Part shown: piece after piece, positions 1-64,000 of the stretch | How the letters are laid out: every line of letters begins with the position of its first letter | Numbering within the stretch: position 1 is the first letter of the stretch | Origin: an uncultured Serinicoccus sp. | Lineage (GTDB): Bacteria; Actinomycetota; Actinomycetes; Actinomycetales; Dermatophilaceae | NCBI RefSeq assembly: GCF_947500995.1 | Contig: NZ_CANMUA010000001.1 | Location: forward strand, 62,001-126,000 | DNA length: 64,000 bases | Direction of reading: 5' to 3' | Notes under the pieces: model-generated | The model's input: only the letters and a program-made list of their open reading frames with translations | Told to the model about the DNA's origin: nothing | Databases searched by the model: none | Position numbers and translations under genes: made by a program

Positions 1-37
1 GGGCGGGCCAGTCGCGGGGAAGGTCCTCGAAGCTCAT
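1..37 (-). CDS. Start of an unidentified protein, cut by the window edge
   Basis: An ATG on the minus strand at 37 opens a frame that stays open to the window edge and reads MSFEDLPRDWPA. A purine-rich stretch lies just upstream. Only twelve residues are visible, so no function can be given. It would lie just downstream of, and in the same direction as, the DUF445 gene, separated by about 85 bases. It could still be a chance frame. Confidence 0.45.
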   Translation of the reverse strand, partial: MSFEDLPRDWPA

Positions 38-122
38 GCCTCAGAGCCTGCCGCGGACCGGCGTCCCCGCGCAGAAGTTGTCCACAGGCCCTGCCCCGAG
101 CCGCCCTCGGCCCGGCGTCGTC

Positions 123-1370
123 TCAGAGCAGCTGGGAGAGCGCGTGGATCGTCACGCCCACGAGCGCGCCGACGACCGTGCCGTTGAGCCGGATGAACTG
201 CAGGTCCCGGCCGACGTGCAGCTCGATCTTGTCCGAGGCCTCCCGGGCGTCCCAGCGGCGGATCGTCCCCGAGATGACCGACGTGATCTCCGGGCCGTAG
301 CGCTGGACGAGGTCCACGACGGTGTCGGCGGTCCAGGCGTCGAGCCGGGCCTGCAGCCGCTCGTCCTCGACCAGCTGCCGCCCGAGCGACTCCAGGGCGG
401 AGGACATCCGCGAGCGCAGCGCGCTGGCGGGGTCCTCCAGCGCGACCAGGACCGAGCTGAGCAGCGTCTCGCCGAGCGCGACGCCGGTGGCGCTCACCTG
501 CGGGTGCTCCAGCACGCGGTCCTTGAGCGACTCGAAGCGCTCCTGGGTGCGCGGGTCCTGCTGCAGGTCGCGGCCGAGGTCGGCCAGGTAGGCGTCCAGC
601 GCGTGCCGCACGGTGTGCTGAGGGTCGTCCTTGACGTCCTTGGCCCAGCGCAGGACCTCGGTGTAGACGCGTCGGGTGACCTGGTCGTTGACCCAGGTCG
701 GTGCCCAGGTGGGCGCACGCGAGCGCACGATCGACTCGACCTGGTCCTGGTGCAGGGCCAACCAGGCGTGCAGCTCACGGGCGAGCAGGTCGACCAGGCC
801 CCGGTGCGAGCCGTCCTCCACGACCCGCTCCAGCAGGTGGCCGGCCACCGGGGACAGCGGCTCGCGTCGGACGCGCGGCAGGATGACGTCGTCGACGAGG
901 ATCCGGATCTCCTCCTCGTCCACCCGCTCGACGGCACGGATGAGGAAGGGCACCGCCTCGGTGACGACCCGCTCCGCGTGCTCGGGCTCGCGCACCCACT
1001 CCCCCAGCCGCCGCACGACCTGCGCGTCGAGGATCTTCTCGCGCAGCACCGGCGCGGTGAGGAAGTTGTCGCTGACGAACTGCTCGAGGCTGTCGCCCAG
1101 GTCGTCCTTGCGGCGGCGCACCAGCGCGGTGTGCGGGATCGGCAGCCCCAGCGGGTGGCGGAAGAGCGCCACCACGGCGAACCAGTCGGCGATCGCCCCG
1201 ATCATGCCCGCCTCGGCGCCGGCGTTGACGTAGGCCCACACGCCGGTCCGGTCGTGGGTGAGGACGTAGATCACCGCCATGAGCACGAGCAGGCCGGTCG
1301 CCACCATCCGCATCTGCCGCAGCCCGGCGCGGCGCGTGGCGTCGTCGAGGCGTGTGCCGGTGCTCTCCAC
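123..1370 (-). CDS. DUF445 family membrane protein
   Basis: A 415-residue protein of the DUF445 (YjiN-like) family, whose biochemical role is unknown. One hydrophobic segment lies near residues 25-42. The family-typical conserved stretch NAGAEAGMIGAIADWFAVVALF-like follows, with the WFAV..LFRHPLG signature around residues 62-77. The long middle is charged and helical, and the C-terminus carries a last hydrophobic segment (NGTVVGALVGVTIHAL). This fits a membrane-anchored protein with a large soluble helical part. It is divergent from the aminotransferase at 1586. Family assignment is firm; function is not known. Confidence 0.85.
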   Translation of the reverse strand: MESTGTRLDDATRRAGLRQMRMVATGLLVLMAVIYVLTHDRTGVWAYVNAGAEAGMIGAIADWFAVVALFRHPLGLPIPHTALVRRRKDDLGDSLEQFVSDNFLTAPVLREKILDAQVVRRLGEWVREPEHAERVVTEAVPFLIRAVERVDEEEIRILVDDVILPRVRREPLSPVAGHLLERVVEDGSHRGLVDLLARELHAWLALHQDQVESIVRSRAPTWAPTWVNDQVTRRVYTEVLRWAKDVKDDPQHTVRHALDAYLADLGRDLQQDPRTQERFESLKDRVLEHPQVSATGVALGETLLSSVLVALEDPASALRSRMSSALESLGRQLVEDERLQARLDAWTADTVVDLVQRYGPEITSVISGTIRRWDAREASDKIELHVGRDLQFIRLNGTVVGALVGVTIHALSQLL

Positions 1371-1508
1371 GCGTCCTCCTGCTCCCTCACGCGGTGGTCG
1401 CCCGTCCGGCCGACCTGCTGACGGTCCAGCCTAAGCCGTCGGGCCACGACCGTTCCGGCAGCAACGGGGCAGACGGCCTCGGCGACGTCCTTCGGGGCCC
1501 TGACCTGC

Positions 1509-1531
1509 AGGCATACCGCGTCGTTATGCCT
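1509..1531. promoter_or_regulatory. Palindrome upstream of the class-V PLP enzyme
   Basis: AGGCATA and TATGCCT form a perfect 7-bp inverted repeat separated by 9 bases, about 55 bases upstream of the ATG at 1586. The position suits an operator. However, both arms also belong to the TATGCC motif that recurs throughout the window, so the palindrome could be a chance pairing of two such motifs. Confidence 0.4.
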
Positions 1532-1585
1532 CGCTCGCCTCCAGGCGCGTTGTGCGGACCGGGGTGGTTCGGCACCCTGGGCGCC

Positions 1586-3313
1586 ATGACCACGCAGAGC
1601 CCGGCGCCACCGACCACGCCGGTGGGCCCCGGTGACCACCCGCTGCTGCGCCGGATCCGGGAGTCGGTCATCGGCGAGGACCACGTCATGAGCACGCCCT
1701 ACGGCCGGCGCCGCGTCACCTACGCCGACTACACCGCCTCGGGCCGTGCCCTCACCTTCATCGAGGACGCCATCCGCGACGTCGTCCTGCCCGGCTATGC
1801 CAACACGCACACCGAGTCCAGCGGCACCGGGCTGCAGACCACGAGGTTGCGCGAGGACGCCCGGGCCGCGATCCGCTCAGCGGTCGGCGGTGACGAGGAC
1901 ACCGTGGTGCTCTTCACCGGCTCGGGGTGCACCGGCGCCATCGCCAAGATCATCGGGGTCCTCGGGCTGCGCATCCCCTCCGTCCTCGAGGACGCCCACC
2001 ACCTGAGCGCGCACATCCCCGCCGAGAGCCGCCCGGTCGTCCTCATCGGGCCGTTCGAGCACCACAGCAACGAGATCCCGTGGCGCGAGAGCATCGCCGA
2101 CGTCGTGCAGGTGGCGATGGACGCCGACGGACACATCGACACCGGCGACCTGCGGGCGACCCTGCAGCGGTATGCCGACCGGCCCCTCGTCATCGGCTCC
2201 TTCTCGGCCGCGTCGAACGTGACCGGCATCATCACCGACACCCACGCGGTCACCGAGGTGCTGCACGAGCACGGTGCGCTGGCGTTCTGGGACTTCGCCG
2301 CCGCCGGGCCCTACGTCGACATCGAGATGACCGCACCCGCCGGCCGTCCGCAGGCCTACAAGGACGCGGTCTTCCTCTCCCCGCACAAGTTCATCGGCGG
2401 CCCGTCGACCCCCGGCGTGCTGGCCGCCCGCCGCGAGCTCTTCGCCAACCGGGTGCCGGACGTGCCGGGCGGCGGCACGGTCGCCTACGTCAACCCGGCC
2501 GAGCACTCCTACCTCGCCGACCCCGAGCACCGGGAGGAGGGCGGCACACCGGCCATCGTCGAGGCGATCCGGGCCGGTCTGGTCTTCCGACTCAAGGAGG
2601 CGGTCGGCGTCGACACCATCCGGGCGCGCGAGGACGAGTTCCTCGGCCGGGCGGTGCGCGCGTGGTCGGCCGAGCCCGACCTCCAGCTGCTCGGAAACCT
2701 TGACGCCGAGCGGCTCTCGATCCTGTCCTTCGTGGTGCGCGGCCGGTCCCAGCCCTACCTCCACCACAACTTCCTCGTCGCCCTGCTCAACGACCTCTTC
2801 GGGATCCAGGCGCGCGGCGGCTGCTCCTGCGCCGGGCCCTACGGGCATACCCTCCTGGGCATCGACACCGACCGCTCGCACGCCTTCCAGGAGCGGATCA
2901 CCCGGGGCTGCGAGGGGATCAAGCCGGGCTGGGTGCGGGTCAACTTCAACTACTTCATCTCCGGCACCGCGGCGGACTACGTCATCGAGGCGGTGCGCCT
3001 GGTCGCCCGCGACGGCTGGCGCCTGCTCGGCGACTACCGCTTCGACGTCATGACCGGTCTGTGGCGGCACCGCGCGGGGGTCGTCGAGCCGCCGGTGCGG
3101 CTCGCCGACATCACCTTCGGGTCCGACGGCGCGGTCACCCTGCCCGCGCCCGGGCCGACCGGTGGCGAGGAGCTGCTCGCCGAGCACCTGGAGGACGCGC
3201 GTCGCCTCCTCGCCGACGCCACCGGGGAGCCGCTGCCCGAGGCCACCGACGAGCAGGCCGGGGCCTCCGACGAGCTCCGGTGGTTCGACCTGCCGGAGGT
3301 ATGCCTGCGCTGA
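1586..3313 (+). CDS. Class-V aminotransferase-fold PLP enzyme, cysteine desulfurase-like
   Basis: A 575-residue PLP-dependent enzyme of the class-V aminotransferase fold (NifS/SufS superfamily). The PLP-binding lysine is in the SPHKFIGGP motif (near residue 264), and a cysteine-containing loop RGGCSCAGPYGH lies near residues 411-422, where desulfurases carry their catalytic cysteine. At 575 residues it is longer than SufS (about 400), with a C-terminal extension of unknown role. ATG 1586 was chosen because the open frame upstream has no convincing start and conservation-like composition begins there. The convergent neighbours are sulfur-transfer genes, so a role in mobilising sulfur from cysteine or a related thiol is plausible but inferred. 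Confidence 0.8.
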   Translation: MTTQSPAPPTTPVGPGDHPLLRRIRESVIGEDHVMSTPYGRRRVTYADYTASGRALTFIEDAIRDVVLPGYANTHTESSGTGLQTTRLREDARAAIRSAVGGDEDTVVLFTGSGCTGAIAKIIGVLGLRIPSVLEDAHHLSAHIPAESRPVVLIGPFEHHSNEIPWRESIADVVQVAMDADGHIDTGDLRATLQRYADRPLVIGSFSAASNVTGIITDTHAVTEVLHEHGALAFWDFAAAGPYVDIEMTAPAGRPQAYKDAVFLSPHKFIGGPSTPGVLAARRELFANRVPDVPGGGTVAYVNPAEHSYLADPEHREEGGTPAIVEAIRAGLVFRLKEAVGVDTIRAREDEFLGRAVRAWSAEPDLQLLGNLDAERLSILSFVVRGRSQPYLHHNFLVALLNDLFGIQARGGCSCAGPYGHTLLGIDTDRSHAFQERITRGCEGIKPGWVRVNFNYFISGTAADYVIEAVRLVARDGWRLLGDYRFDVMTGLWRHRAGVVEPPVRLADITFGSDGAVTLPAPGPTGGEELLAEHLEDARRLLADATGEPLPEATDEQAGASDELRWFDLPEVCLR

Positions 3314-3401
3314 CCTCCCGGCCGCCCCCGGGCGCCCAGCGCGCCGGACTCGGAGCCGCCAGGGTCACATCAACCCCACGAGCACCGACGTGCCGAGATC
3401 T

Positions 3402-3437
3402 TGCGATCTGCCGGGGATATACCCCCGGCAGATCGCA
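3402..3437. terminator. Long hairpin between convergent genes, likely bidirectional terminator
   Basis: A perfect 15-bp stem (arms 3402-3416 and 3423-3437, core GCGATCTGCCGGGG) closes a 6-base loop, ATATAC. It lies between the stop of the PLP enzyme (3313) and the stop of the DsrE2-like gene (3576), which converge. There is no T-run on either side, as is common for actinobacterial terminators. The rest of the 262-base gap shows nothing else recognisable. Confidence 0.65.
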
Positions 3438-3575
3438 TCGTCCCCGCACGACGGTGAGGGCGTGGCCCATGGGGCGGATGTGCACCACTCGGCGGACGCC
3501 CGGCGGCCACCCAGCGACCACCCTGGCCCGGCCGCCCGCCGCCCGCCGCCCGCCGGCCGAACGGGCCCTCAGGCC

Positions 3576-4205
3576 TCAGACGAAGACGATCTGCGCGCCC
3601 TGGGCGATCTCGATGAAGTCGCCGGCGCTGATGACCCCCTCGACACCGGGGTGCAGGTCGGCCTCGAGCATCTTGGCCATGTCGAAGCTGAGCCGGCAGG
3701 CGTACAGGTGCGCGCCGGACGCCTGCAGGAGGTCGAGGAACTCGGGCACCGTGGGGATGTCCTGCTCGGCCATCTGCCGCTTGAGCATGCGGGTGGCCAT
3801 GCCGGTCATCCCCGGCAGGTTGCCGAGCGCCTGCGGCACGGAGGCGTGCTCGAGCCCGGGTCGGAGGCGGCCCAGGTCGTCGAGGTGCATGGCGGTGTTG
3901 CCGGCCATGGTGAAGCGCAGCTTGTCGTTGGTCTTTGTGTTGACGATGTCCAGGCCCCAGAAGGTGAAGAAGAGGTGGACCTCCACCCCCTCACCGAGGG
4001 CGGCGTTGCCCATGATGAGCGCGGGGTAGGCCATGTCGAGGTTGCCCTTGGAGCAGATGAAGGCCATCTTGCGCGGGCCGTCGTAGCTCGTCGTGGTGGT
4101 CACCGCGGAGGACTCGCCGGTCTGCACCGTCCGGGTCGTGCGGGGTGCGTCGCCGAAGTCGGGGAGGATGAAGCCCTCCGGCAGGGTGCTGGTGGTCGTG
4201 GTCAC
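3576..4205 (-). CDS. DsrE2/DrsH-like sulfur-transfer protein
   Basis: A 209-residue member of the DsrE/DsrF/DrsH superfamily (DsrE2 branch), proteins that carry sulfane sulfur on a cysteine in dissimilatory sulfur metabolism. The family pattern MAFICSKGNLDMAYPALI (Cys 51) opens the fold after a flexible Thr/Ser-rich N-terminus. A second cysteine at 170 sits in LYACRLSFDM, the usual position of the sulfur-carrying residue. GTG at 4205 was chosen because AGAGAGG lies 8 bases upstream and the sequence before it is shadow-like. It is the last gene of the sqr operon, 13 bases after the DsrC-like gene. Confidence 0.85.
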   Translation of the reverse strand: MTTTTSTLPEGFILPDFGDAPRTTRTVQTGESSAVTTTTSYDGPRKMAFICSKGNLDMAYPALIMGNAALGEGVEVHLFFTFWGLDIVNTKTNDKLRFTMAGNTAMHLDDLGRLRPGLEHASVPQALGNLPGMTGMATRMLKRQMAEQDIPTVPEFLDLLQASGAHLYACRLSFDMAKMLEADLHPGVEGVISAGDFIEIAQGAQIVFV

Positions 4206-4218
4206 GGGGATCGCCTCT

Positions 4219-4533
4219 CTAGACGCAGCCGACGGGTTTGCGGAGACCGGCCAGCCAGGCCATCTTCTTGGCCGGCTTGCCGGGGTAGAGCCCGAAGAGA
4301 GCCTTGATGTCGAAGCCACCGACGGTCTGCATCCGTCGGAGCGTGGGGGTGACGCCGGTCCGGGCCGAGTCCTCGCGCATGAAGCGCAGCGGAGCCAGGT
4401 GCTCCTCGTCGAGCTCGATCCCGATGAGGGCCGCGAGCTCGGTCGCCAGCTCCTCGCTCCACTGGTCGCGGTCGGTGAGGAAGCCTTCCTCGTCGACGGC
4501 GAAGGAGCGTCCGTTCAGGGTGTTGGTGGGCAT
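4219..4533 (-). CDS. DsrC/TusE-like sulfur carrier
   Basis: A 104-residue protein that covers the whole DsrC/TusE family length. It shows the N-terminal DEEGFL pattern, the central acidic helix and the C-terminal end GLRKPVGCV, in which the penultimate cysteine is the sulfur-binding residue of the family. The second cysteine that true DsrC proteins carry ten residues earlier is a leucine/tryptophan region here, so it resembles TusE-type carriers rather than the DsrC used with sulfite reductase. It sits 5 bases after sqr and probably accepts persulfide sulfur in the same pathway (inference from context). Confidence 0.85.
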   Translation of the reverse strand: MPTNTLNGRSFAVDEEGFLTDRDQWSEELATELAALIGIELDEEHLAPLRFMREDSARTGVTPTLRRMQTVGGFDIKALFGLYPGKPAKKMAWLAGLRKPVGCV

Positions 4534-4538
4534 CGGGT

Positions 4539-5777
4539 TCAGTGCTCCTCCGCCGGCTTCTTGCCGGCCATCGACAGGTGGGCGGTGACGGGCAGCCGGT
4601 GGCCGGGCAGCAGCACCTTCCAGTAGAGCTGCTCGAAGGCGAGCTTGCCCAGGTGGTTGGCGCGCGATGGCGTGAGCAGCCGCATCGGTCCGGCGATCGG
4701 CACCGGGAAGGCGCCCTTGAGGGGTTGGGTGTCGTAGTTGAAGTCGAGCAGCAGCGCCTGCCCGCGTCCGGACTCGACGAAGCAGTTGGCGTGCCCGTCG
4801 AAGGAGTTCGGCAGCGGCCGACCCTCCACGGCGGCCAGGAAGTTGTCGACGAACAGCTCGGTGGCGAAGTGCGCCACCGACCCCGCCTTGGAGGTCGGGA
4901 TGTCGCTCGCGTCACCGAGGACGAAGATCCGCTCGTGCTCCCGGCTGCGCAGCGTGTGCTTGTCCACCGGCACGAACCCGGCGTCGTCGCCGAGCCCGGA
5001 GTCGACGACGAACTGCTGACCGGTGTGCGGCGGCACGGTGACCAGCAGGTCGAAGGGCAGCTCACGGCCGTCGTAGGCGACCAGCCGTCGACGCTCGTCG
5101 TCGATCCGCTCCACGGCGAAGTCGGCGGCGAGACGGATGCTGCGGTCCTCGAGCAGACCCCCCAGCTCGGCGGAGGCCACCGGCTTGGTGAAGGCCCCGT
5201 CCAGCGGTGTCACATAGGTGATGTCGACCTGGTGCCGGATCCGGCGCCGGCGGTAGTGGTCCTCGGCCAGGAAGGCGAACTCCAGCGGCGCGACCGGGCA
5301 CTTGATCGGCATCTCGCTCACGTGCACGAGCAACCGGCCGGAGTCGAAGCGGGCCAGCGCGGCTCTCAGCGCGGTGGCGCCCTCGTGGGTGTAGAACTCG
5401 TGCACCGCCTCGCGCCAGAGCGACCCGTCGGCCATCCCGGGCACGAGGTCCGGACGGGGCACGGCGCCGCTGGCGATGACCAGCCAGTCGTAGTCCAGCA
5501 GGTCACCGCTCTCGAGCTCGACCTGCCGCCGCCCGGGATGGACCAGGCGCACGGCCTCCTGGCGGAAGGTCGCCCGCCCGGGCAGGAAGTCGCGACGGTC
5601 CTTGACGACCCGGTCCGGGTCCATCCAGAACGGCACGAAGAGGTAGCCGGGCTGGTAGTGGTGGTCGACGTCCCGGTCGACCACGGTGATCGACCAGTCG
5701 TGGTCGAGGGCCTTGGCGAGGTGGTTGGCGGCCATGGTGCCCGCGGTGCCCGCCCCCAGGATCAGGAGCCTGTTCAT
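4539..5777 (-). CDS. sqr: Sulfide:quinone oxidoreductase-like flavoprotein
   Basis: A 412-residue FAD enzyme of the SQR/FCC flavoprotein family, which oxidises sulfide to polysulfide and passes electrons to quinone at the membrane. The FAD-binding motif LGAGTAGTMAANHL is at residues 7-20, a second nucleotide-fold signature IASGAVPRPDLVPG near 101-114, and the late FAD motif GDASDIPTSKAG near 288-299. Cysteines at 160 (IKCPVAPLEF) and 332 are candidates for the redox-active pair. The C-terminus is amphipathic, as in monotopic SQRs. It is the first gene of the sqr / DsrC-like / DsrE2-like operon. Confidence 0.88.
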   Translation of the reverse strand: MNRLLILGAGTAGTMAANHLAKALDHDWSITVVDRDVDHHYQPGYLFVPFWMDPDRVVKDRRDFLPGRATFRQEAVRLVHPGRRQVELESGDLLDYDWLVIASGAVPRPDLVPGMADGSLWREAVHEFYTHEGATALRAALARFDSGRLLVHVSEMPIKCPVAPLEFAFLAEDHYRRRRIRHQVDITYVTPLDGAFTKPVASAELGGLLEDRSIRLAADFAVERIDDERRRLVAYDGRELPFDLLVTVPPHTGQQFVVDSGLGDDAGFVPVDKHTLRSREHERIFVLGDASDIPTSKAGSVAHFATELFVDNFLAAVEGRPLPNSFDGHANCFVESGRGQALLLDFNYDTQPLKGAFPVPIAGPMRLLTPSRANHLGKLAFEQLYWKVLLPGHRLPVTAHLSMAGKKPAEEH

Positions 5778-5783
5778 GGCTTA

Positions 5784-5802
5784 ATACTACGCCTTGTCGT
5801 AT
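5784..5802 (-). promoter_or_regulatory. Promoter/operator of the sulfur operon
   Basis: Read on the minus strand, ATACGAC-AAGGC-GTAGTAT is an imperfect inverted repeat (6 of 7 pairs) ending 6 bases before the sqr ATG. The right arm contains TAGTAT, a good -10 element, so the transcript would be leaderless or nearly so. A repressor bound here would block transcription directly. A sulfide- or persulfide-responsive ArsR- or CsoR-type regulator would fit, but none is encoded nearby. Confidence 0.5.
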
Positions 5803-5871
5803 GTCGTGGCGCACCGCGGTCCGCCGCCGTCACGGACACCCTCCGTCCGCCGGGCGCACTAGCGTGGCCGC

Positions 5872-6171
5872 ATGACCGAGGACCCGGACCTGGAGTTCAC
5901 CGGTGAGGTGGTCGAGTGGCGGGGGCCGGCCCCCTTCCACTTCCTCGTCACCCCGCCGGAGGAGAGCGAGTGGCTCACCGAGGTGATGCGGGAGGTCACC
6001 TACGGCTGGGGGATGGTGCCGGTGAGCGGCCGGGTGGGCGGCACCGACTTCACCACGTCGCTGTGGCCGCGACAGGGAGCCTTCTGGGTACCGCTCAAGG
6101 ACGCCGTGCGCCGCGCGGAGGGGATCGAGCTCGGCGACACGGTGACGGTGGGGCTGACCATCCGTACCTGA
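5872..6171 (+). CDS. DUF1905 domain protein
   Basis: A 99-residue protein matching the small DUF1905 fold, with a beta-barrel-like pattern (FTGEVVEWRGPAPFHFLVTP), a GWGMVPVSGRVGGTDFTTSLWP centre and an LGDTVTVGLTIRT end typical of the family. No function is established for the domain. It is divergent from sqr, with about 95 bases between the starts, and ends 120 bases before telA. Nothing ties it clearly to either neighbour. Confidence 0.8.
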   Translation: MTEDPDLEFTGEVVEWRGPAPFHFLVTPPEESEWLTEVMREVTYGWGMVPVSGRVGGTDFTTSLWPRQGAFWVPLKDAVRRAEGIELGDTVTVGLTIRT

Positions 6172-6290
6172 GGATGGTGGCCCCCGTGTGAAAAGGTGGA
6201 ACCCGGGACACAATGGGGACGTCGCACGCGAGTGCGCGCAGGCCCCGGCGGGGGCGGGCGCCCCCGCACCAGGCACCTCGAGGAGAGACG

Positions 6291-7544
6291 ATGACCGACC
6301 AGCCGCAGCCGCTCGCCGCGCCGGAGCCCCAGGCGGACCCCCTGGTGCTCACCGCCCCCTCGCCGTCCGAGCCGGTCGCCCAGACCGCGGCACCACGCAT
6401 GGCGCCCCAGGTCGACCCGGAGGCGATGCCCGCCCTGGACGCCAAGGTGGAGGCATACCTCGCGGGACTCACCCAGACCGAGACCCGGTCGCCGGAGTTC
6501 GCGCAGCGCGCCGCGGACGTGCGGACCATGGGCGACGCCGACATCCGGGCCGCGGCCGAGACCTCGAACCGCCTGCTCAAGTCCCCCGTCCGGGCCATCC
6601 AGCAGGGCGGGGTGTCCAAGGAGTCGAAGGTCGCGCAGACCCTCACCGAGCTGCGGCACACCGTCGAGGACCTCGACCCGGCTCAGGCGACCGGGGTGAA
6701 GAAGTGGTTCGAGCGGCTGCCCTTCTCGGACCGGATGACCAAGTACTTCCAGAAGTACGAGTCCGCCGAGAAGCACCTCGACGCGATCCTGCACGCCCTG
6801 CGCAGCGGCCAGGACGAGCTGGCCAAGGACAACGCGGCGCTCAACATGGAGAAGCAGCAGCTGTGGGAGTCGATGGGCCGGCTCAACCAGTACGTCTACA
6901 TCGCCGAGCAGCTGGACGCCAAGGTCGCGGCGACCATCGCCGAGCTGGACGCCAGCGACCCGGACCGCGCCAAGGCGATGCGCGAGGACGTGCTCTTCTA
7001 CGTCCGGCAGAAGCACCAGGACCTGCTCACCCAGCTCGCGGTGTCCATCCAGAACTACCTGGCGATCGACATCGTCATGAAGAACAACATCGAGCTCATC
7101 AAGGGTGTGGACCGGGCCTCGACCACCACCGTGTCGGCGCTGCGCACCGCGGTCCTCGTGGCCCAGGCGCTCAACAACCAGAAGCTCGTGCTGGACCAGA
7201 TCACGGCGCTCAACCAGACCACCTCGCAGATGATCCAGAGCACCAGCGAGCTGCTGCGGGACAACTCGGTGGCGATCCAGGAGCAGGCGGCCTCCTCCAC
7301 GCTGGGGCTGGAGCAGCTGCAGGCGGCCTTCACCAACATCTACGCCACCATGGACGCGATCGACGAGTTCCGGGTCCAGGCCCTGGACGGCATGTCGCAG
7401 ACCATCGGGGTGCTCGAGGGCGAGGTCGAGAAGTCCCGGACCTACCTCGACCGGGCGCGGCGCACCGACGGTCGGCTGGCCGGCGGGCAGCTGGACCTGG
7501 ACGGGGGACGGCCGGGCGGGTCGCTGTCGTCGGGACCGCGCTGA
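6291..7544 (+). CDS. telA: TelA family toxic-anion-resistance protein
   Basis: A 417-residue TelA (PF05816) protein. After a Pro/Ala-rich N-terminus (residues 1-45) it is almost entirely helical and includes the family's conserved stretches KSPVRAIQQGG, FDRLPF-like WFERLPFSDRMTKYF, and the long region VDRASTTTVSALRTAVLVAQAL. TelA was named from tellurite resistance, but in many bacteria it belongs to stress-response clusters with kinases, VWA and PP2C proteins, as here. AGGAGAGA lies just before the ATG. It opens a ten-gene run to 19419 in which the next gene begins 1 base after its stop. Confidence 0.9.
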   Translation: MTDQPQPLAAPEPQADPLVLTAPSPSEPVAQTAAPRMAPQVDPEAMPALDAKVEAYLAGLTQTETRSPEFAQRAADVRTMGDADIRAAAETSNRLLKSPVRAIQQGGVSKESKVAQTLTELRHTVEDLDPAQATGVKKWFERLPFSDRMTKYFQKYESAEKHLDAILHALRSGQDELAKDNAALNMEKQQLWESMGRLNQYVYIAEQLDAKVAATIAELDASDPDRAKAMREDVLFYVRQKHQDLLTQLAVSIQNYLAIDIVMKNNIELIKGVDRASTTTVSALRTAVLVAQALNNQKLVLDQITALNQTTSQMIQSTSELLRDNSVAIQEQAASSTLGLEQLQAAFTNIYATMDAIDEFRVQALDGMSQTIGVLEGEVEKSRTYLDRARRTDGRLAGGQLDLDGGRPGGSLSSGPR

Positions 7545-7545
7545 G

Positions 7546-8169
7546 GTGGGCTTCTCCGACCTCCTGGACCGGATGCTGGGTCGCCCGGCGCCCGGTGACG
7601 ACCGGCTGGAGCTGCCCGCTCCCCCGACCGCCCAGGACGTGCACGACGCCCTGGGGTCGACCGAGGAGCTGCTGGGCTCCAGCGCGCTGCCCTCGGTCGT
7701 GGTCGCCCGCGGCACCCGCGTCATCGACACCGTGCGCGACACCCTCCCGCGGCTGGAGAAGCTCAGCGGCAGCGACCTGGGCTACACCGTCGTCGCCACC
7801 GCGACCGACTACCTGCCGGAGGCCATCGGGGCCTACCAGCGCCTCCCCCGCCGGTATGCCGACACCCGCCCGGTCGACGGCGCCAAGACCTCTCTCATGG
7901 TCCTCGTCGACCAGCTCGACCTCCTGGGGCTGACGATGGACCGGGTCTTCGACGCGGTCTACCGCCAGGACGCGCAGGAGCTCGTCGCCCAGGGGCGGTT
8001 CATCGCCGAGAAGTTCGGCTCCTCGGGCGCCGGTGGGTCGTTGCGGCTCACCGAGGAGGAGCACCTGCCGGTGCCCGCGCCCGGCGGTCCGGCCGACGCG
8101 CCGGGGGGCGTGGTCGACCGGGCGGACGGGGTGAGCCCGCTGGCACCACCGCAGGGAGGGGAACGATGA
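7546..8169 (+). CDS. Uncharacterised helical partner of TelA
   Basis: A 207-residue protein that I do not recognise. It has no signal peptide or membrane segment. Residues 20-165 look helical, with a conserved-looking core (TAQDVHDALGSTEELL, DYLPEAIGAYQRLPRRYA), and the last 40 residues are Pro/Gly-rich and probably disordered. The GTG start lies one base after the telA stop, and the stop overlaps the ATPase start by 4 bases, so it is surely co-translated. It occupies the position where other TelA operons carry XpaC-like proteins, but I see no clear similarity to XpaC. Confidence 0.75.
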   Translation: MGFSDLLDRMLGRPAPGDDRLELPAPPTAQDVHDALGSTEELLGSSALPSVVVARGTRVIDTVRDTLPRLEKLSGSDLGYTVVATATDYLPEAIGAYQRLPRRYADTRPVDGAKTSLMVLVDQLDLLGLTMDRVFDAVYRQDAQELVAQGRFIAEKFGSSGAGGSLRLTEEEHLPVPAPGGPADAPGGVVDRADGVSPLAPPQGGER

Positions 8170-9812
8170 GCGCGAGCACGGGCACGGTGCGGGACGCGGT
8201 CGACCTGCTCGCCCGGGTGGGCCGGGAGGCCGGGCTGGACGAGCGCGCGGCGCGCGCCGAGGGGCAGGTCATCGCCGCCGCGGTGCTGGAGCAGCCCGGA
8301 CCGAGCAGCGCGCACACGCTGTGGGCCGGCGCGTTCGACCGGCCGGCGAGCGACTTCTTCGGCGCGGTGCCGCGGGGCCGCAGGTATGCCTCCATCCCCA
8401 CGCCGCTGCTCTCGACGCTCGTGGCCGAGCGCAGCCCGCGCGCGCCGGGGTACGCCCAGGCGCTCGCCGACGTCGCCACGGCGGCCTGCGCCCTGCCGGG
8501 GGCGGGCCAGCTGAGCATCGGCAAGGCCACCTCGGTGGGGCGCACCCAGCTGGCGGCCGCCGGGGTGGCGCCGGCGCACGGGGCGGGGACCGCGACCGAG
8601 GGGCTCACCCCACCGGGTGCCGGACCGACGACCCCCGGCACCGGCGCGGGCGCGCTCGACCCGGGTCAGCTGCATACCTGGTCGAGCGAGCTGCTGCGGC
8701 GCGCGCAGGAGCAGTCCGCGCGCCTGGGCGAGCTCCTGGGCCAACCATCCGCGGCGCCCGGTCGTGACCACGGGCAACCATCTGCGACGCCCGGTGGGGA
8801 GGGTGGCCCGGCGGCAGGGGTCCCGGAGCCGGGGCTGGGAGGCGGACAGCTCGAGTCGCAGACCGAGACCGAGACCGAGGACGAGGACGGGTCCGAGACC
8901 GAGGGTGAGACCGAGGCCGAGCCGGAGCGCTCGGTCGAGGAGCTGCTCGCCGAGCTGGACGAGCTCATCGGGCTGGAGCGGGTCAAGGCCGAGATCCACC
9001 GGCAGGTCGCCGTGCTCAAGATGGACGCACGGCGGCAGGAGGCCGGGCTGAAGGTCGCCACGCTGACCCGGCACCTGGTCTTCGTGGGCAACCCGGGCAC
9101 CGGGAAGACGACCGTGGCCCGCCTGGTCGGAGGGATCTACCGCGCGCTGGGCCTGCTCAGCAAGGGCCAGCTCGTCGAGGTGGACCGCAGCGAGCTGGTG
9201 GCCGGCTACCTCGGCCAGACCGCCGCCAAGACGGCCGAGGTGGTGGGCAGCGCCCACGGCGGGGTCATCTTCATCGACGAGGCCTACAGCCTGGGCGGGG
9301 ACCAGTACGGCAAGGAGGCCATCGACACCCTCGTCAAGGAGATGGAGGACCACCGCGAGGACCTCGTGGTCATCGTCGCGGGCTATCCCGACCCGATGGC
9401 CGACTTCATCGCGACGAACCCGGGCCTGGAGAGCCGCTTCCGCACCATCATCGACTTCGCCGACTACACCGACGACGAGCTCTCCGCCATCCTGCAGCAC
9501 CTCGCCGCGCAGATGGACTACGACCTCAGCGGGCGGGCGCTCACCCGGTTCACCGAGATCCTGGCGGCCACCCCGCGGGGCCCGAGCTTCGGCAACGGCC
9601 GGTTCGCCCGCAACCTGCTCGAGGCGGCCATCGGGCGGCACGCCTGGCGGCTGCGCGACGAGGAGGGCGCGTCGGTGGAGGACTTGCGCACGCTCCAGCA
9701 GGAGGACTTCGAGGACCGCGACGCCGTCGACCTCTCCGTCGCGGACGCGACACCGACCGACGACGGACCGACCGACGCCGGGCCGACCGACGACGGGCAG
9801 GACCCGGCGTGA
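8166..9812 (+). CDS. CbbX/SpoVK-type AAA ATPase
   Basis: A 548-residue AAA+ ATPase of the CbbX/SpoVK type. The N-terminal 180 residues are helical and without a recognised domain. Residues 190-255 form a low-complexity linker ending in an acidic Thr/Glu repeat. The ATPase module runs from about 260 to 520: GLERVKAEI start, Walker A GNPGTGKTT (Lys 314), Walker B VIFIDEAYSL (Asp 371, Glu 372) and an RFARNLLE sensor-2 region. Relatives remodel protein complexes; EccA of type VII secretion has the same module. No ESX genes are near, so the client is probably another product of this operon (inference). Confidence 0.88.
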   Translation: MSASTGTVRDAVDLLARVGREAGLDERAARAEGQVIAAAVLEQPGPSSAHTLWAGAFDRPASDFFGAVPRGRRYASIPTPLLSTLVAERSPRAPGYAQALADVATAACALPGAGQLSIGKATSVGRTQLAAAGVAPAHGAGTATEGLTPPGAGPTTPGTGAGALDPGQLHTWSSELLRRAQEQSARLGELLGQPSAAPGRDHGQPSATPGGEGGPAAGVPEPGLGGGQLESQTETETEDEDGSETEGETEAEPERSVEELLAELDELIGLERVKAEIHRQVAVLKMDARRQEAGLKVATLTRHLVFVGNPGTGKTTVARLVGGIYRALGLLSKGQLVEVDRSELVAGYLGQTAAKTAEVVGSAHGGVIFIDEAYSLGGDQYGKEAIDTLVKEMEDHREDLVVIVAGYPDPMADFIATNPGLESRFRTIIDFADYTDDELSAILQHLAAQMDYDLSGRALTRFTEILAATPRGPSFGNGRFARNLLEAAIGRHAWRLRDEEGASVEDLRTLQQEDFEDRDAVDLSVADATPTDDGPTDAGPTDDGQDPA

Positions 9813-11029
9813 GCACCCCGCAGGGCGGGTCTGCGGCCTCCGCCCGACCGGCCCTGACGACGACCCCCGCGGCCACCACATCGACGGCCGCCGCTGCGTC
9901 GGGGAGTCCGCAGACCCCGTCGCAGACCCAGCCCGGGACCGGTCAGCCCGCCGGGCGCGCCCTGACCGCGCGGCAGCAGCGGCGGCGGGACGAGACGTCC
10001 AGCACCCCCCGGCTCCTGCGGCTGGCCCGGGCCGGGGCGGCTGCGGCCGCGCTGCTCACCGGGGTGGTCGCCACCGGGACCTTCTCGACCGACGGGATCA
10101 ATGCCACCCCCAACGTCGTCGCCGACCAGTGGGCGGCCGCCGAGCAGGCAAGGGTCGACATCCCCCGCGCCGACCTGCTCGCCGCCCAGCGGGTCACCGA
10201 CCCGGACGGCGTGGACGAGCAGACGCTGGAGGCCTACGACGAGGTGCTGCGGGCGGCAGCCACCGACCTGAGCCGGATGGGCGACACCGCGGGGGTCGCC
10301 GCCGGCGGCTGGAACGCCTTCGTCACCGGGGTGGAGCGGGCGGCGGCGCAGGAGTCGACCGAGGTGTACGCCGAGGCCTCGCGGGTAGCGCAGGCCTCCG
10401 CCGCCGAGGCCGTGTCGGTCGCGGACGCCCGCGCCGACGACCTGCTCACCGGGTCACGCTCGGTGCTCACCACGGTGGTGGGCACCCTGGGCGTGGTCGT
10501 GCTCGTCGGGATCATGGTCTGGCTGGCACTGCGCACCCGGCGGATCGTCAACCTGCCGCTCGCGGGTGCCGCCCTCATCACCGCCGGCCTCACCTGGCTC
10601 TCGGTGAACCCCGGTGCCCTGCCGCTGGACTACGACCAGTACGTCCAGGACACCCGCGCGTCCACCACCGCGCTCCAGGAGGTCTACCAGGCCCGTACCG
10701 CCCAGGTCGCCGCGGCCGCCGGGGTGGACGTGGAGGCGCCGGAGCAGCAGGTGACCGAGGCCACCCAGGCGCTGGAGCGGCTCGACGACCCCGACCTGGA
10801 GCAGGCGTGGGCCGAGGTCGCCTCCGGGGAGGACCCGGCGGCGACTGCCGACGCCTACGCCCAGGTCGAGAGCGCCCTCGCCGGCCGGGTGACCGACGAC
10901 CTGGCCCGGGTCGACCCCGGTGTCGGCGCTCCGGCGGCCCTCACCGCGGCCGGCGCGCTGCTCCTGGGCATCGTGGCGGCGGGTCTGGCCTGGACGGGCG
11001 TCACCCAGCGGCTGCGGGACTACCGGTGA
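9809..11029 (+). CDS. Four-TM sensor-like membrane protein A
   Basis: A 406-residue membrane protein. The N-terminal 70 residues are Thr/Ala/Pro-rich and end in the basic stretch RQQRRRDE, suggesting a cytoplasmic tail. Likely membrane helices are near 73-92, 219-241, 249-266 and 374-395, leaving two helical extracytoplasmic domains (93-218 and 267-373). This TM-domain-TM-TM-domain-TM plan resembles GlnX, the membrane sensor encoded beside pknG in mycobacteria and corynebacteria, and the gene lies upstream of pknG here. Overlap is 4 bases with the ATPase and with the next gene. No sequence family is recognised; sensor function is inferred from topology and context. Confidence 0.75.
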   Translation: MSTPQGGSAASARPALTTTPAATTSTAAAASGSPQTPSQTQPGTGQPAGRALTARQQRRRDETSSTPRLLRLARAGAAAAALLTGVVATGTFSTDGINATPNVVADQWAAAEQARVDIPRADLLAAQRVTDPDGVDEQTLEAYDEVLRAAATDLSRMGDTAGVAAGGWNAFVTGVERAAAQESTEVYAEASRVAQASAAEAVSVADARADDLLTGSRSVLTTVVGTLGVVVLVGIMVWLALRTRRIVNLPLAGAALITAGLTWLSVNPGALPLDYDQYVQDTRASTTALQEVYQARTAQVAAAAGVDVEAPEQQVTEATQALERLDDPDLEQAWAEVASGEDPAATADAYAQVESALAGRVTDDLARVDPGVGAPAALTAAGALLLGIVAAGLAWTGVTQRLRDYR

Positions 11030-12483
11030 GCGAGGACCGCAGGCGGGGCCCCGAACCGGAGCTCCCGCCGATGACCATCATCGGGGAGGACCTCCCCGAC
11101 GTCGAGGACACCACGGTCGAGGAGCTGCGGGCCCAGCAGGAGCAGCTGGAGCAGGCCCGCCGCGACCTGGCCGACCGTGCCCGCGAGGAGCGGGAGCGCG
11201 CCGAGCAGCAGCTGGCCGCCGAGCGGCGCCGGGCCGAGCGCGAGCTGGCCCGCCGGCAGCGCGAGATCGACGACGCCGAGCGGCGGCTGCTGCGGACCGA
11301 GCGACGCCTGCGCAAGGAGGCGGCCAGCTCCGGTCGGCACGTCGACCTGCCCCGGAGGCCCCGCCGGGCCGCCCGCCGCTCCGACAGCGAGCTCCTCGAC
11401 GCGGCACGGGCCGAGCTGAGCACGAGGGTCCCGCGGCTGGGGCTCGCCGCCACCCTCGCGCTGGGCGCCGGGCTCCTGCTGGCTCTCGGCAGCACGCTGT
11501 CCACGGACCGGGTCGAGCAGGAGCAGACGCAACCGCTCACCGTCCTCGACACCGCCCAGGCCGACCTGCGCGACGCCGTGTCGTCCCTCGACTCCGAGCT
11601 GGTGCGCTACGCGACCGGCGACCCCGTGCCGCCGGACGACGCCGGGCGGCTGCCCAGCGTGACGGCCGCGCTGGAGGTGCTGGGCCGGGAGGGGATCGAC
11701 CCCTACGCCGCCGAGCGACTCTCCGAGGCCGAGCCGGGGTTGTCCGGCGACGCGGTGAGCCCGGTCCGCGCTGCCACCGCCTGGCAGGACACGCGGAGGG
11801 ACATGGCGTCTGCCGTCTCGTCCTGGGACGTGGAGCGCGAGATCGAGGAGCTGCGGCCCGGGTCGGCGCTCGGCACCCTCCTGCTGTGGGCGGGCGCCCT
11901 GGTCCTCGTCGTCGCGGCGGTCGTGCTGCTGCGGGCGGGGGCCAAGGTCGCGAGCGCCTTCTTCGTGCTGGCGGCCCTCTCGACGTCGCTGCTCGTGGTC
12001 CAGGACACCCAGCCGGGGTGGCGGCGGGCGGTGGTGGCCCACGAGGAGGCGAGCGACCGTCCTGCGGGACTTCAGCAGGTCGTCGAGGACGACCTGCGGG
12101 TCGTGGTGGGGCTGCGCTCGTTGGACCCGTGGCAGACCGAGGACGACGAGTACGGCTACTGGAACCAGCACTACGGCCTCGAGGACGGCTCGGACCCGGA
12201 CGGCGCCCTGGCGCAGGCCCGCGCCGACCTGGGCCGGGTCCTCACGGGGGACAGCAGCCAGGAGGAGCAGCGCACGGCCGCCCTCGACCTCGTGGCGGCG
12301 GCCGACGAGGTCCGGGACCCCCTGGAGGCCGACCTGGTCACGGCCCGCGAGGCCGTGGTGGCCGAGTCGACCACCGGTCCCTCAGCCGGGCTGCTGGGTG
12401 CCGGGCTGGGGCTGGCCGTGCTGCTGCCCTTCGCCGGCCTGGGGGCGGAGTCGCTGGCCCGACGCCGGAGGGAGACCCCGTGA
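11026..12483 (+). CDS. Coiled-coil four-TM sensor-like membrane protein B
   Basis: A 485-residue protein. Residues 30-100 form a strongly charged Glu/Arg coiled coil, probably cytoplasmic. Membrane helices are likely near 138-156, 281-303, 307-326 and 452-474, with extracytoplasmic segments 157-280 and 327-451. The layout repeats that of protein A just upstream, so the two may form a hetero-oligomeric sensor. The second outer segment contains an aromatic run DEYGYWNQHYGLEDGSD that could be a binding surface. The GTG start overlaps the previous stop in GTGA. Function is unknown; a signal-input role to the downstream kinase is inferred. Confidence 0.72.
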   Translation: MSEDRRRGPEPELPPMTIIGEDLPDVEDTTVEELRAQQEQLEQARRDLADRAREERERAEQQLAAERRRAERELARRQREIDDAERRLLRTERRLRKEAASSGRHVDLPRRPRRAARRSDSELLDAARAELSTRVPRLGLAATLALGAGLLLALGSTLSTDRVEQEQTQPLTVLDTAQADLRDAVSSLDSELVRYATGDPVPPDDAGRLPSVTAALEVLGREGIDPYAAERLSEAEPGLSGDAVSPVRAATAWQDTRRDMASAVSSWDVEREIEELRPGSALGTLLLWAGALVLVVAAVVLLRAGAKVASAFFVLAALSTSLLVVQDTQPGWRRAVVAHEEASDRPAGLQQVVEDDLRVVVGLRSLDPWQTEDDEYGYWNQHYGLEDGSDPDGALAQARADLGRVLTGDSSQEEQRTAALDLVAAADEVRDPLEADLVTAREAVVAESTTGPSAGLLGAGLGLAVLLPFAGLGAESLARRRRETP

Positions 12484-13616
12484 GCCCCACCCACGCCACC
12501 GCGCCCGCCGCCCCGGGCAGCATCGGGGCGGACGTCCCGGACACCGAGCTGCTGGCCTACCTGGACGCCATGCTGCGGTGGAAGGACCGTCGGCGCAGCG
12601 AGCTGGCCGCCCTCGACGAGGCGGCGCTGGCCGTCGCCGACGCGCACGAACGGGCCGCGGTCACCCCCGACGTCACCCTGTCGATGACCCTCTGGCAGGC
12701 CGTGGCGGACCGGCTCGCGCTCATCCAGGCCACGTGGGACAGCGGCCGGGTGGGCGAGCGGGAGCGACGCCGGATCACCACCCTCGTCTGGGGCAGCCTC
12801 GAGCAGCCGGGCACCCGCGGGGCGCAGTCGCTGGCGGTCTCGCTCCCCGAGGCCTGCCGGCTCTCGGACTCCCTGGCCTCCTCCCTGCGCTCCCGGCTGC
12901 GCCTCGACGGGGCCGACCCCGACCTGCCCGGCCGGTTGCGCGCGCTGCGCCAGCAGGTCGAGCGCATCGCCGACCAGGTCGCGCTCATCCCGGACGCCCG
13001 CTCCGGCTCGGCCGCCGGGGCGCACCGCGAGCTCGACCAGCGGCTCACCGACATCACCGACCGCGCTGCCCGGGGCGCGGACGTCGGAGGCCTGCTGGGC
13101 CCGCTGGAGTCCCAGGCCGCCACGGTGGAGCGTGACCTCATCGTCGCCGCGTCCGCGCGGGCGCACGCCAAGGCCGACCACGCCCAGGCCACCCGCGAGG
13201 TGGCCGAGCTCTCCGCCCGCGGTGAGGCCGTCCGCGCGCTGGCCCACCGCGCCCGCGCCACGGTCACCCCGGCGCCCCGCCTCGGCGTCCCCGACGTCGC
13301 CGCCCTGGGTCCGGTGCCCGGCGACCCGACCGAGCTCACGGCATACCGGGGGCGGCTGGAGCGCGTCGAGCGTGCCCTCACCGTCGCCCAGGGCGAGTAT
13401 GCCGCCGCACTGGAACGAATCGAGGACCTCACCGAGCGCGCGGCCCGGGTCCGGCGGCAGCTGACGCAGTCCTCGGGGGAGCCCGAGCCGGCCATCGAGG
13501 TCCTCGCCGACCAGACCGACGCCCTGCTCGCGACCCGGCCGACCGACCTCACCCGGTTGCAGGCCCTCGTGCAGGCCCAGGAGAGCTTCGCCACCGCGAT
13601 GGGAGGACGACCGTGA
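12480..13616 (+). CDS. Uncharacterised cytoplasmic helical protein
   Basis: A 378-residue protein without signal peptide, membrane helix or recognised domain. The sequence is almost wholly helical, with coiled-coil tendency near residues 130-200 and 280-330 (heptad-like runs of Leu with Arg/Glu). It lies between the second membrane protein and pknG, overlapping each by 4 bases as GTGA, so it should be made in step with both. A scaffold or adaptor linking the sensors to the kinase is possible, but nothing in the sequence proves it. Confidence 0.7.
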   Translation: MSPTHATAPAAPGSIGADVPDTELLAYLDAMLRWKDRRRSELAALDEAALAVADAHERAAVTPDVTLSMTLWQAVADRLALIQATWDSGRVGERERRRITTLVWGSLEQPGTRGAQSLAVSLPEACRLSDSLASSLRSRLRLDGADPDLPGRLRALRQQVERIADQVALIPDARSGSAAGAHRELDQRLTDITDRAARGADVGGLLGPLESQAATVERDLIVAASARAHAKADHAQATREVAELSARGEAVRALAHRARATVTPAPRLGVPDVAALGPVPGDPTELTAYRGRLERVERALTVAQGEYAAALERIEDLTERAARVRRQLTQSSGEPEPAIEVLADQTDALLATRPTDLTRLQALVQAQESFATAMGGRP

Positions 13617-15922
13617 CCGCGTGCCAGGAGCCGGGGTGCACCGGCCGCTACGAGGACGGCTGGTGCAACGTGTGCGGTGCGCCCGAGCCGCGGCAGGCGC
13701 CGATCGAGGCGACCCCGGTGCGCCCGGACCCGGACCCGGTCCGAGCCGCGGGCGCCGCCTCCCCCGCCGCCGGGGCCTCCCGGGCCCCCGGGAGCTCCGG
13801 GAACTCGGGGAGCTCCGCGGCCGCCGACCCCGCGCAGGGGTCGGTCCAGGTGGTCGCCACGCCCGCGCCGGGGCAGACGCAGCAGGCCGTGAGCGCGGCC
13901 CGGGTGCGGCGCCGGCGTGCCGGGGCCGCCGGTCGCCGCTCCCGCCTGGGCCTGGGCCTCACCGACGTGCCGGACGTGCCGGTGACCGACCCGACCGAGA
14001 AGCTCATGGTCGACCCGCGGGTCCCCGAGGACCGGCGCGTCTGCCCGGTCTGCGGCGCCGACGTCGGCCGGGCCGCGGGGCAGGCGGAGGGGCGCCAGCA
14101 GGGCTTCTGCCCGCAGTGCCGCGCCCCCTACTCCTTCACCCCCAAGCTGGGGCCCGGGGAGCTGGTGGCGGGGCAGTACGAGAACGTCGGTGCCCTCGCC
14201 CACGGCGGCATGGGGTGGATCTACCTGGGCCGCGACAAGAACGTCTCGGACCGGTTCGTCGTGCTCAAGGGGCTGCTCAACACCGGTGACGAGGACGCCC
14301 TGGACGCCGCCGTCGCCGAGCAGCAGTTCCTGGCCCAGGTCAAGCACCCGCTCATCGTCGAGATCTACAACACCGTCCAGCACGACGAGGACGCCTACAC
14401 CGTCATGGAGCACGTCGGCGGTCGCTCGCTCAAGCAGCTGCTGCAGGACCGGATGGCGGAGGCGGGCCGCTACGCGCCCTTCCCCGTCGACCAGGCCCTG
14501 GCCTACGTCATCGAGGCGCTGCCGGCGTTCACCCACCTGCACGAGCTCGGGCTGCTCTACTGCGACTTCAAGCCGGACAACCTCATCCACGAGGGCGACG
14601 GCATCAAGCTCATCGACCTGGGCGGGGTGCGCCGGCAGGACGACCTGGAGTCCCCCATCTACGGCACGGTCGGCTACCAGGCCCCCGAGGTGGCCGAGGT
14701 CGGCCCCTCGGTCGCCTCCGACATCTACACCATCGGCCGCACCCTGTGCGTGCTGACCTTTGAGTTCCGCGGCTACCAGAGCGAGTACGTCCACTCCCTG
14801 CCCCCCATGTCCCAGGTCCCGGCCTTCACCGAGCACGACGCCTTCTACCGCGTCGTCGCGCGGTGCTGCGCCCCGGACCCGAACGACCGCTTCCTGTCCG
14901 TGGAGGAGCTGCGCAGCCAGCTCGTCGGGGTGCTGCGCCAGGTCGTGGCGGCCAGCGGGCCGGGCCGGCCCGCCACCCTCTCCGCGCACAGCCCCGCCTT
15001 CGACCCACCGGTCACCACCGGGGAGACCCTGTCGTGGTGGGAGCTGCCCGAGCTGCAGCGGGACGACACCGACCCCATGCTCGACTGGATCTCGGGGCGG
15101 AGCACCAACGACCCGCAGGCGACCTACGAGGCGCTGGGCGCGGCCCCGGAGGACACCCCGGAGGTGTTCCTGGCCCGGGCCCGGGCCGGCATCCGGATGG
15201 GTCAGCGCAGCTGGGTCGAGGAGGCCGTGCGCGGTCTGCTGGCCGAGGACCCGTGGGACTGGCGGGGCTCGTGGATCCGCGGGCTGTGGGCGCTCTCGCA
15301 GGCCGAGGGCGAGCACGTGCGGGAGCGCGCCCAGGAGGCCGGCGGGCACTTCGCCGCGGTGCGGGACGCCCTGCCGGGCGAGATCGCCCCGCGCATGGCG
15401 CTCGCGCTGGCCACCGAGCTGGCCGGCTACGACCAGGCCGCCGAGCTGGACTACGAGCGGGCCTGGCGCACGGACGCGGCCTACGTCGCCCCGGCCGCCT
15501 TCGGCCTGCACCGGGTGCGCATGGCCCGCGGCGACGTCGACGGCGCCATCGCCGCCCTGGACTCGGTGCCGGCGAGCAGCAGGGCCCACCCGCGCGCCCG
15601 GTGGCTGCGGGCCGAGCTGCTGCGTCGTCGAGGAGGTCTCGCGGACCTGCGCGAGTCCATGCACTCGGTCACCCGCCTCACCCTCGACCCGCGCCAGCGG
15701 GCGCAGTTCAACGCGGTCATCTACGAGCAGGCGCTGGACGAGGTGACCCAGCGCGGCCCCCAGCCGGACTGGCGGGTGGGTGAGGTCCCGCTCACCCGCG
15801 ACGCGCTGCAGCGCGCCCTGGAGCGGGAGTACCGCGTCCTCGCCGACTACACCCCCGACCCGCAGGAGCGGGCCGGGCTCATCGACCGCGCCAACGCGGT
15901 CCGCCCCTGGAGCTGGACATGA
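13613..15922 (+). CDS. pknG: PknG-type serine/threonine protein kinase with TPR region
   Basis: A 769-residue soluble kinase with PknG architecture. A short zinc-ribbon-like element (Cys 4, 9, 18, 21) comes first, then a rubredoxin-like pair CPVC (144-147) and CPQC (166-169), the kinase domain (about 185-450) and TPR-like helical repeats to the end. Key residues are Lys 219 (VVLKG), catalytic Asp 318 (YCDFKPDN), Asp 335 (IDLGG in place of DFG) and the GTVGYQAPEV segment, all close to mycobacterial PknG. PknG phosphorylates small FHA proteins such as GarA in response to amino-acid signals sensed by GlnX/GlnH. Here a phosphatase, a VWA protein and an FHA protein follow immediately. Confidence 0.92.
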   Translation: MTACQEPGCTGRYEDGWCNVCGAPEPRQAPIEATPVRPDPDPVRAAGAASPAAGASRAPGSSGNSGSSAAADPAQGSVQVVATPAPGQTQQAVSAARVRRRRAGAAGRRSRLGLGLTDVPDVPVTDPTEKLMVDPRVPEDRRVCPVCGADVGRAAGQAEGRQQGFCPQCRAPYSFTPKLGPGELVAGQYENVGALAHGGMGWIYLGRDKNVSDRFVVLKGLLNTGDEDALDAAVAEQQFLAQVKHPLIVEIYNTVQHDEDAYTVMEHVGGRSLKQLLQDRMAEAGRYAPFPVDQALAYVIEALPAFTHLHELGLLYCDFKPDNLIHEGDGIKLIDLGGVRRQDDLESPIYGTVGYQAPEVAEVGPSVASDIYTIGRTLCVLTFEFRGYQSEYVHSLPPMSQVPAFTEHDAFYRVVARCCAPDPNDRFLSVEELRSQLVGVLRQVVAASGPGRPATLSAHSPAFDPPVTTGETLSWWELPELQRDDTDPMLDWISGRSTNDPQATYEALGAAPEDTPEVFLARARAGIRMGQRSWVEEAVRGLLAEDPWDWRGSWIRGLWALSQAEGEHVRERAQEAGGHFAAVRDALPGEIAPRMALALATELAGYDQAAELDYERAWRTDAAYVAPAAFGLHRVRMARGDVDGAIAALDSVPASSRAHPRARWLRAELLRRRGGLADLRESMHSVTRLTLDPRQRAQFNAVIYEQALDEVTQRGPQPDWRVGEVPLTRDALQRALEREYRVLADYTPDPQERAGLIDRANAVRPWSWT

Positions 15923-17064
15923 GCGACCCGACCACGGCCCCGCTGCCGGACGACCCGACCGCACCGATCCCCGCGCCCGGGTCCGGCCGCACCGAGGCGC
16001 CCGCCCCCGGCGCCGAGCAGCCGGAGGCCGAGCCCGGTGCCGATGCCGCCCAGCCGGAGGCCGCACCCGCCGAGCCCGCTGCGGAGGAGGAGCCGGAGCC
16101 GTTCAGCGACGGGCCGCCGCCGCTGCCGGAGCCGATGCTGGTGCTGGACGGCGCGCTTCCCCCGGCCGCAGCGGCCGCTCCCGAGGTCGACCACGGCACC
16201 TGCACCTCCTGCGGCGGCGGCTTCGACGAGGAGGGGTGGTGCACGCAGTGCGGGGAGCGCCGCCCCGACCCGCGCCACCACGTCACGTCCGCGCCCTCGG
16301 CGTCGGTGGCCGGGGTGTGCGACCGGGGCCGGCGGCACCGCGACAACGAGGACGCGATGGCGCTGTGGGCCGACGACGGCCAGCCCGGTCGGGCCGTGCT
16401 CGTCGTCTGCGACGGGGTGTCCAGCGCCCCCCGCTCCGCCGAGGCCAGCCTGGCGGCCGCCGAGGCCGCGCTCGAGCAGCTGCGCGGCTCCGGTGACCCC
16501 GAGCAGCGGCACGACCGGGCGGCCCGGGCCGCGGCCGACGCCGTGGCCGCGGTGGCCGGTGAGAGCCACCGCGACGCGCCGTCGTGCACCTACGTCAGTG
16601 CCGTGGTCGAGGACGACCGCGCCAGCGTCGCCTCGATCGGGGACAGCCGGGCCTACTGGCTGCCCGACGACGGGGAGCCGCAGCGGCTCACCAGCGACGA
16701 CTCGATGGCCGAGGAGCAGGTGCGCGCCGGCATACCCCGGGCCGAGGCCGAGGCGGGCCCGCTGGCGCACACCATCACCCGCTGGCTGGGGCCGGACTCG
16801 CCCGACCACCGGCCCGGCACCACGGTGCACGACGTCGCCGCGCCCGGCTGGCTGCTGCTCGCCAGCGACGGCCTGTGGAACTACGCCTCCGACCCGGCCG
16901 ACCTCGCCGCCGTGGTCCGCTCGGTCGGCTCCCGGGTCGGCCACTCTCCCGCGCCGCTGGCCCAGGGCCTGGTGGACTGGGCCAACGAGCAGGGCGGCGC
17001 CGACAACATCACGGTCGCCCTCGCCCGCTGCGGGGACGCGAGGCAGGATGGGACCCATGGCTGA
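15919..17064 (+). CDS. PP2C-family protein phosphatase with zinc ribbon
   Basis: A 381-residue PP2C (PPM) metal-dependent phosphatase. The first 90 residues are Pro/Glu/Ala-rich, followed by a zinc ribbon with Cys 95, 98, 108 and 111 resembling that at the N-terminus of the kinase upstream. The catalytic domain runs from about 130: RDNEDA, VVCDGVSS (Asp 165), SIGDSRAYW, LLLASDGLW and ADNITVA hold the metal-binding acidic residues. Expected to remove phosphate from PknG targets, or from the kinase itself. ATG overlaps the pknG stop in ATGA. Confidence 0.9.
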   Translation: MSDPTTAPLPDDPTAPIPAPGSGRTEAPAPGAEQPEAEPGADAAQPEAAPAEPAAEEEPEPFSDGPPPLPEPMLVLDGALPPAAAAAPEVDHGTCTSCGGGFDEEGWCTQCGERRPDPRHHVTSAPSASVAGVCDRGRRHRDNEDAMALWADDGQPGRAVLVVCDGVSSAPRSAEASLAAAEAALEQLRGSGDPEQRHDRAARAAADAVAAVAGESHRDAPSCTYVSAVVEDDRASVASIGDSRAYWLPDDGEPQRLTSDDSMAEEQVRAGIPRAEAEAGPLAHTITRWLGPDSPDHRPGTTVHDVAAPGWLLLASDGLWNYASDPADLAAVVRSVGSRVGHSPAPLAQGLVDWANEQGGADNITVALARCGDARQDGTHG

Positions 17065-18379
17065 GTTCACCTCGACCGTCCACCAGAACGAGTTCCTGCC
17101 CGACGGGGGCACCGACGTGCACGCGATCGTCTCGGTCACATGCTCCGGGGCCGGGGAGGTGGTCGCCTGGGGCGGCTCGGGAGGCACGGGCGGCGCGGGG
17201 TATCCGGGCGGTTCCGGTGGCGACGCCGGCGAGGTCATCATCGTCGACGTCTCGGGCTCCATGGACGTCCAGGGGGTGCAGGCGGCGGCGTATGCCGCGT
17301 CCGCCGCGCTCGACGAGATCGTGGACGGCGTGTGGTTCGCCATCGTGGCGGGCAACCACGAGGCGGCGTTGTGCTACCCGACCGGCACCTCGGCCGCGAT
17401 GGCCCGGATGTCGGCCCAGACGCGGCTGGAGGCCAAGCGGTCGCTGCAGCGACTGGCCCCGGGTGGGGGGACGGCGATGGGCCGCTGGCTGCTGGCGGCC
17501 GGCCAGCTGTTCGCCACCGTGCCCTCGCTGTCCAAGCGGCACGCGATCCTGCTCACCGACGGCGCCAACCAGCACGAGACCCCGCAGGAGCTGAGCTGGG
17601 CGCTGGACCAGGTGCGCGGCCGGTTCCAGGTGGACTGTCGCGGGCTGGGTGCCGCGTGGCAGGTGGCCGAGGTCCGCCGTATCGCCGAGACGCTGCTGGG
17701 CAGCGTCGACCTCATCCGCACCTGGGACGGGCTGAGCGAGGACTTCGCCGCGCTCATGGCGTCCTCGATGGGCAAGGGGGTCAGCGACGCGCAGCTGCGC
17801 GTGTGGGCGCCCCAGGGTGCCGAGGTGCTCTTCGTCAAGCAGGTCAGCCCCACGCTCGAGGACCTCTCCGGTCGTCGGGTCGAGGTCAACGCGCTCACCG
17901 GCGGGTACGACACCGGCGCCTGGGGTGACGAGACCCGCGACTACCACGTCGCGGTGCGGCTGGCCCCCAAGGCGGTCGGCCAGGAGCAGCTCGCCTCGCG
18001 CGTGCAGCTCGTCGTGGGCGGGGAGGTCCGCACGCAGGGCCTGGTCAAGGCGGCCTGGTCGTCGGACGACGTGCTGACCGCCCAGATCAGCCCGGAGGTC
18101 GCGCACTACACCGGCCAGACCGAGCTGGCCTCGGCGATCCAGGAGGGGCTGCGGGCCAAGGCCATGGGCGACGACGTGACCGCCACGTCCCGGCTGGGCC
18201 GCGCGGTGCAGCTGGCCCGCGAGACCGGGGACGACGGGGCCACGTCGCGCCTGTCGCGGGTCGTCGACATCGACGACGCCGCGACCGGCCGGGTGCGCCT
18301 GCGCCGGCACGTCGACAAGCTGGACGAGATGGAGCTGGACACCGCCTCCACCAAGACGACCCGGGTCCGGCCCAGCTGA
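17057..18379 (+). CDS. VWA-domain protein with intact MIDAS
   Basis: A 440-residue protein with a von Willebrand factor A domain around residues 58-250. The metal-ion-dependent adhesion site is complete: DVSGSM (Asp 64), GGGTAMG and LLTDGANQH. A Gly-rich loop (39-56) precedes it and a beta-rich C-terminal part follows, ending in a short basic/Thr-rich tail. There is no signal peptide, so it should act in the cytoplasm, probably as a metal-dependent scaffold. ATG 17057 is preferred over the in-frame ATG 17048 because of its spacing from AGGATGGG. It overlaps the phosphatase gene by 8 bases. Confidence 0.88.
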   Translation: MAEFTSTVHQNEFLPDGGTDVHAIVSVTCSGAGEVVAWGGSGGTGGAGYPGGSGGDAGEVIIVDVSGSMDVQGVQAAAYAASAALDEIVDGVWFAIVAGNHEAALCYPTGTSAAMARMSAQTRLEAKRSLQRLAPGGGTAMGRWLLAAGQLFATVPSLSKRHAILLTDGANQHETPQELSWALDQVRGRFQVDCRGLGAAWQVAEVRRIAETLLGSVDLIRTWDGLSEDFAALMASSMGKGVSDAQLRVWAPQGAEVLFVKQVSPTLEDLSGRRVEVNALTGGYDTGAWGDETRDYHVAVRLAPKAVGQEQLASRVQLVVGGEVRTQGLVKAAWSSDDVLTAQISPEVAHYTGQTELASAIQEGLRAKAMGDDVTATSRLGRAVQLARETGDDGATSRLSRVVDIDDAATGRVRLRRHVDKLDEMELDTASTKTTRVRPS

Positions 18380-19419
18380 TGGTGCGGTGCCCCGAGGGCC
18401 ACGAGAGCGAGGCCACCGACTACTGCGACACCTGCGGCGCACCCATCGCCGCCCCGCCGGCGGGTCCGGTCGACCCCTCCGGGGCGGCCGGCGCCCCGGG
18501 GGCGCCACGACCGGCGTCGGGCGGGTCGGTCCTCGACCTCGACGAGCCGGTCGCGCAGACGCTGTCCTGCCCGCACTGCGGCGGCGTCAACGTCGCGGAC
18601 GCCCTCTTCTGCGAGGCGTGCGGCTACGACTTCACCACCGGCGCCCTCCCGCTGGGCGCCGAGCCCGAGGAAGCCGAGGAGGACCCGGTCGCCGAGGCAG
18701 AGACGACCGAGGCCGAACCACCCGAGCCCGAACCATCCGAGGCCGTCGTCGAGCCCGACCCCGAGGCAGCCGAGACGCCCGTGTCCGCCCCCAAGGCGCC
18801 CGAGTCCGACCTCAAGGCGCCCGAGGCCGACCCGGAGACGCCCGCGCCGGAGACGCCCGCGACAGAGGCACCCGAACCCGACCCGGAGACGCCCGAGCCG
18901 CCGCCGGGGCCGGAGCCCGAGGACCCGCCCGCGCAGGCCACCCCCGGGCCCGCCGCGGTCGGGCACGCCCGGCCACGGCATACCCCTCCCTCGCGCGACC
19001 TCGCGGACGCGTGGGTGGTGGAGGTCTGGGTCGACCCCGACTGGTATGCCGTGCAGCAGACCGCGGAGGCGTGCCCCAGCGCCGGGGTCCCGGACGTCGT
19101 GGTCGTGCGGCGCAGCGTCGTCATGGTCGGGCGGCCCTCCGGGAGCCTCGGCGTGCGCCCGGAGGTGGATGCCGGTGCCGACAGCGCCGTCTCGCGGCGG
19201 CACGCCCAGCTGACCAGCGACGGGACCCGGTGGTGGATCGAGGACCTCGGCAGCAGCAACGGCACCTACGTCGGTGTCGTGGGCGAGCCGCTGCCGACGC
19301 AGGCCCTGACGCCCGGCCAGCGGGTCGAGATCGACCGGGACGACCGCATCTACGTCGGGGCCTGGACCCGGCTGGTGCTGCGTCAGGCGACGGCGGCCGA
19401 GCGGGCCGGTCAGGGCTGA
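18379..19419 (+). CDS. Zinc-ribbon FHA-domain protein
   Basis: A 346-residue protein with two N-terminal zinc-ribbon elements (Cys 4/His 8/Cys 16/Cys 19 and Cys 64/67/78/81), a long Pro/Glu/Ala-rich acidic linker (about 95-190) and a C-terminal FHA domain (about 235-335). The FHA phosphothreonine-binding residues are present: GRPS, SRRHAQL and GSSNGTYV. A linker segment reading AETTEAE (Thr 109-110) is reminiscent of the ETTS phospho-site of GarA, a known PknG substrate. It is therefore the best candidate for the kinase's effector (inference). Start and previous stop share one base. It closes the overlapping gene run. Confidence 0.88.
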   Translation: MVRCPEGHESEATDYCDTCGAPIAAPPAGPVDPSGAAGAPGAPRPASGGSVLDLDEPVAQTLSCPHCGGVNVADALFCEACGYDFTTGALPLGAEPEEAEEDPVAEAETTEAEPPEPEPSEAVVEPDPEAAETPVSAPKAPESDLKAPEADPETPAPETPATEAPEPDPETPEPPPGPEPEDPPAQATPGPAAVGHARPRHTPPSRDLADAWVVEVWVDPDWYAVQQTAEACPSAGVPDVVVVRRSVVMVGRPSGSLGVRPEVDAGADSAVSRRHAQLTSDGTRWWIEDLGSSNGTYVGVVGEPLPTQALTPGQRVEIDRDDRIYVGAWTRLVLRQATAAERAGQG

Positions 19420-19480
19420 CCGAGGCCGGCGGCGTGCCGCACCCTGCGTCCGGCCCACCGCTGCACCTAGAGTCGTCCCC

Positions 19481-20347
19481 ATGCCCACCGACCCCCCGGC
19501 ACAGACGACCCGCACCAGCCGTGCCCGGCTGCGCCGCTCCGGCCGTCACCTGCTGCGCCTGGGGGGTCTGCTGGCCGTCGTGTCCCTCGTCGTCACCCTC
19601 GTCGGCGGGTGGGCCACCCGCTCCCTGCTGGAGCACCTGCAGTCCAACTCGGCCGAGCTGCTGGACGGCACCGCGACGGTCTCGCTGACCGAGGGCACGG
19701 AGCGCACGCTCTACGTCACCGGTGGCCTCGTCGCACCGGGCGAGATCGCCCCGACCCCGGTCGACCAGATCAGCTGCACCATCACCGGGCCCGGTGGCGA
19801 GCTGCCGTTCACCACCCTGGCCGAGGAGGGGAGCCGGGTCGGGATCGACACGGCGCTGGCCCGCTTCCAGGTCGTCGGCAGGTTCACCGCGGCGGACACC
19901 GGCGAGCACCAGATCGACTGCGAGGGTCTCGGTGTCGTGGTGGCCCCGGACGTCGGCCCGGCCAACGCGTTGCTGCGCCTCGGCGGGCTCGCGCTCGGCA
20001 CCCTCGGAACCTTCGTCGGCCTCTCGATGGTGCTCATCGGTGGCGTCCTGCTGCTGCTCGTCCGGGCACCCGACGGGGTCCAGGACGGTGAGGAGATCGT
20101 CGACGACGCCCCTCCGGCCGAGGGGGCCGACGAGTGGTGGGAGGACGAGGCCGGCGAGGGCCGGCCCGAGCAGGCGGGGCGGCCTGCGGGCAGCGACGAT
20201 GCCGAGGCCGCGGACGGCGACGCCGAGTTCGTCGACCTCAGCGACGAGGAGCTGGCCGCGCTGTCGGAGGAGCAGATCGCCGAGCTGGTCGCCTCCGGGA
20301 AGCTGGTCTTCGTCGACGACGACGAGGACGACACCACGCGTTCGTGA
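19481..20347 (+). CDS. Two-TM membrane protein, paralogue 1
   Basis: A 288-residue protein with a basic N-terminus, membrane helices near residues 26-46 and 169-192, an extracytoplasmic domain of about 120 residues between them, and an acidic cytoplasmic tail (DEEIVDDAPPAEGADEWW-like). The outer domain holds two cysteines in CTITGPGG and DCEGLG contexts, probably a disulfide across a small beta domain. The next gene has the same layout and the same cysteine contexts. I recognise no family. It starts 61 bases after the FHA gene and may be its own unit. Confidence 0.75.
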   Translation: MPTDPPAQTTRTSRARLRRSGRHLLRLGGLLAVVSLVVTLVGGWATRSLLEHLQSNSAELLDGTATVSLTEGTERTLYVTGGLVAPGEIAPTPVDQISCTITGPGGELPFTTLAEEGSRVGIDTALARFQVVGRFTAADTGEHQIDCEGLGVVVAPDVGPANALLRLGGLALGTLGTFVGLSMVLIGGVLLLLVRAPDGVQDGEEIVDDAPPAEGADEWWEDEAGEGRPEQAGRPAGSDDAEAADGDAEFVDLSDEELAALSEEQIAELVASGKLVFVDDDEDDTTRS

Positions 20348-20438
20348 CCCGGTGGCGTGGGTCGTCCCCGACCGGCCCGGAATGCCCCGCGACCCGGCGG
20401 TGCGCGCGACGCCGAGGCGCTGCGGATAAGGTCGTGCC

Positions 20439-21164
20439 ATGAGCTACGGGAACCCTCCGGCACCGCGACGCAGCGGTCTCACCACGGCCGGCAAGTGGAT
20501 GTTCATCATCGGCCTCGTCCTGTCGGTCATCGTCGGGATCGGCGTGGCCTGGGGCGGGGTGCAGGGCGCCCGGATGTTCAGCGACCTCCAGGGCGGCGGG
20601 ACGCCGATCGACGAGGGCCAGACGACCGTCTCCATGGAGGAGGGCGACCTGCGGCTGGTGACCGCCGAGGGCAGCCAGACCCCGACGTGCACGGTGACCG
20701 GGCCGGACGGCACCGAGTCGGCGCTCACCCAGGACAGCACGTTCGACACCGGTGACCAGCAGGTCGACGCCCAGCTGGTGGGCACCTACCAGGCCACCGC
20801 GACCGGGGAGCACACCTTCACCTGCGAGGGCGGCACCGCGTCGCTGTCGCCGAGCATCAGCATCGGCTCCACCATCGGCCTGGCGGTCGCGGGCCTGGGC
20901 ATCCTGGCGCTCATCCCGCTGCTGCTGCTCACCGGCATCGGCCTCATCCTGTGGCTCGTCGGCCGCAGCAGGGACCGGAAGGCCGCGGACGGGCCGCCCG
21001 GGGGCTACGGCTACGGCACCGCCTACCCCCAGCAGGGCTACGGCCAGCCGCAGGACAGCGGCTACCCGCAGGCACCGGGGCAGGGCTACGGCCAGCAGTA
21101 CGGCCAGGGGTCGCCCCCGCGGCCGCCCGGCCAGGACCCGACCGACCCCTACCGCCGGGACTGA
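20439..21164 (+). CDS. Two-TM membrane protein, paralogue 2
   Basis: A 241-residue paralogue of the preceding protein: TM helix near 18-38, an outer beta-rich domain with cysteines in CTVTGPDG and TCEGGT contexts, and a second TM helix near 150-178. The acidic tail of the first copy is replaced by a Gly/Tyr/Gln/Pro-rich low-complexity tail with GYG/QGYGQ repeats, of the kind that can self-associate. Function is unknown. It starts 91 bases after its paralogue and ends 12 bases before the convergent SDR gene. Confidence 0.75.
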   Translation: MSYGNPPAPRRSGLTTAGKWMFIIGLVLSVIVGIGVAWGGVQGARMFSDLQGGGTPIDEGQTTVSMEEGDLRLVTAEGSQTPTCTVTGPDGTESALTQDSTFDTGDQQVDAQLVGTYQATATGEHTFTCEGGTASLSPSISIGSTIGLAVAGLGILALIPLLLLTGIGLILWLVGRSRDRKAADGPPGGYGYGTAYPQQGYGQPQDSGYPQAPGQGYGQQYGQGSPPRPPGQDPTDPYRRD

Positions 21165-21176
21165 GCCGCCCGGCCG

Positions 21177-22079
21177 TCAGGGGCTGTCGGCGCCGCCGTT
21201 GACGTTGAGCGTCTCCCCCACGACGTAGCTGCTCTCCGGCGAGGCCAGGAAGACGTAGGCCGGGGCGAGCTCGACCGGCTGGCCCGCGCGCCCCAGGGGC
21301 TGCCCGAGGCCGAACTCCGGGATGGCCTCCTTGGGCTGACCCTGCACCACCTGCAGCGGGGTCCAGATCGGGCCGGGGGCGACGATGTTGACCCGCACGC
21401 CCTTCGGCGCGAGCTGCTTGGCCAGGCCCTTGCCGAAGGTGTTCATCGCGCTCTTGGTCATGGCGTAGTCCAGCAGGTGCTCGCTGGGGCTGTAGGCCTG
21501 GACCGAGCTGGACAGGATGATGGTCGAGCCGGCCTCGAGGTGCTTGACCGCGGCCCGGCACATCCAGAACATCGCGTAGACGTTGGTCTTGACGGTGAGG
21601 TCGAACTGCTCGTCGCTGATCTCCTCGATCGAGGGGGTGCTCACCTGCTTGCCGGCGTTGACGACGAGGGCGTCGAGCCCACCGAGCTTCTCGGCGGCCT
21701 GGTCCACGACCCGGTCCACGGTCTCCCGGTTGGTGAGGTCGCCGGGCAGCTGCACGCAGGTGCGCCCCTCCGCCTCGACCAGCTCGCGGATCCGGTCGGC
21801 GTCCTCCTGCTCGTCCGGCAGGTAGTTGATCGCCACGTCGGCACCCTCGCGGGCGTAGGCGATCGCCACGGCGCCGCCGATGCCGGAGTCCCCGCCGGTG
21901 ATGAGCGCGCGACGGCCCTGCAGGCGGCCGGTGCCGCGGTATGACGTCTCGCCCCGGTCGGCCGGCGGGTCGAGCTCGGCGTCCAGCCCGGGCATGGGCT
22001 GGTCCTGCTCGGGCGGGGAGACGCGGGGGTGGCGGGTGGTCGGGTCGTCGAAGGTCAGCTGGTCGGTCTTCTGGGCCAT
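21177..22079 (-). CDS. Short-chain dehydrogenase/reductase
   Basis: A 300-residue SDR of the longer type often annotated as glucose dehydrogenase-like or general-stress (YhdF/YghA-like) oxidoreductase. It has a 50-residue N-terminal extension with DLTFDDPTTRHP-like sequence, the cofactor motif TGGDSGIG, the NAG motif, and the catalytic Tyr-Lys pair in DYAMTKSAM with the serine in SSSVQAY. The extra upstream frame to 22136 looks unlike the family, so ATG 22079 is chosen. Substrate is not predictable. The cupin gene follows upstream on the same strand, about 120 bases away. Confidence 0.88.
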   Translation of the reverse strand: MAQKTDQLTFDDPTTRHPRVSPPEQDQPMPGLDAELDPPADRGETSYRGTGRLQGRRALITGGDSGIGGAVAIAYAREGADVAINYLPDEQEDADRIRELVEAEGRTCVQLPGDLTNRETVDRVVDQAAEKLGGLDALVVNAGKQVSTPSIEEISDEQFDLTVKTNVYAMFWMCRAAVKHLEAGSTIILSSSVQAYSPSEHLLDYAMTKSAMNTFGKGLAKQLAPKGVRVNIVAPGPIWTPLQVVQGQPKEAIPEFGLGQPLGRAGQPVELAPAYVFLASPESSYVVGETLNVNGGADSP

Positions 22080-22199
22080 GCCTCGATCCTCTCCCGGGCA
22101 CCGCACCCGCGCACCGTGGAACGGTCCGCCGCGCACCAGGGTCGGCCCCCGACGAGAGCCGGCGCCGACTGCCGGGCGGCCGCCGCGGCGCCCTCGGGC

Positions 22200-22673
22200 T
22201 CAGGCCTTGAGGTCGTCCTCGCCGCTGCCCGGCTGGACGGTCCACTCCGGCGGGACGTCCCGACCCGCGTCCTCGTCCGCCTCGGCGTCCTCGGACGTCT
22301 GCTGCACGATGCCCTGAGCGTGGTGGGAGGGGGCGTAGACGGCATACAGCTGCAGCGGCTCGTCGCCGGTGTTGATGACGTCGTGCCAGGACCCGGCCGG
22401 GACCTGGATCGACCACCCGTCCGAGACGTCCTGGGTGAAGTCGAGGTCGTCCTCGGCGGGACCCATGACGCAGCGGCCCTGACCGGCGTCGACCCGCAGG
22501 AACTGGTCGGTCTCCGGGTGCGCCTCGAGGCCGATGGACTGCCCGGGCGGGATGGACATGAGGGTGACCTGGAGGTACGTCCCGGTCCACGCCACCGTGC
22601 GGTAGGTGGTGTTGTCCCTCGTCGCGGTCTCGATGTCGAAGGCGTTCGGCCGGGGTCCGGGGTCGGTGATCAT
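22200..22673 (-). CDS. Cupin domain protein
   Basis: A 157-residue single-domain cupin. The metal-site pattern is present: GLEAHPETDQFLRVDAGQG in motif 1 and VPAGSWHDVINTG in motif 2. An acidic tail of about 30 residues follows (DAEADEDAGRDVPPEW). Cupins of this type are diverse, from isomerases to small-molecule binders, and no substrate can be read from the sequence. GAGAGGA precedes the ATG. The neighbouring SDR on the same strand may be linked functionally. Confidence 0.85.
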   Translation of the reverse strand: MITDPGPRPNAFDIETATRDNTTYRTVAWTGTYLQVTLMSIPPGQSIGLEAHPETDQFLRVDAGQGRCVMGPAEDDLDFTQDVSDGWSIQVPAGSWHDVINTGDEPLQLYAVYAPSHHAQGIVQQTSEDAEADEDAGRDVPPEWTVQPGSGEDDLKA

Positions 22674-22860
22674 GCTGGCGTCCTCTCGTGCAGGTGGGTG
22701 GTGCGACCCAACCTAGCGGCCCATCCCGCCTCCCGCGCCCGGGCGATCGCCGCGATCCGGCTACCGGCGGGACCGGTCGGAACCGGGACCGCTGCGGCGG
22801 CGTCGGTAGGGTAGGAACTGCCGTCGATCGGCCGGCCGGGTGCCGGAGGGAAGAGGGGAC

Positions 22861-24333
22861 ATGTCGAACGTGCACCGGGCCGTGGTGGGCGGTGTCGCGC
22901 TGCTGGGGGTGGCGGGGACGAGCGTGGGCCTCTGGGCGACGCAGTCCCCCGAGCACGCCGCGAGCAGCCTGGTGGTCGACGACGACGCCCAGGTCCTGGA
23001 CCTGCCGGCCCTGGAGGCCGGCGTGGAGGGGCTGCGCTTCCACGAGCCGACCGACGTCGCCGTCTTCAGCACCCTGGGGGGCGAGGCGGCACGGACCGAC
23101 GACCTGGCGCTCAACACCGCCGTGCTCGAGCACGCGCGGTCCGAGCGGACCGAGTGGCTCTCGGCGGACGGGCAGACCTGGGCCGACGACCTGTTCATCT
23201 TCGCGGTCGACCCCGAGGGACGGCTGGTGGGCACCTACTTCGGGGAGAACCGCGAGGTCGCCCAGGAGGAGCAGCTGGAAATCCAGGACGCGGCCAAGGA
23301 CGACTTCCGCGCGGCGGACTGGACGGACGGCACGCTCGCCGGCCTGGAGGCGGGGGCGGCGCGCATCGAGCAGCCCTTCATGAGGTCGGCCGGCGGGGTC
23401 GTCCTCGCCGGGCTGCTGTCGCTGCTCACCGCCGTGGGCGCGGGCACCTGGCTGGGCGTCGGCGTCCACCGCGCCAGGGTCAGCCGCGACATGCGCGCCG
23501 AGGGCGACCGGCGGATGGCCTCGGTCGTCGGTGAGATGGACGCCACCGAGCTGCACGCCCGGCTCATCCCCGAGGACTCCCGCTACGGCGGGCGCGTCCT
23601 GCGCCGCTACGACGAGTTCACCCGCGGGGTGCGCGAGCTCACCGAGCTGGGCAACGAGGCCCGCGCGATCCCCGAGTCGTCGTACAACCGGAAGGAGTCG
23701 CAGACCCGGCTCACGGCATACCGGGACAAGGCGCTGGAGCTGGACCACCTCGACGACGTCATCGCCGACACGGCCACCTTCCTCGGTCGCGACCGGGCCT
23801 GGGCCCAGGCCTGGACCCGCCAGGAGGCTCCGCTGCGCGAGGACCTCGAGCAGGTCGGGTCCGTCATCGAGACGGACGTGCCGGACGAGGCGCGCGGGCT
23901 CCCCCAGGTCGCCGAGCTGCGGGAGTTCGCGTCCGGCGCCCTGGCCCGCCTGGACCAGCTGCGTGGGCAGCTGGAGGCGCAGGAGGTCTCCCCGGACGAC
24001 GCCCTGGACGAGCTGCGGACCACCCGCGACGGGCTGAGCGAGCGGCTGGACCGGCTCGCCGGCGCCGTGGCCGAGGAGGTGGGGAAGACGCCCGAGGAGC
24101 GGGTCGCGATGAAGAAGGCGATGCGCGAGGAGCGGTCCCACCGCCGCACCGAGGCGACGATCCTCGCCGCGGCCTACCCGTCCTGGGGCTGGTACCCCCT
24201 CGGCGCGTTCCAGACCGGCCTGCACTCCGGCACCGCCGCGGTGGAGCAGTCGCGGTCGAGCTCGAGCGGGGCGACGTCCGGCTACAGCGGGGGCGGCAGC
24301 TTCAGCGGCGCCGGGAGCTCCTCGCGGTTCTGA
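22861..24333 (+). CDS. DUF5129/TPM-like membrane protein
   Basis: A 490-residue protein with an N-terminal hydrophobic segment (about 7-25), an outer domain of about 150 residues resembling the TPM/YgcG fold (DDLFIFAVDPEGRLVGTYFG), a membrane helix near 178-200 and a long helical cytoplasmic part. It ends in a Ser/Gly-rich tail (GYSGGGSFSGAGSSSRF) typical of these proteins. This matches actinobacterial proteins annotated as DUF5129; function is unknown. ATG 22861 is preferred to the in-frame 22840 because GGGAAGAGGG directly precedes it. Copies of its last codons recur as repeats downstream. Confidence 0.8.
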   Translation: MSNVHRAVVGGVALLGVAGTSVGLWATQSPEHAASSLVVDDDAQVLDLPALEAGVEGLRFHEPTDVAVFSTLGGEAARTDDLALNTAVLEHARSERTEWLSADGQTWADDLFIFAVDPEGRLVGTYFGENREVAQEEQLEIQDAAKDDFRAADWTDGTLAGLEAGAARIEQPFMRSAGGVVLAGLLSLLTAVGAGTWLGVGVHRARVSRDMRAEGDRRMASVVGEMDATELHARLIPEDSRYGGRVLRRYDEFTRGVRELTELGNEARAIPESSYNRKESQTRLTAYRDKALELDHLDDVIADTATFLGRDRAWAQAWTRQEAPLREDLEQVGSVIETDVPDEARGLPQVAELREFASGALARLDQLRGQLEAQEVSPDDALDELRTTRDGLSERLDRLAGAVAEEVGKTPEERVAMKKAMREERSHRRTEATILAAAYPSWGWYPLGAFQTGLHSGTAAVEQSRSSSSGATSGYSGGGSFSGAGSSSRF

Positions 24334-24459
24334 CTGCGGGAGCCTACCCGGTGCCGTGAGCTGCTCGCGGTTCCGAGCGGGTTCCGGTCCCGTGAGCTGC
24401 TCGCGGTTCCGAGCGGGTTCCGGGCGGGATGAGTTGCTCGCGGTTCCGGGCGGGCTCCG
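24313..24459 (+). repeat. Tandem repeats derived from the preceding gene's 3' end
   Basis: The final codons of the DUF5129 gene (24313-24333, GAGCTCCTCGCGGTTCTGA) are followed by three longer copies of the same phrase: 24356-24391, 24392-24427 and a weaker one at 24429-24459. The unit is about 36 bases with core GAGCTGCTCGCGGTTCCGAG. The first two copies are identical over about 32 bases. It looks like successive local duplication of the gene end. The stop at 24333 precedes them, so they are not translated with that gene. Confidence 0.75.
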
Positions 24460-24461
24460 AC

Positions 24462-24561
24462 GCACGCTTGTGCACTTCCTCGTGCGGTATGTCGTGTCAC
24501 GGGCGTGCTCAGAGGCACGCGCGTGTCACCAGGTCCTGCACGAGGAGATGCACAAGCGTGC
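24462..24561. repeat. About 100-base imperfect palindrome
   Basis: Arms 24462-24509 and 24512-24561 are inverted copies, with the outer 25 bases (GCACGCTTGTGCA..TCCTCGTGC) nearly perfect and the inner 17 bases (GTG.CACG.GCGTGC) also paired, broken by an 8-base mismatch. It sits in the 334-base gap between two plus-strand genes. The rest of the gap (24562-24667) holds only the ribosome-binding site of the next gene. It could be a large terminator, a structured RNA or a degenerate mobile element. Confidence 0.65.
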
Positions 24562-24667
24562 TCGTTCCCTCCTCGCCCGGCATCTGCTCCGACCCGGGCG
24601 TGCCGCGGGTGGGGTTCGCCGGAGGATCCGTAGGCTCGGCACCGACCGAGAGTGAGGAGTCGTTGAC

Positions 24668-26197
24668 GTGCCCCAGGACCTCCCCGAGGACCTCCGCCGA
24701 GCCGTCGCGAGCATGACGCCGGACGAGCTGCACCAGCTGCTGGCCGGGATCACCGCCGCCAGCGGCGGCCTCGGAGCCCCCGAGTTCGGCCGGCCCAGGG
24801 TGGAGCCGGTCGTGCTGCCCGACCCGCCCGCAGACGACGTGCTCCTGACCGTGCGGGTCGACGTCGACGACGTCAGGCCCCCGGTCTGGCGCCGGCTGGA
24901 GCTGCGCGGCGACCTCCAGCTCGACGAGGTGCACGAGATCCTGCAGGCGGCGTTCGGCTGGCTGGACGGGCACCTGCACCGCTTCTGGCCGGGACCGGCC
25001 AAACGGATCTGGACCGGGCCGTTCTTCACCACCGAGCTGGACGAGATCGAGCCCGAGGACGATGGCATGCAGCCCGAGGACGAGGTCCGCCTCGACCAGG
25101 TCCTGCGCGAGGTCGGTGACCGGCTGTTCTACACCTACGACTTCGGTGATGACTGGACCTGCACCATCAAGCTCGAGAAGGTCTGCACGCTCGACGACGA
25201 CGCCGAGGTCGAGGACGCGGTGTGCACCGCCGCTCGCATGGCCGGTCCGCTCGAGGACTGCGGCGGGCCGCCCGGACACCAGGAGCTGGTCGACGCCTTC
25301 CGGGCCGGCGGGCTGGCCGCGCTCGACCCGGACCTGCGCGCCTGGGTGCCACCCGGGTGGGACCCCTTCGAGGAGGACGTCGCCTCGGTCAACGAGCGGC
25401 TGCGGATCGCGGGCATGACGCAGGCCGAGCTGATGGAATCGCTCGCCTCGGTGGAGGACGCGGTGGAGTGGCCGTCGGCCGTGGAGCCGCTGCTGGACCT
25501 GGCCCTGCCGGACGTGCTCGGCGAGCTGGCCGAGCTGACCCGGACGGCGCGGGACGCCAGCAGGTACGGCGACCTCACGGCGGAGGACCTCGCCGCCCTG
25601 GCCCGCCCCTACCGCTACCTGATGGACCTGGCCGGGGAGGACGGCATACCCCTCACCCAGGCGGGGTGGATGAAGCCGGCAGTGGTGGAGCAGGTCTACC
25701 GCGACCTCGGCTTCGAGGCCGAATGGATCGGCAAGGGCAACCGCGAGGACCAGACCGCCCCCGTCGCGGATCTCCGGGCGCGCTGCCAGCGGGCAGGGCT
25801 ACTGCGCAAGCACCGTGGCCGGTTGCTGCGGACCAGGGCGGCTACCGCCCTGACCGACGACGAGGATCTCGTGCAGCACGTCGCCGGGCGGGTGGGCACG
25901 GACAAGAACGATCTGGTGCAGGCGGCGATGGCGCTCTTCGCGCTGGTGAGCGCGGCGACCGGCGAGGCGGGCTACGACCACCGGGTCCCGGTGGCGGACC
26001 TCATGACCCGCTGCGGCCTCCGGACCACGTCACGAGGGGTCGACCCGCACCATGCCCTCGAGTGGTGCCGCCCGGTATGGCGGACGCTCTCGGACGCGTC
26101 CGGGCTGAAGCTGCTGCGCGGAGAGCCCGACCAGCAGAGCCGCAGGCGGGTGGCCGGGATGGCGCGGATGATGCTGTGGCCGCAGGGCGTCGTGTGA
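24668..26197 (+). CDS. Plasmid pRiA4b ORF-3 family protein
   Basis: A 509-residue protein with the pRiA4b ORF-3 domain (PF07929) at residues 50-230: RVDVDDVRPPVWRRLEL, LHEILQAAFGW-like, FTYDFGDDW-like FYTYDFGDDWTCTI, and the closing ARMAGPLEDCGGPPGH segment. The remaining 280 residues are helical and without a named domain. Proteins with this domain are found on plasmids, beside IS1096-type transposases and in chromosomes; their function is unknown. GAGGAG lies 8 bases before the GTG start. No transposase is nearby. Confidence 0.87.
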   Translation: MPQDLPEDLRRAVASMTPDELHQLLAGITAASGGLGAPEFGRPRVEPVVLPDPPADDVLLTVRVDVDDVRPPVWRRLELRGDLQLDEVHEILQAAFGWLDGHLHRFWPGPAKRIWTGPFFTTELDEIEPEDDGMQPEDEVRLDQVLREVGDRLFYTYDFGDDWTCTIKLEKVCTLDDDAEVEDAVCTAARMAGPLEDCGGPPGHQELVDAFRAGGLAALDPDLRAWVPPGWDPFEEDVASVNERLRIAGMTQAELMESLASVEDAVEWPSAVEPLLDLALPDVLGELAELTRTARDASRYGDLTAEDLAALARPYRYLMDLAGEDGIPLTQAGWMKPAVVEQVYRDLGFEAEWIGKGNREDQTAPVADLRARCQRAGLLRKHRGRLLRTRAATALTDDEDLVQHVAGRVGTDKNDLVQAAMALFALVSAATGEAGYDHRVPVADLMTRCGLRTTSRGVDPHHALEWCRPVWRTLSDASGLKLLRGEPDQQSRRRVAGMARMMLWPQGVV

Positions 26198-26218
26198 CCC
26201 TCCTCAGCACGACGCACG

Positions 26219-26251
26219 CGGGCGCCCGCACCGTCGCGGTGCGGGCGCCCG
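26219..26251. terminator. Bidirectional hairpin terminator
   Basis: A perfect 14-bp GC-rich stem (core GGGCGCCCGCACC, arms 26219-26232 and 26238-26251) with a 5-base loop GTCGC lies between the stops of the convergent pRiA4b ORF-3 and alcohol dehydrogenase genes. There is no T-run. Confidence 0.75.
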
Positions 26252-26271
26252 GGGTATGCCGTGGGGGCGGG

Positions 26272-27330
26272 TCAGCCCGCCAGCGTCGCTGTGTCGATGA
26301 CGGCGCGGTAGCGCACGTCCCCGGCCACCACCTTGTCGTAGTAGTCGTCGACCTGGCCGGCGTCGATGACCTCCACGGTGGCGGTGATGCCGTGCTCGGC
26401 GCAGAAGTCGATCATCTCCTGGTGCTCGGGCAGGCCGCCGATCATGTTGCCCTTGATCGAGCGGCGGTTGGCCAGCAGCGAGAAGGCGCTGACCTGCAGC
26501 GAGTCCTCCGGGGCGCCGACGTTGGCCAGGACGCCACCGCGGTCGAGCAGCCCCATGTAGGAGTCCAGCGGGATCCCCGAGCCGACGGTGTTGACCAGGA
26601 GGTCGAAGCTGCCGGCGAGCTCCTCGAACGCCGTGCCGTCCTCGGTCGCGCGGAAGTCCTTGGCGCCGAAGAACAGACCGTCCTGCTTCTTGCTGTCGGT
26701 GCGGCTCAGCACCGTGACGTCGGCACCCATCGCGGCGGCGATCTTGACCGCGACGTGCCCGAGGCCGCCCATGCCGATGACGCCCACACGCGAGCCCGGG
26801 CCGACACCGGCCTCCTTGAGCGGGTGGTAGGTCGTGATGCCGGCGCACAGCAGCGGCGTCACGCCCGCGTGGTCGGCCTCGTCGTAGGAGTCCGGGATCT
26901 TCACGACGAAGTGGTCCCGGACGACGACCTCACCGCTGTAGCCGCCCTTGGTGACCTCGCCGTGGTAGTCCTCCTGGCCGTAGGTCTGCACGGCGCCCTT
27001 GAGGCAGTACTGCTCCTCGCCGTCCTGGCAGGGCGCGCACTCGCCGCAGGAGTCGACGAGGCAGCCGACGCCCACGACGTCGCCGACCTGGTGGTCGGAG
27101 ACGTCCGCACCGACCTCCACGACGGTGCCGAGGATCTCGTGACCGGGGGTGAGCGGGTAGATCGTGCCGCCCCACTCCTCCCGCGTGATGTGGATGTCGG
27201 TGTGGCAGATCCCGGCCCATCGGATGTCGATGCGCACGTCGTCCGGTCGCAGGTCGCGGCGCTCGATCTGCACCCGCTCGAACGCGGCTCCGGCCGATGC
27301 GGCGGCGAGTGCTGGTGTGGTGGTCGTCAC
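26272..27330 (-). CDS. Zinc-dependent alcohol dehydrogenase (YahK/CAD type)
   Basis: A 352-residue medium-chain dehydrogenase. The catalytic zinc ligands are in GICHTDIH and GHE, and the structural zinc loop has four cysteines in VDSCGECAPCQDGEEQYC. The NADP(H)-type Rossmann motif is GMGGLGHVAVK. The pattern matches the cinnamyl-alcohol dehydrogenase/YahK subgroup, which reduces a broad range of aldehydes. GTG 27330 is chosen because AGAGGAGC lies 4 bases upstream; the frame further upstream to 27399 lacks a ribosome-binding site. Confidence 0.92.
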   Translation of the reverse strand: MTTTTPALAAASAGAAFERVQIERRDLRPDDVRIDIRWAGICHTDIHITREEWGGTIYPLTPGHEILGTVVEVGADVSDHQVGDVVGVGCLVDSCGECAPCQDGEEQYCLKGAVQTYGQEDYHGEVTKGGYSGEVVVRDHFVVKIPDSYDEADHAGVTPLLCAGITTYHPLKEAGVGPGSRVGVIGMGGLGHVAVKIAAAMGADVTVLSRTDSKKQDGLFFGAKDFRATEDGTAFEELAGSFDLLVNTVGSGIPLDSYMGLLDRGGVLANVGAPEDSLQVSAFSLLANRRSIKGNMIGGLPEHQEMIDFCAEHGITATVEVIDAGQVDDYYDKVVAGDVRYRAVIDTATLAG

Positions 27331-27487
27331 TGATGCTCCTCTGTGGGGTTCGGTGAACAGCAGGGCCGCGGCACGGGTTCGCGTCGCGGCCCACCTCACT
27401 CGAACCCCCGGCCGTGCGCCCGGATTCCCGTGCGGCTCCCGGCGGGATGAGCGGGACGAAGCCGCCCGGGAGGTCTAGCGTGCGGGC

Positions 27488-28901
27488 ATGAGCGCGCAGA
27501 CAGGGCAGGGGTTCATCCGTCAGCTCGGGCGGTGGGACGCCCTCGCGATCGGGTTCGGGGCGATGATCGGCTTCGGCTGGGTGGTCCTCACCGGCGAGTG
27601 GCTGGTGGCGGCGGGCACGCTGGGGGCGGTGCTGGCCTTCGTCGTCGGCGGGGTCATCATGGCGCTCGTCGGGCTGACGTATGCCGAGCTGGTCGCCGCC
27701 ATGCCGCACGCCGGAGGGGAGCACAACTACGTCATGCGGGCGATGGGGTCGCGGTGGGCGTTCGTCGCCTCCTGGGCCCTGGTCGGCGGCTACGTGACCA
27801 TCGCCGCGTTCGAGGCGGTCGCGCTGCCCCGCACCGCGGCATACCTCTGGCCGGGGCTGGAGTCGGTCGAGCTGTGGTCGGTGGCCGGCTCCCCCGTCTA
27901 CCTCGGCTGGGGCGTCATCGGCACCGCCGCCGCGGTCCTGCTCACGGCGATCAACGTCGTCGGCATCCGGCCGGCATCGGTCGTGCAGACCTTCATCGTC
28001 CTCTTCCTCGTCATCATCGCGATCCTCATGCTCGTGGGGGTCGGCGTCGGCGGGTCGCTGGAGCATGCCGAGCCGCTCGTCACCGGCGGGTTCGCCGGCT
28101 TCGCCGCGGTGCTGGTCGTGGTGCCCTTCCTCTTCGTGGGCTTCGACGTCATCCCGCAGTCGGCCGAAGAGATCGACCTGCCGTTTCCCCTCATCGGCAA
28201 GCTCATCGTGCTCCGTGGCGCTGGCCAGCCTCTTCTACATCGTCATGGTGGGCGCCTCGGGGCTGGCGATGGACCACCAGCAGCTGGTGGACTCCGACCT
28301 CGCGACCGCCGACGCGATGGCGGCTCTGTGGGGGTCGCAGACGTTCGGCACCGTGCTGGTCGCCGGCGGGCTCGCCGGCATCCTGACCTCCTGGAACGCC
28401 TTCCTCATCGGCGGGTCCCGGCTGCTCTACGCGATGGGCCGTTCGGGGATGCTGCCCGCTGCCTTCGGGCGGCTGCACCCGCGGTTCCGGACGCCCACGG
28501 CGGCCCTGCTCTTCATCGGCGTCCTGTCCGCCGCCGCGCCGTGGCTGGGGGCCGACGCGCTGGGGTGGCTGGTCGACTCCGGGTCGCCCTCGATCGTGCT
28601 CGGCTACCTGCTCGTCACGGTCGCCTTTCTCGTGCTGCGCCGGCGTGAGCCCGAGATGGACCGGCCGCTGCGCATCGGCGGCGCCGGCGGAGGCGGCGTG
28701 GTCATCGGCGTCGTGGCGCTGGTGCTCGCCGCCGGGCTCGCCTCGCTCTACCTGCCGGGTATGCCGTCCTCGCTGCCGCTCGAGCCGTGGGTGCTCTTCG
28801 GGCTGTGGTGGCTGCTGGGGCTGGTGCTCCTGCTGCGGGTCCCGCCGGTGCCGGGCGGCCCGGACGCCGAGGAGAAGGTGGTGGCCCGCCGGGAGGCGTG
28901 A
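27488..28901 (+). pseudogene. APC-type amino-acid permease with a frameshift
   Basis: Together the two frames encode a transporter of the amino acid-polyamine-organocation superfamily of about 470 residues, with N-terminal GRWDALAIGFGAMIGFGWVV typical of the family and about twelve hydrophobic segments. The first frame runs to about 28210 (ends GKLIV); the second continues from 28212 (SVALASLFYIVMVG) to 28901. One extra base near 28211 (GTGCTCCGT) accounts for the switch. Both halves keep normal composition and good membrane segments, so the break is recent, a sequencing error, or tolerated. No slippery run is present. Confidence 0.8.
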
Positions 28902-28946
28902 GGGCGCCGCGCCCCGACGCGCGGCACACCTCGACCGCGCCGGGGG

Positions 28947-29948
28947 CTACCCCTGGTCGAAGGCGGCGTCGAAGGAGGCCGTCGAGGGCGGGAAGTCGAG
29001 GGCGCGCAGGTAGTCCAGCGCCTCCTTGGCCCCGTGCAGCCGGTCCATGCCGGCGTCCTCCCACTCCACCGAGATGGGCCCCTCGTAGCCCGCGCCGGCG
29101 AGCGCCCGGAAGCAGTCCTCCCACGGCACGTCGCCGCGGCCGGCCGAGACGAAGTCCCAGCCGCGGCGCTGGTCGCCCCACGGCAGGTGCGAACCCATCC
29201 GCCCGTTGCGGCCGCCCCCGACGCGCATCCGGGTGTCCTTGCAGTCCACGTGGTAGATCCGGTCGGCGAAGTCGGTGATGAACGCGACCGGGTCGATGTC
29301 CTGCCACATCATGTGGCTCGGGTCCCAGTTGAGCCCGAAGGCCTCGCGGTGCCCGATCGCCTCGAGGGTGCGCACCGTGGTCCAGTAGTCGTAGGCGATC
29401 TCACTCGGGTGCACCTCGTGCGCGAAGCGGACCCCGCACTCGTCGAAGACGTCGAGGATGGGGTTCCACCGGTCGGCGAAGTCCTGGTAGCCCGCCTCGA
29501 TCCGCTCGGCGGGCACCGGCGGGAACATCGCGACGTAGGGCCAGATCGAGGAGCCGGTGAAGCCCACGACCGTGTCCACGCCCATGCGCTGCGCCAGCCG
29601 GGCGGTGAGCTTGAGCTCCTCGGCGGCCCGCTGGCGCACGCCCTCCGGGTCGCCGTCGCCCCACACCTTCGCACCCACGATGGAGCGGTGGCGCTCGTCG
29701 ATGGGGTCGTCGCAGACGGCCTGACCCTTGAGGTGGTTGGAGATCGCCCAGACCCCGAGCCCGTGGCGACGCAGGATCTCCAGGCGCCCCTCGACATACT
29801 CCTCGTCGTCCCAGCGCCAGGCGTCGAGGTGCTCCCCGGACACCGCGATCTCGAGGCCGTCGTAGCCCCACCCGGCGGCCAGCCCGGCGACCTCCTCGAG
29901 GGTGAGGTCGGCCCACTGGCCGGTGAAGAGGGTGAACCTGCGTGCCAT
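28947..29948 (-). CDS. Sugar phosphate isomerase/epimerase (TIM barrel) 1
   Basis: A 333-residue xylose-isomerase-like TIM-barrel protein. Metal-ligand acidic and histidine residues fall in the expected places: AHEVHPSEIAYD, GLNWDPSHMMW, YHVDCKDTR and ISVEWEDAGMDR. These proteins isomerise or epimerise sugars, inososes or keto-sugar acids. It is the last gene of the minus-strand carbohydrate operon, 31 bases after the Gfo/Idh/MocA gene, so it should act on the same imported compound. A GAAGGAGAC ribosome-binding site precedes the ATG. Confidence 0.87.
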   Translation of the reverse strand: MARRFTLFTGQWADLTLEEVAGLAAGWGYDGLEIAVSGEHLDAWRWDDEEYVEGRLEILRRHGLGVWAISNHLKGQAVCDDPIDERHRSIVGAKVWGDGDPEGVRQRAAEELKLTARLAQRMGVDTVVGFTGSSIWPYVAMFPPVPAERIEAGYQDFADRWNPILDVFDECGVRFAHEVHPSEIAYDYWTTVRTLEAIGHREAFGLNWDPSHMMWQDIDPVAFITDFADRIYHVDCKDTRMRVGGGRNGRMGSHLPWGDQRRGWDFVSAGRGDVPWEDCFRALAGAGYEGPISVEWEDAGMDRLHGAKEALDYLRALDFPPSTASFDAAFDQG

Positions 29949-29979
29949 GGTGCGTCTCCTTCGTCGTCAGGTCAGCGTG

Positions 29980-31236
29980 TCAGGCGGGGATCTCGACGGG
30001 CATGCCGCCGCGCCCGCTGCTCGTCTCGATCGCCTCCAGCACCCGCTGGACCGCGAGGCCGTCGGCGAAGCTGGGGTGGATGTCGTCGCCGGTGGCGATG
30101 GCGCGCAGGAAGTCCGCGGCCTGGGAGGTGAAGGTGCTGTCCCAGCCGAGCACGTGCCCGGCCGGCCACCAGGCGCCGACGTAGGGGTGCTCGGGCTCGG
30201 TGACGAGCACCGTCTCCGCTCCCCCGGCGACGCCGGTGACCACCAGCTCGTTGAGCCGCTCCAGGTCGAAGCGCAGCGACCCTCGCGAGCCGTAGACCTC
30301 GATCTGCAGCGCGTTCTTGCGGCCGGTCGCCATGCGGCTCACCTCGAGGCTGGCGACCGCCCCCGACGAGGTGTGCAGCGTGGCCCAGGCCGCGTCGTCG
30401 ACGTCCACCTGCTCGCGGTCGTCGCCGTCGGCAGAGGGTCGTTCGGGGACGAAGGTCCGCAGCTGGCCGGTGGCGCGGGTGACCTCCTCGCCGAGGAGGA
30501 AGCGCAGCTGGTCCACGGCGTGCGAGCCGAGATCGCCGAGCACGCCCGTGCCGGCGGTGTCCTTGCGCAGCCGCCAGCTCATCGGCGCCTGGTCGTCGGC
30601 GAGCCAGTCCTGCAGGTAGGACAGGCGCACCTGGCGCACGTGCCCGACCCGGCCCTGCTCGATGAGGTCACGGGCGAGCGCCAGGGCGGGCACCCGGCGG
30701 TAGTTGTGCCCCAGCATCGACCGGCCGGCGCCCGGCGCCCCGGCCGCCTCGACGAGCCGCTCGCAGTCGGCGACCGTGTTGGCCAGCGGCTTCTCGACGA
30801 GCACGTGCTTGCCCGCGGCGAGCGCGGCGAGCGCGACCTCGGCGTGCAGGTGGCCGGGGGTGCACACGTCCACGATGTCGACGTCGTCGCGCTCCAGGAC
30901 CTCGCGCCAGTCCGTGGCCACGTCGGCCCAGCCGAGCTGCTCCGCGGCCGCGCCCACCCGGTCCCGGTCCCGCCCCACGAGGGTCTGCATGCGGACCTGC
31001 GGCAGGTCGGCGTAGAAGGCGTTGACGTTGCGCCAGGCGTTGGAGTGGGCCTGCCCCATGAAGGAGTAGCCGACGACGGCGACACCGAGGGTGCTCGAGG
31101 GGTGCGCGGCCGCGGGCGGCTCGGTCGCGGCCAAGGACTGCGGCGCGGCGGTGGACCCCGGCGCGCCGGTGGGCTGCGCTGACGCCGCCCGGTCGACGGT
31201 CGCCGTGGTGGCGCCGGTGCTGCTGCGGTCAGGCAT
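29980..31236 (-). CDS. Gfo/Idh/MocA family dehydrogenase
   Basis: A 418-residue NAD(P)-dependent dehydrogenase. A 45-residue Ala/Thr/Pro-rich N-terminal extension comes first. The Rossmann motif is GVAVVGYSFMGQAHSNAW, the catalytic-lysine motif is VEKPLANT, and a C-terminal beta-sheet domain follows. It would oxidise a sugar or cyclitol such as an inositol. ATG 31236 overlaps the stop of the second TIM-barrel gene by 8 bases, so they are co-translated. The N-terminal extension is unusual; the next plausible start would remove it, but none has a better ribosome-binding site. Confidence 0.88.
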   Translation of the reverse strand: MPDRSSTGATTATVDRAASAQPTGAPGSTAAPQSLAATEPPAAAHPSSTLGVAVVGYSFMGQAHSNAWRNVNAFYADLPQVRMQTLVGRDRDRVGAAAEQLGWADVATDWREVLERDDVDIVDVCTPGHLHAEVALAALAAGKHVLVEKPLANTVADCERLVEAAGAPGAGRSMLGHNYRRVPALALARDLIEQGRVGHVRQVRLSYLQDWLADDQAPMSWRLRKDTAGTGVLGDLGSHAVDQLRFLLGEEVTRATGQLRTFVPERPSADGDDREQVDVDDAAWATLHTSSGAVASLEVSRMATGRKNALQIEVYGSRGSLRFDLERLNELVVTGVAGGAETVLVTEPEHPYVGAWWPAGHVLGWDSTFTSQAADFLRAIATGDDIHPSFADGLAVQRVLEAIETSSGRGGMPVEIPA

Positions 31237-32101
31237 GGTGCTCCCCCTGGGTGAGGCGGCGGAGGAAGGCGAGGCCGTCGGCGGCCAGGTCGTCCTGGGT
31301 CGGCGCCAGCGGCCGCCAGATCGAGGCGGCGGTGGCGATGGTGTCGTTGTCGGCGGTGAAGGACTCGATGGCCAGCGGCCCGGTGTAGCCGACGTCGGTG
31401 AGCGCGCCCAGGACGGCCGGCCAGTCGGTCTGGTCGCCGCCGGGGGCACCGCGGTCGTTGCCGCAGACCTGCACGTGCACGAGGTGGTCGCCGGCGCGAC
31501 GGACCGCGTCGGCGCTGGAGCGCTCCTCGATGTTGAGGTGGTAGGTGTCGAGCGCCAGCCCGACGTGGGCGCCGAGCGGCCCGTCGAGCAGCTCACCCAG
31601 GCCGTCCAGCGCCTGGTCGACGGTGTTGACCAGGGAGGTCTCGTAGCGGTTGAGCGGCTCGATGCCGATCCGCACCCCGGCCGAGGCGGCGTGCTCGAGG
31701 ACGGGCGCGAGGTGCTCCCGCCACTGCGCGTAGGCGTCCTGGCGCTGCTGCGGCGACATGCGCCATACCCTGCCCGTCGCGGCGTAGAACGGCCCGCAGA
31801 CGGCGGCGGCGCCGATGCCCTCGGCGAGGTCGACGCACGCCTTGAGGTAGTCCTGGGTGGAGCGCACCGTGGCGGCGTCGGCCTCCACGAGGTCGCGCCC
31901 GGGGGCCATCGCCCCCACGACGCACGGGGTGAGCCCGGTGTCGGCGAGCGCGGCCCGGGCCCCGGCGGCGGTGAGGTCGCCGGGCTGCTCCAGCGGCAGC
32001 TCGACCGCGTCGAAGCCGAGGTCGGCGACGTGGCCGAGCAGGCCCCGGGCCTGGGCGTCGCGCAGCGGCGACGCCCAGACCCAGGTGTTGACGCCGATCA
32101 T
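31229..32101 (-). CDS. Sugar phosphate isomerase/epimerase (TIM barrel) 2
   Basis: A 290-residue xylose-isomerase-like TIM barrel, of the D-tagatose 3-epimerase/IolE-like type. Ligand regions are IGIEPLNRYETS, GLALDTYHLNIEE, VHVQVCGNDRGAPG and LAIESFTAD. It is distinct from the isomerase at the end of the operon, so two successive epimerisation or isomerisation steps are suggested. The start is coupled to the binding-protein stop in the TGATG arrangement; a GTG one codon earlier is also possible. Confidence 0.88.
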   Translation of the reverse strand: MIGVNTWVWASPLRDAQARGLLGHVADLGFDAVELPLEQPGDLTAAGARAALADTGLTPCVVGAMAPGRDLVEADAATVRSTQDYLKACVDLAEGIGAAAVCGPFYAATGRVWRMSPQQRQDAYAQWREHLAPVLEHAASAGVRIGIEPLNRYETSLVNTVDQALDGLGELLDGPLGAHVGLALDTYHLNIEERSSADAVRRAGDHLVHVQVCGNDRGAPGGDQTDWPAVLGALTDVGYTGPLAIESFTADNDTIATAASIWRPLAPTQDDLAADGLAFLRRLTQGEHHA

Positions 32102-33354
32102 CACGGGATGATCCGCTCCTGCCAGACGTCGGGGTAGCCGGGCAGGTCCTCGCCGCCGAACTTGGCGTAGTGCCCGTCGGGCATGCCGTCGTTGGCCTCG
32201 AGGAAGTCGGCGCGCTCGTCCTCGGTGATCGGCACCTGCGGGAGCACCCACTCGGTGGGCACCTCCTCGCCGGCGAAGATCTGCTCGACCGCGAGCAGCG
32301 GGGTGCGCCACTGGAAGTTGGAGTAGACGGGGGCCAGTCCGGTGAGGCCGGTGTCCTCCCACTTGCGCAGGAAGCTCATCTCGTCCTCGCCGGTCATGAC
32401 CGGGTAGTCCTGGCCGGCGTCCTCGAACGCCTCGATGGCGGCGACGGCGCCGTCACCGGCATCCATCCAGACGCCCTGCACCTCGCCGGTGGCCAGCTCG
32501 TCGGCGAGGATGTTCTTGATCTCGGCCGGGTCGGCGCCGGTGAAGTAGTCCACCGCCTCGATGCCGTTCTCGTCGAAGATCTGCTCGGCGGCCGCCCAGC
32601 GGTGCTCGAGCACGTCGACGCCGGGCAGGATGCGCAGCGCGACGACCTTGTCGCCCTCCTCAAGGTTCTCGGAGAGGAACTCGGCGGTGTCGATGCCCCA
32701 GGCATACCCGCCGATCGGGTGGATGAAGGTGGTGGGGCAGTCGGTCTCCACACCACGGTCGAAGACGACGACCGGCAGGCCGGTGTCGCAGGCGCGCTCG
32801 ACCGCCGGCGTCAGCGCCGCGGTGGAGTTGGGCGAGATGACGAAGGCGTCGCAGTTGCCCTCGCTGATGAAGTAGTCGATGTCGGCGATCTGGGTGTTGT
32901 CGTCGGCCTGCGCGTCCCGGGTCTCCATCTCGGAGATGACGCCGTCCTCCTGGAGCACCTCGAGCTGCTGGTTCATGGTGATCCAGCCGGTCTGCCGCCA
33001 CGGGTTGTCGATGCTGGCGTTGGAGAAGCACACCTTCTTGGCGCCCTCGGAGGCGTAGTCGGAGGTGTCGGTCATGTCGCCGTCGATGTACTGCATCCAC
33101 GGCTGCTCGGGGTCGCCCTCGAAGGTGGCCGAGCGCTGCTCGAACTGCTCGTCGTAGTCGGCCTGGTCGAACCACTCGTCGCTGTCGCCCTCGGCCTCCT
33201 CACCTCCGTCCTCGGAGCCCTCGCCGCCGTCGTCGGCGCCCTCCTCGGCGCTCTCGGTGGCCGGCTCGTCGAGGGACTCGTCGGTGGAGCATGCCGCCAG
33301 CATCGCCAGCGCGCTCAGGGCCGCGACGCTGCGGCCGATCGTCGTCCTGCGCAT
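32101..33354 (-). CDS. Sugar ABC transporter substrate-binding lipoprotein
   Basis: A 417-residue ribose/inositol-type periplasmic binding protein. The signal peptide ends in a lipobox LAAC with Cys 22 as lipid-attachment site. A long acidic Glu/Asp/Gly linker (about 25-62) keeps the binding domain off the membrane. The two-lobe fold shows VISPNSTAALTPAVERA, VVVFDRGV and GVWMDAGDGAVAAIEAF segments. It captures the substrate for the two permeases and ATPase encoded just before it. The 12-base gap to the permease places it in the same operon. Confidence 0.9.
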   Translation of the reverse strand: MRRTTIGRSVAALSALAMLAACSTDESLDEPATESAEEGADDGGEGSEDGGEEAEGDSDEWFDQADYDEQFEQRSATFEGDPEQPWMQYIDGDMTDTSDYASEGAKKVCFSNASIDNPWRQTGWITMNQQLEVLQEDGVISEMETRDAQADDNTQIADIDYFISEGNCDAFVISPNSTAALTPAVERACDTGLPVVVFDRGVETDCPTTFIHPIGGYAWGIDTAEFLSENLEEGDKVVALRILPGVDVLEHRWAAAEQIFDENGIEAVDYFTGADPAEIKNILADELATGEVQGVWMDAGDGAVAAIEAFEDAGQDYPVMTGEDEMSFLRKWEDTGLTGLAPVYSNFQWRTPLLAVEQIFAGEEVPTEWVLPQVPITEDERADFLEANDGMPDGHYAKFGGEDLPGYPDVWQERIIP

Positions 33355-33366
33355 TGAACTCTCCCT

Positions 33367-34476
33367 TTAGGTGGTGCCCGGGTCGGGCGGGGTGGTGGGT
33401 GTCCCGGTATGCCGTGGCTCGGCACCGGGGGTGGTCGGTTCGGCGCTGCGTCGTCGACGCCCGCCCTGCCAGGCGCGGGCCCCGACCGCGACGGCGACGA
33501 TGATGATGACGCCCTGCACGGTGTCCCTCCAGGTCGAGGCGACCCCGACGAAGTTGAGCAGGGTGAAGAGCAGCTCGAGGGCGAAGGCGCCGGCGGCGGC
33601 CGAGAGCACCCAGCCGCGCCCGCCGCCGAGCACGACACCGCCGACGACCACCGCGGTGATCGCGGTGAACTCGTAGCCCTGTCCGACGGAGGGGTGCACC
33701 CCGGCGTACCCGACGAGGATGATGCCGGCGACGGTCGCGGCGAGGGAGGACAGGATGAACGCGCGGGTCTTGAGCCCCCAGGTCGCCGAGCCGGACAGGT
33801 GCACGGCCTGCGGGTTGTCGCCGACCGCCACCAGGGTGCGGCCGAAGGGGCGGCGCATGAGCCAGACCGCGGCGACCGCGAGGACCAGCAGGATGATCGC
33901 CGGGTAGGGGATGACCTCGAGGACCAGGACGCCCTCGATGCCGCCGCGGCCGATCTGGCGGAAGGAGTCGACCGGGTTGCCGGTCGCGGCGCCGCCGGTG
34001 AGGTAGAGCACCAGACCGGAGAGCGCGAGCATCGTGCCGAGGGTGACGATGAAGCTGGGCACCTTGAGCAGGGTGGTCGCGAGCCCGTTGACGACGCCGA
34101 CGAGGGCGCCCAGGACGACCATGAGGAGCATGACGGGCAGCACCCGGCTCTCGTCCTGCCCGATGAAGTTGCCCGCGAGGACCACCTGCATCGTCACGAC
34201 CGAGCCCATCGACAGGTCGAACTCGCCGGAGACGATGACGAAGTACTGCCCCATCGCGGCGATGGCGATGGGTGCCGTGCGGCCGATGAAGCGGATGAGC
34301 GAGCCGGGCTCGCCGAAGTTGGGGTTCGCGACGATGACGCAGATCAGCAGCACCGCGACGAGGACGAAGACCGCCCCGCCCGGGGTGCGCAGGGCGCGCC
34401 CGAGGCGTCCGAGGGTGCCGCCCTCGCTCATCGGCAGGGTGGTGCCCCGGATCGTGGTCGCGTCGGCGGTGGTCAT
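33367..34476 (-). CDS. Sugar ABC transporter permease 2
   Basis: A 369-residue permease of the ribose/xylose (RbsC-like, BPD_transp_2) family, with about 8-10 hydrophobic segments. Conserved loops include VSGEFDLSMGSV and the EAA-like region VGDNPQAVHLSGSATWGLKTRAFILSS. It forms the membrane channel with the other permease; a two-permease arrangement is typical of one branch of this family. ATG overlaps the stop of the preceding permease in ATGA. A basic and Thr/Pro-rich C-terminal tail of about 40 residues is present. Confidence 0.9.
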   Translation of the reverse strand: MTTADATTIRGTTLPMSEGGTLGRLGRALRTPGGAVFVLVAVLLICVIVANPNFGEPGSLIRFIGRTAPIAIAAMGQYFVIVSGEFDLSMGSVVTMQVVLAGNFIGQDESRVLPVMLLMVVLGALVGVVNGLATTLLKVPSFIVTLGTMLALSGLVLYLTGGAATGNPVDSFRQIGRGGIEGVLVLEVIPYPAIILLVLAVAAVWLMRRPFGRTLVAVGDNPQAVHLSGSATWGLKTRAFILSSLAATVAGIILVGYAGVHPSVGQGYEFTAITAVVVGGVVLGGGRGWVLSAAAGAFALELLFTLLNFVGVASTWRDTVQGVIIIVAVAVGARAWQGGRRRRSAEPTTPGAEPRHTGTPTTPPDPGTT

Positions 34477-35513
34477 GCGGCACTTCCCGCGGTGGTCGGG
34501 GCCGGGGTATGCCGTGGCGCCCGGGACCGGTCGAAGCGGGCCGGGCGCAGGTCGGCGTTGCGGCGGGCGTAGACCGCGACCGCGAGCACGATGACGAGGC
34601 CGCGGACGACGTCCTGGAGGAAGGCGTTGAGCTGCATGACGCCCATGACGTTGTCCATGACGGCGAAGATCGCGACGCCGCCGAGGGTGCCGAGGATGTT
34701 GCCCTTGCCGCCGGCGAGGACGGTGCCGCCGAGGACGACCGCGGCGATGGACATGAGGTCGTAGCCGCCCTGGGTGCCGATGGTGGGGCTGCCGACCGAC
34801 AGGCGGGCCAGCAGGAGCAACCCGGCCATCCCGGCGAGCACCGAGCACAGGACGTGCGCCAGGACGATGGGCGGCTGGGTGCGGACCCCGGAGAGGCGGG
34901 CGACGTCCTTGCTGCCGCCGACGGCATACAGGTGGTGGCCGACACGGGTGCGGCGCAGCAGGAGGATGACCAGCACGGCGCAGACGAGCATGATGATCGT
35001 CGAGAGCGGCACCGGGCCGATGTTGAGGGCGCCGATGAGGCGGAAGTCGCGCGGCGCCGAGCCGGCCGAGCCCTTGAAGTTGGTGCCGAGGTAGCCGGAG
35101 AGGATGAGGCCCATCCCGAGGGTGGCGATGAAGCCGTGGACGTGAAGGTAGGCGACGACGAGGCCGCTGACCAGGCCGATGAGGGCGGCGACGCCGAGGG
35201 CGGTGATGACGGCCAAGGGGATGTTGCAGGTCTGCCCGGCCATCGTCACGCCGCCGAGCAGGCTGGCGAGGCTGGCGACATAGGGCACCGACAGGTCGAG
35301 GCTGCCGGCGAGGATGACCAGGGTCTGGCCGATGGCGATGAAGCCCAGGATGCTCGTGCCGGTGAGGATCGCCGAGATGTTGCCCGTACTGAAGAAGTTG
35401 CGGCCCGCCGCGGCGGTGATGACCGCGCCGAGGACGAGGACCAGCACGAGGACGAGGTAGACGATGCCGGTGCTGGTGAGGTGGGTGGGCCGGAGGCGGG
35501 CGAGCGCGTTCAC
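34473..35513 (-). CDS. Sugar ABC transporter permease 1
   Basis: A 346-residue RbsC-like permease with similar topology to its partner. Conserved segments are LAGSLDLSVPYVASLASLLGG and YAVGGSKDVARLSGVRT. The GTG start overlaps the ATPase stop in GTGA. Together with the second permease it should make a heterodimeric channel. Family assignment is clear; the transported sugar or cyclitol cannot be read from the sequence. Confidence 0.9.
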   Translation of the reverse strand: MNALARLRPTHLTSTGIVYLVLVLVLVLGAVITAAAGRNFFSTGNISAILTGTSILGFIAIGQTLVILAGSLDLSVPYVASLASLLGGVTMAGQTCNIPLAVITALGVAALIGLVSGLVVAYLHVHGFIATLGMGLILSGYLGTNFKGSAGSAPRDFRLIGALNIGPVPLSTIIMLVCAVLVILLLRRTRVGHHLYAVGGSKDVARLSGVRTQPPIVLAHVLCSVLAGMAGLLLLARLSVGSPTIGTQGGYDLMSIAAVVLGGTVLAGGKGNILGTLGGVAIFAVMDNVMGVMQLNAFLQDVVRGLVIVLAVAVYARRNADLRPARFDRSRAPRHTPAPTTAGSAA

Positions 35514-37048
35514 GCCACGACCTCCTCGTGCTCGTCGGCGCCGGTGGCGAGGGCGAGGACGTCCTCCTCGGTGGCGCCGCGGGGCAGATCCCCGGCCAGG
35601 CGGCCGTCGCGCATGACGAGGATGCGGTCGGACATGCCGATGACCTCGGGCAGCTCGCTGGAGACCATGAGGATGCCGACGCCGTCGGCGGCCAGGCCGC
35701 GCATGAGCTCGTAGATCGCGTGCTTGGCGCCGACGTCGATGCCGCGGGTGGGCTCGTCCATGAGCATGACCCGCGGGTCGACCGAGAGCCACCGGGCCAG
35801 GACGACCTTCTGCTGGTTGCCGCCGGAGAGGAACTGCACCTCCTGGTCCAGCGAGCGGGCGGCGACCTCGAGGGAGGAGAGAACCCCCGGCATGCTCGTG
35901 CGAGCCTCCCCGGTGCGCCCCGGGAAGACCGAGCGGACGACGCCGAGGGCGTTGTCGAGGACGGACTGGCCGAGCGCGAGGCCCTTGGCCTTGCGGTCCT
36001 CGGTGATGAGCGCCAGGCCGCGGCGGATGGCCTGGCGGGGCGAGGAGATCATCGTGGTCTCGCCGTCGAGGGTGAGGGTGCCGCGGGTGAGCGGGGTGAC
36101 GCCGAAGATGGACTCGACGAGCTCGGTGCGGCCCGAGCCCTGCAGCCCGGCCAGGCCGACGATCTCCCCGGCGCGCAACGTGAGGTCGACGCCGTCGACA
36201 TACCCGTTGCCGGAGCCGGAGAGGGTGAGCAGCGGCTCCCCCACCTCGGTGCCGGGGGTGGGCTGGGGGAAGAAGGCGGACATCTCACGGCCGACCATGA
36301 GGCGCACGAGGGCGCCCTCGTCGAGCTCGGACGCCGGTTGCGTGGTGACCTGCTGGCCGTCCTTGAGGACGGTGATGGTGTCGCAGAGGTCGAAGATCTC
36401 CTTGAGCCGGTGGGAGACGTAGAGGATGGCGACGTCGCGGTCGAGGAGCCGGCGGATGATGGCGTAGAGCAGCTCGACCTCGTGGTCGGCGAGCGCGGCG
36501 GTCGGCTCGTCCATGGAGATGATGCGCGAGTCGTAGCTCACCGCCTTGGCGATCTCCACGATCTGCTGCTCGGCGACAGAGAGCGAGCGCACGGTGCGGT
36601 CGGGGTCGAGACCCGTGACGCCGAGGCCGTCGAGGAGCTCGCTGGTGTCGCGGCGCATCGCGGCGGTGTCGACGAGCGGGCCGCGGCGCGGCTCACGCCC
36701 GAGGTAGATGTTCTCGGCCACCGTGCGGTCCGGGAGGAGGTTGAACTCCTGGAAGACCGTCGACAGGCCGGCCTGCTGCGCCTGGATGGGGTGGGAGAAC
36801 TGCTGGGCCTGCCCGTCGATCTCGACGGTGCCCTCGTCGGGCTGGTGCACGCCGGCGAGGACCTTCATGAGGGTGGACTTGCCGGCGCCGTTCTCCCCCA
36901 CGAGGCCGTGGACCTGACCGGGGTGCAGCTCGAGGGTCACGTCCTCGAGGACGGGGTTGCCGAAGAAGCGCTTGGTCAGCCCGGTGGCCCGCAGGACGGG
37001 CTGCGTTGGGGTGCTGGCCGTCGGTGCGACGGCGTCGTTGGACGTCAC
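35510..37048 (-). CDS. Sugar ABC transporter ATPase (two nucleotide-binding domains)
   Basis: A 512-residue RbsA/MglA-type ATPase with two fused ATP-binding cassettes. The first has Walker A GENGAGKST, signature LSVAEQQ and Walker B ISMDEPTAAL. The second has the degenerate Walker A GLQGSGRTE usual in this family, signature LSGGNQQK and LMDEPTRGID. It is the first gene of the seven-gene minus-strand operon. The start GTG 37048 has no clear Shine-Dalgarno; a CATAGT -10-like element lies about 12 bases upstream, so the message may be leaderless. Confidence 0.92.
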   Translation of the reverse strand: MTSNDAVAPTASTPTQPVLRATGLTKRFFGNPVLEDVTLELHPGQVHGLVGENGAGKSTLMKVLAGVHQPDEGTVEIDGQAQQFSHPIQAQQAGLSTVFQEFNLLPDRTVAENIYLGREPRRGPLVDTAAMRRDTSELLDGLGVTGLDPDRTVRSLSVAEQQIVEIAKAVSYDSRIISMDEPTAALADHEVELLYAIIRRLLDRDVAILYVSHRLKEIFDLCDTITVLKDGQQVTTQPASELDEGALVRLMVGREMSAFFPQPTPGTEVGEPLLTLSGSGNGYVDGVDLTLRAGEIVGLAGLQGSGRTELVESIFGVTPLTRGTLTLDGETTMISSPRQAIRRGLALITEDRKAKGLALGQSVLDNALGVVRSVFPGRTGEARTSMPGVLSSLEVAARSLDQEVQFLSGGNQQKVVLARWLSVDPRVMLMDEPTRGIDVGAKHAIYELMRGLAADGVGILMVSSELPEVIGMSDRILVMRDGRLAGDLPRGATEEDVLALATGADEHEEVVA

Positions 37049-37074
37049 GCTCAGGACTATGGCACGCCTCGAGC

Positions 37075-37100
37075 ACTTTTGTCGATAGTCCGGCAGAAGT
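37075..37100. promoter_or_regulatory. Palindromic operator candidate for the ROK regulator
   Basis: ACTTTTGTCG-ATAGTC-CGGCAGAAGT is a 26-base inverted repeat with 8 of 10 arm pairs, centred in the 90-base gap between the divergent ABC operon and the ROK gene. A second pair, GGACTAT (37054-37060) and ATAGTCC (37085-37091), overlaps the likely -10 elements of the ABC side. The position is right for a ROK repressor to control both directions. Confidence 0.6.
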
Positions 37101-37138
37101 TGCCTGTTGAGCGTGTCGAAGTCCCGTGGTTCACTTCC

Positions 37139-38299
37139 GTGGTGCGCACCAGCGATGTCTTCGAGCTGCTGAGGGACGGTCGACCCCGGACCCGGGCGCA
37201 GCTCGCCGAGGAGACCGGTATGGCGCGCAGCACCGTCGCGGCGCGGGTGGACGTGCTGCTGCGGATGGGCCTCGTGGCGCCGGTGGGTGGGGCTCGCTCG
37301 ACCGGTGGGCGGCCCCCCGCGCTCATCGCGATGAACCCCGCCGCGCGGGTCGTCGCGGGGGTGGACGTCGGCGCGACGCATGCCGTGGCGGCCCTGACCG
37401 ACCTGGGCGGGACCGTGCTCGGCGAGCGCCAGGCCGCCCTCGACGTGGCCGACGGGCCGGACGTGGTGCTGGGCTGGGTGACCGGGGCGATCGGTGAGCT
37501 GCTGGCGGAGACGCGACGGCCGGCCGCAGACCTCGCGGCGGTGGGGATCGGGCTGCCGGGGCCGGTGCAGCACTCCAGCGGGCGGCCGATCAACCCGCCG
37601 ATCATGCCCGGGTGGGACAGGTATGACGTGCCCGCCCACCTGCAGCGGACCTACCCCGTGCCGGTCCTCGTCGACAACGACGTCAACATCATGGCGCTCG
37701 GCGAGCAGGGCACCTTCCTCCCCGACGTCGCGGACCTCATCTTCGTCAAGGTGGCCACCGGCATCGGCGCCGGGATCATCTCGGGCTCACGGCTGCAGCG
37801 GGGGGCTCAGGGCACGGCCGGCGACCTCGGGCACGTGCGGGTGAGCTCGGGCGACGGCGTCATCTGCCGGTGCGGCAACGAGGGCTGCCTCGAGGCGATC
37901 GCGGCCGGGCCTGCTCTGGCGGGGGCGCTGGCTGCTGGCGGACTCGCGGTGGACTCCACCGCAGGGGTGGTCGAGCTCGTCCGTGCCGGCGACAAGGCGG
38001 CCGTGCAGGAGGTCCGGCGCGCGGGGCGGGACATCGGCGAGGTCCTGGCCACCATGGTGAACCTCATGAACCCCTCGGTCGTCGTCATCGGCGGCCGGTT
38101 GGCCGAGGCCGGCGAGCACCTGCTCGCGGGGATCCGGGAGATCGTCTACCAGCGGTCGCTGCCGCTGGCGACCGAGCACCTGCGGATCGTGGCGTCCAAG
38201 GCGGGGGCGCAGGCGGGTGTGCTGGGCGCCGCCACCATGGCCGTCGAGCATGCGCTCTCCCCCGAGGCCATCGAGGCCGCCAGCGTCGGCGTGGCCTAG
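37139..38299 (+). CDS. ROK family transcriptional repressor
   Basis: A 386-residue ROK protein with an N-terminal winged helix-turn-helix (residues 1-60, TRAQLAEETGMARSTVAARVDVLLRMGLV) and a sugar-kinase-like domain with VDVGATHAVAALTD and the zinc-binding motif CRCGNEGCLEA. ROK repressors of this type respond to a sugar and control neighbouring uptake genes, here the divergent ABC/isomerase operon. Two adjacent GTG codons, 37139 and 37142, are both possible; neither has a good ribosome-binding site. Confidence 0.88.
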   Translation: MVRTSDVFELLRDGRPRTRAQLAEETGMARSTVAARVDVLLRMGLVAPVGGARSTGGRPPALIAMNPAARVVAGVDVGATHAVAALTDLGGTVLGERQAALDVADGPDVVLGWVTGAIGELLAETRRPAADLAAVGIGLPGPVQHSSGRPINPPIMPGWDRYDVPAHLQRTYPVPVLVDNDVNIMALGEQGTFLPDVADLIFVKVATGIGAGIISGSRLQRGAQGTAGDLGHVRVSSGDGVICRCGNEGCLEAIAAGPALAGALAAGGLAVDSTAGVVELVRAGDKAAVQEVRRAGRDIGEVLATMVNLMNPSVVVIGGRLAEAGEHLLAGIREIVYQRSLPLATEHLRIVASKAGAQAGVLGAATMAVEHALSPEAIEAASVGVA

Positions 38300-38326
38300 G
38301 GACGCGAGCAATCAGCCCCCTCATCT

Positions 38327-38357
38327 GACAGGGTTGTCATTCTTGGACCACCCTGTC
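38327..38357. terminator. Small inverted repeat after the ROK gene
   Basis: GACAGGGT (38327-38334) and ACCCTGTC (38350-38357) form an 8-bp stem with a 15-base loop, 27 bases after the ROK stop and just before the PH-domain gene's ribosome-binding site. It may be a weak terminator or a regulator site for the next gene. Confidence 0.4.
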
Positions 38358-38370
38358 CAGAGGAGGAACA

Positions 38371-38733
38371 TTGGAGACCACCCCCATACTCACGTGGACG
38401 CTCATCTCGGAGTGCCCCATCCCCAACGACGTCCAGCAGTTGTTGACCCCGGGCGAGAAGGCGGTGGCGGCGTACAAGACGTTCCGAGACTCAGCCATCT
38501 TCACGACGAAAAGACTGATGGTCCGGGACGCTCAAGGCCTCACCGGAAAGAAGGTCGAGGTGTACTCCCTCCCCTACTCTTCCATCCACATGTGGTCTTC
38601 CGAGAACGCCGGCATGCTCGACAACAATGCCGAAATGGAGCTATGGACCCGCGCTGGCCACGTCAAGGTGAGTCTGCGCAAGGGCATCGACGTCCGCCGG
38701 CTCGACTCACTCATTGCGCACTATGTCCTCTGA
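38371..38733 (+). CDS. Bacterial PH-domain protein
   Basis: A 120-residue protein resembling the small bacterial pleckstrin-homology family: LLTPGEKAVAAYKTFRDSAIFTTKRLMVRD, followed by YSLPYSSIHMWSSENAG and VSLRKGIDVRRLDSLIAHYVL. Such proteins form ring oligomers but have no agreed function. The start is TTG at 38371, with a strong AGGAGG 6 bases upstream. Base composition is clearly lower in GC than in the genes before 38300, marking the edge of a compositionally different stretch. It converges with the helicase gene across 170 bases in which I see nothing else. Confidence 0.8.
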   Translation: METTPILTWTLISECPIPNDVQQLLTPGEKAVAAYKTFRDSAIFTTKRLMVRDAQGLTGKKVEVYSLPYSSIHMWSSENAGMLDNNAEMELWTRAGHVKVSLRKGIDVRRLDSLIAHYVL

Positions 38734-38903
38734 GCAAGCATCGGAGAAGACGGCACACCTCGAACTCGGAGAACGGCCGCGCTGGTCGTGAACGCTCAAA
38801 CGCGCGAAGTGGGCGACATGTACCGCACCGGGGCCGCGGGTGAGCGCCATCAGGTCTATCAGCACTGGTCGCGCCCATGAGCTGAGTGACGCTCGTCGGG
38901 CCC

Positions 38904-41900
38904 CTACCCCGCCGCCACGGTCGCGGCCGCGAAGAGGTCGGCCGGCATCGGCCGCGCAAGCTTCCACGTCACAGCGATCGGGCGCTCACCCCGATGGGAA
39001 ACGTAGGTGGCAGGGCCGAGGTAGAGGTAAGGGCTCGTTCCGAAGTCGTCCTTCTGCTCCTCACGGACGAAAAGCAGGACCGTACTCGTGCCGTTGAGGT
39101 AGCGCTGGCCGGTCTTGGACCGCTCGGTCGTCGTCGACTGGCTTTCCCAGTGAAAGAGCTGCTGGCTAATCGGGTAGTCGCGGTACATCGTGGTTGGTGA
39201 GAAGCGCTCTTCCGTCTTGCGTAGGGTGATGAAGAACGCGTCGGCGTTGAGCTCAGGGACGAAGAGCACACCTTCGCGGAACGAGTTGGGCTTGCGGTTC
39301 AGCGAGGCGTAGCCGAGCGCCGCGAGCACTTCCTCTCGCTGGTAGCGGGCGTGCACCCGGAGCGGCACCTGCGCCAGCGGGCCAGGAGTGGGCGTCACCG
39401 GTCGCTCCGCTTCGTCGAAAGCGATCTCAATCACTGCCTGCATTTCATCGACAAGGTCGGGGACCTGGGCCAGCTCACTGAGTCCCGCGCGCGCGGAGTC
39501 ATGCCCTCCACCGTCCGGCCACAAGGTGAAGAAGAGCATCTCCGCAAGGCGTTCCTCCACCGGCGACAAACCCGTTCGATCCGGGTGGGCCAGCACAGCT
39601 TCATACCCTTGGCGCCGGACGGGGTCGTCCACATGGGCAAGCGCTCGGATGCGCTTTGCGAGCGTGACCTCTACCTGGCTGGGCGAGCTCTGCAGGTGCC
39701 CGGCGTCTCGCCTCAGCTCGGTCCACGATTTCTGTCCCCTCCGCAGGATGTCGGAGAGCGAGTAGCCGGAGTCGTCGATGAAGGTCCGCAACGAGGTGTC
39801 CTGCCCGCTGGCCCGGAGTTGGTTGACGAGATGCGTCCACCGAGCGCTGAGCTGAGTTTTCAGGCTGGTGAGAACGGCCTCCTGCGCGCGGCGATCGAGG
39901 ACGATCTGGCAGCCACTGGGGAGATAAGGGAAGCCGTCTTCGAGGTCCTGGGTCAGGCGCCGTCGGGGGCGCCCAGTCAACGCCGCGAGCTTGGCGTCGA
40001 ACCGGAACTCCTTGCGCTGGTTGCCCACGAAGTCCAGGACCGTGAGGACGGGCTTGTCCGGCCGTTGCCGAAGCCCCCGGCCCAACTGCTGAAGGAAGAC
40101 CGTAGCGCTCTCGGTGGGGCGCAGGAAAAGCAGCGTGTCGACGTCGGGTAGATCGACGCCCTCGTTGAAGAGGTCGGCGGCGAAGAGGATGTTGAGTCGG
40201 CCAGCTCGCAGGTCGCTGAGGGCCGCCTCACGCTGAACTCTCGGAGTGGCGCCACTGACTGACTGTGCAGGGATGCCTGCCTCGGTGAACACCTGGGCCA
40301 TGTATGCGGCGTGCTGAACACCGACGCAGAATCCGAGCGCCCGCATACCGTGCACATCGAGGACCTTGTCTCCCAGCTCTCGCAGGATGATGCGGGCCCG
40401 CGCCTCATTGCCGGTGTAGAGCTGGCTGAGCTGCTCTTCGTCGTAGGCGCCCCTGACCCAGCTGATGTCACTGAGGTCAGTGCCATCCGAAGCCATGAAG
40501 TAGTGGAACGGACAGAGGATGCCGGCCTGAAGCGCCTCCCATAGGCGCAGCTCAGCGGCGGTGCGCCCGTCGAAGTAGGCACGGACGTCGAAGCCGTCGG
40601 TGCGCTCGGGAGTGGCGGTCAGCGCCAGGAGCTCACGTGGCTGCAGATGGCTGAGGATGTCCTGGTAGCTCTTGGCTGCAGCGTGGTGAAACTCATCGAT
40701 GACGACGACGTCGAAGTGGCTCGGATCGAGGTTTCCCACCCCATAGGAGTTCAGCGACTGGATGCTCGCGAAGACGTGCTGCCAGCGCTCGGGCCGCGCG
40801 CCATCGACATAGAGCTCACCGAAAGAAGCGTCCGCCAGCACCTCCTGGTAGGCGCGTCGCGACTGCTCCAGGATCTCCTTGCGATGAGCCACGAAGAGAA
40901 GCGTGGGATAGCGCTTGGTGGAGGAGTCGGCGAACCGGCGGTAGTCCAACGCCGCGATGATCGTCTTTCCTGTACCTGTCGCCGCGACAACCAGGTTGCG
41001 GTGTTTCTCGTGCAGTTGTCGCTCCGCCTCGAGCGCATCGAGGATGTGCTGTTGGTATGCGTAGGGCCGCACATCGAGGCCGGACAAGGTCCACCCTGTG
41101 TCGGGTCGGATCTTTCCACCCGCACCTGCCAGCGCCTCGTCGAGGCGGTCCCGGGCTGCCACGTCGCTCGGGTCATACGCCACAAAGCTCGGATCGTTCC
41201 AGTAGGTCTCGAAGGTGCCCGAGAACTTCTCGATGAGGTGAGGCGTCGCCACGCGAGACAGCCGCACGTTCCACTCGAGCCCATCGAGGAGGGCGCTACG
41301 GGAGAGGTTTGACGAGCCGACGTATGCCGTGTCGTAACCGGTGCTGCGGTGGAACATCCAGGCCTTGGCGTGGAGCCGAGTCTTGGCTTCGTCGAAGTGA
41401 ATGCGGACTTCTGCGCCGAAGTCTTGGACAAGTCGGTCCACGGCACGGCGCTCGGTCGCGCCCATGTAGGTCGTCGTGATGACTCGCAGCTGAGCTCCGC
41501 GGTCTCTGAGTGCTCGTAGGTCTTCCTCGATAACCCGAAGGCCGTGCCACTTCACAAAGGCGCACAACAGGTCCACCTGATCGGCCGACCCGAGCTCGGC
41601 CCGGATCTCGGCACCGAGGCTTGGCTCCCCTTTGACATTGGTCAGGAGGGCGGCGTTGCTGAGAGGTGTCGCGGGGCGGGGACGCTCGGGCTCGTCGACG
41701 GACGCCCGCACACTCACAAGATGTCGAACCGGTCGATGAACCGCCCGCTCGCTCGCGAGTTCGTCGACGACACGATTGACCAGATCGACCCGCGCATCTT
41801 CGCGAAGGTATCGCAAGACGTCTCGAAGGACATCAGCCACGTGGCGTGCCAGCACTTCTGGCTGCTCCGCTTCCTCGACTGACTCGGTGCGGGCCGCAGC

Positions 41901-41969
41901 CGAAGCCTCATCAAGGAGCTGATCTTCCAGAAGCTTTGTCACCAGACGTTCATAGATACCCTCCTGCAT
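38904..41969 (-). CDS. PLD-like nuclease/SF2 helicase with DUF3427 region
   Basis: A 1021-residue multidomain protein. A phospholipase-D-type nuclease domain (about 115-265) has an HxK motif RLHAKAW (His 200, Lys 202) followed by GSSNLSRSAL. A superfamily-2 helicase (about 300-640) has Walker A AATGTGKT (Lys 335), DEFH box (Asp 425), SAT-like TATPERTDG and motif VI QQLGRGLRQR. The rest matches the DUF3427 region found with such helicases, ending in a PUA/SRA-like beta fold by appearance. Proteins of this build are frequent in defence islands; a role in restricting foreign DNA is inferred, not shown. Composition is lower in GC than the surroundings. Confidence 0.87.
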   Translation of the reverse strand: MQEGIYERLVTKLLEDQLLDEASAAARTESVEEAEQPEVLARHVADVLRDVLRYLREDARVDLVNRVVDELASERAVHRPVRHLVSVRASVDEPERPRPATPLSNAALLTNVKGEPSLGAEIRAELGSADQVDLLCAFVKWHGLRVIEEDLRALRDRGAQLRVITTTYMGATERRAVDRLVQDFGAEVRIHFDEAKTRLHAKAWMFHRSTGYDTAYVGSSNLSRSALLDGLEWNVRLSRVATPHLIEKFSGTFETYWNDPSFVAYDPSDVAARDRLDEALAGAGGKIRPDTGWTLSGLDVRPYAYQQHILDALEAERQLHEKHRNLVVAATGTGKTIIAALDYRRFADSSTKRYPTLLFVAHRKEILEQSRRAYQEVLADASFGELYVDGARPERWQHVFASIQSLNSYGVGNLDPSHFDVVVIDEFHHAAAKSYQDILSHLQPRELLALTATPERTDGFDVRAYFDGRTAAELRLWEALQAGILCPFHYFMASDGTDLSDISWVRGAYDEEQLSQLYTGNEARARIILRELGDKVLDVHGMRALGFCVGVQHAAYMAQVFTEAGIPAQSVSGATPRVQREAALSDLRAGRLNILFAADLFNEGVDLPDVDTLLFLRPTESATVFLQQLGRGLRQRPDKPVLTVLDFVGNQRKEFRFDAKLAALTGRPRRRLTQDLEDGFPYLPSGCQIVLDRRAQEAVLTSLKTQLSARWTHLVNQLRASGQDTSLRTFIDDSGYSLSDILRRGQKSWTELRRDAGHLQSSPSQVEVTLAKRIRALAHVDDPVRRQGYEAVLAHPDRTGLSPVEERLAEMLFFTLWPDGGGHDSARAGLSELAQVPDLVDEMQAVIEIAFDEAERPVTPTPGPLAQVPLRVHARYQREEVLAALGYASLNRKPNSFREGVLFVPELNADAFFITLRKTEERFSPTTMYRDYPISQQLFHWESQSTTTERSKTGQRYLNGTSTVLLFVREEQKDDFGTSPYLYLGPATYVSHRGERPIAVTWKLARPMPADLFAAATVAAG

Positions 41970-42140
41970 GGCTTCAGCTTGTCAGACCGATCGACATGGC
42001 GGGCCCTCCATCAGGACTAGCTCGGCAACACCACCGTTGAGGGGGCGTTCTGACGACGGAAGAACTAGCACCTGCACATTAGCCCGGCGCCGCAACGACG
42101 GCCGGAGAGATCAAGAAGACACACACTGAGAATTGTCGCG

Positions 42141-42179
42141 CAGCAGCCCCGACTGGACGGATGCCTGTCGGGGCCGCTG
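42141..42179. terminator. Hairpin downstream of the OB-fold gene
   Basis: CAGC-AG-CCCCGAC pairs with GTCGGGG-CC-GCTG around a 13-base loop, with an internal 2x2 mismatch. It begins 33 bases beyond the minus-strand stop at 42212 and probably terminates that gene. The remaining sequence between it and the helicase start (41970-42140) shows nothing clear. Confidence 0.55.
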
Positions 42180-42211
42180 TCGCATACATTGGGGCGTCTA
42201 CCGTCCCGCGG

Positions 42212-42865
42212 TCACTGGTCGATGCTCTCGGCCTCGATCGAGTAACCCAGGACCTCACCGACCCCCGTTACCGTACCGGTGACGGTGACCTCTTGACCGG
42301 CGCTGAGGGCGGCCACCTGGTCCAAGAACTCTTCGCTAGTCTGCACCTGGATGCCTGTGAGAATAAATGCGTCGGGCTCAGGATCCAGTGCGAAGTAGTT
42401 TCCGGAAGAGTCGATGCCCCCCACGAAGCCGCTGACAGTGACGCGCTGGTTCTCGTAGGTGTTTCGGGCATTGAGCGCATTTCCCTCAAGCGCCTCAATC
42501 ATCTCCTGAGCCGTGGCTTCAATCGCTGCCGGAGTCGACTCCTCGGGCTCGACCGGCTCTTCTGACTCGTCGGGCTCCTCAGACTCGACGGGGTCCTCGG
42601 ACCCAGAAGGCTCCTCAGAGTCGGCCGGTTGCTGGGCCTCTTGCGACTGCGTCGGTGACGAGCTGGGCGTCGTTGCGCTGTCTGACACGTCCTCCCCACC
42701 ACCCAGCGCTGAGATCAGGGCGATGAGTACAACTAGTCCCAGCGGAATAACGAACCGTTTCTTCTTGTACCAGGGCCGCTGCGCCTTCTTGTACGCCTTC
42801 TCCGCTTTGGCGCGAGCTTTCGCGTCACGGGGTGTCTCGGTCGGTGGGTGCGATGGTGTGCTCAT
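42212..42865 (-). CDS. Membrane-anchored OB-fold (tRNA_anti-like) protein
   Basis: A 217-residue protein: a basic, charged N-terminus (residues 1-37, many Lys/Ala), one membrane helix (about 38-56, FVIPLGLVVLIALISALGG), an acidic Ser/Glu/Pro linker with SEEP-type repeats (about 65-112), and a C-terminal domain matching the tRNA_anti-like OB fold (NTYENQRVTVSGFVGGID, GQEVTVTGTVTGVG). Such proteins are surface-exposed and of unknown function. AGGAAGA precedes the ATG at 42865. Codon use has more A/T at third positions than the flanking genes. Confidence 0.8.
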   Translation of the reverse strand: MSTPSHPPTETPRDAKARAKAEKAYKKAQRPWYKKKRFVIPLGLVVLIALISALGGGEDVSDSATTPSSSPTQSQEAQQPADSEEPSGSEDPVESEEPDESEEPVEPEESTPAAIEATAQEMIEALEGNALNARNTYENQRVTVSGFVGGIDSSGNYFALDPEPDAFILTGIQVQTSEEFLDQVAALSAGQEVTVTGTVTGVGEVLGYSIEAESIDQ

Positions 42866-42922
42866 AGTCTTCCTAGCCTGTGGGGGTCGAATAGCCCGGT
42901 GACGCACGTGCGCCTGCGTGAG

Positions 42923-42949
42923 TGTATATGGCAGGACTGCACTTGCCAA
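42923..42949 (-). promoter_or_regulatory. Possible promoter of the OB-fold gene
   Basis: On the minus strand TTGGCA (42944-42949) and TATACA (42923-42928) are spaced 15 bases apart, slightly short for a vegetative promoter, with a TGGCA/TGCCA inverted pair between them. It lies about 60 bases upstream of the ATG at 42865. Confidence 0.35.
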
Positions 42950-43209
42950 CATTGTGCTATTCCTGCTGGCCCCCGGTCGGACCCAAGGCGTGGTCACGCG
43001 CGGCCAAACTACATTCCAGGACAGCATCTCCTGCTCGACTCGGGTTGAGCACACTCCGAACGAGCATGCGTGGTGGGGTGGCCGTAGGCAGGAAAGCCAG
43101 CCTAGCGACACTTTCGCCCGCACTGGACACGAAGCACACCATTCGCTTCGGCACTGACCCACCGCACATCTGCACTCTGACTACTCGGTCTTCAGTGGCC
43201 TGTTTAGAT

Positions 43210-43249
43210 AGGTATAGGGGTTGTCGATATTTCGACAACCCCTATACCT
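43210..43249. terminator. Perfect 18-bp hairpin after nrdJ
   Basis: AGGTATAGGGGTTGTCGA and its exact complement (arms 43210-43227, 43232-43249) enclose the loop TATT. It starts 19 bases beyond the nrdJ stop, so it is very likely the nrdJ terminator. It has no T-run, and at 18 perfect pairs it is unusually long. Confidence 0.75.
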
Positions 43250-43267
43250 TCTAGGCGGGTCTGACTT

Positions 43268-46156
43268 TCAGCTGCAACCGCTGGTGCTCCCGCAGCCCTC
43301 ACAGACGTAGCACGAGCCAGCCGGACGCATCTTCGTCCCGCAGGTCATGCAGATCGGGGCGTCGGCGACCTTGCCCTGGAACTGCTCGAGCAGCTCGGCC
43401 GAGGAGTGGATCTCCGCGTCGACCTTGCGAGCGCCCGCGGCACCGGCACCGGGCTGGTCGGCCGCCTTCTCCACCTTGTCGGCCTTCTTGGCCGGCGTGG
43501 TGGCGGCGGTCTGGCTGTAGTTCTCCAGCTCGTCCTCGTAGTCGTCGTCGTCGTTCGACGGCTCGAGCGGGGCGTACGACCCGGTCTCCAGCTGGCGGGC
43601 CCGCTCCTCCGCGGTGTGGATGCCCATGAACGAGCGGGTCTCGAAGTCCAGGTAGTCCAGAGCCAGGCGGCGGAAGACGTAGTCCATGATCGACTGCGCC
43701 ATGCGCACGTCCGGGTCGTCCGTCATACCGGCCGGCTCGAAGCGCAGGTTGGTGAACTTCTCGACGAAGGTCTCCAGCGGCACGCCGTACTGCAGCCCGA
43801 TCGACACCGCGATGGAGAAGGCGTCCATGACACCGGCCAGGGTCGAACCCTGCTTGCCGAACTTGAGGAACAGCTCGCCCAGGTCACCGCTCTCGTAGGT
43901 GCCGGCGGTGAGGTAGCCCTCCGCGCCGCCCACGGCGAAGCTCGTGGTCTGGCTGGACCGGCGCTTGGGGAGCCGCTTGCGGACCGGGCGGTACTCGACG
44001 ACCTTCTCGACGGGAGCCTCGACCTCGTCGGCCTTCTTCTCCTTGTCGGCCTTGCCGTCGGACAGCGGCTGGCCGACCTTGCAGTTGTCGCGGTAGACGG
44101 CGAGCGCCTTGAGGCCGAGCTTCCAGCCCTGGAGGTAGACCTCGGCAATGTCCTCGACGGTCGCCGACTCCGGCAGGTTGACCGTCTTGGAGATGGCACC
44201 GGACAGGAACGGCTGCACCGCGGCCATCATCCGCACGTGGCCCATGGGGCGGATCGCCCGGGCGCCCATCGCGCAGTCGAAGACCTCGTAGTGCTCGGGC
44301 TTGAGGCCCGGGGCGTCGATGACGTGCCCCTTCTCGGCGATGAACTCGACGATCGCCTCGATGGTCTCGTCGGCATACCCGAGGCGGTTGAGTGCCCGCG
44401 GGATGGTCTGGTTGACGATCTGCATCGAGCCGCCACCGACGAGCTTCTTGAACTTCACCAGCGAGAAGTCGGGCTCGATGCCGGTGGTGTCGCAGTCCAT
44501 CATGAAGCCGATGGTGCCGGTCGGGGCGAGCACGGAGGCCTGCGCGTTGCGGTAGCCGTTCTTCTCCCCCGTCTTGACGACGGCGTCCCAGGCCTTGGTC
44601 GCGGCCTTGTGGACCGAGGAGTCCATGGTGTGAAGGGTGCGGATCTCGTCGTTCGCCGCCTGGTGCTTGCGCATGACGCGCTTGTGCGCGTCGGCGTTGC
44701 GGGCATACCCGTTGTAGGGACCGACGACACCGGCGAGCTCGGCGGAGCGCTTGTAGGCAGCGCCGGTGAGCAGCGAGGTCAGCGACGCGGCGAGCGCGCG
44801 GCCACCCTCGGAGTCGTAGCCGTGACCGGTCGCCATGAGCAGCGCGCCGAGGTTGGCGTAGCCGATGCCGAGCTGGCGGTAGTTCCGGGTGGTCTCGCCG
44901 ATCGGGTCGGTCGGGAAGTCCGCGAAGCAGATCGAGATGTCCATCGCGGTGATGACCAGCTCGGCGACCTTCTGGTAGGTCTCCACGTCGAAGGTGTCGT
45001 CCTCGCGCAGGAACTTCATGAGGTTGAGCGAGGCGAGGTTGCAGCTGGAGTTGTCCAGCGACATGTATTCGGAGCAGGGGTTGGACGCGGTGATGCGGCC
45101 GGTCTCCGGGTTGGTGTGCCAGTCGTTGATGGTGCCGTCGTACTGGATGCCCGGGTCCGCGCACTCCCAGGCGGCCTGCGCCATCTTGGTGAAGAGGTGC
45201 CGTGCATCAACTGTGTCGACGACGGTTCCGTCCTTGCGGGAGGTCAGGCCGAACTCGGCCTCCTCCTCGACCGCGCGCATGAACTCGTCGGAGACGCGGA
45301 CCGAGTTGTTGGCGTTCTGGTACTGCACCGAGACGATGTCGTTGCCGCCGAGGTCCATGTCGAAGCCGGCGTCACGCAGGGCGCGGATCTTGTCCTCCTC
45401 GCGCGCCTTGGTGTCGATGAACTCCTCGATGTCGGGGTGGTCGACGTCGAGGACGACCATCTTGGCCGCGCGACGGGTGGCGCCACCGGACTTGATGGTG
45501 CCCGCGGAGGCGTCGGCGCCGCGCATGAAGGAGACCGGGCCGGAGGCGGTGCCGCCGGAGGACAGCAGCTCCTTGGATGAGCGGATGCGGGAGAGGTTGA
45601 GGCCGGCGCCCGAGCCGCCCTTGAAGATGAAGCCCTCCTCCTTGTACCAGTTGAGGATCGAGTCCATCGAGTCGTCGACCGAGAGGATGAAGCAGGCGCT
45701 GACCTGCTGCGGGCTCTGGGTGCCGACGTTGAACCACACAGGAGAGTTGAACGAGAAGACCTGGTGCACGAGGGCATACGTCAGCTCGTGCTCGAAGATC
45801 TCGGCGTCCTCGTCGGTCGCGAAGTAACCGTGCTCCTTGCCCGCCTTGACGTAGGTCAGGACGACGCGGTCGATGAGCTGCTTGAGGCCGGTCTCGCGGG
45901 CGTCGGTGCCGACGGCGCCGCGGAAGTACTTCGTCGTGACGATGGTCGAGGCGTTGGCCGACCAGAAGTCGGGGTACTCCACACCACGCTGCTCGAAGAT
46001 CGTCTCGCCGGTCTTCCAGTTGGTCTGGACGACGTCCCGCTTCTCCCAGGTCACCTGGTCGTAGGGGTGGACACCAGGCGTGGTGAAGATGCGCTCGATA
46101 GTCAGGCCCTTGCCGCCCCGTCGTGCGCGCGTCTTCGCCCCGGTCGTCTCTGTCAT
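43268..46156 (-). CDS. nrdJ: Adenosylcobalamin-dependent (class II) ribonucleotide reductase
   Basis: A 962-residue class II ribonucleotide reductase that makes deoxyribonucleotides using vitamin B12 coenzyme, without oxygen or a separate radical subunit. The N-terminal region GVHPYDQVTWEKRDVV is typical of actinobacterial NrdJ. Active-site segments include SACFILSVDDSMDSI, NPCSEYMSLDNSSCNLAS and APTGTIGFMMDCDTTGIEP. The C-terminus has a zinc ribbon CMTCGTK..CYVCEGCG with trailing cysteines that re-reduce the active site. It follows nrdR by 78 bases and is probably co-transcribed with it under NrdR control. Confidence 0.96.
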   Translation of the reverse strand: MTETTGAKTRARRGGKGLTIERIFTTPGVHPYDQVTWEKRDVVQTNWKTGETIFEQRGVEYPDFWSANASTIVTTKYFRGAVGTDARETGLKQLIDRVVLTYVKAGKEHGYFATDEDAEIFEHELTYALVHQVFSFNSPVWFNVGTQSPQQVSACFILSVDDSMDSILNWYKEEGFIFKGGSGAGLNLSRIRSSKELLSSGGTASGPVSFMRGADASAGTIKSGGATRRAAKMVVLDVDHPDIEEFIDTKAREEDKIRALRDAGFDMDLGGNDIVSVQYQNANNSVRVSDEFMRAVEEEAEFGLTSRKDGTVVDTVDARHLFTKMAQAAWECADPGIQYDGTINDWHTNPETGRITASNPCSEYMSLDNSSCNLASLNLMKFLREDDTFDVETYQKVAELVITAMDISICFADFPTDPIGETTRNYRQLGIGYANLGALLMATGHGYDSEGGRALAASLTSLLTGAAYKRSAELAGVVGPYNGYARNADAHKRVMRKHQAANDEIRTLHTMDSSVHKAATKAWDAVVKTGEKNGYRNAQASVLAPTGTIGFMMDCDTTGIEPDFSLVKFKKLVGGGSMQIVNQTIPRALNRLGYADETIEAIVEFIAEKGHVIDAPGLKPEHYEVFDCAMGARAIRPMGHVRMMAAVQPFLSGAISKTVNLPESATVEDIAEVYLQGWKLGLKALAVYRDNCKVGQPLSDGKADKEKKADEVEAPVEKVVEYRPVRKRLPKRRSSQTTSFAVGGAEGYLTAGTYESGDLGELFLKFGKQGSTLAGVMDAFSIAVSIGLQYGVPLETFVEKFTNLRFEPAGMTDDPDVRMAQSIMDYVFRRLALDYLDFETRSFMGIHTAEERARQLETGSYAPLEPSNDDDDYEDELENYSQTAATTPAKKADKVEKAADQPGAGAAGARKVDAEIHSSAELLEQFQGKVADAPICMTCGTKMRPAGSCYVCEGCGSTSGCS

Positions 46157-46234
46157 GACTAGCTCTCCCTGTGTGTGGTGTGGTGCTCGGAGGTGCTGAT
46201 GTAAGTCAAGCGGTGGGTACTGACATACCCGGAT

Positions 46235-46714
46235 CTAGGGCGCCTGCCCCGGTGAGGCGGTCTCCACGTCGCGCTCGGAGCGCAGCAGCGTGATGGCCGA
46301 CTCGAAGTCGTCGAGGTTGTCGAACGCCTGGTAGACGGACGCGAAGCGCAGGTAGGCGACCTCGTCGAGCGCCTTCAGCGGCTCGAGGATCGCCAGTCCC
46401 ACCTCGTGCGCGTCCACCTCGGCCTGACCGAGCGAGCGGATCGACTCCTCCACCTGCTGCGCGAGGAGCTGCAGCTGGGCGTCGGAGACGGGGCGTCCCT
46501 GGCACGCCTTGCGGGCGCCGGAGATGACCTTGTCGCGGCTGAACGGCTCGGTCGCGCCAGAGCGCTTGATGACCGAGAGGGTGGCGGTCTCGACGGTGCC
46601 GAAGCGGCGCCCGCACTCGGGGCACTGGCGACGCCGGCGGATGACGGTCCCCTCCTCCTGGACGCGGCTGTCGACGACCTTGGAGTCGGTATGACGGCAG
46701 AACGGGCAGTGCAT
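46235..46714 (-). CDS. nrdR: Ribonucleotide reductase repressor NrdR
   Basis: A 159-residue NrdR. The N-terminal zinc ribbon has Cys 3 and 6 (HCPFC) and Cys 31 and 34 (CPECG), followed by an ATP-cone domain ([24 protein letters not shown]-like, from about residue 48) that senses ATP/dATP. It represses ribonucleotide reductase genes by binding paired NrdR boxes; such a pair lies upstream at 46862-46908. It precedes nrdJ on the same strand. A CCGAAGGAGGCGAG ribosome-binding site lies ahead of the ATG. Confidence 0.95.
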
Positions 46715-46861
46715 CACTCGCCTCCTTCGGTCTCGCGGCAGCGCGGCGCGAACGCCCCTTGGACGGGGCGCTCTGTGGGTGGGTCTGGGGACTGTATGTG
46801 GATGACGTGTGCATACAGGCCACCCGGTTGTGCACAAGATGTGGACGAACCACAGGCTTGT

Positions 46862-46908
46862 AACTACTACATATGGGGAGCGTAGGTCAGTAGGCTACTA
46901 GATGCAAG
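46862..46908 (-). promoter_or_regulatory. Pair of NrdR-like boxes
   Basis: Two related elements, CTACTACATATGGGG starting at 46864 and CTACTAGATGCAAGG starting at 46895 (plus-strand reading), have the same CTACTA start exactly 31 bases apart. NrdR boxes are known to occur in pairs spaced by about three helical turns, and this pair lies upstream of nrdR-nrdJ. Match to the 16-base consensus is partial. Confidence 0.6.
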
Positions 46909-47015
46909 GGGCCCGCGTGTCGCGCTGTGGGTAGGTCGGCGCGAAGCCCGGAACGGCGCGGATCTTGCGCTCTGAGGGTCGTCGAGGTCTGGTCAGATCG
47001 GGTCGCAGTCTCTAC

Positions 47016-47024
47016 TGTGGACAA
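47016..47024 (-). promoter_or_regulatory. DnaA-box-like site
   Basis: TGTGGACAA is the complement of TTGTCCACA, the DnaA box form common in actinobacteria. It stands in the nrdR upstream region, where DnaA could couple dNTP supply to replication as reported for nrdAB in E. coli. A single site, so chance is possible. Confidence 0.35.
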
Positions 47025-47111
47025 CGGTTCTGGAGGTCCGAGCTGGGGCAGACTGGGGCCAGACCACGGTCGCTGGGGAGTCGCGACTGCAGGAGCACGA
47101 AGGGGTATGCC

Positions 47112-47681
47112 GTGAGACGCACCGCCATCATCATCGCCGCCGCTGCCAGCCTGGCGCTGCTCCCCGCCTGCACGGATCAGAGCGAGCCCTCCCCCATGCC
47201 CACGTCCGAGGACGCTCTCACGACGGCGACGGAGGAGCCCGAGGACGTGGCCGTCACCTCGGAGCCCGTCGAGACCGAGGACGAGACGCAAGAGCCGGAC
47301 GATGGCGGGCCTCCGGAGATGCCGGCCGAGGCGGAGGAGCAGACAGAGGAGGGTGCGGAGGCCTTTGTCACTCACTACCTGGACACCTACAACGCTAGTT
47401 TCGCCTCCGGCGATAGCGAGCCGCTGAAGGACTTCGGTACTGACAGTTGCGATTCATGCTCGCAGTTGATCGGAACCATTCCCGTTGGTGGACAGCCAGG
47501 GGAGGACTACCTAAGCTATTCTGCACCAAATGGCCTCCTCACTCCTGATGGCGCCAGAGTCAGTATTGACGTCGAGCAGCGAACAGAAGATGCAGAGGAG
47601 CGCGTCTCGGGAGAGATCCTCGTCACTCTAGTCTGGTCCTCGTCTTGGCGGATCGAAGAAATTCAGGTCCTCCAGTCATGA
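47112..47681 (+). CDS. DUF6318 family lipoprotein
   Basis: A 189-residue lipoprotein. The signal peptide ends in LLPAC with Cys 20 as lipid site. An acidic Glu/Thr/Pro linker (about 25-82) leads to a C-terminal domain with EAFVTHYLDTYNASFASGDS and FGTDSCDSCSQLI, matching the DUF6318 family of actinobacterial lipoproteins. Function is unknown. Codon use changes along the gene: the first 250 bases are GC-rich, the rest has many A/T-ending codons. Its stop overlaps the next start in ATGA. Confidence 0.8.
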   Translation: MRRTAIIIAAAASLALLPACTDQSEPSPMPTSEDALTTATEEPEDVAVTSEPVETEDETQEPDDGGPPEMPAEAEEQTEEGAEAFVTHYLDTYNASFASGDSEPLKDFGTDSCDSCSQLIGTIPVGGQPGEDYLSYSAPNGLLTPDGARVSIDVEQRTEDAEERVSGEILVTLVWSSSWRIEEIQVLQS

Positions 47682-48601
47682 CGCCCGCCTGGGCAGCGCT
47701 CCCCCTTCTAGTGGTTGCTACGGTCCTCACTGCACCCCCGGGTGTCGATCCAGTGTGCCCCGGACCTGGAGGCGGCTTCTTTGGAGGAATATGCGATGGT
47801 GGCGGAATCGCAACAGGGTGGCTCACTCCTCCCGAAGTCGCAGAACTAGCCAACCAGTTTCCTCCCGGTGTGACACCCGAGGAAACGACGTCCTGGTATG
47901 AGTATGTGGCAGTAATCAACTGTCCACAGAATGATCCAGAGAATCCTCGTCTAGAAATATGCCAGGCGGCACTAGATCAATGCGCCACATTCGAACCCGG
48001 TTCACCCGGTCCCCTATCACGAGTCATGCGGCGTGAAGTGACTTCGGACGACGGCCCTTCCGGCACTTGGCAGTTCGTAGGACTGACCTGTCACACACCT
48101 CAGGTCCCAGCCCGCTCGGGGGCGCCGGCGCAGGAGCTCACCGAGGCGATGATCATCGAGCAGTTCCACCGCACCCAGTTCGCGCTGCCGCAGACGGTGA
48201 TGGAGCCGCCGGGCAACCGCACGCTGGTCAACCTGCCGGTCTACTTCGAGCTGGCCTGGCCGGAGGGAGGGTTCGAGCCGCAGGAGGTCGACGTCACGAC
48301 GCTGATCGGCCACGAGGTGCGGATCCGACCGACCCTCGTCGGGGCCACCTACGTCACCGGGGACGGGACGACCATCGGCCCGACCACGAGCCTGGGTGGC
48401 CCCTACCCCGACGGCGACATCACCCACGAGTACGCCGCTGCCGCCGAGGTCGGGCCCTACATCTCCGTCGAGTACGGCGGTGAGGTGAGCGTGGACGGCG
48501 GTGAGTGGAGCACCATACCGAGCACCGTGACGATCGACGGCCCCGCGACTCCCCTGGAGGTGGTGACCTCGACGAACCGGCTCTACAGCAACGACCGCTG
48601 A
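47678..48601 (+). CDS. Secreted protein of unknown function, compositionally chimeric
   Basis: A 307-residue protein with a signal peptide (MTPAWAALPLLVVATVLTAPP). A Cys/Gly-rich segment CPGPGGGFFGGICDGGG follows, then a domain with cysteines at CPQND, EICQAALDQC and LTCHTP. No family is recognised. The first 430 bases are rich in A/T-ending codons, whereas from about 48110 the sequence is typical high-GC chromosome. The protein remains in one frame across the change. It is coupled to the DUF6318 lipoprotein by a 4-base overlap, suggesting a joint envelope role. Confidence 0.75.
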   Translation: MTPAWAALPLLVVATVLTAPPGVDPVCPGPGGGFFGGICDGGGIATGWLTPPEVAELANQFPPGVTPEETTSWYEYVAVINCPQNDPENPRLEICQAALDQCATFEPGSPGPLSRVMRREVTSDDGPSGTWQFVGLTCHTPQVPARSGAPAQELTEAMIIEQFHRTQFALPQTVMEPPGNRTLVNLPVYFELAWPEGGFEPQEVDVTTLIGHEVRIRPTLVGATYVTGDGTTIGPTTSLGGPYPDGDITHEYAAAAEVGPYISVEYGGEVSVDGGEWSTIPSTVTIDGPATPLEVVTSTNRLYSNDR

Positions 48602-48611
48602 GCGGGCGGCC

Positions 48612-49217
48612 TCAGAGCCAGCCGCGGTCCTCGGCGAACTTCGCCGCCTCCACCCGGGTGGTGGTGCCTGTCTTCCCGATCGCGGAGGAGAGGTAGTTGC
48701 GCACCGTCCCGGGCGAGAGGTACAGCCGGCCGGCGATGACCTGGACGGGCGCGCCGTCCAGGGCGGCGCGCAAGGCCTCGCGCTCACGCTCGGTGAGCGG
48801 GTTGGGCCCACCGAGCAGCGACTCCGTCGCCAGCGCCGGGTCGACGACGCGGACCCCGGCGTGCACCCGCCGCACCGCCTCGGCCAGCTCGGGCGCGGGG
48901 GTGTCCTTCACGACGAAGCCGCTGGCCCCCGCGTCCATCGCCCGCCGCAGGTAGCCGGGTCTGCCGAACGTCGTCACCACCAGGCAGCGGGTCGGCATAC
49001 CTCGCTCGCGCAGCTCCTCGAGGACACCGATGCCGTCGCGTCCTGGCATCTCGATGTCGAGCAGGCACACGTCGGGCGACGCGCTGCGCACCGCCTCCAC
49101 GACCTCGTCCCCGCGTCCCACCTGCGCGACCACCTGCATGTCGCGCTCCAGGTCCAGGAGCGCCGCCAGCGCCCCCCGCACCAGGGCCTGGTCGTCCGCC
49201 AGCAGCAACCGGATCAC
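48612..49217 (-). CDS. LuxR/NarL-type response regulator
   Basis: A 201-residue response regulator like DesR. The receiver domain (1-120) has acidic pocket ADD, phosphorylation aspartate in CLLDIEMPGRDG, and the conserved VTTF and KD of FVVKDTPA. The C-terminal helix-turn-helix is LTEREREALRAALDG..VIAGRLYLSPGTVRNYLSSAIGKTG. GTG 49217 has GGAGGT 6 bases upstream; GTG 49220 is also in frame but too near. It overlaps the histidine kinase gene by 4 to 7 bases. Confidence 0.92.
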   Translation of the reverse strand: MIRLLLADDQALVRGALAALLDLERDMQVVAQVGRGDEVVEAVRSASPDVCLLDIEMPGRDGIGVLEELRERGMPTRCLVVTTFGRPGYLRRAMDAGASGFVVKDTPAPELAEAVRRVHAGVRVVDPALATESLLGGPNPLTEREREALRAALDGAPVQVIAGRLYLSPGTVRNYLSSAIGKTGTTTRVEAAKFAEDRGWL

Positions 49218-50308
49218 CACCGCACCTCCAGAGCCGTCCCCGCGCCGTGCCGACCCGCACCGAGGCTCAGCTGCCCACCCGCCTGACGCACCCGTTCACC
49301 CGCACCGCACAGGCCGTTCCCCTCGACGACTCCCCCGCCCACACCGTCATCGACCACCCGCAGCGAGGACTCCCCGAGCTCCACGGTGCACCGGCTCGCG
49401 CCGCTGTGCCGCACCACGTTGGTCACCGCCTCCCGCAGGACCCAGGCCAGCGTGATGCGGTGCCGGGGGTCGACGTCGGTGACCGAGCCGCATACCTCTA
49501 TCTCGATCCCGGCCCCCGCCAGGGCGACCCGCGCCGCCTCGAGCTCGTCCGCCAGGCGCGCCACCCGCAGCCCGCCGACGGTCGCGCGGATCTCCGCGAG
49601 CGCCTGCCGCGACAGGTCCTGCACCTCGGCGAGCTCCTGCTTCGCCGCCTGCGGGTCGACGTCGATGAGCCGCTGGGCCAGCTCGGTCTTGACCGTCACC
49701 ACGGTGAGCGAGTGACCCAGCACGTCGTGGACGTCCCTCGCGACCCGTTCGCGCTCCTCGGTGAGGGCGAGCTGCCCCTCGACCTCACGCGCCGACTCCT
49801 GCCTCTCCTCGAGGTGGCGGGACAGCACGCTCGTCGCGAGCACGAGCAGGGCGATGCCCCAGAACATCACGGTGCGGGACAGTCCCCAGGCCACCGTGCT
49901 CGAGACGACACCCACCGCGAAGAGCGTCACCGAGGTCGTCCACATGGCGCGCCAGGGCAGGAAGAAGACCGGCACGGCCACGATGAACGGGAAGGCGGTG
50001 AGGGCGTTGGGGCCGATCAGCGCCGCCAGCACGAGGGCGGTGGCCACCATGGCGACCAGTCCGACCCGGCCACCACGGGCGGCGCGGGCGTACTCCCCGG
50101 CCGAGACGAGGTGCGTCGACAGACGCACGGTCATGACGTAGGCGACCATGAAGGCCGCGACGACCGCCGTCGCGGCCAGGCGCCAGACCATCGACCCGTC
50201 GGCGGTCCAGATGTAGGTGACGGGGAAGGCGAAGAACACGAGCCAGATCGCGCCGAACAGCCACCCCCAGCGGCCCCACGCGTCGGTGCCGGACTTCCTG
50301 GGGCTCAT
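49214..50308 (-). CDS. DesK-like sensor histidine kinase
   Basis: A 364-residue histidine kinase with about five N-terminal membrane helices (residues 12-180), a HisKA_3 dimerisation domain with the phospho-histidine in ERERVARDVHDVLGHSLTVV, and a HATPase domain (WVLREAVTNVVRHSGASRC, VVDDGVGGG, GLCGAGERVRQAGGQL). It signals to the regulator encoded after it; DesK-type kinases often sense membrane state or cell-wall antibiotics. ATG 50308 has GGAGG too close (1 base), so an in-frame start at 50374 or 50341 is possible and would run through the 9-base repeats. Confidence 0.88.
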   Translation of the reverse strand: MSPRKSGTDAWGRWGWLFGAIWLVFFAFPVTYIWTADGSMVWRLAATAVVAAFMVAYVMTVRLSTHLVSAGEYARAARGGRVGLVAMVATALVLAALIGPNALTAFPFIVAVPVFFLPWRAMWTTSVTLFAVGVVSSTVAWGLSRTVMFWGIALLVLATSVLSRHLEERQESAREVEGQLALTEERERVARDVHDVLGHSLTVVTVKTELAQRLIDVDPQAAKQELAEVQDLSRQALAEIRATVGGLRVARLADELEAARVALAGAGIEIEVCGSVTDVDPRHRITLAWVLREAVTNVVRHSGASRCTVELGESSLRVVDDGVGGGVVEGNGLCGAGERVRQAGGQLSLGAGRHGAGTALEVRW

Positions 50309-50350
50309 GCCTCCACTCTGCCACCGGGGTGGCCGCGTGGCCATGACGTC

Positions 50351-50377
50351 TGTCACCGGTGTCATCGGTGTCACCGC
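50351..50377. repeat. Three 9-base tandem repeats upstream of the two-component genes
   Basis: TGTCACCGG, TGTCATCGG and TGTCACCGC follow each other without gaps. They lie between the divergent kinase and DUF222-HNH genes. They contain the palindrome CACCGGTG and may be a binding array for the response regulator, unless the kinase starts at 50374 and they are coding. Confidence 0.5.
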
Positions 50378-50418
50378 AGGTCAGCGGGTCTGTCGGTGGG
50401 GAGTGCTGGAGTGAGGGT

Positions 50419-51831
50419 ATGGAGTACCTACCGGGGGGCGAGACGGGCGGCGCGGGTGCGTGGTCGCCCACCGCGAGCGCGCCGGCGGTCGCCGACGAGG
50501 ACTGGGGCGAGGCGCTGGACGAGCTCGACGCTCTGGGCCTCGCGGACTACCAGGCCCTCATGGACGAGGTCGCGACCGTGCTCGGGGAGATGCACGGGCA
50601 GGACGGGCGGGGGTTGCCGGCAGAGGAGCTGGGGCGAGGCCTGGAGGGCGCCGCTCTCTCGCTGGGCCGCGCGAGCCTCGGACCCGACGAGGTCGTGACC
50701 GTGCAGGACGAGGAGCTGACCGGGGCGCTCGAAGCGGTCGGCCGGCTGCAGACCCGGCTGGGTGCCCTCGGTTTCCGGCTGGCCCAGCAGGCGGCCGCCC
50801 GGGGTCTGCACCAGGAGTCGGGGATGACGCTGGTGGATTGGCTGCGGGTGCGCTGCCCCTGGCTGAGCAGCCGGGACGCCGCACAGGTGATGTCGGTGGT
50901 CACGGCGTCGGAGGCACCCGCCGTAGCGCAGATCGGGGAGGCCGTCGCCAGCGGCGACGTGCCGCTGCACCGCGCGGCGACCGTGGCGCGGACGATGACG
51001 CGGCTCCAGGAGTCGCTCGACCCCGAGCAGCAGGAGTCCTACACCCGGATCGCGACCGCCGCCGCGGGCCGTCCCGAGGTGTCGGACAAGGACCTGTCCA
51101 CCGTCTGCCACCGACTGCTGGAGGACCTGCTGCACGAAAAGGCCCCGGGTGAGCGGGAACGAGCCGCGATCGCCCTGCGCGGCGTCTCGTCCCGCAAGGT
51201 CGCGCCGGGGCTCACCCGCTTCACCATCGACGCCCCCGACGGCGCGGCCGCGACCCTCAGCGGCGTGCTCACCTCCCAGCTGGCGGCACCCGCTCCAGAC
51301 GAGGCGACCCAGGAGCCGGACCCGCGGACGGCGACGCAGCGTCGCTTCGACGCCCTGCTGGCCGTGGTCAACCGGGGCATCAGCCGCCCGGGCGCGCCTC
51401 CCTCGACCGCCCGGGCCACCGTCATCCTCACCATCCCCTTCGACCCCGAGCGAGGCCTGCCGTCCGGACCCGCCACGACCGCAGACGGCGGCTACGTGCC
51501 ACCGCGGCAGGCCTCCGAGGTGGCGTGCTCGGCCGAGCTCACCCCCGTGTGGATGGCTGCCGACGGTGAGCCCCTCGCGCTCGGGCACAAGGCCCGCTAC
51601 GCCACCCCGTCGCAGTGGCTCGCGCTCGTGGCTCGGGACAAGGGCTGTAGCTATCCCGGTTGCAGCGCCCTCCCACAGTGGTGCGACAGCCACCACGTCG
51701 ACTGGTGGAGCCGCGGTGGCGAGACCGATGTCAGCCGGATGGCGCTGCTCTGCGGGCGGCACCACACCGTCGTGCACCAGCACGACCTGAGCGCCTCGGT
51801 CGACGGCGGCACCGTGACCTGGCACGTCTGA
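50419..51831 (+). CDS. DUF222 / HNH endonuclease domain protein (13E12 family)
   Basis: A 470-residue protein of the actinobacterial 13E12 repeat family: a helical DUF222 region (about 50-330) with GMTLVDWLRVRCPWLSSRDA, and a C-terminal HNH nuclease domain with CSYPGCS, WCDSHHVDWWSRGGET and LLCGRHHTVVHQ. These proteins are often present in many copies per genome and are likely nucleases, with no agreed role. GGAGTGAGGG precedes the ATG at 50419. No transposon ends were seen. Confidence 0.9.
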   Translation: MEYLPGGETGGAGAWSPTASAPAVADEDWGEALDELDALGLADYQALMDEVATVLGEMHGQDGRGLPAEELGRGLEGAALSLGRASLGPDEVVTVQDEELTGALEAVGRLQTRLGALGFRLAQQAAARGLHQESGMTLVDWLRVRCPWLSSRDAAQVMSVVTASEAPAVAQIGEAVASGDVPLHRAATVARTMTRLQESLDPEQQESYTRIATAAAGRPEVSDKDLSTVCHRLLEDLLHEKAPGERERAAIALRGVSSRKVAPGLTRFTIDAPDGAAATLSGVLTSQLAAPAPDEATQEPDPRTATQRRFDALLAVVNRGISRPGAPPSTARATVILTIPFDPERGLPSGPATTADGGYVPPRQASEVACSAELTPVWMAADGEPLALGHKARYATPSQWLALVARDKGCSYPGCSALPQWCDSHHVDWWSRGGETDVSRMALLCGRHHTVVHQHDLSASVDGGTVTWHV

Positions 51832-51934
51832 GGCCCCCGCCCCGGAGCCGGCCTGCGTGGCTGGCTCCGACGCGAGCCCGTGTGCAGCCGCCGCTGTCCA
51901 GGCATACTCGCTCGGCGGACGCTGTTGAGCAGGT

Positions 51935-52969
51935 ATGCCCACCTCTCGCATCCCGCTGTCCGTGCTCGACCTCGTGCCTCGCTCGCAGGGCATGACGGCC
52001 GCAACCGCCATCGAGGAGTCCGTCACCCTCGCCCGTGAGGTCGACGAGCTCGGCTACCGCCGGTTCTGGATGGCCGAGCACCACGGCTCCGAGGCGTTCA
52101 TGTCCTCCGCCACCGCCCTGCTGCTCGGTCACGTGGCGCACGCGACCGATCGCATCCGGCTGGGGTCGGGCGGCGTGATGCTGCCCAACCACTCACCGCT
52201 CATGGTCGCCGAGTACTACGGGACACTCGCCACCATCCACGGCGACCGCTTCGACCTCGGACTGGGGCGTGCTCCGGGCACTGATCCGATGACGGCTGCC
52301 GCGCTGTCGCGCTCGAGCGGCCACCTGCCGGACTTCGCCTCGGAGGTCGCGGACCTGCAGGGTTACCTGGGAGCTCCCCGGTCCGGAGCGAGGGTGCGTG
52401 CCCTCCCCGGCGAGGGCACCGAGGTGCCGCTGTGGATGCTCGGCTCCTCGACCGGCGGCGCCCAGGTGGCGGCTGCGCTCGGACTTCCCTTCTCCTTCGC
52501 GTCCCACTTCGCCCCCGACCAGCTGCGGGAGGCGCTGGCGATCTACCGCGACCGGTTCCGTGCCGACGCCGCGACCGCCCAGGTCGACCGTCCCACCACC
52601 ATGGCTGGTGTCAACGTGCTGGTGGCGCCCACCCAGGAGGAGGCCGACCACCTCTTCACGACGGCGCAGCTCATGGCCATCCGCATCCGCTCCGGCCAGC
52701 CGGCACCGCTCGACCCGCCGGTCGACAGCCTGGCCAGCGTCGTGCCGACCGAGCTGCTCCCCCTGGCCGACGCGCACCAGTCCGTCCGGATGGTCGGCAC
52801 CCCGGACACGGTGGTCGAGCAGCTCGAGAGCTTCGCCACGGCCCACGAGCTGGACGAGCTCATCGTCACCACCTACACCTACGACCCGCAGATGCGCCGC
52901 CGGAGCTACCGGATGCTGGCCGACGCCTGGGGTATGCCGTCCGCCTCCCCCGTGGAGATGGCCTCCTGA
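51935..52969 (+). CDS. LLM-class flavin-dependent oxidoreductase
   Basis: A 344-residue luciferase-like monooxygenase-fold protein of the group 1 type. Typical motifs are ISVLD-like PLSVLDLVPRSQG, YRRFWMAEHHG, RIRLGSGGVMLPNHSPL and FDLGLGRAPGTDP. These enzymes use FMN or F420 on varied substrates; this subgroup (YvbT/LuxA-like) is mostly uncharacterised. It stands alone on the plus strand. The ATG at 51935 lies inside a GGTATGCC octamer. Confidence 0.9.
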   Translation: MPTSRIPLSVLDLVPRSQGMTAATAIEESVTLAREVDELGYRRFWMAEHHGSEAFMSSATALLLGHVAHATDRIRLGSGGVMLPNHSPLMVAEYYGTLATIHGDRFDLGLGRAPGTDPMTAAALSRSSGHLPDFASEVADLQGYLGAPRSGARVRALPGEGTEVPLWMLGSSTGGAQVAAALGLPFSFASHFAPDQLREALAIYRDRFRADAATAQVDRPTTMAGVNVLVAPTQEEADHLFTTAQLMAIRIRSGQPAPLDPPVDSLASVVPTELLPLADAHQSVRMVGTPDTVVEQLESFATAHELDELIVTTYTYDPQMRRRSYRMLADAWGMPSASPVEMAS

Positions 52970-53061
52970 GCCCACCGGCCCCGAACGTCGCGGACGCCCC
53001 CTGTCCCGCAGACCGGTCGTCGTCCTGACGCAGCCGGTCCGGCGGTGGCAGCCTGGGCCCC

Positions 53062-54396
53062 ATGGCACCGAGCACACCGTCCACGACCAGCACGGACTTC
53101 CAGGACCAGCGCGGCACGGACGACTGGCGTGTCCTCGGCCGGGGGGCCTCTGCGTGGTTCGCCGCCAGGTCGCACTCCGACGCGGCGCTGCTGTCCCGTG
53201 CGGTGGCCGAGCTCTGCGGGGGCGCTGAGACCGCAGCGCCCGACCTGGACGTCCGCTCCACCGGCGTCCGGGTCCGACTCCGCGCTGACGCCGGGGCGAC
53301 CGCCGCCCATGCTGGTCTCGCGAGCGCCATCTCGGACGCCGCCCGTCGGCTCGGTCTGGAGCCACGACCCGGCGCCCTCCAGGAGCTGGGCCTGGTGGTC
53401 GACACCCAGCGACGCGAGCCCGTGACGGCGTTCTGGGAGTCCGCGCTGGGATATGTGCGCGACGGCCAGGACGCTCTGGCCGACCCGCTGCGTCGCCACC
53501 CCGCACTGCGGCTCCAGCAGATGGACACCCCACGACCGCTGCGCAACCGGCTGCACCTGGACTCCGTCGCAGCCCAACCGGTCGCCGCCGGCACGGTGGA
53601 CCGTCTCGCCTCGGCAGGTGCGGACGCGGCGCACCACGGCTACTACGCGACCGTCGCGGACGCCGAGGGCAACGAGGTCGACCTCCTGCCCCTGCCCGCC
53701 GACTCCGACCGCTGGGACGCGCCGGACACCGACGACTGGCGGCTCGTCTTCTCCGCCGTCGCCGTCTACCCCACCGACACGCTCGAGCAGGCGACCCGTC
53801 TGGTGACGATCGCCGCCGAGATCGCCGACCGGGCCGGGCTCCCGCTGCTGCTCGACGTGCGCGACCCCGGACCGGCGGGACACCGCGCCAGCGGTGCCAC
53901 GGAGACGGTCGTGGTCCTCGACACGGGCAAGGACCGCTGGGAGATGGACGAGGGCTACGTCCCGCTCTGCCAGCGGGTCCAGCGCGAGGCGCGGTCGCTC
54001 GGGCTCACGGCCGCGCCCGATCGGGCGAGGTTCGTCCAGGTCGGCATCGATGCCGCCGACGTGCCGGCGACACGTGCCTTCTGGCAGGAGGTCCTGGGTT
54101 ACGACGCCGACCCCCGCAGCGGCGTCACCGACATCATCGACCCGCGGCGCCTCGGCCCCGTCCTCTTCTTCCAGCCCCTGGATCCCGAGGAGACCGAGCG
54201 TCGCTCCCAGCGCAACCGTCTCCACCTCGACCTGGTCGTGCCTCACGACGTGGCCGACGCCACGGTGAGGACGGCCCGGCACGCCGGCGGCACCGTCCTG
54301 CGCGACGACAGCCCGACCCGGTGGACCCTGGCCGATCCCGAGGGCAACGAGATCGACATCCTGGCCGGCGCGGCGAGGGAGCAGGACCTGGTCTGA
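53062..54396 (+). CDS. Duplicated pterin-dehydratase-like/VOC protein
   Basis: A 444-residue protein made of two similar halves. Each has an N-terminal segment resembling 4a-hydroxytetrahydrobiopterin dehydratase (DDWRVL.., long helices with VRL/VVVLDT strands) and a VOC/glyoxalase-like domain ending in GNEVDLLPL (near 212) or GNEIDILAG (near 437). The first VOC has FWESALGY and the second FWQEVLGY, with matching RNRLHLDSV and RNRLHLDLV strands. The role of such fusions is not established; VOC domains bind metals and small substrates. Confidence 0.82.
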   Translation: MAPSTPSTTSTDFQDQRGTDDWRVLGRGASAWFAARSHSDAALLSRAVAELCGGAETAAPDLDVRSTGVRVRLRADAGATAAHAGLASAISDAARRLGLEPRPGALQELGLVVDTQRREPVTAFWESALGYVRDGQDALADPLRRHPALRLQQMDTPRPLRNRLHLDSVAAQPVAAGTVDRLASAGADAAHHGYYATVADAEGNEVDLLPLPADSDRWDAPDTDDWRLVFSAVAVYPTDTLEQATRLVTIAAEIADRAGLPLLLDVRDPGPAGHRASGATETVVVLDTGKDRWEMDEGYVPLCQRVQREARSLGLTAAPDRARFVQVGIDAADVPATRAFWQEVLGYDADPRSGVTDIIDPRRLGPVLFFQPLDPEETERRSQRNRLHLDLVVPHDVADATVRTARHAGGTVLRDDSPTRWTLADPEGNEIDILAGAAREQDLV

Positions 54397-54420
54397 GCTG
54401 CGCACCGGCACAATGGACCG

Positions 54421-55230
54421 GTGCCCACCCCGCTCGACGCCTCCCGCAGTCCGCGCACCCTGCTCCCGGCAGCGGGGGTGTCCGTCTCGGCGCTGCTGCT
54501 CTTCGGGCTGCACCTCCCGTGGGCCGGCTACGCGCTGCTCGTCGCGAGCCTGGCCGCGGCCTTCGTCCTCCACCGCCCGCTCTTCCGTGACCTGCTGCTC
54601 ATCGGCCTGGGCATCGGCATCGTCTCGACGACCTCGGTCGAGGCGGACATCAGCTGGGACCGCTTCTTCCTCCTGGGCGCGGTCCTGACCGCCGCGGTCG
54701 TCGCACCGGTCCTCGTCGACCGATTCGTCTATCGGCGGCAGGCGATCACCTTCCCGTGGATCACCCGACGCCGGTGGACGCGGTTGCAGTGGGCCTACGT
54801 CGTGGCCGTCCCCGTGCTCGGCTACCTCATCCTGCCGGCCTACTTCATCCACTCCGGCAGCTACCAGAACTGGCCGCCCATCCAGACCCCCAGCGAGTTC
54901 GGCCGGTTCTTCGTCGGGGTCAACGCCGTAGGTCTCTGGGACGAGCTCTTCTTCATGTGCATCTGCTTCGCCCTGCTACGTCGGCACTTCCCGCTGTGGA
55001 CGGCCAACGTCCTGCAGGCGACGATCTTCGTGTCCTTCCTGTGGGAGCTCGGCTACCGCTCCTGGGGTCCCCTGCTGACGATCCCCTTCGCCCTGCTGCA
55101 GGGCTACATCTTCACCCGCACCAAGTCGCTGACGTATGTCGTCATCATCCACCTGCTCTTCGACGCGGTGGTGTTCCTCGCGATCGTGCACGCGCACGAC
55201 CGCAGCATCTTCCCGTTCTTCATCTACTGA
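54421..55230 (+). CDS. CPBP-like intramembrane protease family protein
   Basis: A 269-residue protein with about eight hydrophobic segments. The C-terminal half resembles the CPBP (Abi) family: the first motif is GLWDELFFMCICFALLRRHF where most members have EExxxR, then FLWELGY, and HLLFDAVVFL in the last helix. The first Glu of the pair is Asp and the second motif lacks its usual His, so protease activity is uncertain. GTG 54421 starts 24 bases after the VOC gene stop. Confidence 0.7.
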   Translation: MPTPLDASRSPRTLLPAAGVSVSALLLFGLHLPWAGYALLVASLAAAFVLHRPLFRDLLLIGLGIGIVSTTSVEADISWDRFFLLGAVLTAAVVAPVLVDRFVYRRQAITFPWITRRRWTRLQWAYVVAVPVLGYLILPAYFIHSGSYQNWPPIQTPSEFGRFFVGVNAVGLWDELFFMCICFALLRRHFPLWTANVLQATIFVSFLWELGYRSWGPLLTIPFALLQGYIFTRTKSLTYVVIIHLLFDAVVFLAIVHAHDRSIFPFFIY

Positions 55231-55239
55231 GCCGACCCC

Positions 55240-57405
55240 TCAGCCGTCGATCGCCAGCGCGAGCGGCAGCACCGCCTCGGCCCCCGCCCGGCGCAGCGCC
55301 CGCGCCGCCACCGTGATCGTCCAGCGCGAGTCCACCACGTCGTCGACGAGGAGCACCGGCCCGCGGGCACCCTGCAGTGCGGTGGCCAGCTCGGGGCCGA
55401 CGACCACGCGGTCCCACACGTTGGCGAGGCGGAAGGCGCTGTTGCCCCCGGGCTCGCCCACCGGGCCCCCGTGGGCCAGGTCGAGGGCACCCAGCAGGGG
55501 GAGCCTCCCGATCTGGCTGATCTGCTCGGCCAGCGAGCCCACGACCGCCGGCCGGCGACGCGAGGGCATGGCCACGACCCCCACCGGTCTGCTGGTCCAC
55601 CCCCAGCCCGCGAGCACCTGCACGACCGCTCGGACGACGTCGTCCGGCACCGGCTGCCCGGGTGCCATCTCCTGGTCCGGGTCGTCGGGGTCGGCGACCC
55701 TCGAGGTCCCCGCGTCGAGCACGGCTCGCAGCCGCTGGCCCCATCCCAGGTCCGAGAGCCGGGCCAGCGCCCGACCTGGGCCGGCCTGCTCCTCCGGGGC
55801 GATCTTGCCCTTGACGTCGACGCCGAGCCGCGGCATACCGGTCGGCCACTGACCTCGCGGCTCGACGAGCACCCCGACGGCTCCCAGTCGTTCGCGCGCA
55901 GCCCCGACGGCCTCCGTCGGTACCTCCTCGGGGAACCACGGCCCCGCGCACCGGTCGCAGCGCCCGCAGGGTTCGGCACTGCGGTCGTCGAGGCACTCCT
56001 GCAGGAACTCCATCCGGCACCGGTCGCCCTGCTGGTAGGCGACCATGAGCTCGGCCTCGCGCACCCGCGCCTCCGCGACCCTGGTGTACCGCTCACGGTC
56101 GTAGACCCAGGGCTCGCCGGTCGCCGACCATCCCCCACGGACCTTCTCCACCGCACCGTCGACGTCCAGCACCTTGAGCAGCAGCTCCAGACGGGTGCGC
56201 CGCACGTCGACGATCGTCTCCAGCGCGGGCGTCGACAAGGGACGGTCGCTGTCCCCCAACGCGGTGAGCACGGCGTCGGCCTGGTCCTGACGGGGCATCG
56301 ACACGGTCGCGAAGTAGTTCCAGATGTCGCGGTCCTCCGACCCTGGGAGGAGCAGCACGTCGGCACGGTCCGTGGCGCGCCCGGCACGACCGACCTGCTG
56401 GTAGTAGGCCACCGGCGAGCTGGGCGCCCCGAGATGCACCACGAAGCCGAGGTCCGGCTTGTCGAACCCCATGCCCAGGGCGCTCGTCGCGACCAGGGCC
56501 TTGACCCGGTTCTCCCGCAGGGCCCCCTCCAGCCGTTCACGGTCCTCGGTGTCGGTGCGGCCGGTGTAGGCAGCCACCTCGTGCCCGGCGGCGGCGAGCG
56601 CCTCGGCGACGTCCTCGGCGGCGGACACGGTGAGGCAGTAGATGATGCCGCTGCCGGGCAGGCTCTCGAGATGGGCCAGCAACCACCCCAGCCGCTGCTC
56701 CGGGGTGAGCCTGGGCAGCACCCCCAGGCGCAGGGAGGACCGCGCGAGCGGCCCCCGGATGGTCCGCACCTCGCGACCACCCACCCCGAGCTGCTCGACC
56801 ACGTCGCCGACCACCCGCTCGTTGGCCGTCGCCGTGGTCGCGAGGACGGGCGTGTCCGGGGCCAGCGCGTCGAGCAGCGTGCGGATCCGGCGGTAGTCGG
56901 GGCGGAAGTCGTGACCCCAGTCGCTGATGCAGTGGGCCTCGTCGACGACGAGCAGCCCGCAGCGGGCGGCGAGGTCGGGCAGCTGCTCCTCCCGGAAGCG
57001 CGGGTTGTTGAGCCGCTCCGGGCTCACCAGCAGCACGTCCACCTCGTCGGCGGCGAGCGCCGCCCGCACCTCGTCCCACTCGGTGGCGTTGGCCGAGTTC
57101 ATCGTCACCGCGCGCACCCCGGCCCTCCCCGCGGCGGCGATCTGGTCACGCATCAGCGCCAGCAGCGGGGACACGATGACGGTCGGCCCGGCCCCCTCCG
57201 CCCGCCGCAGCGCGGTCGCCACGAAGTAGACCGCCGACTTGCCCCAGCCCGTCCGCTGCACCACGAGCACCCGCGCCCGCTCGCGCACCAGCGCCTCGAC
57301 CGCCTCCAGCTGCCCGTCCCGGAACTGCGCGTCGTCCCGGCCCACGAGTCGCCGCAGAGCCTCCTGCGCCGCCGTCGCCAGCTCCTGCCCGCTCACCTGA
57401 TGCAT
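55240..57405 (-). CDS. recQ: RecQ-family DNA helicase with phosphoribosyltransferase-like tail
   Basis: A 721-residue helicase. Walker A is the variant RTGWGKS (Lys 57), the DEAH box is VVDEAHCISDWGHD (155-168), and motif VI is YYQQVGRAGR. The RecQ zinc site has four cysteines in CRMEFLQEC..EPCGRCDRC. The final 220 residues replace the usual HRDC domain and end in GPVLLVDDVVDSRWTIT, which has the look of the PRPP loop of phosphoribosyltransferases. It unwinds DNA in recombination and repair. The upstream open frame past 57405 is a shadow; ATG 57405 lies inside a TGCATACC. Confidence 0.9.
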   Translation of the reverse strand: MHQVSGQELATAAQEALRRLVGRDDAQFRDGQLEAVEALVRERARVLVVQRTGWGKSAVYFVATALRRAEGAGPTVIVSPLLALMRDQIAAAGRAGVRAVTMNSANATEWDEVRAALAADEVDVLLVSPERLNNPRFREEQLPDLAARCGLLVVDEAHCISDWGHDFRPDYRRIRTLLDALAPDTPVLATTATANERVVGDVVEQLGVGGREVRTIRGPLARSSLRLGVLPRLTPEQRLGWLLAHLESLPGSGIIYCLTVSAAEDVAEALAAAGHEVAAYTGRTDTEDRERLEGALRENRVKALVATSALGMGFDKPDLGFVVHLGAPSSPVAYYQQVGRAGRATDRADVLLLPGSEDRDIWNYFATVSMPRQDQADAVLTALGDSDRPLSTPALETIVDVRRTRLELLLKVLDVDGAVEKVRGGWSATGEPWVYDRERYTRVAEARVREAELMVAYQQGDRCRMEFLQECLDDRSAEPCGRCDRCAGPWFPEEVPTEAVGAARERLGAVGVLVEPRGQWPTGMPRLGVDVKGKIAPEEQAGPGRALARLSDLGWGQRLRAVLDAGTSRVADPDDPDQEMAPGQPVPDDVVRAVVQVLAGWGWTSRPVGVVAMPSRRRPAVVGSLAEQISQIGRLPLLGALDLAHGGPVGEPGGNSAFRLANVWDRVVVGPELATALQGARGPVLLVDDVVDSRWTITVAARALRRAGAEAVLPLALAIDG

Positions 57406-57540
57406 ACCCCGACCGTAGCCGCGACCACCCACACCCCCACGCGCGCACCGGCGGGCCGGAGCGGGGCCCTCGACGACCTTCCCGAGCCAGCTCGTCCCGC
57501 ACCCCCCGCCGGAGGCCCCTGGACCACTAAGGTGACGTGC

Positions 57541-58254
57541 GTGAACTGGGACCCGGTGACCGCTGTCCTCTTCGACCTCGACGGGGTGCTGACCCCGACC
57601 GCCGACGTGCACATGCGCGCGTGGGAGACGATGTTCACCCGCGTCCTGGACCAGCAGCCCACGCCCCAGGAGCCCTACACTGACCAGGACTACTACGCCT
57701 ACATCGACGGCAAACCGCGCTACGACGGCGTGCAGTCCTTCCTCGACGCCCGCGGGATCGACCTCCCCTACGGCCAGCCCTCCGACCCACCCGAGCTGGC
57801 GAGCGTCTGCGGCCTGGGCAACCGCAAGAACGAGATCTTCAACGAGGTGCTCGCCGAGCGGGGCATCCGGGCCTACCCGGGGTCGCTGCGTCTGCTCGAC
57901 GCCCTGGAGGAGCGCGGCATCGCGATGGCCGTCGTCTCCTCCTCCAAGAACGCCCCCTCGGTGCTCGCCGCGGCGGGCATCGCCGAGCGCTTCCCGGTCG
58001 TCGTCGACGGTTCGGTCGCCACCCGCGAGCGGTTGCCCGGCAAGCCGAACCCCGACACCTTCCTGTATGCCGCGTCCGAGCTCGGCCACGAACCCGCCAC
58101 CTGCGTGGTGGTCGAGGACGCCGTGTCCGGGGTGCAGGCCGGCGCGGCCGGCGGGTTCGCCCGGGTCATCGGGGTCGACCGGGGTGCCGGTCGCTCGGTG
58201 CTGCGCGACGCCGGCGCCGACGAGGTCGTGTCCGACCTCGCCGACCTCGTCTGA
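57541..58254 (+). CDS. pgmB: Beta-phosphoglucomutase-like HAD phosphatase
   Basis: A 237-residue HAD hydrolase of the beta-phosphoglucomutase type, which interconverts beta-glucose 1-phosphate and glucose 6-phosphate. Motifs are FDLDGVLTPTADVH (nucleophile Asp and acid-base Asp), VVSSSKN, KPNPDTFL and VVEDAVSGVQAG. GTG 57541 is chosen for AAGGTGA at a proper distance; GTG 57532 is also in frame. The GH65 phosphorylase follows after 33 bases and would supply beta-glucose 1-phosphate, a classic pairing. Confidence 0.9.
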   Translation: MNWDPVTAVLFDLDGVLTPTADVHMRAWETMFTRVLDQQPTPQEPYTDQDYYAYIDGKPRYDGVQSFLDARGIDLPYGQPSDPPELASVCGLGNRKNEIFNEVLAERGIRAYPGSLRLLDALEERGIAMAVVSSSKNAPSVLAAAGIAERFPVVVDGSVATRERLPGKPNPDTFLYAASELGHEPATCVVVEDAVSGVQAGAAGGFARVIGVDRGAGRSVLRDAGADEVVSDLADLV

Positions 58255-58287
58255 CCAGCCGCCCGCACGTCCGAGAGGAGACGCCCG

Positions 58288-60879
58288 ATGGCGACCATGT
58301 CGCACCACCGTCCGCCGGCCCCCATCGACCCGCTCGACCGCACCCGCTTTCCCGCCGACCCGTGGCAGCTGCGGGAGACCGCCTACGAGGACGGGGACCT
58401 GGGGGTCACCGAGACCCTCTTCGCCACCTCCAACGGCTACCTCGGCCTGCGCGGCAACGTCGAGGAGGGTCGGGACACCCACGCGCACGGCACCTTCGTC
58501 AACGGCTTCCACGAGACCTGGCCGATCCGGCACGCCGAGGAGGCCTTCGGTCTGGCCCGGGTCGGGCAGACCATCGTCAACGTGCCGGACCCCAAGACGA
58601 TCAAGCTCTACGTCGACGACGAGCCGCTGCTGCTGTCCACGGCCGACCTGGACCACTACGAGCGCACCCTCGACTTCCGCGCGGGCCTGCTGCGCCGCTC
58701 GGTCGTCTGGCGCACCAGCGCCGGCAAGCGGGTGAAGATCACCTCCACGCGCATGACCGGCGTGGTGGAGCGCCATCTCGCCGTCATGACCTTCGAGGTC
58801 GAGATGCTCGACGGGCACGCGGCGCTCGACATCTCCAGCCAGATCCTCAACCGCCAGGACGGCTCGGACGAGTACCACGTCACGAGCGCGGCCATGGGTG
58901 AGGGCGTGGACCCCCGCCAGGCGGAGGCCTTCGAGCACCGGGTGCTCGACCCGGTCCTGGCCGAGGTGCGTGACCGACGCCTCCTGCTGGGCTACCGCTG
59001 CCACAACTCGGGGATGACGATCGCCACCCTGGCGCAGCACGTCGTCGAGACCGACAACACCTGGACGGAGAAGCTCAGCGTCGGCGACGACCTCGCCAAG
59101 CACGTCGTCCGCGTGGAGGCCCGGGAGGGCCGGCCGGTGCGGATCGAGAAGCTGGTGAGCGTGCACACCTCCCGGGGGGTGCCGCCGGAGGAGCTCGCCG
59201 ACCGGTGCTCGCGGACCCTCGACCGGGCCGCCGACCGGGGCGTGGCGGTGCTGCAGCAGGAGCAGGCGCAGGTGTGGGCCCGCTTCTGGGACGAGTCCGA
59301 CGTCGAGCTGCCCGACCAGCCCGCGCTGCAGCAGGCCGTCCGGTGGAACCTCTTCCAGCTCGGCCAGGCCTCGATCCGCGCCGGGTCGCACGGCATCCCC
59401 GCCAAGGGCCTCACCGGCTCCGGCTACGGCGGGCACTACTTCTGGGACACCGAGTGCTACGTCCTGCCCTTCCTCGTCTACACCCACCCCCAGGCGGCGC
59501 GCAACGCCCTGCGCTTCCGGCACGGCATGCTCGAGGCCGCCCGGCGGCGGGCGGCGGAGATGGCCCAGTACGGCGCCCTCTTCCCCTGGCGCACCATCAA
59601 CGGGGAGGAGGCATCCGCCTACTTCGCGGCCGGGACGGCGCAGTACCACATCAACGCCGACGTGGCCTACGCGCTGATGAAGTACGCGCGGGCCACCGGC
59701 GACGACCAGTTCCTCCTCGACCAGGGTGTCGACATGCTCGTCGAGACCGCGCGTCTGTGGGCGGACCTGGGGTTCTGGCAGACCAACGGCACCCGGCAGT
59801 TCCACATCCACGCGGTGACCGGCCCGGACGAGTACACGACGATCGTCAACGACAACCTGTTCACCAACGTCATGGCGCAGCTCAACCTGCGCGCGGCGGT
59901 GGAGGCGGTCCGCCGCCTGCGCGTCGCCGACCCGGCCCAGTTCGCCCGCGCCGTCGCCCGGCTGGACCTGGGCGAGCACGAGGTCGACTCGTGGCAGCGG
60001 GCGGCGGACGGCATGCACATCCCCTTCGACGAGGCGACCGGCGTCCACCCCCAGGACAGCCACTTCCTCGAGCGGGAGGTGTGGGACCTCGACGCGACCC
60101 CCGCGGACAAGCGGCCGCTGCTGCTGAACTACCACCCGCTGGTGATCTACCGCTACCAGGTGCTCAAGCAGGCCGACGTCGTCCTCGCGCTCTACCTCGC
60201 CGGGGACGCCTTCACCGCCGCGGAGAAGCTCACGGACTTCGCCTACTACGACCCGATCACCACGGGTGACTCGACGCTCTCCGCCGTCGTGCAGTCCATC
60301 GTCGCGGCCGAGGTCGGCTACCACGACCTCGCGCTGCGCTACTTCTACGCCGCCCTGTTCGTCGACCTGGACGACCGCCACGGCAACGCCAGCGACGGGG
60401 TCCACGTCGCCTCCACGGGAGGCGTCTGGAGCGCGCTGGTCGCCGGGTTCGGCGGGATGCGCGACCACGGCGGCCTCCTGTCGCTGGACCCGCGGCTGCC
60501 GACCTCCTGGTCCGGCCTGACATGGCGTATGCGGTGGCACGGCACGCGGCTGCGGATCACCGTCGAGCAGGAGCAGGTCCGCCTGGCGGTCGAGGTCGGC
60601 GGGCCGGTCAGGCTCGAGGTCCGCGGCAAGGAGGTGGAGGTCGGCGACCAGGAGCTCACGGTCGTGCTCGACGGCCACGGGTCGCGCCGGGACGGCGCGC
60701 CCACCTCGGAGGCGGCGTCCGGCGGCAGCATCCCGACCGACCGGCGCAGGGGTATGCCGGGACGCCCCAGCGGCGTGGTCCCGCACAGCTGGCCCGAGGA
60801 GCAGTGGGAGTCCACCGGCGCGGTGCCGCGCGCGGGAGCCGGGTCAGAAGCCGAGCCGCCTCGCCGCGGCGCGCAGTGA
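58288..60879 (+). CDS. Glycoside hydrolase family 65 disaccharide phosphorylase
   Basis: An 863-residue GH65 protein, which phosphorolyses maltose, trehalose, kojibiose or a similar alpha-glucoside to beta-glucose 1-phosphate and glucose. Landmarks are an N-terminal beta-sandwich (LFATSNGYLGLRGNVEEG), the (alpha/alpha)6 barrel with GHYFWDTECYVLPFL, the catalytic acid Glu 515 in TGPDEYTTIVNDN, and KQADVVLALYL. The last 70 residues are a charged, disordered-looking tail beyond the family's usual end. GAGAGGAG precedes the ATG. The 3' end overlaps the convergent ldh gene by 36 bases. Confidence 0.92.
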   Translation: MATMSHHRPPAPIDPLDRTRFPADPWQLRETAYEDGDLGVTETLFATSNGYLGLRGNVEEGRDTHAHGTFVNGFHETWPIRHAEEAFGLARVGQTIVNVPDPKTIKLYVDDEPLLLSTADLDHYERTLDFRAGLLRRSVVWRTSAGKRVKITSTRMTGVVERHLAVMTFEVEMLDGHAALDISSQILNRQDGSDEYHVTSAAMGEGVDPRQAEAFEHRVLDPVLAEVRDRRLLLGYRCHNSGMTIATLAQHVVETDNTWTEKLSVGDDLAKHVVRVEAREGRPVRIEKLVSVHTSRGVPPEELADRCSRTLDRAADRGVAVLQQEQAQVWARFWDESDVELPDQPALQQAVRWNLFQLGQASIRAGSHGIPAKGLTGSGYGGHYFWDTECYVLPFLVYTHPQAARNALRFRHGMLEAARRRAAEMAQYGALFPWRTINGEEASAYFAAGTAQYHINADVAYALMKYARATGDDQFLLDQGVDMLVETARLWADLGFWQTNGTRQFHIHAVTGPDEYTTIVNDNLFTNVMAQLNLRAAVEAVRRLRVADPAQFARAVARLDLGEHEVDSWQRAADGMHIPFDEATGVHPQDSHFLEREVWDLDATPADKRPLLLNYHPLVIYRYQVLKQADVVLALYLAGDAFTAAEKLTDFAYYDPITTGDSTLSAVVQSIVAAEVGYHDLALRYFYAALFVDLDDRHGNASDGVHVASTGGVWSALVAGFGGMRDHGGLLSLDPRLPTSWSGLTWRMRWHGTRLRITVEQEQVRLAVEVGGPVRLEVRGKEVEVGDQELTVVLDGHGSRRDGAPTSEAASGGSIPTDRRRGMPGRPSGVVPHSWPEEQWESTGAVPRAGAGSEAEPPRRGAQ

Positions 60880-61779
60880 GTCGGCGCCGGCGCGCAGCCC
60901 GCCGAGCTCGTCCTCGGACAGGGTCGGCGCGAGCGGACGCCCCGCGCCGCCGGCGCCCACGACCGTCGGGATCGACAGGCAGACGTCGTCCAGCCCGAGC
61001 GTCCCGGACAGCAGGGTCGAGACCGGCAGGACCTGCCGCTCGTCGCGCAGCACCGACTCGATGATCCGGCTGGCGGAGGCGCCGATCGCGTAGTTGGTCG
61101 CCCCCTTGCCGGCGATGATCTCGTAGGCCGCGTGCACCACGTCGTGCGCCATCTGCTCGCGCTGCTCCTCGGTGGTCAGCTCGGTGACGGGCACCGCACC
61201 GACCGTCGCGCTGCTCCACAGCGGGATCTCGGAGTCCCCGTGCTCGCCGACGATGTAGGCGTGGACGCTCTGGACCGCGACCCCGCAGGCGTGCGCCACC
61301 AGACCCCGCAGCCGGGCGGAGTCCAGGACCGTGCCCGAGCCGAACAACCGCGCAGGAGGGAGGTCGGTGACCTTCTGCGCCACGTAGGTGATGACGTCCA
61401 CGGGGTTGGTCACCATCAGGAAGGTCGCCTGCGGCGCCACCTGCACGAGCCGCGGCATGAGGTCGACCATGAGCCGGGTCGTGGACGCCGCGAGGTCCAG
61501 GCGGCTCTGACCCGCCTGCTGCTTGGCCCCTGCCGTGACGGCGACGACATCGGCATCGGCGCACACGGCGATGTCGTCGGAGCCGTCGACGTGCGCGGCC
61601 GGCATGAACTGCAGTCCCTGCCGCAGGTCGAGGGTCTCGGCCCTGACCTTCCCTGCGTCGATGTCGTGGAGGACGACGTGCCGGGCCACGCCCCGCAGGA
61701 GCAGTGCGTAGGCGAGCGTCGTGCCGACCGACCCCGCTCCGACGATGGCGACCTTGGGTCCCGAGATGGTGTCCGTCAC
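60844..61779 (-). CDS. ldh: L-lactate dehydrogenase
   Basis: A 311-residue NAD-dependent lactate dehydrogenase. The Rossmann motif is GAGSVGTT, the catalytic histidine is His 180 in VGEHGDSE, and the substrate-loop sequence AKQQAGQSRLDL has glutamine rather than the arginine of malate dehydrogenases. It reduces pyruvate to lactate to regenerate NAD under low oxygen. Start is GTG 61779 (TDTISGPKVAIVGAG). The gene runs opposite to GH65 and their ends overlap by 36 bases. Confidence 0.93.
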   Translation of the reverse strand: MTDTISGPKVAIVGAGSVGTTLAYALLLRGVARHVVLHDIDAGKVRAETLDLRQGLQFMPAAHVDGSDDIAVCADADVVAVTAGAKQQAGQSRLDLAASTTRLMVDLMPRLVQVAPQATFLMVTNPVDVITYVAQKVTDLPPARLFGSGTVLDSARLRGLVAHACGVAVQSVHAYIVGEHGDSEIPLWSSATVGAVPVTELTTEEQREQMAHDVVHAAYEIIAGKGATNYAIGASASRIIESVLRDERQVLPVSTLLSGTLGLDDVCLSIPTVVGAGGAGRPLAPTLSEDELGGLRAGADSLRAAARRLGF

Positions 61780-61861
61780 CCGCTCATCATGGCAGCCCCC
61801 CGGCGCGGCCCTCACGACGAGGGATTGGCCCTCCCGCCCGGCGTGTGGTCGACTGGACGGC

Positions 61862-62488
61862 ATGAGCGAGCCCACAGACCTCCCCTTCCAGGACGACGAG
61901 CACCGCCCGGAATCCATCTACGAGGGCGAGCGTCCGGGCGAGAACGGCGCGGGACGCGGTCACGGCGCCGAGGCGGGCGAGGCCGGTCGCAGCGGCCAGG
62001 ACGTCGACCAGTCGCTGACCCCGGGCACCACGCGACTGGGCCGGCTCGGCGAGCCGGAGGAGACGGAGACGGACGTGCTCGCGGCCCGGGTGACCGGCCC
62101 GGAGGACCACGACGGGATGACCCAGCTGTGGCGCGCCACCATGGGCCTAGGCCACTGGTGGTTCGTCGCCGTCGGCGAGACGGGTGCCGAGTCCCCCGCG
62201 GCCGCCCAGATCGACGGGCAGATGATGCTGCTGACCTTCACCAGCGCCGAGCGCGCCCGGCACTTCGCGGTGCAGAACGAGATGGTCGGCCCGGACGAGG
62301 ACCTGCGCGCGATCGCCCTCACTCCGCGCGAGCTCGTCGACTCCTCCTCGACCTATGCGGACGCCGGCATCGCCGGTCTGATGTTCGACCCCCACCTGTC
62401 GGGCTACTTCATCCCCACCGACCAGCTCCCCGTCGTGTGGGACGCCGTGAACACCACCACCGACGCCCCGGACGACCAGACCTCCTGA
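61862..62488 (+). CDS. Uncharacterised protein, weakly SseB-like
   Basis: A 208-residue soluble protein. The first 75 residues are charged and disordered-looking (Glu/Gly/Arg-rich). The C-terminal part (about 85-200) has WRATMGLGHWWFVAVG, LLTFTSAERARHFA and LDGIMFDPHLSGYFIP-like GLMFDPHLSGYFIP, faintly reminiscent of SseB-family folds, but I would not assign it. The ATG lies 83 bases from the divergent ldh start, which may share its promoter region. Confidence 0.65.
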   Translation: MSEPTDLPFQDDEHRPESIYEGERPGENGAGRGHGAEAGEAGRSGQDVDQSLTPGTTRLGRLGEPEETETDVLAARVTGPEDHDGMTQLWRATMGLGHWWFVAVGETGAESPAAAQIDGQMMLLTFTSAERARHFAVQNEMVGPDEDLRAIALTPRELVDSSSTYADAGIAGLMFDPHLSGYFIPTDQLPVVWDAVNTTTDAPDDQTS

Positions 62489-62526
62489 CCGCTCCGCCCC
62501 CGTGGCCGCCGTGCGCTGACCGGGCC

Positions 62527-62949
62527 TCAGTGGCCGGGGATCACCAGCTCCTGGCCGGCGGCGATCGAGGTGGTGCTGAGGCTGTTGGCGCGCTGGATGG
62601 CCGTCACGGCCCGGCTCAGCGGCAGCTCGGGCAGCTGCTCGCTCGCGATCTGGCTCAGGGTCTCTCCCCGCTCGACGGTCACGGAGGTGCTGGCACCCGC
62701 CGGTCCCAGCAGACCGACCATCGACCAGATGACCGCCGCGAGGACGAGCCCGGTGGTGGCCGTGACGGCCAGCCGACCACGGCGGGTCAGGTGCAGCCGG
62801 CCCGCGCGCAGACGCCGCCGTGCCGCCCTGGACGGGCGTCGGTCGTCCTCACCGACCAGCCGCAGGTGGGTGGGCCGGCGGGGCGCCACGCCGGCGGGGC
62901 CGGACCCGGGCAGCGGGCTCAGGATGTCGTGTGCGATGGCGGTGCTCAT
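62527..62949 (-). CDS. LysM-domain membrane protein next to lexA
   Basis: A 140-residue protein with a basic stretch (ARRRLRAGRLHLTRRGR), one membrane helix (about 72-92) and a C-terminal LysM domain (VTVERGETLSQIASEQLPE..NSLSTTSIAAGQELVIPG) that should bind peptidoglycan outside the cell. A LysM protein divergent from lexA occurs widely in actinobacteria; in M. tuberculosis the counterpart (Rv2719c) is DNA-damage inducible and slows division. AAGGTGA lies upstream of the ATG. It likely shares SOS control through the box at 63049. Confidence 0.87.
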   Translation of the reverse strand: MSTAIAHDILSPLPGSGPAGVAPRRPTHLRLVGEDDRRPSRAARRRLRAGRLHLTRRGRLAVTATTGLVLAAVIWSMVGLLGPAGASTSVTVERGETLSQIASEQLPELPLSRAVTAIQRANSLSTTSIAAGQELVIPGH

Positions 62950-62981
62950 GATGTTCACCTTCCTCGGGGCGGTGCCATGCG

Positions 62982-63027
62982 GACAGGTGTCCGATAGCAC
63001 GTCTGTCCTATTGATAGCACACCTGTC
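62982..63027. repeat. Nested inverted and direct repeats ahead of the LysM gene
   Basis: GACAGGTGT (62982-62990) and ACACCTGTC (63019-63027) are exact inverted copies. Inside and across them, GATAGCACGTCTGTC (62993-63007) and GATAGCACACCTGTC (63013-63027) are direct repeats 20 bases apart. The spacing of two helical turns suggests paired protein-binding sites in the LysM promoter, separate from the LexA box. Confidence 0.6.
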
Positions 63028-63048
63028 GGGCGACGTCGACACGCCGAC

Positions 63049-63062
63049 CGAACACATGTTTG
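63049..63062. promoter_or_regulatory. LexA (SOS) box
   Basis: CGAAC-ACAT-GTTTG matches the actinobacterial LexA box CGAAC-N4-GTTCG at nine of ten arm bases. It lies between the divergent LysM and lexA genes, about 145 bases before the lexA ATG, and should mediate lexA autoregulation and SOS control of the LysM gene. Confidence 0.85.
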
Positions 63063-63205
63063 TCTGCGCCTGTCGGCGGGCGTACGCTGATCTCATGTCA
63101 GGAACTCAAGCACCCACCACTGACATACCCTCTGACCAGCGATGATGCGCGCGGCAGGTGTGCCGCGACGGTCAGCAGGGTGGGCCCGGACGAGGGATGG
63201 AGACC

Positions 63206-63931
63206 ATGGCCACGATTCACGAGATGCCGGACCGCGACGGCGGCGCCGAGCTGACGAACCGTCAGCGACGCGTCCTCGACGTCATCCGCGACGCGGTGGA
63301 CCAGCGGGGGTATCCGCCAAGCCTGCGTGAGATCGGCGACGCCGTGGGCCTGACCTCACCGAGCTCCGTGGCCCACCAGCTCAAGACCCTGGAGCGCAAG
63401 GGGTTCCTGCGCCGCGACCCGCACCGCCCCCGCGCGATCGAGGTGGTCACCCCCGGCCAGGAGGGCACCGGCTACCGCCGCAGCGAGCAAGACGCCGCGC
63501 TCGGCCCGGTCTCCAGCGAGACGATCGACGAGACCGGGATCAACGACGCCCGCCCGCAGCCCTCCTACGTCCCCATGGTCGGGCGCATCGCGGCCGGTGG
63601 TCCGATCCTGGCCGAGGAGGCGGTCGAGGACGTCTTCCCGCTCCCCCGCCAGATCGTCGGGGACGGCGAGCTGTTCCTGCTCAAGGTGGTGGGTGACTCG
63701 ATGATCGACGCCGCCATCTGCGACGGGGACTGGGTCGTCGTCCGTCGGCAGCCGACCGCGGTCAACGGCGAGATCGTCGCCGCCATGCTGGACAACGAGG
63801 CGACCGTCAAGACCTACCGCCACCGGGACGGCAAGACCTGGCTCATCCCCCACAACCCCGCCTACGAGCCGATCGACGGCGACCACGCCGTCGTCCTGGG
63901 CAAGGTGACGGCGGTGCTCCGCCGGGTCTGA
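63206..63931 (+). CDS. lexA: SOS-response repressor LexA
   Basis: A 241-residue LexA. The N-terminal winged helix-turn-helix is [39 protein letters not shown]. The self-cleavage site is Ala 130-Gly 131 in GRIAAGGPI, with the catalytic serine 165 in GDSMIDAAI and lysine 202 in ATVKTYRH. On DNA damage RecA filament triggers cleavage and induces repair genes. ATG 63206 has GGATGGAG at good spacing; ATG 63197 is in frame but too close to its purine run. Confidence 0.96.
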
Positions 63932-63948
63932 CCCGGCTCCCCCAGACC

Positions 63949-63996
63949 GCGGCACCGCCCCTCGTCCCCTCCATCCTCGTCGGGGGGTGGTGCCGC
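63949..63996. terminator. Hairpin after lexA
   Basis: GCGGCACCGCCCC (63949-63961) pairs with GGGGTGGTGCCGC (63984-63996) at 12 of 13 positions, around a 22-base loop. It begins 18 bases after the lexA stop and is the likely terminator. Confidence 0.6.
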
Positions 63997-64000
63997 ATCC

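Follow-up and report, generated by a model that had tools for sequence, protein, structure and literature searches.

A conserved ten-gene block around PknG in the Serinicoccus/Ornithinimicrobium group, and its possible reading as an enlarged PknG-GlnX pathway

The protein kinase PknG has been heavily studied, and is known mainly for connecting amino-acid sensing to GarA/OdhI. In the stretch of DNA analysed here (64,000 nucleotides, referred to as the window), whose source is the Serinicoccus/Ornithinimicrobium group, the PknG gene is packed among genes for other signalling and stress-related proteins. This raises the question of whether the whole set works as one system, and on what the kinase would then act. 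An earlier note on this DNA had proposed a single signalling cluster over 6291..21164. The features concerned are the following.

6291..7544, + strand: TelA, toxic-anion-resistance family (PF05816, 298 bits)
7546..8169, + strand: UNK1, small protein with no Pfam family, constant neighbour of TelA
8166..9812, + strand: AAA ATPase of the CbbX/SpoVK/EccA group (PF00004 and PF17866, AAA_lid_6)
9809..11029, + strand: TM1, four-TM receptor of GlnX type, with GlnX homology and two outer domains
11026..12483, + strand: TM2, four-TM protein, probable GlnX duplicate, with a cytosolic N-terminal coil; GTG start at 11026, or ATG at 11071
11083..11115, + strand: cytosolic motif GEDLPDVEDTT of TM2, candidate phosphorylation or docking site
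12480..13616, + strand: HEL, all-helical protein outside named families
13613..15922, + strand: PknG kinase (PknG_rubred PF16919, Pkinase PF00069, PknG_TPR PF16918)
15919..17064, + strand: PP2C phosphatase (PP2C_2 PF13672), CxxC pairs in its N-terminal half
17057..18379, + strand: VWA protein (VWA_3 and VWA_3_C domains), metal site intact
18347..18367, + strand: VWA tail STKTTRV, candidate target of PknG and ligand for FHA
18379..19419, + strand: FHA protein (double zinc ribbon PF12773, FHA PF00498)
19481..20347, + strand: TM3, accessory confined to the genus; two membrane segments, one outer domain
20439..21164, + strand: TM4, relative of TM3, genus-only accessory

The first ten genes (6291-19419) form a compact + strand block, as the note had described: adjacent ends overlap by 1-8 bases, or sit one base apart. 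The proposed assignments of TelA, AAA, PknG, PP2C, VWA and FHA agree with their Pfam families, and both the phosphatase (15919-17064) and the FHA partner (18379-19419) do lie inside the operon. At the Pfam cut-off, no family is assigned to UNK1, TM1, TM2, HEL, TM3 or TM4. The ten-gene part of the proposed stretch stands, while its last two genes do not belong to the block proper: TM3 and TM4 are found in none of the relatives' loci outside the window's genus. A search for promoters and terminators, expected to return almost none in any case, was empty, so that the operon borders rest on gene spacing. A tRNA-Arg called on the opposite strand, inside the FHA gene, is taken as spurious.

The conservation of the block was evaluated by using UNK1 as bait: 80 named loci were kept out of 324 UNK1 loci. 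Gene order is identical in all 80, among whose hosts are Kribbella, Nocardioides and Cellulomonas, and every member is present wherever the contig reaches (TelA 78/78, AAA 73/73, GlnX 71/71, HEL 67/67, PknG 66/66, PP2C 61/61). The ten-gene block is real, far beyond chance, and is one ordered unit. The genes thus travel together; linkage being common, the rare linkage set beforehand as a refuting test is not the case. Of the 297 genomes covered by a family survey of the order, 31 carry VWA_3_C, and each of these also has PknG_TPR and TelA; the UNK1-baited survey and such UNK1-independent ones are in accord. Within the genus the block is patchy, being present in 18 out of 28 genomes, and TelA is absent from all seven PknG-less genus genomes tested.

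Partial arrangements are also found. Four reduced loci keep GlnX-GlnH-PknG, and TelA, UNK1, AAA, HEL and VWA are all absent from them together. In one genus of a further family (f5), probably Streptomyces, the core is present without UNK1 in 4/4 genomes checked, and TelA in only one of these four, which indicates that TelA-UNK1-AAA is not indispensable. A three-gene satellite of UNK1, HEL and FHA occurs again in two genomes (G296 and G309), in the latter without PknG.

The input side was considered in the two membrane proteins, each with four hydrophobic stretches and a pair of large outer loops. TM1 scores E 1.2e-7 (31 bits) against the NCBIfam GlnX model NF058618, below its cut-off of 250, yet the model is matched by 26 of 27 aligned relatives, and a profile comparison of TM1 with other GlnX gives 99.7%. 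With homology, four-TM topology, and a place ahead of the GlnH position and PknG, TM1 is a GlnX-family protein by sequence, to be seen as a diverged homologue rather than a strict member of the model. The resemblance to GlnX noted earlier is borne out, though not by topology alone, since TM1 is homologous to it. The claimed duplication of the sensor is probable. The membrane part of TM2 gives 95.9% over 324 columns with GlnX of the genus, but a weaker 60.2% over 84 columns with GlnX of other genera (controls with TM4: 2.6% and 1.9%); an earlier comparison gave 65% over 44 columns, and the NCBIfam GlnX model does not match TM2. These profiles make TM2 a probable, diverged duplicate of GlnX. It is present in 17 of 18 genus loci; for its structure model (pLDDT 81.2), Foldseek returns nothing from the PDB at E 0.001 or better.

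At the position of TM2, 49 of 67 loci, among the 80 named ones of the 324, carry a gene for the GlnH lipoprotein. The absence of GlnH, already noted, was confirmed for both block and genome: the best match in the whole genome scores 155 bits, against 394-502 bits for true GlnH in three relatives. This absence is a derived state, because the block elsewhere normally includes GlnH. In lineages that lost it, GlnX and the other members of the block persist; there GlnX diverged, whereas HEL, TelA and UNK1 did not. Whether GlnX can sense ligands unaided is a question raised in the available text of PMC9769921, and GlnH-less lineages represent a natural experiment on GlnX sensing by itself.

The signalling parts look intact, judging from conserved residues. 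PknG features N-terminal CxxC pairs and, in a single protein, the rubredoxin, kinase and PknG-type TPR domains, all three above Pfam cut-offs; it aligns with 2pzi at E 4.5e-122, with kinase motifs kept. PP2C motifs are conserved across 49 order-level sequences, and the FHA motifs GRxS, SRRH and SNGT in 41 sequences. The MIDAS of the VWA protein is intact, as had been read: D64, S66, S68, T139 and D168 are invariant in 24/24 aligned sequences.

Two short stretches may be sites of action for the kinase. A pattern like STKTxRV is found within the last 20 residues in all 102 complete VWA sequences (98 distinct), and its S, T and T are invariant even in paralogues 30-32% identical. It resembles ETTSV, from the GarA/OdhI site, and is a candidate phospho-site. 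Distant paralogues keep these residues in loci with no detected PP2C or FHA partner, so that a different protein may read the tail. TM2 is well conserved only at its cytosolic start, GEDxPDVEDTT: its first 20 residues are 85% identical, against 42-43% in the outer domains, and a DNA match is found in the motif region at 11101-11114. Here DVEDTT resembles the proven GarA/OdhI site VETTSV, making it a candidate phospho-site as well; unlike GarA and the VWA tail, it has no V three residues past either threonine. Both likenesses to the GarA/OdhI site span a short stretch. According to the available text of PMC8546545, the PknG site ETTS lies in SDEVTVETTSVFRADFL.

The remaining members would make up the output side. 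The block TelA is the sole one of the genome and has no PDB relative by sequence. AAA scores 281 bits with SpoVK, 245 with EccA and 229 with CbbX, each below the NCBIfam equivalog cut-off, and carries an N-terminal region of its own. HEL is conserved within the block; a Foldseek comparison of its model (pLDDT 88.9) with the PDB likewise gives no hit at E 0.001 or better. TelA beside a helical partner recalls the TelA/YaaN-XpaC operon of Firmicutes. The identification of UNK1 with XpaC was rejected: a D-YLP stretch is alike by eye, yet hhalign gives 3.2%, 0.1%, 0.3% and 3.4%. A relative of UNK1 does occur with TelA, away from PknG, in another genome (G430), where three TerD genes and one of the TerC family lie next to them; the UNK1 match to it is independent (E 1.8e-8). 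A later profile comparison is not, because the G430 protein sat in the query alignment. The arrangement, seen here in this one genome, indicates a TelA-UNK1 pair common to Ter clusters, and to this extent the Ter-type likeness claimed earlier holds.

How these parts work together may be explained in several ways. Ordinary nutrient control, in which PknG acts mainly on GarA/OdhI and so on 2-oxoglutarate metabolism, the neighbours merely tuning it (PP2C as eraser, the FHA protein as second inhibitor), is unlikely. In its favour, the GlnX-GlnH-PknG core corresponds to the published pathway, as given in the available text of PMC6069109 and PMC9769921. The block shares with the mycobacterial and corynebacterial GlnH-GlnX-PknG-GarA/OdhI system the PknG domains, the GlnX-type receptor in the operon and, in most of its relatives, GlnH. 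The genome also encodes, unlinked to the block, an OdhI/GarA relative (170 bits over 114/130 positions), but it falls below the OdhI cut-off of 200 and does not carry the ETTS motif: its N-terminus, read by eye, is DPTTARL, without the ETTSVF stretch. GlnH, moreover, is missing, and nutrient control leaves TelA, UNK1, AAA, HEL and VWA, as constant neighbours, unexplained. The operon differs from the known system by the addition of PP2C, VWA, FHA and HEL, joined in many genera by TelA, UNK1 and AAA, and in the window's genus by the presence of TM2 and the absence of GlnH.

Somewhat more doubtful is that a Ter-type stress-resistance operon recruited PknG, the work being done by TelA-UNK1-AAA-VWA, with kinase, phosphatase and receptors as regulatory add-ons unrelated to nutrient sensing. 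The G430 cluster fits this, as do the place of TelA/YaaN in the sigma-W regulon and the higher nisin and tellurite susceptibility of a telA mutant (available text of PMC3498285 and PMC12791056). But the ten genes include no TerD or TerC relative in the Pfam search, and the core occurs without TelA in loci of f5 and of another genome (G169), so that the kinase part seems to predate the TelA part. A TerY-P triad consists of a TerY-type vWA, a PP2C and a kinase, and in this block, too, a kinase, a PP2C and a VWA protein are encoded by adjoining genes; a 2012 analysis of Ter systems reportedly described such kinase-PP2C-VWA triads. A conflict or phage-defence system is very improbable. In actinobacteria, genes for a kinase that often bears a zinc ribbon, for a PP2C and for a stand-alone vWA adjoin one another near GAP1-N2 GTPases (PMC7159879, whose available text mentions neither PknG nor TelA); here the kinase is PknG, accompanied by GlnX, FHA, TelA, UNK1, AAA and HEL. 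The patchiness within the genus (18/28) would suit defence, and PADLOC reports similarity for PknG, PP2C, AAA and, weakly, HEL. These matches, however, seem to reflect a general resemblance among kinases, PP2C, AAA and coiled-coil proteins; none is reported for TelA, UNK1, GlnX, TM2, VWA or FHA, and members and order are constant across many genera, with no swapped effectors.

The reading preferred here, held tentatively and at somewhat under an even chance, is that the block may be one signalling system: an enlarged PknG-GlnX pathway, with VWA and TM2 marked and TelA-UNK1-AAA-HEL as output. An outside signal would pass through GlnX and TM2 to PknG, without an amino-acid-binding lipoprotein; PknG would phosphorylate a threonine in the VWA tail (STKTxRV) and in the TM2 motif (DVEDTT). 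The FHA protein would bind the phosphorylated tail, joining VWA to HEL, UNK1 and TelA, and PP2C would erase the mark and so reset the system. The output would most likely be tolerance of envelope-active stress, in line with the TelA findings of PMC3498285 and PMC12791056. The note's wider interpretation is borne out in part; its envelope sensing, and its remodelling by AAA and TelA, would be conjectures like the phosphorylation itself. The GarA/OdhI relative elsewhere in the genome may remain the main PknG target.

A more specific proposal, somewhat less secure, is that across actinobacteria VWA might be a standing PknG substrate, with its invariant tail as the site, FHA as the reader and GarA/OdhI as a parallel branch. 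In Serinicoccus/Ornithinimicrobium the input might have been rewired, through loss of GlnH and duplication of GlnX into a receptor bearing a phospho-site of its own, to which another tandem copy is sometimes added.

In the literature, no description of the ten-gene combination was found, nor any report joining PknG to toxic anion resistance, or dealing with a protein kinase in Serinicoccus and Ornithinimicrobium together. If the preferred reading is true, PknG would stand at the centre of a ten-gene system across much of the phylum, owning a phosphatase, a phospho-reader and a VWA substrate, with concrete peptides to test, and its role would extend beyond the known nutrient control. The block may also supply TelA with a regulator and partners.

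The ten genes at 6291-19419 run in one direction, and their ends either overlap by 1-8 bases or lie one base apart. They encode, in order, TelA, a small protein without Pfam family (UNK1), an AAA ATPase, two four-TM proteins (TM1, of GlnX type, and TM2), an all-helical protein (HEL), PknG, a PP2C phosphatase, a VWA protein and an FHA protein. The earlier note had read such a run of ten adjoining genes, with TelA, AAA, PknG, PP2C, VWA and FHA among them, and both spacing and family searches confirm it: these six products are recognized, while UNK1, TM1, TM2 and HEL have no Pfam match at the family cut-off. The TM2 start is probably the GTG at 11026, with the same 4-base overlap with the preceding gene as in other genus members. 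Across its kinase motifs, PknG can be aligned with the solved structure 2pzi; the VWA metal site is invariant (24 out of 24 aligned sequences), and conservation of motifs extends over 41 order-level sequences for FHA and 49 for PP2C. Zinc-ribbon-like CxxC pairs can be read in the PknG, PP2C and FHA proteins; Pfam finds a double zinc ribbon in the FHA protein only, and a rubredoxin domain in PknG. At the PknG N-terminus (13613-13940), many order relatives have a Ser/Thr-rich stretch, e.g. GTSSTRLR, before the rubredoxin domain; none was seen by eye in the window's genus, and the absent stretch may have held autophosphorylation sites. Opposite the FHA gene, at 18854-18949 on the minus strand, ARAGORN reports a tRNA-Arg (ccg), probably spurious.

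The window is from the Serinicoccus/Ornithinimicrobium group, here indicated as the genus, and its genome contains one PknG_TPR protein and one TelA. PknG is present in 18 of the 28 genus genomes. Seven of the ten genomes without it (all except G313, G315 and G316) were searched for TelA and UNK1, absent from seven and six of them, respectively; the block seems to have been gained or lost nearly whole within the genus. All 18 genus loci feature every member except GlnH, the lipoprotein of the known PknG pathway, some of them as split genes. Among 297 genomes of the order, surveyed without a bait, PknG_TPR (E < 1e-30) is found in 34, VWA_3_C in 31 and TelA in 87. All 31 VWA_3_C genomes have both PknG and TelA; three genomes (G430, G460, G579) have PknG without VWA_3_C. 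For 37 loci of the order outside the genus, members were typed by profile: 28 contain all ten, GlnH included, one (L075) misses only GlnH, and four (L057, L058, L103, L109) are interrupted by contig ends. The other four (L102, L113, L118, L125) are reduced: GlnX, GlnH and PknG are kept, and TelA, UNK1, AAA, HEL and VWA are gone. The genome of L125 has a full block as well (L100), L125 being its second copy.

A search with UNK1 returned 324 relatives, the best 80 of which were used for counts in named loci. Gene order, judged by gene ends, is identical in 80 out of 80; wherever the contig reaches, these loci contain TelA (78/78), AAA (73/73), GlnX (71/71), HEL (67/67), PknG (66/66) and PP2C (61/61). 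VWA and FHA, at the edge of these loci, were left out of the counts. A few neighbours are swapped in L145 and L215 when sorted by match starts, which is taken as an effect of that sorting. Since UNK1 was the bait, the result shows that its close relatives sit within the block. The genera involved include Serinicoccus, Ornithinimicrobium, Austwickia, Mobilicoccus, Kribbella, Nocardioides, Microlunatus, Kineosporia, Cellulomonas and Terrabacter, among others. The cluster noted earlier is confirmed, with a linkage stronger than sequence alone could show; the interpretation attached to it is partly supported.

In family f5 (probably Streptomyces), ten of the 11 main loci contain GlnX, GlnH, HEL, PknG, PP2C, VWA and FHA, the eleventh (L091) being in pieces; TelA, UNK1 and AAA are absent from them, and in four f5 genomes checked TelA is found elsewhere in one and UNK1 in none. 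In three second PknG loci of f5 (L082, L085, L093), PknG is diverged and adjoins a VWA protein that is diverged too; a binding-protein gene may lie close by, and no relative of PP2C or FHA was found. Of the eight loci of f6 (probably mycobacteria and relatives), seven contain GlnX-GlnH-PknG and one PknG alone. G169, from another class, has HEL, PknG, PP2C, VWA and FHA, with GlnX and GlnH nearby on the opposite strand. TM3 and TM4, encoded 3' of the block, are found in genus loci only. A three-gene UNK1-HEL-FHA satellite recurs in G296 and in G309, which has no PknG, suggesting that the three genes form a unit. In G296 the cassette follows the main block on its downstream side (L137:2022-4605); in G309, a genus member also without TelA, it stands alone (L231:8855-11741). 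In G430, a row of genes away from PknG (L232:5624-11017) comprises TelA, a relative of UNK1, three TerD genes and one TerC/DUF475 gene.

The absence of GlnH, as previously noted, is borne out by whole-genome searches: it is missing from all six genus genomes searched, where the best match scores 146-159 bits, versus 394-502 bits in three GlnH-bearing relatives. In the 67 named loci reaching past HEL (from the best 80 of 324), the gap between GlnX and HEL contains GlnH in 49, TM2 in eight and neither in ten; in these ten, GlnX is 15-77 bases from the HEL match start, so that no gene was overlooked there. TM2 is present in 17 of the 18 genus loci; L069 and L071 carry an extra copy, as do L065, where it is split, and L073, where it is short. 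On the minus strand of L077 (11288-12936) and L078 (11315-12951), both from genus members, TM2 reads as two overlapping frames, one with the conserved N-terminal motif and the other with the membrane part, through either a genuine split or a frameshift common to both. Neither GlnH nor TM2 is found in L076 or in the Agilicoccus, Mobilicoccus and Austwickia loci, and GlnH is kept in two Dermatophilaceae MAGs (L168, L174); from these we infer that GlnH was lost before TM2 was gained.

The NCBIfam GlnX model is matched by 26 of 27 aligned TM1 relatives; the window TM1 itself reaches 31 bits, where the cut-off is 250. By profile comparison, TM2 matches genus GlnX at 95.9% (E 6e-9, 324 columns) and, more weakly, GlnX of other genera (60.2%, 84 columns), TM4 controls giving 2.6% and 1.9%. 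On these grounds TM2 is a probable GlnX duplicate, in line with the duplicated sensor topology noted earlier. Where the GlnH place is empty, GlnX scores are lower (median 96 vs 391 bits, 11 vs 50 loci, Mann-Whitney p 2.9e-7), those of HEL, TelA and UNK1 are unchanged (p 0.93, 0.34, 0.45) and those of PknG slightly lower (1026 vs 1096, p 3.4e-6), p values being a guide only, as loci with GlnH supply most of the profile and the species are related.

The tail of the VWA protein reads DEMxL(D/E)TxSTKT(T/V/S)RV. Within the last 20 residues, ST[KRQ]T[TVSIA]R[VI] is present in 102 out of 102 complete VWA proteins, 98 of them distinct when the last 200 residues are compared, and its second threonine is followed by 5-9 residues; 28 incomplete rows and the three distant f5 paralogues were set apart. 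These paralogues (L082, L085, L093; 30-32% identity to the window protein) retain S, T, T, followed by a zinc-ribbon-like, CxxC-rich end. In TM2, identity among ten genus members drops from 85% in the first 20 residues to 56% in the coil, 44-49% in the membrane segments and 42-43% in the outer domains; its N-terminal motif, GEDxPDVEDTT, is predicted to be cytosolic. Within SDEVTVETTSVFRADFL of GarA/OdhI, the first ETTS threonine is the proven PknG site (PMC8546545), with which the VWA tail has T-x-x-V in common, and TM2 an acidic residue before T-T. Judged by these motifs, both are plausible candidate phospho-switches. A GarA/OdhI relative in the window's own genome (contig C4, L139:1486-2016, minus strand) has an FHA domain that looks intact, its N-terminus reading DPTTARL, not ETTSVF.

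No description of the ten-gene block was found in searches of open-licence papers, which are no proof of absence. A pknG-glnX-glnH operon is described as widely conserved (PMC6069109), in a text where a word search finds neither a phosphatase nor a von Willebrand or tellurite protein. Triads of kinase, PP2C and vWA near GAP1-N2 GTPases are reported in actinobacteria (PMC7159879), in a paper mentioning neither PknG nor TelA. We regard the block as a variant of the PknG-GlnX kind. GlnX is described as a receptor with four-helix-bundle sensor domains, passing amino-acid signals from GlnH to PknG (PMC6069109, PMC9769921); here, the signal would have to reach PknG without GlnH. Because phosphatase and FHA reader share the operon, the simplest circuit would run from receptor to PknG; the VWA tail and TM2 would then be marked by the kinase, for FHA to bind and PP2C to erase. 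As to the output, in G430 a relative of UNK1 is paired with TelA next to TerD genes. In Bacillus subtilis, TelA/YaaN is part of the sigma-W regulon (PMC3498285), and disruption of the Listeria homologue is reported to increase susceptibility to nisin and tellurite (cited in PMC12791056); our guess from this is that the output of the block may concern envelope stress.
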